6,640 bases of DNA from Paludibacteraceae bacterium (lineage in GTDB: Bacteria; Bacteroidota; Bacteroidia; Bacteroidales; Paludibacteraceae). The translations under genes and the position numbers were made by a program. Shown here piece after piece: positions 1 to 6,640 of this stretch. The number at the start of each line of letters is the position of its first letter. The first letter of the stretch is position 1. The stretch is from NCBI GenBank assembly GCA_017560605.1, contig JAFZEQ010000084.1:1-6640 (forward strand), given 5' to 3'. The notes below the pieces were generated by a model. It saw nothing but the letters and a program-made list of their open reading frames with translations, made no database searches and was not told where the DNA came from.

Positions 1-79
1 ATTCTGCATAAGTTAAATCACTTGTTTCGTACTCATGGACAATACGCATTCTGTCCGTTTTAGTAAATTTGTACTTCAT
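1..79 (-). CDS. Probable IS3-family transposase OrfA, N-terminal fragment (cut by window edge)
   Basis: Read on the minus strand from the ATG at 79, an open frame runs off the window start. It gives 26 residues beginning MKYKFTKTDRMRIVHEYE. A basic start, an R-x-x-I/V-x-E-Y pattern and a following 'S-x-L-T-Y-A-E' are typical of the first helix of the helix-turn-helix in IS3-type OrfA proteins, which bind the transposon ends and are usually joined to an OrfB integrase by frameshifting. Only the first quarter or so of such a protein is visible, so the family call rests on a short resemblance. The frame starts just inside what looks like an IS terminus, which fits a transposase gene. It could instead be another small HTH protein. 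Confidence 0.5.
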   Translation of the reverse strand, partial: MKYKFTKTDRMRIVHEYETSDLTYAE

Positions 80-120
80 AATGACACTTTTTAGTGTCTA
101 CTTATTTCAGGACAAGACAC
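1..120 (-). mobile_element. Probable insertion-sequence end containing the transposase start
   Basis: Between the transposase start (79) and about position 120 the sequence is full of short inverted repeats. GACACT (83-88) pairs with AGTGTC (93-98) across a TTTT loop, and GTGTCT (94-99) pairs with AGACAC (115-120). Read outward to inward on the minus strand, the terminus begins TGTCTTGTCC near 119-120, a plausible terminal inverted repeat. Beyond 120 the character of the sequence changes. The exact boundary, the other end and any target duplication lie outside the window or cannot be seen, so this is a probable call only. Confidence 0.42.
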
Positions 121-178
121 GTATTTAAAAGAATGGAGTACTGATTTTCAGGGAGAACGATTCTTGAAATTAATTTCT

Positions 179-223
179 ACGGACTTTTTCTCCGACTCTT
201 AGATTTGTCCGCAGAAAGTCCGT
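179..223. repeat. 9-bp perfect inverted repeat, stem-loop of unknown role
   Basis: ACGGACTTT at 179-187 is exactly complementary to AAAGTCCGT at 215-223, leaving a 27-nt loop. No T-tract follows on either strand, so it is not a standard intrinsic terminator. It sits between the IS end and the 9-bp array, with no gene within 80 bp except the transposase fragment. It could be a protein-binding site or part of a small RNA; nothing in the sequence decides this. Confidence 0.5.
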
Positions 224-285
224 GGAAAATAGTAACAAGATTGTAAGTTACTTATTATCAATGTTTGCTTACATTTTTTCTTTAA

Positions 286-360
286 AATGAATTTTAAGAA
301 TTTAGGGAATTTAGGGAACTTTTAAAATTCCTCAAATTCCTTAAATTCCCCAAGTTCCCT
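286..360. repeat. Symmetric array of eight 9-bp units (four forward, four inverted)
   Basis: Read on the plus strand, four 9-mers AATGAATTT, TAAGAATTT, AGGGAATTT, AGGGAACTT are followed by a 3-bp centre (TTA, 322-324). Four inverted units follow: AAATTCCTC, AAATTCCTT, AAATTCCCC, AAGTTCCCT. Every unit keeps GAAYTT or its complement, so the block can fold as one long hairpin in several registers. For example, 304-312 pairs with 352-360 and 314-318 with 346-350; AGGGAACTT (313-321) is also an exact complement of 352-360. The period is a multiple of three, but stops and the mirrored layout argue against coding. It might act as a terminator or barrier for the IS side, or as a protein-binding array. 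Confidence 0.75.
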
Positions 361-405
361 GCTATTATTTATAAGTATACTCAATCTTGGTTATACCAGT
401 CTTCT

Positions 406-507
406 CCGTTACCATCCCGTTACTATACCGAAGGGATAAGCATAGGATAAGCAAGGGATATGAATCACATAGTAATCTCATAGTGATAGCATAGTGAAGG
501 TAGCATA
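406..507. repeat. Degenerate tandem array with an 11-bp period
   Basis: Cut every 11 bp from 406, the sequence reads CCGTTACCATC, CCGTTACTATA, CCGAAGGGATA, AGCATAGGATA, AGCAAGGGATA, TGAATCACATA, GTAATCTCATA, GTGATAGCATA. A 14-bp unit ending GCATA (494-507) follows. Seven consecutive units from 417 to 493 end in ATA, and neighbouring units resemble each other most, as expected from stepwise duplication with drift. Further GATAGGG, CTATGGG and GCATAG words continue to about 555, where AACTATG (532-538) is exactly complementary to CATAGTT (550-556). The period is close to one helical turn, so related words fall on one face of the DNA. The array ends about 50-100 bp upstream of the purM promoter; its role is unknown. 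Confidence 0.6.
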
Positions 508-609
508 TAAACCCGTAAGTGATAGGGAGTGAACTATGGGTTATAATAGCATAGTTTGCCACCCTTGAATTACAAATTCAATATAGACTAAAACTTTTCC
601 AATATTCCC

Positions 610-640
610 TTGCGTATTTCAAAAAAAAGTGGTAATTTTG
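610..640 (+). promoter_or_regulatory. purM promoter (Bacteroidota -33/-7 type)
   Basis: TTG at 610-612 and TAATTTTG at 633-640 are separated by 20 bp and match the Bacteroidota sigma-ABfr consensus TTTG-N19-21-TAnnTTTG. The -7 box ends 47 bp before the purM ATG, giving a leader of roughly 40 nt. The leader has no Shine-Dalgarno sequence (AAAACTTTATATATA precedes the ATG), which is normal in this phylum. This placement also shows that the in-frame TTG at 610 is promoter sequence and not a start codon. No purine riboswitch or PurR-type operator could be recognised. Confidence 0.8.
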
Positions 641-687
641 TACCCGAATTTAATTTGCGCAGAGAATTTTCTAAAACTTTATATATA

Positions 688-1713
688 ATGGCACAACATT
701 ATGAGGCAGCCGGCGTGAACCTCGAAGCCGGATACGAAGTAGTAAGTCGTATTAAATCACACGTGAAAAGTACCAACCGCTTTGGCTCAATGGGCAATAT
801 CGGTTCTTTTGGTGGAATGTTTGACCTCTCAGCACTCAACATCAAAGAGCCTGTCCTCGTGAGCGGAACAGACGGTGTAGGTACCAAGCTTAAATTGGCT
901 TTCGCAATGGACAAGCACGATACGATCGGTATCGACGCTGTAGCGATGTGCGTAAACGATGTATTGGCACAAGGTGCTGAACCACTTATCTTCCTCGATT
1001 ATGTGGCTATTGGTCATAATATCCCAGAGAAAGTAGAAGCTATCGTAGCAGGTGTGGCAGAAGGTTGTCGCCAAGCAGGTTGCGCACTTGTTGGTGGTGA
1101 GACTGCCGAGATGCCAGGTATGTACGGCGATGGCGAATACGATATCGCAGGTTACACTACAGGTGTAGTAGAGAAATCTCAACTCATCGACGGTAGCAAA
1201 GTGGCTGTAGGCGATGTACTCGTAGGTATCTCTTCTTCAGGTGTACACTCTAATGGTTTCAGCCTCGTGCGCAAAGTGGTGAGCGATGCTGGTCTTGACT
1301 TGCACACCGTATATCCAGAACTTAGCGCTGACAAGAAGCTTGGCGAGGTGCTTTTGACTCCAACTCGTATCTACGTAAAGCAAGTGCTTGAGGTAATCAA
1401 AGAGTGCGACGTACATGGTGTAGCACACATCACAGGTGGCGGTTTTGATGAGAATATCCCACGTATCTTGAAAGAAGGTCAAGGCTTCAGCGTGAAAGAG
1501 GGTTCTTGGGAGATTCTTCCAGTATTCCAATGCCTTGAGAAGTGGGGTGGTGTACCTCACCGCGAGATGTTCAATATCTTCAACATGGGTATTGGTATGG
1601 TGATCGCTATGCCAGAGGCAGACGCAGAGAAAGCTATCGCTATCCTCGCTAAGCACGGCGACAAAGCGCAAGTAATCGGCTCTGTTATTGAAGGAAATAA
1701 TGAAATAATTTAA
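688..1713 (+). CDS. purM: Phosphoribosylformylglycinamidine cyclo-ligase (AIR synthetase)
   Basis: PurM closes the imidazole ring: FGAM + ATP gives AIR + ADP + Pi, the fifth step of cytoplasmic de novo purine synthesis. The 341-residue protein matches the usual 340-350. The N-terminal ATP-binding half carries GTDGVGTK (60-67), [20 protein letters not shown] (81-100) and [11 protein letters not shown] (136-146). The C-terminal AIRS half carries [14 protein letters not shown] (180-193) and [14 protein letters not shown] (247-260). The ATG at 688 is chosen because the longer in-frame TTG start lies in the promoter and because [16 protein letters not shown] is the normal family beginning. The protein resembles the standard short Firmicutes/proteobacterial form more than the longer (about 390-residue) PurM I associate with Bacteroides, which hints at transfer or an alternative lineage. 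The last two bases of its TAA stop are also the first two of the repeat copy that follows. It probably once formed a unit with purH downstream. Confidence 0.97.
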
Positions 1714-1839
1714 GCTCCTGCTCGCAGTAAAACTGCTCACGAAATCTAAGTAAATCTTATTTCAAAGCAGCTGATTTTATTGCATTCGCTCCTCATTTCG
1801 CCTTGAGCGAAACTCGTGCGCTGATCTTCAGTAAATGCA
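1712..1839 (+). repeat. Structured intergenic repeat, copy 1 (full, plus orientation)
   Basis: This is the first of three full copies of one element with the order hairpin I - box 2 - box 3 - hairpin II - box 4. Hairpin I is GCAGT/ACTGC (1724-1728, 1732-1736) with an AAA loop, inside AAGCTCCTGCTC...CTGCTCACG. Box 2 (1741-1764) contains AAATCT twice. Box 3 is TTTTATTGCATTCGCTC (1775-1791). Hairpin II is TTTCGC/GCGAAA (1796-1801, 1807-1812). Box 4 is CGCTGATCTTCAGTAAATG (1819-1837) followed by CA. Over its first 53 bp it is 48/53 identical to copy 2. It begins in the purM stop codon. The 85 bp between this copy and copy 2 are A/T-rich and hold no recognisable gene. Confidence 0.85.
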
Positions 1840-1924
1840 TCGGCAAACATTTTAAACGTACAAAAATAAGGGGCTAATTTAGTAAATACTTTGGTAAATA
1901 TTTGATTTATTGGATTGATAGAGC

Positions 1925-2061
1925 AAGCTCCTGCTCGCAGCATAGCTGCTCACGAAATCTAAATAAATCTTACTTCATAGTATGCCGTTTTTATTGCCAG
2001 CGCTCCGCTCGTTGGTGCTCAATCACCACCAACTACGCTATCGCTGAATTTTAAGTAAATG
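1925..2061 (+). repeat. Structured intergenic repeat, copy 2 (full, plus orientation)
   Basis: Same layout as copy 1. Hairpin I is GCAGC/GCTGC (1937-1941, 1945-1949) with an ATA loop. Relative to copy 1 its closing pair has changed from T-A to C-G, both bases together. Box 2 occupies 1954-1977. Box 3 is TTTTATTGCCAGCGCTC (1989-2005). Hairpin II is GTTGGTG/CACCAAC (2011-2017, 2027-2033), unlike copy 1 in sequence but at the same place. Box 4 is CGCTGAATTTTAAGTAAATG (2042-2061). It is oriented like copy 1 and is followed directly by the partial copy. It has no reading frame of its own. Confidence 0.85.
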
Positions 2062-2076
2062 AAGCAACTATTGACT

Positions 2077-2117
2077 CGGAATGTTTACATCCGCATTCGC
2101 TGAATCTTCAGTAAATG
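2077..2117 (+). repeat. Structured intergenic repeat, partial copy (3' part only)
   Basis: Only the second hairpin and box 4 are present. CGG-A-ATG (2077-2083) pairs with CAT-CCG (2088-2093) around a TTTA loop with one bulged A. CGCTGAATCTTCAGTAAATG (2098-2117) matches box 4 of copy 1 except for one inserted A. It lies just upstream of the GxxExxY gene, and the ATG at 2081 falls inside it, so that ATG is unlikely to be a real start. It may be a remnant of a truncated copy or a tail duplication of copy 2. Confidence 0.65.
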
Positions 2118-2182
2118 TGGCGGTAAGCAACAGAGGAATTGGATTGAAAAGATTTCTAGCAAGGGAGAATAAAAATACAAAT

Positions 2183-2566
2183 ATGACTATCCACGAACTA
2201 TCATATCAAATACGCGGAGCGGCGATGGAGGTATATAATGCCTTTGGGCCAGGGTTGTTGGAGTCTATCTATCATCAAGCGTTAGTATATGAACTACAAG
2301 AGCGTGGACTACGAGTACAATCTGAAGTTCCAGTTGAGGTTGTCTATAAAGGAAACTTATTAGATAAATCGTTACGATTAGATATACTCGTTGAAGGTCA
2401 AGTAATAATTGAACTAAAATCAGTAGAAGAATTATTGCCGATTCACTACAAACAACTAAAATCCTATCTACGATTGTGTAAGAAGGAACAAGGTTGGTTG
2501 ATTAATTTTGGAGCATATGACTTTACTGAAGGTTTACGCTCGGTAAAAATCGAACTAAAAGAATAA
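2183..2566 (+). CDS. GxxExxY-type small PD-(D/E)XK nuclease-fold protein
   Basis: The 127-residue product carries the signature GLLESIY (24-30, G-x-x-E-x-x-Y) that names this family. It continues with a predicted PD-(D/E)XK core: D67 in LRLDIL, E77 and K79 in IIELKS, and a QLKSYL segment (91-96), ending in the usual GWLINFG strand (104-110). Family members are short, of unknown biological role, and often multicopy. The ATG at 2183 is preferred: it gives the usual family length, AAGGGAG (2161-2167) lies 15 nt upstream, and the in-frame ATG at 2081 would translate repeat sequence. No signal peptide or membrane segment is visible, so it is probably cytoplasmic. Codon use (ATA, CGA, TTA-rich) differs from purM and purH (ATC, CGT/CGC, CTT/CTC), suggesting a separate origin. 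Repeat copies lie on both sides, and the right one starts 5 bp after its stop. Nuclease activity is inferred from motifs only. Confidence 0.85.
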   Translation: MTIHELSYQIRGAAMEVYNAFGPGLLESIYHQALVYELQERGLRVQSEVPVEVVYKGNLLDKSLRLDILVEGQVIIELKSVEELLPIHYKQLKSYLRLCKKEQGWLINFGAYDFTEGLRSVKIELKE

Positions 2567-2570
2567 TCAT

Positions 2571-2690
2571 TGCATTTACCGAAGATCAGTGATGAGTTTT
2601 GGATGTTCCCAAAACGAAGAGCGAAGGCAATAAAACTATTTACTTTGTAATAAGATTTACATAAGATTTCTGCCCAACAGGGCAAGGAGG
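2571..2690 (-). repeat. Structured intergenic repeat, copy 3 (full, inverted)
   Basis: On the minus strand this has the same layout as copies 1 and 2. Hairpin I is TGCCC/GGGCA (2671-2675, 2680-2684). Box 2 is degenerate but keeps GTAAATCTTATTACA-like sequence (about 2646-2670). Box 3 is TTTTATTGCCTTCGCTC (complement of 2619-2635). Hairpin II is a perfect 7-bp stem GTTTTGG/CCAAAAC (2596-2602, 2609-2615). Box 4 is CACTGATCTTCGGTAAATG plus CA (complement of 2571-2591). Its box-4 end matches copy 1 at 18 of 19 positions (2571-2589 against 1821-1839). It faces copies 1 and 2 across the GxxExxY gene, and its hairpin-I end forms the leader of purH. Confidence 0.8.
2684..2690 (+). promoter_or_regulatory. 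Shine-Dalgarno-like AAGGAGG upstream of purH
   Basis: AAGGAGG lies directly after the TGCCC-AACA-GGGCA hairpin (2671-2684), sharing its last A, and 17 bp before the purH ATG. This is farther than optimal. It is notable because the other main genes here lack such a site, and because it lies at the outer end of repeat copy 3. A weak -7-like TTACTTTG (2640-2647) lies upstream but lacks a matching -33 box, so a separate purH promoter is not established. Confidence 0.4.
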
Positions 2691-2707
2691 TATAAACAAA
2701 ATAAACT

Positions 2708-4243
2708 ATGGCAAAAAGAGCATTAGTCAGTGTAAGTGACAAAACAGGATTGGTGGATTTCGTGAGCGGCTTGCAAGCTGCTGGATGGGAAATCATCGCC
2801 ACAGGAGGTACACAAAAACTCCTAGAAAATTCAGGTATCAAAACTATCGGTATTAGCGACGTAACTGGTTTCCCAGAGATCTGCGACGGACGCGTTAAAA
2901 CCCTTCACCCCAAAGTTCACGGTGGCCTTCTCGCACGTCGTGACGAGCCTTCTCACCTCCAAGCATTGGAGGAGAACGGTATCTCGTTTATCGACCTTGT
3001 GTGCGTGAACCTCTACCCATTCCGCGAGACTATCGCTAAAGAGGGCGTGAGCATGGCAGACGCTATCGAGAATATCGATATAGGTGGTCCATCTATGCTT
3101 CGTTCAGCAGCTAAGAACTACAACGATGTGACTGTGGTTTGCGATCCTGCAGACTATGACACCATCCTCGCTGAGATCAACGCTACAGGTAACACCACAG
3201 TAGAGACACGTCTTCAACTCTCAGCTAAGGCCTATACCCACACTGCGCAATACGATGCATGCATCGCAACTTACATGCGTGAGAAAGCAGGTCTGAACGA
3301 AAAACTCTTCCTTGAGTTTGACCTCAAACAAGGCCTTCGTTATGGCGAGAACCCTCACCAAAGTGCGAAGTTCTATGCTTCAACCAAAGCTATCCCATTC
3401 TCACTTGCTACTGGCAAACAACTCCAAGGCAAAGAGATGTCTTACAACAATATCCAAGACGCTAACGCTGCCCTAAATATCGCACGCGACTTCGACGAGC
3501 CATTCTGCGTAGCCCTCAAACACATGAATCCATGTGGTGCTGCTGTGGCTGAGACCATTGAGGAAGCATGGCAAAAAGCATACGAAGCAGACACTGTAAG
3601 TATCTATGGTGGTATCGTGATCTGTAATCGCACTATTACTAAGGAGATAGCACTCGGTATGAAACCAATCTTCTTAGAGATCGTGATTGCTCCTGACTTT
3701 ACAGATGAGGCTATGGAGATCTTCGCTACCAAGAAGAACCTCCGCGTGATCCAAGTGGATATGACTAAGACCAACGAGGCTATTGACCAATATGTGAGTG
3801 TGAACGGCGGTTTGCTCGTACAACACCTCGATACTCAAATCGAGACTATTACTCCAGAGATGTGCGCTACCAAGGTGCAAGCTGATGCTGCTACTTTGGC
3901 TGATATGCAATTTGGTTGGAACATCGTTAAGCATGTGAAATCCAATGCTATCGTGGTAGTTAAGAACGGTCAAACACTTGGTGTAGGTGCTGGTCAGATG
4001 AACCGAGTAGGTAGTGCTGAGATCGCTATGAAGCAAGCACATGCCGCTGGTGTGACCGAAGGTCTAATCCTAGCTTCTGATGGCTTCTTGCCATTTGATG
4101 ATACAGTAGCATTGGCTGCTCAATACGGCGTGACCGCTATCGTGCAACCAGGTGGCAGTATCCGCGATAACGACTGCGTGGTGAAAGCTGACGAGTTGGG
4201 CATCTGCATGCTGATGACAGGCACTCGCCACTTCAAGCACTAA
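2708..4243 (+). CDS. purH: Bifunctional AICAR formyltransferase / IMP cyclohydrolase
   Basis: PurH catalyses the last two steps of IMP synthesis: AICAR + 10-formyl-THF gives FAICAR, then ring closure to IMP. The 511-residue protein has normal length. The N-terminal IMP cyclohydrolase (MGS-like) domain spans about 1-195, with ALVSVSDKTGL (5-15), IATGGTQ (30-36), GRVKTLHPKVHGGLLARRD (61-79) and NIDIGGPSMLRSAAKN (122-137). The formyltransferase domain follows, with RYGENPHQ (211-218), the catalytic Lys-His in LKHMNPCG (K271, H272), KHVKSNAIV (408-416), PGGSIRDND (481-489) and the C-terminal GTRHFKH. No catalytic residue appears missing. ATG at 2708 gives the usual start MAKRALVSVSDK. Like PurM here, it reads much like the Firmicutes form and less like what I recall of Bacteroides PurH. 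It is separated from purM by the repeat/GxxExxY cassette and followed by a strong terminator, so it ends its transcription unit. Confidence 0.97.
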   Translation: MAKRALVSVSDKTGLVDFVSGLQAAGWEIIATGGTQKLLENSGIKTIGISDVTGFPEICDGRVKTLHPKVHGGLLARRDEPSHLQALEENGISFIDLVCVNLYPFRETIAKEGVSMADAIENIDIGGPSMLRSAAKNYNDVTVVCDPADYDTILAEINATGNTTVETRLQLSAKAYTHTAQYDACIATYMREKAGLNEKLFLEFDLKQGLRYGENPHQSAKFYASTKAIPFSLATGKQLQGKEMSYNNIQDANAALNIARDFDEPFCVALKHMNPCGAAVAETIEEAWQKAYEADTVSIYGGIVICNRTITKEIALGMKPIFLEIVIAPDFTDEAMEIFATKKNLRVIQVDMTKTNEAIDQYVSVNGGLLVQHLDTQIETITPEMCATKVQADAATLADMQFGWNIVKHVKSNAIVVVKNGQTLGVGAGQMNRVGSAEIAMKQAHAAGVTEGLILASDGFLPFDDTVALAAQYGVTAIVQPGGSIRDNDCVVKADELGICMLMTGTRHFKH

Positions 4244-4245
4244 TC

Positions 4246-4310
4246 TTTAGGATATAAGATGGCTTCGCCTATAGGATGCCGTAGAGCAACTATAGGTTAT
4301 AAGTCCTAAA
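4246..4310 (+). other. Folded 3' region of purH mRNA
   Basis: TTTAGGA-TATAA (4246-4257) is complementary to TTATA-ag-TCCTAAA (4297-4310), 12 pairs with a 2-nt bulge. Inside it, CCTATAG (4268-4274) pairs with CTATAGG (4290-4296), and a small GGC-TTC-GCC hairpin (4261-4269) competes for the first two C's. The block starts two bases after the purH stop and overlaps the first bases of the terminator. It may protect the 3' end, or be another intergenic repeat. Confidence 0.5.
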
Positions 4311-4344
4311 AATCCTCCCATTAAGAATATTGGGGAGGATTTTT
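4308..4344 (+). terminator. Intrinsic terminator after purH
   Basis: AAAAATCCTCCC (4308-4319) is a perfect 12-bp complement of GGGAGGATTTTT (4333-4344), with a 13-nt loop. The stem is followed by ATTCTTTTTCTT, giving a U-rich tail. With A's on one side and T's on the other it could work in both directions, although no convergent gene lies to its right. It separates purH from the GH13 gene. Confidence 0.88.
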
Positions 4345-4354
4345 ATTCTTTTTC

Positions 4355-4385
4355 TTGCTCATGTCAAAAAAAAGCATTACCTTTG
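4355..4385 (+). promoter_or_regulatory. Promoter of the GH13 gene (Bacteroidota type)
   Basis: TTG at 4355-4357 and TACCTTTG at 4378-4385 are spaced by 20 bp and match the Bacteroidota consensus. The -7 box ends 45 bp before the ATG at 4431. It begins just after the purH terminator, so the GH13 gene is transcribed separately from the purine genes. The leader lacks a Shine-Dalgarno sequence. Confidence 0.75.
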
Positions 4386-4430
4386 CTACCAAAAATATCA
4401 CATTCAAACATTTTATAACCCCATTGTGTA

Positions 4431-6128
4431 ATGAAAAAACTATTATTATCGTTGATTCTGTGTTGTGCCTTAAAACCCGTTACTGCGGTAAGTTCCGATT
4501 CTTTTAGTTGGGGCAATGCCACAGTGTATTTTGTTATTACCGATCGTTTTTGTAATGGCGATACAACCAACGATGTGAACTACGGACGCCTTGTTGATTA
4601 CGGTAGTGAGCAGCTGAATGCAGCTACATTTCATGGCGGAGACTTCAAAGGAATGCTACAAAAAGCACAAGAGGGGTATTTCAAGCAATTAGGCGTTGAT
4701 GTGGTTTGGATGACTGATGTGTATGAGCAAATCCACGGGTGGATGCAAGGTAGTGGACCCATCAATGATTTTCCTCATTATGGCTACCATGGCTACTATC
4801 CGTTAGACTATACACAGATCGACAAAAACTACGGCACTGTAGCTGAGTTTCGTGCGTTGGTGGATACCTTGCACGCACAAGGTATACGCGTGATGCTTGG
4901 AGCTAACCTCAATAATCCGGGTTATCCTACATTGCTAGATGCCATACAGCTAGGATTTGCTGAAACCAATCTTAGCGAACAGCAAGCCGTACAGCATATC
5001 CGTCTTTGGGATTACACTCAGTTCTTTGAAGATAGAGCACAATGGAAAGGGTGGTATAATAGCGAATGGATACGTATGCCACATGAAGGCTGGGATGAAT
5101 CGAACCCACTTACAGCAACTCTCTTTGGATTACCAGACTTTAAAGATGAAAGTACAAATACAACTACCATACCTACTTTTCTAAAACGCAAATGGAAGGC
5201 AGAAGCAAAAGCTAACGACCCTTGGGTAAATCCTTCAGCAAGAAAACTGCGCATGGACCACGATTGGTCTCCTTCGCAATACCTCGTCGCATGGATTGCT
5301 GCTTGGGTAGAGGAATTTGGCATTGATGGTTTCCGCTGTGATATTGTAGAGAATGTCCACATTGATAGTTGGAAGATGCTTTATGCTGCTTGTAATCAAG
5401 CACTCAGTAGGTGGCGCTCAGCGCATCCTGACGATCAGGCTTCTACTTGGACAGATGCCTTCTATATGACGGGTGACTATGATTGTGCGTATATCGATTA
5501 TAAAGCAGATTATGCCACTGCTGGCTTTAGTAGTATGGTAAATTTTTATTTTCCTAAGCATGGTGATATGGATGGTATTGTATATACTTGGCAGTCGTAT
5601 GCGGATAGTGTAAATACTTATTCCAATTGGCATCCATTTAACTATCTCAATAATTCCTATCATCGTGACGCAGATATGAATAATATGATCGATTGTGCGA
5701 CTACATTCTTGCTCTCACCTGGCGTTGCTCAGATTTTCTATGGCGACGAAACCGGACGCAAGTTGAGCGACGCACAATATAATGTAGATAGCGATCAGGC
5801 ATTTCGTTCGGATATGAATTGGAATGATATCAATAATGAACAACTCCTCCACTTCCAGAAACTCGGTCAGATTCGCCGTTCTAACCCTGTGATAGGTACG
5901 GGCTACCAGCGTACAATTGATGCGCATACTTGTGTGCGTTACAACGATACAGACTCCTTACTAATCCGTGTGATGCCCAATGAATGGAAACCTATACTAG
6001 TGTCGTCTATCTGGAACGATGGTACTACAGTTCAGGAATTATATACAGGTCAAGTATCTGAAGTAAAGCAAGGCAAAGTCTCCTTCTCTTATTACCAAAA
6101 TCGAATAGCTATACTAAAAGCTCTGTAA
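4431..6128 (+). CDS. Secreted MalS-like GH13 alpha-amylase-family protein, probably catalytically altered
   Basis: This 565-residue protein starts with a signal peptide (1-19: two lysines, a leucine-rich core, cleavage likely after VTA). No proper lipobox is present, so it is probably periplasmic. The rest follows E. coli periplasmic alpha-amylase MalS. Shared motifs include TDRFCNGD (37-44), TFHGGD (66-71), EQIHGW (99-104), DFPHYGYHGYY (113-123), GIDGFRCD (297-304), IFYGDE (435-440) and RSDMNW (459-464), with a C-terminal beta domain at about 490-565. GH13 enzymes cut alpha-glucans. The nucleophile Asp304 is present. However, region I reads LGANLNN (156-162) where DVVMNH is expected, the acid/base Glu of MTGE is Asp349 in MTGDYD, and the region IV HD reads SYHRD (409-413). 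The frame is intact throughout. It may be a starch-binding pseudoenzyme or have a changed specificity. No susC/susD genes are next to it. Confidence 0.88.
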   Translation: MKKLLLSLILCCALKPVTAVSSDSFSWGNATVYFVITDRFCNGDTTNDVNYGRLVDYGSEQLNAATFHGGDFKGMLQKAQEGYFKQLGVDVVWMTDVYEQIHGWMQGSGPINDFPHYGYHGYYPLDYTQIDKNYGTVAEFRALVDTLHAQGIRVMLGANLNNPGYPTLLDAIQLGFAETNLSEQQAVQHIRLWDYTQFFEDRAQWKGWYNSEWIRMPHEGWDESNPLTATLFGLPDFKDESTNTTTIPTFLKRKWKAEAKANDPWVNPSARKLRMDHDWSPSQYLVAWIAAWVEEFGIDGFRCDIVENVHIDSWKMLYAACNQALSRWRSAHPDDQASTWTDAFYMTGDYDCAYIDYKADYATAGFSSMVNFYFPKHGDMDGIVYTWQSYADSVNTYSNWHPFNYLNNSYHRDADMNNMIDCATTFLLSPGVAQIFYGDETGRKLSDAQYNVDSDQAFRSDMNWNDINNEQLLHFQKLGQIRRSNPVIGTGYQRTIDAHTCVRYNDTDSLLIRVMPNEWKPILVSSIWNDGTTVQELYTGQVSEVKQGKVSFSYYQNRIAILKAL

Positions 6129-6223
6129 TATTGCATACAATTTTCACACTTTTGTGTACTAGTACGAATAGATATTAGTATTCTGTCGTTGTTGACAAAT
6201 TTATAGATTTTTTTTGAAAATAC

Positions 6224-6254
6224 TTGCATATTCCAAATAAAAGCAGTAATTTTG
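6224..6254 (+). promoter_or_regulatory. Promoter of the last secreted-protein gene (Bacteroidota type)
   Basis: TTG at 6224-6226 and TAATTTTG at 6247-6254 are 20 bp apart, the same spacing as the purM and GH13 promoters. The -7 box ends 66 bp before the ATG at 6321. The A/T-rich leader has no Shine-Dalgarno sequence. Upstream, between 6129 and 6223, there is a weak ACAC-TTTT-GTGT stem (6146-6157) and a 10-bp palindrome GTACTAGTAC (6156-6165), but no convincing terminator for the GH13 gene. Confidence 0.78.
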
Positions 6255-6320
6255 CGCACAAATAGAAAGCAAAAACGATAATTTATATAATTTACTAACA
6301 TTTTTTTATTATTAGTCTGT

Positions 6321-6640
6321 ATGAAGAAAATATTTACTTTTTTCATAGCGATGGTCGTAACGCTGTCCATGTACGCGGTTATACCTAATACTTTGGGTGA
6401 GAAAGTAGATCCTACGGGACGCGCTACAGAACTTGCTAGCAAGCAACAAGCTCACCGACAACAGATGGCTAAAGCTTTGGGCTTAAACCAAGTAGAGCGC
6501 AAAGTTGCTAAAGCTGCTCTAGAAGCAAACAAAGCTCCTAAAAAAGCACAAAAGGAGGTTATCACCTTGAATTATGACCGCTTTGCTGGCATGGAGTGCG
6601 CAGAAGCGGAACTTGGCGAGTGGTGGATTGGACTCAGTTG
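6321..6640 (+). CDS. Secreted protein of unknown function, N-terminal part (cut by window edge)
   Basis: The frame is open from the ATG at 6321 to the window end (106 complete codons). Residues 1-19 (MKKIFTFFIAMVVTLSMYA) form a clear signal peptide with cleavage after MYA. The next part, about 27-75, is rich in Ala, Lys and Gln (for example KQQAHRQQMAKALGL), probably helical and possibly a linker or coiled coil. It leads into a segment ending AEAELGEWWIGLS that looks like the start of a beta-rich domain. I do not recognise the family. The ATG is supported by its own promoter and by the signal peptide. It is probably periplasmic or at the cell surface; no C-terminal sorting domain can be judged because the end is missing. 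Confidence 0.8.
   Translation, partial: MKKIFTFFIAMVVTLSMYAVIPNTLGEKVDPTGRATELASKQQAHRQQMAKALGLNQVERKVAKAALEANKAPKKAQKEVITLNYDRFAGMECAEAELGEWWIGLS

Follow-up and report, generated by a model that had tools for sequence, protein, structure and literature searches.

A multi-hairpin repeat of ruminant-gut Paludibacteraceae is probably an arm of small non-autonomous mobile elements

What are the hairpin-bearing repeats that lie on both sides of a small nuclease gene between purM and purH, and why do their stems keep pairing while their sequence changes? The repeats were noticed in a 6,640-nt stretch of DNA from a Paludibacteraceae bacterium (contig JAFZEQ010000084.1), which we call the window. 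An earlier note on this DNA described three full copies and one partial copy of a structured intergenic repeat. The window carries the following features, where A and B are the two tail types defined below:

688-1713: purM, the gene upstream of the GxxExxY gene
1712-1839, plus strand: copy 1, complete (hairpin I with its core at 1724-1736; hairpin II at 1796-1812)
1925-2061, plus strand: copy 2, complete (hairpin I with its core at 1937-1949; hairpin II at 2011-2033)
2062-2095, plus strand: B-type tail and centre of a doublet, continuing into the first part of an inverse A arm, the rest of which is gone (comparison by eye with the intact doublets L068 and L070 and with the tails)
2096-2130, plus strand: partial copy of the earlier note, namely the 3′ end of a unit in plus orientation with an A-type tail (profile match, tail)
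2183-2566, plus strand: GxxExxY gene, 127 aa, PD-(D/E)XK nuclease superfamily (profile matches, motif D67-x9-E77-x-K79, AF2 model)
2571-2693, minus strand: copy 3, complete but inverted, located between the GxxExxY gene and purH (hairpin I at 2670-2685; hairpin II at 2596-2615)
2708-4243: purH, the gene downstream of the GxxExxY gene
4431-6128: alpha-amylase-family gene

The repeats thus flank the GxxExxY gene on both sides within the purM-purH gap. The CTCC of copy 1 lies one base past the purM stop codon, and the inverted copy 3 reaches into the purH leader. With an nhmmer profile built partly from these same copies, the three full copies were recovered with scores of 94.0, 78.8 and 86.0 bits, and the partial copy was found as a 3′ copy at approximately 2087-2117 (17.8 bits). 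The conserved boxes are present with small differences from the letters that had been quoted, the 3′ box varying among the three full copies (CGCTGATCTTCAGTAAATG, CGCTGAATTTTAAGTAAATG and CACTGATCTTCGGTAAATG). The proposed hairpin II arms TTTCGC/GCGAAA, GTTGGTG/CACCAAC and, on the minus strand, GTTTTGG/CCAAAAC were confirmed in copies 1, 2 and 3, respectively. The purM and purH DNA of the window is 82-90% identical to that of unit-bearing ruminant-gut Paludibacteraceae MAGs.

The unit is approximately 100-145 nt long. It opens with CTCC and hairpin I, continues with two AAATCTTA boxes and a middle section, and closes with ATTGCCACCGCT, hairpin II and GCTGAATCTTA. Aligned copies begin with CTCC-N and hairpin I, followed by GAAATCTNA-TAAATCTTA, the middle section and the same 3′ part. 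One pattern scan of GTDB returned 25 loci, 15 of which were true copies, all in Paludibacteraceae and distributed over 7 MAGs; relatives carry many more copies, in support of a repeat family. The other 10 loci, outside Paludibacteraceae, matched by the two boxes only, the remainder of the unit being absent by eye, and were rejected. Two pattern matches in IMG/VR were also rejected as units, since the other parts were not visible. A sequence-only profile (R1) found unit matches in seven of eight MAGs. These seven, all ruminant-gut Paludibacteraceae, carry at least 39, 18, 20, 12, 29, 2 and 37 matches each, and no unit was found among the 150 candidates scored in the eighth, a Porphyromonas MAG. 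Under stricter filters, 5 of 41 genomes of the genus (36 without) and 5 of 150 of the family had a unit match, the surveyed genomes including some MAGs already known to bear units. One weak family-level match (G127) is not unit-like and looks like chance. When the search was iterated over the fetched regions, 164 non-identical matches were collected, a figure that counts orthologues and some partial copies. Plasmids and phages showed no unit matches at the sensitivity of blastn. In Rfam neither the window units nor a doublet from a relative had a match, the sole window hit (4304-4388, E 0.95) lying outside the units; as far as Rfam reaches, this agrees with the earlier note, which did not recognise a named family. 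Nor is it named in the titles and abstract openings listed from the open-licence literature on intergenic repeats, MITEs, REP/RAYT and BOX-type elements. The family is clade-restricted and multicopy, in a narrow group of gut bacteria.

Is the folding real? On their own, the three window copies fold only modestly better than shuffled sequences (z-scores of -2.27, -1.42 and -1.95, with 5, 18 and 9 of 200 shuffles folding as well), and the real support for the observation comes from the wider family. RNAalifold on a MAFFT alignment returned almost no structure, in our guess because the variable hairpins were misaligned, and the hairpins were therefore tested segment by segment. Counts refer to the 120 of 164 units that were cut at the boxes; the other 44, lacking an identifiable 5′ end or box, were left out. 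A Watson-Crick stem of at least 5 bp is formed by hairpin I in 35 of 64 distinct sequences, compared with at most 20 in 200 swaps of the 3′ halves, and by hairpin II in 62 of 92, compared with at most 27 after swapping. A middle hairpin around CTCCG occurs in 88 of the 120 units, in 83 distinct forms. Its pair beside C-TCC-G is T-A in 30, A-T in 38 and G-C in 14 forms, so that 82 of 83 are paired (maximum of 51 in 1000 shuffles), and the next pair is T-A in 72 and C-G in 9 (81 of 83; shuffled maximum 77). At the two positions beyond these, the 83 forms showed no pairing above chance. All controls used shuffled or swapped 3′ partners and leave the relatedness among copies in; on this basis the hairpins show clear compensatory change, well above shuffles. 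The claim that hairpin II changes its sequence while keeping its pairing is borne out, and the unit provides a clear case of compensatory change in a dispersed repeat.

Which strand folds was examined by mismatches and energies. Among stem mismatches on the unit strand, A-C outnumbers G-T by 11 to 1, 9 of the 11 A-C cases belonging to a single hairpin II subfamily. The predicted energy is lower for the reverse strand in 120 of 120 units, with similar z-scores (-1.08 and -0.99). Because the A-C bias stems mostly from one subfamily and the z-scores are alike, we do not claim a folding strand. Of the earlier proposal of selection on folded RNA or single-stranded DNA, the folding agrees with pairing above the shuffled and swapped controls, RNA and single-stranded DNA being indistinguishable here.

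Where two units are neighbours at a distance of 30-70 nt, they converge in 29 of 31 cases (binomial p ~1e-15, three orthologous pairs counted in); since three pairs of loci are orthologous, approximately 26 of 28 cases are independent. Inspection of the sequences led to the definition of two types of inner tail, A (ATG-Y-R-GCGGTA) and B (GACTCTGATT). Among 32 doublet rows, 10 have an untyped tail; in all 22 with both tails typed, one tail is A and the other B (14 rows have one orientation, 8 the opposite one), and 20 A/B doublets remain when two orthologous pairs are counted once. A frequent composite element, 277-368 bp long in 22 of 27 doublet rows, comprises an A arm and a B arm converging around a centre of mostly 31-64 nt, and its ends mostly read TA(T/G)CTCC. 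Typed doublets thus act like a single composite element whose two ends differ. The earlier description was incomplete in that the unit is often one arm of a larger convergent A/B element. Single units are A-type in 48, B-type in 3 and untyped in 50 of 101 cases, using a looser A pattern. Of 100 single units, 14 are flanked at both ends by inverted repeats of approximately 20-25 nt that are separate from the unit, and a second kind of inverted-repeat element encloses some single A arms. In the window, judged by eye, the tail of copy 1 (AGTAAATGCATCGGCAAACATTT) is A-type and that of copy 2 is B-type.

Comparison of related genomes shows occupied and unoccupied sites. G003 and G004 carry a doublet between two genes that are only 2 nt apart in G007. 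Beside argH-like genes, a doublet is found in G003 and G002 and is missing from the matching junction of G001. A third doublet site is filled in G002 and empty in five aligned relatives, the spacer being too diverged for exact borders. At three further junctions single units are present in some genomes and missing from others; at one of these, the outer hairpin alone, with AGGAG, stands beside a start codon in G005 and G007. In G160, purM and purH are 15 nt apart with neither a unit nor a GxxExxY gene, and in G145 a different ORF of 365 aa lies between them. The queries for unoccupied sites covered 3 + 3 of 12 prepared sites. Because the unoccupied sites match at 69-86% identity, most insertion borders are blurred. 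Near-identical units (97-99% over 105-125 nt) occur at different loci within one genome in G001 and in G007, and two doublets 12 kb apart match at 91.6% over 299 nt, which speaks for spread in the recent past.

Two hallmarks of MITEs are thereby found, namely many intergenic copies at non-orthologous sites (at least 2 to at least 39 matches per genome) and terminal inverted repeats, in the form of the convergent arms and of the separate repeats around single units. A third, target-site duplication, showed no excess in 32 element rows over shuffled flanks (mean 2.6 versus 2.2; shuffled maximum 3.0). Inspection by eye of the 30 largest neighbour clusters revealed no transposase gene beside the units. 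Among the pairs of second-kind inverted repeats listed from these fragmented assemblies, none was spaced at 1-3 kb (a transposase-bearing parent).

The copy number, the convergent A/B architecture, the compensatory hairpin changes and the occupied versus unoccupied orthologous sites are all direct observations. It seems probable that the unit is a structured arm of small, non-autonomous, intergenic mobile elements of a MITE/REPIN-like kind in a narrow Bacteroidales clade. Such elements would spread by means of an enzyme acting in trans, which may recognise the folded single strands of the arms and, along with them, the repeated AATCTTA boxes; the hairpins would then be kept because an arm that does not fold does not move. 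Two arms enclose the GxxExxY gene of the purM-purH gap, both in the window and in its relatives. Elements of the MITE/REPIN-like kind are already known, and what is most likely new here are arms with several hairpins, the pairing of A with B and the position of a nuclease gene between two arms. The A/B architecture also lends itself to studying how an end with several hairpins is recognised.

The bracketed gene belongs to the GxxExxY family (TIGR04256) of the PD-(D/E)XK superfamily. The protein matches TIGR04256 with 137.2 bits against a cut-off of 35 (E 3e-40) and PF13366 with an E value of 1.7e-40. The motif G24-x2-E27-x2-Y30 is invariant in 57 aligned sequences, as are E77 and K79, with D67 nearly so. 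The closest fold to the AF2 model (pLDDT 95.9) is SSO0001 (4ic1; TM 0.59, E 0.013), which we take to be a Cas4, followed by lambda exonuclease, no hit reaching E 0.001. The PADLOC Cas4 profile gave E 0.0049, and a sequence search of solved structures gave no match (best E 0.96). GxxExxY matches were found in 29 of 60 Bacteroidales genomes. The available portion of PMC8934634 gives no function for this family.

It is conceivable that the nuclease itself is the engine. The GxxExxY gene and two inverted arms would then form an autonomous element, of which the gene-less doublets are deletion derivatives, and cuts by the Cas4-like nuclease would fall in or close to folded arms or at empty sites, with repair copying the arms. 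The near-complete conservation of D67, E77 and K79, the SSO0001-like fold and the absence of the purM-purH composite from G160 are consistent with this, and a GxxExxY gene lies inside each of the six convergent unit pairs with a spacing of 300-600 nt, which represent two independent loci. However, in unit-bearing MAGs 11 of 17 GxxExxY matches have no unit within 500 nt (8 of the 11 have none in the whole fetched locus), and the other 6, with a unit nearby, represent two loci only. G003, with its at least 20 unit matches, has no GxxExxY match, MAGs being incomplete, and the arms of G001 do not enclose the gene, which is located outside them. In addition, the purM-purH arms around the gene are A/A by eye, and those of the second locus are untypable.

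Outside the unit-bearing clade, the flanks of these genes were compared with those of other ORFs. The criterion was an inverted repeat scoring at least 30 bits, with one half no more than 120 nt away on each side; in other Bacteroidales such repeats were observed at 13 of 36 GxxExxY genes and at 2 of 110 other ORFs of the same loci (Fisher p 1.3e-7), in an uneven sample that draws 20 regions from three gene-rich genomes. The inverted-repeat score exceeds 99% of 380 cross-locus pairs at 11 of 20 GxxExxY loci. On the other hand, the best direct repeat outscores the best inverted repeat at 11 of 20 loci, the flanks being rich in both orientations, and control genes were scored for inverted repeats only. 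The flank repeats vary by genome, with CACAGAG-, CACAAATT- and CACGAATT-like motifs. Both positive control ORFs share a flank with a GxxExxY gene.

Taken together, an autonomous element built from the nuclease and two arms is unlikely. It is rather unlikely, too, that GxxExxY nucleases (approximately 125 aa, Cas4-like) are widespread, unrecognised minimal mobile elements of Bacteroidales, bracketed by lineage-specific inverted repeats, with the A/B doublets as non-autonomous offspring and with mobility arising from a nuclease that reads folded single-stranded ends instead of from a DDE/HUH transposase. For the non-autonomous elements that we favour, GxxExxY is the most interesting candidate mobiliser, yet it does not co-occur with units in all genomes. 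The excess of inverted repeats beside GxxExxY genes gives a lead on their function that can be put to the test.

A rival reading takes the unit for a functional RNA or a 5′ leader, either cis-regulatory or a small RNA, which is kept for tuning the translation of its neighbour. The reverse strand shows hairpin I, then AGGAG and, in some copies, a start codon, as at the site where the outer hairpin survives alone in G005 and G007. Furthermore, 70 of 149 mapped 5′ ends lie within 45 nt of an ATG or within 60 nt of a stop codon, compared with 26% of random positions; for start codons alone, the values are 35 of 149 and 17%. Such an excess is, however, expected of any intergenic insertion. Besides orthologues and GxxExxY there is no dominant neighbour family, two small families recurring at five loci each, the copies face both ways in doublets, their presence is patchy among relatives, and Rfam gave no match. 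We consider a host RNA quite unlikely. Mobility is the better frame because of the A/B doublet arms and the bracketed GxxExxY gene in the window. As a separate matter, the reverse-strand AGGAG was rejected as a Shine-Dalgarno signal, showing merely a weak excess near starts.

A REPIN/RAYT system, in which a Y1 (HUH) REP-associated transposase moves REP doublets, is a very improbable account of the doublets. Extragenic inverted doublets able to fold as single strands are what defines REPINs (PMC3116915), and Y1 matches occur in G005 (above the cut-off) and in G003 (below it, in an ORF approximately 0.5 kb from a unit), but 5 of 7 genomes have no Y1 match, including those with at least 39 and at least 37 units (MAGs being incomplete), and the arms of approximately 100-145 nt with several hairpins and a CTCC start are not the 20-40-bp palindromes with GTAG/CGTC tags described in the accessible text of PMC3733652. 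A RAYT as general mobiliser is unsupported, with a Y1 match in 2 of 7 genomes, one of them above the cut-off.

As mobile elements, the A/B doublets share with REPINs (PMC3116915) the extragenic location, the inverted doublets with a short centre (29 of 31 convergent at 30-70 nt here), the foldable single strands and a presumed mobilisation in trans. They differ in arms that are several times longer, with up to three hairpins, conserved unpaired boxes and an A/B asymmetry, each arm starting with CTCC. BOX, RUP and SPRITE of Streptococcus pneumoniae are likewise small, interspersed structured repeats that are common in one species and nearly absent from most relatives; they insert slowly and are read as parasitic elements possibly acting in RNA (PMC3049150). 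Convergent A/B doublets and a bracketed nuclease gene do not feature in that abstract. The BrickBuilt MITE of Porphyromonas gingivalis, with 19 copies in one strain, is also intergenic, species-restricted, from Bacteroidales and bounded by small inverted-repeat ends (PMC4596501). By its description it is a 23-nt tandem minisatellite with leader and tail, whereas our unit has hairpins of changing sequence.

Four-helix-bundle genes of Bacteroidales are flanked by inverted repeats as well (8 of 26 versus 2 of 52 controls), more weakly than GxxExxY genes. This comparison is conservative, because one high-scoring control (L313) is itself a four-helix-bundle gene and the other shares the flank of such a gene. 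GxxExxY may accordingly be one passenger of several. In 23S rRNA intervening sequences, a four-helix-bundle ORF is bracketed by complementary ends. The purM-purH arrangement resembles them in having a small ORF between complementary ends, and differs in its intergenic site, its GxxExxY ORF and its multi-hairpin arms.

Genome G145 carries a 365-aa ORF in the gap between purM and purH. In the window this position is taken by the GxxExxY composite, that is, the PD-(D/E)XK nuclease-family gene with its bracketing arms. Filling of this junction therefore seems to have happened on two or more occasions. The features considered here are the following.

L231:365-1462 (fetched locus, G145), 365-aa ORF in the purM-purH gap
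Window 162-240, imperfect inverted repeat of 26 nt upstream of purM
Window 4307-4345, downstream of purH, perfect inverted repeat of 13 bp, one arm T-rich
L095:1306-2325 and L096:829-1809 (G005 and G003), protein of 326-339 aa, a divergent member of the Y1 type (MPDHVHILL)
L074, L101, L107, L122, L151 (and L063), loci of two recurrent small protein families

The 13-bp inverted repeat looks like a terminator.

Genes of the four-helix-bundle family TIGR02436 were matched in 42/60 genomes. Inverted repeats tend to bracket these genes too in the Bacteroidales loci L295-L324 (8/26 vs 2/52), and a single class of elements may therefore carry either GxxExxY or four-helix-bundle genes as its passengers. 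Apart from GxxExxY and orthologues, each of the two small protein families was observed at five unit-bearing loci. The gene of the divergent Y1-type protein is adjoined by a 376-aa ORF in both G005 and G003, and the G003 copy lies about 0.5 kb from a unit.

A second element type was observed around single units, which are bracketed by GGGAACTATATACATGTTGACACTT-like inverted repeats at G007 loci such as L100:2679-2920, L101, L105 and L107. At least one such end was found in 26 of 100 single units and both ends in 14 of the 100. The motif gave 41 matches in G007, compared to 0 for the reversed control. By eye, the same ends also surround other hairpin-rich inserts in L101 and L103 that contain no unit. 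For the doublets of G001 (L058, L060, L062), in which two units converge, inspection by eye showed that the outer flanks often carry short degenerate repeats, CACGGAT-like or TTTTAAGAG-like, and that these are similar to the repeats next to GxxExxY genes of other Bacteroidales.
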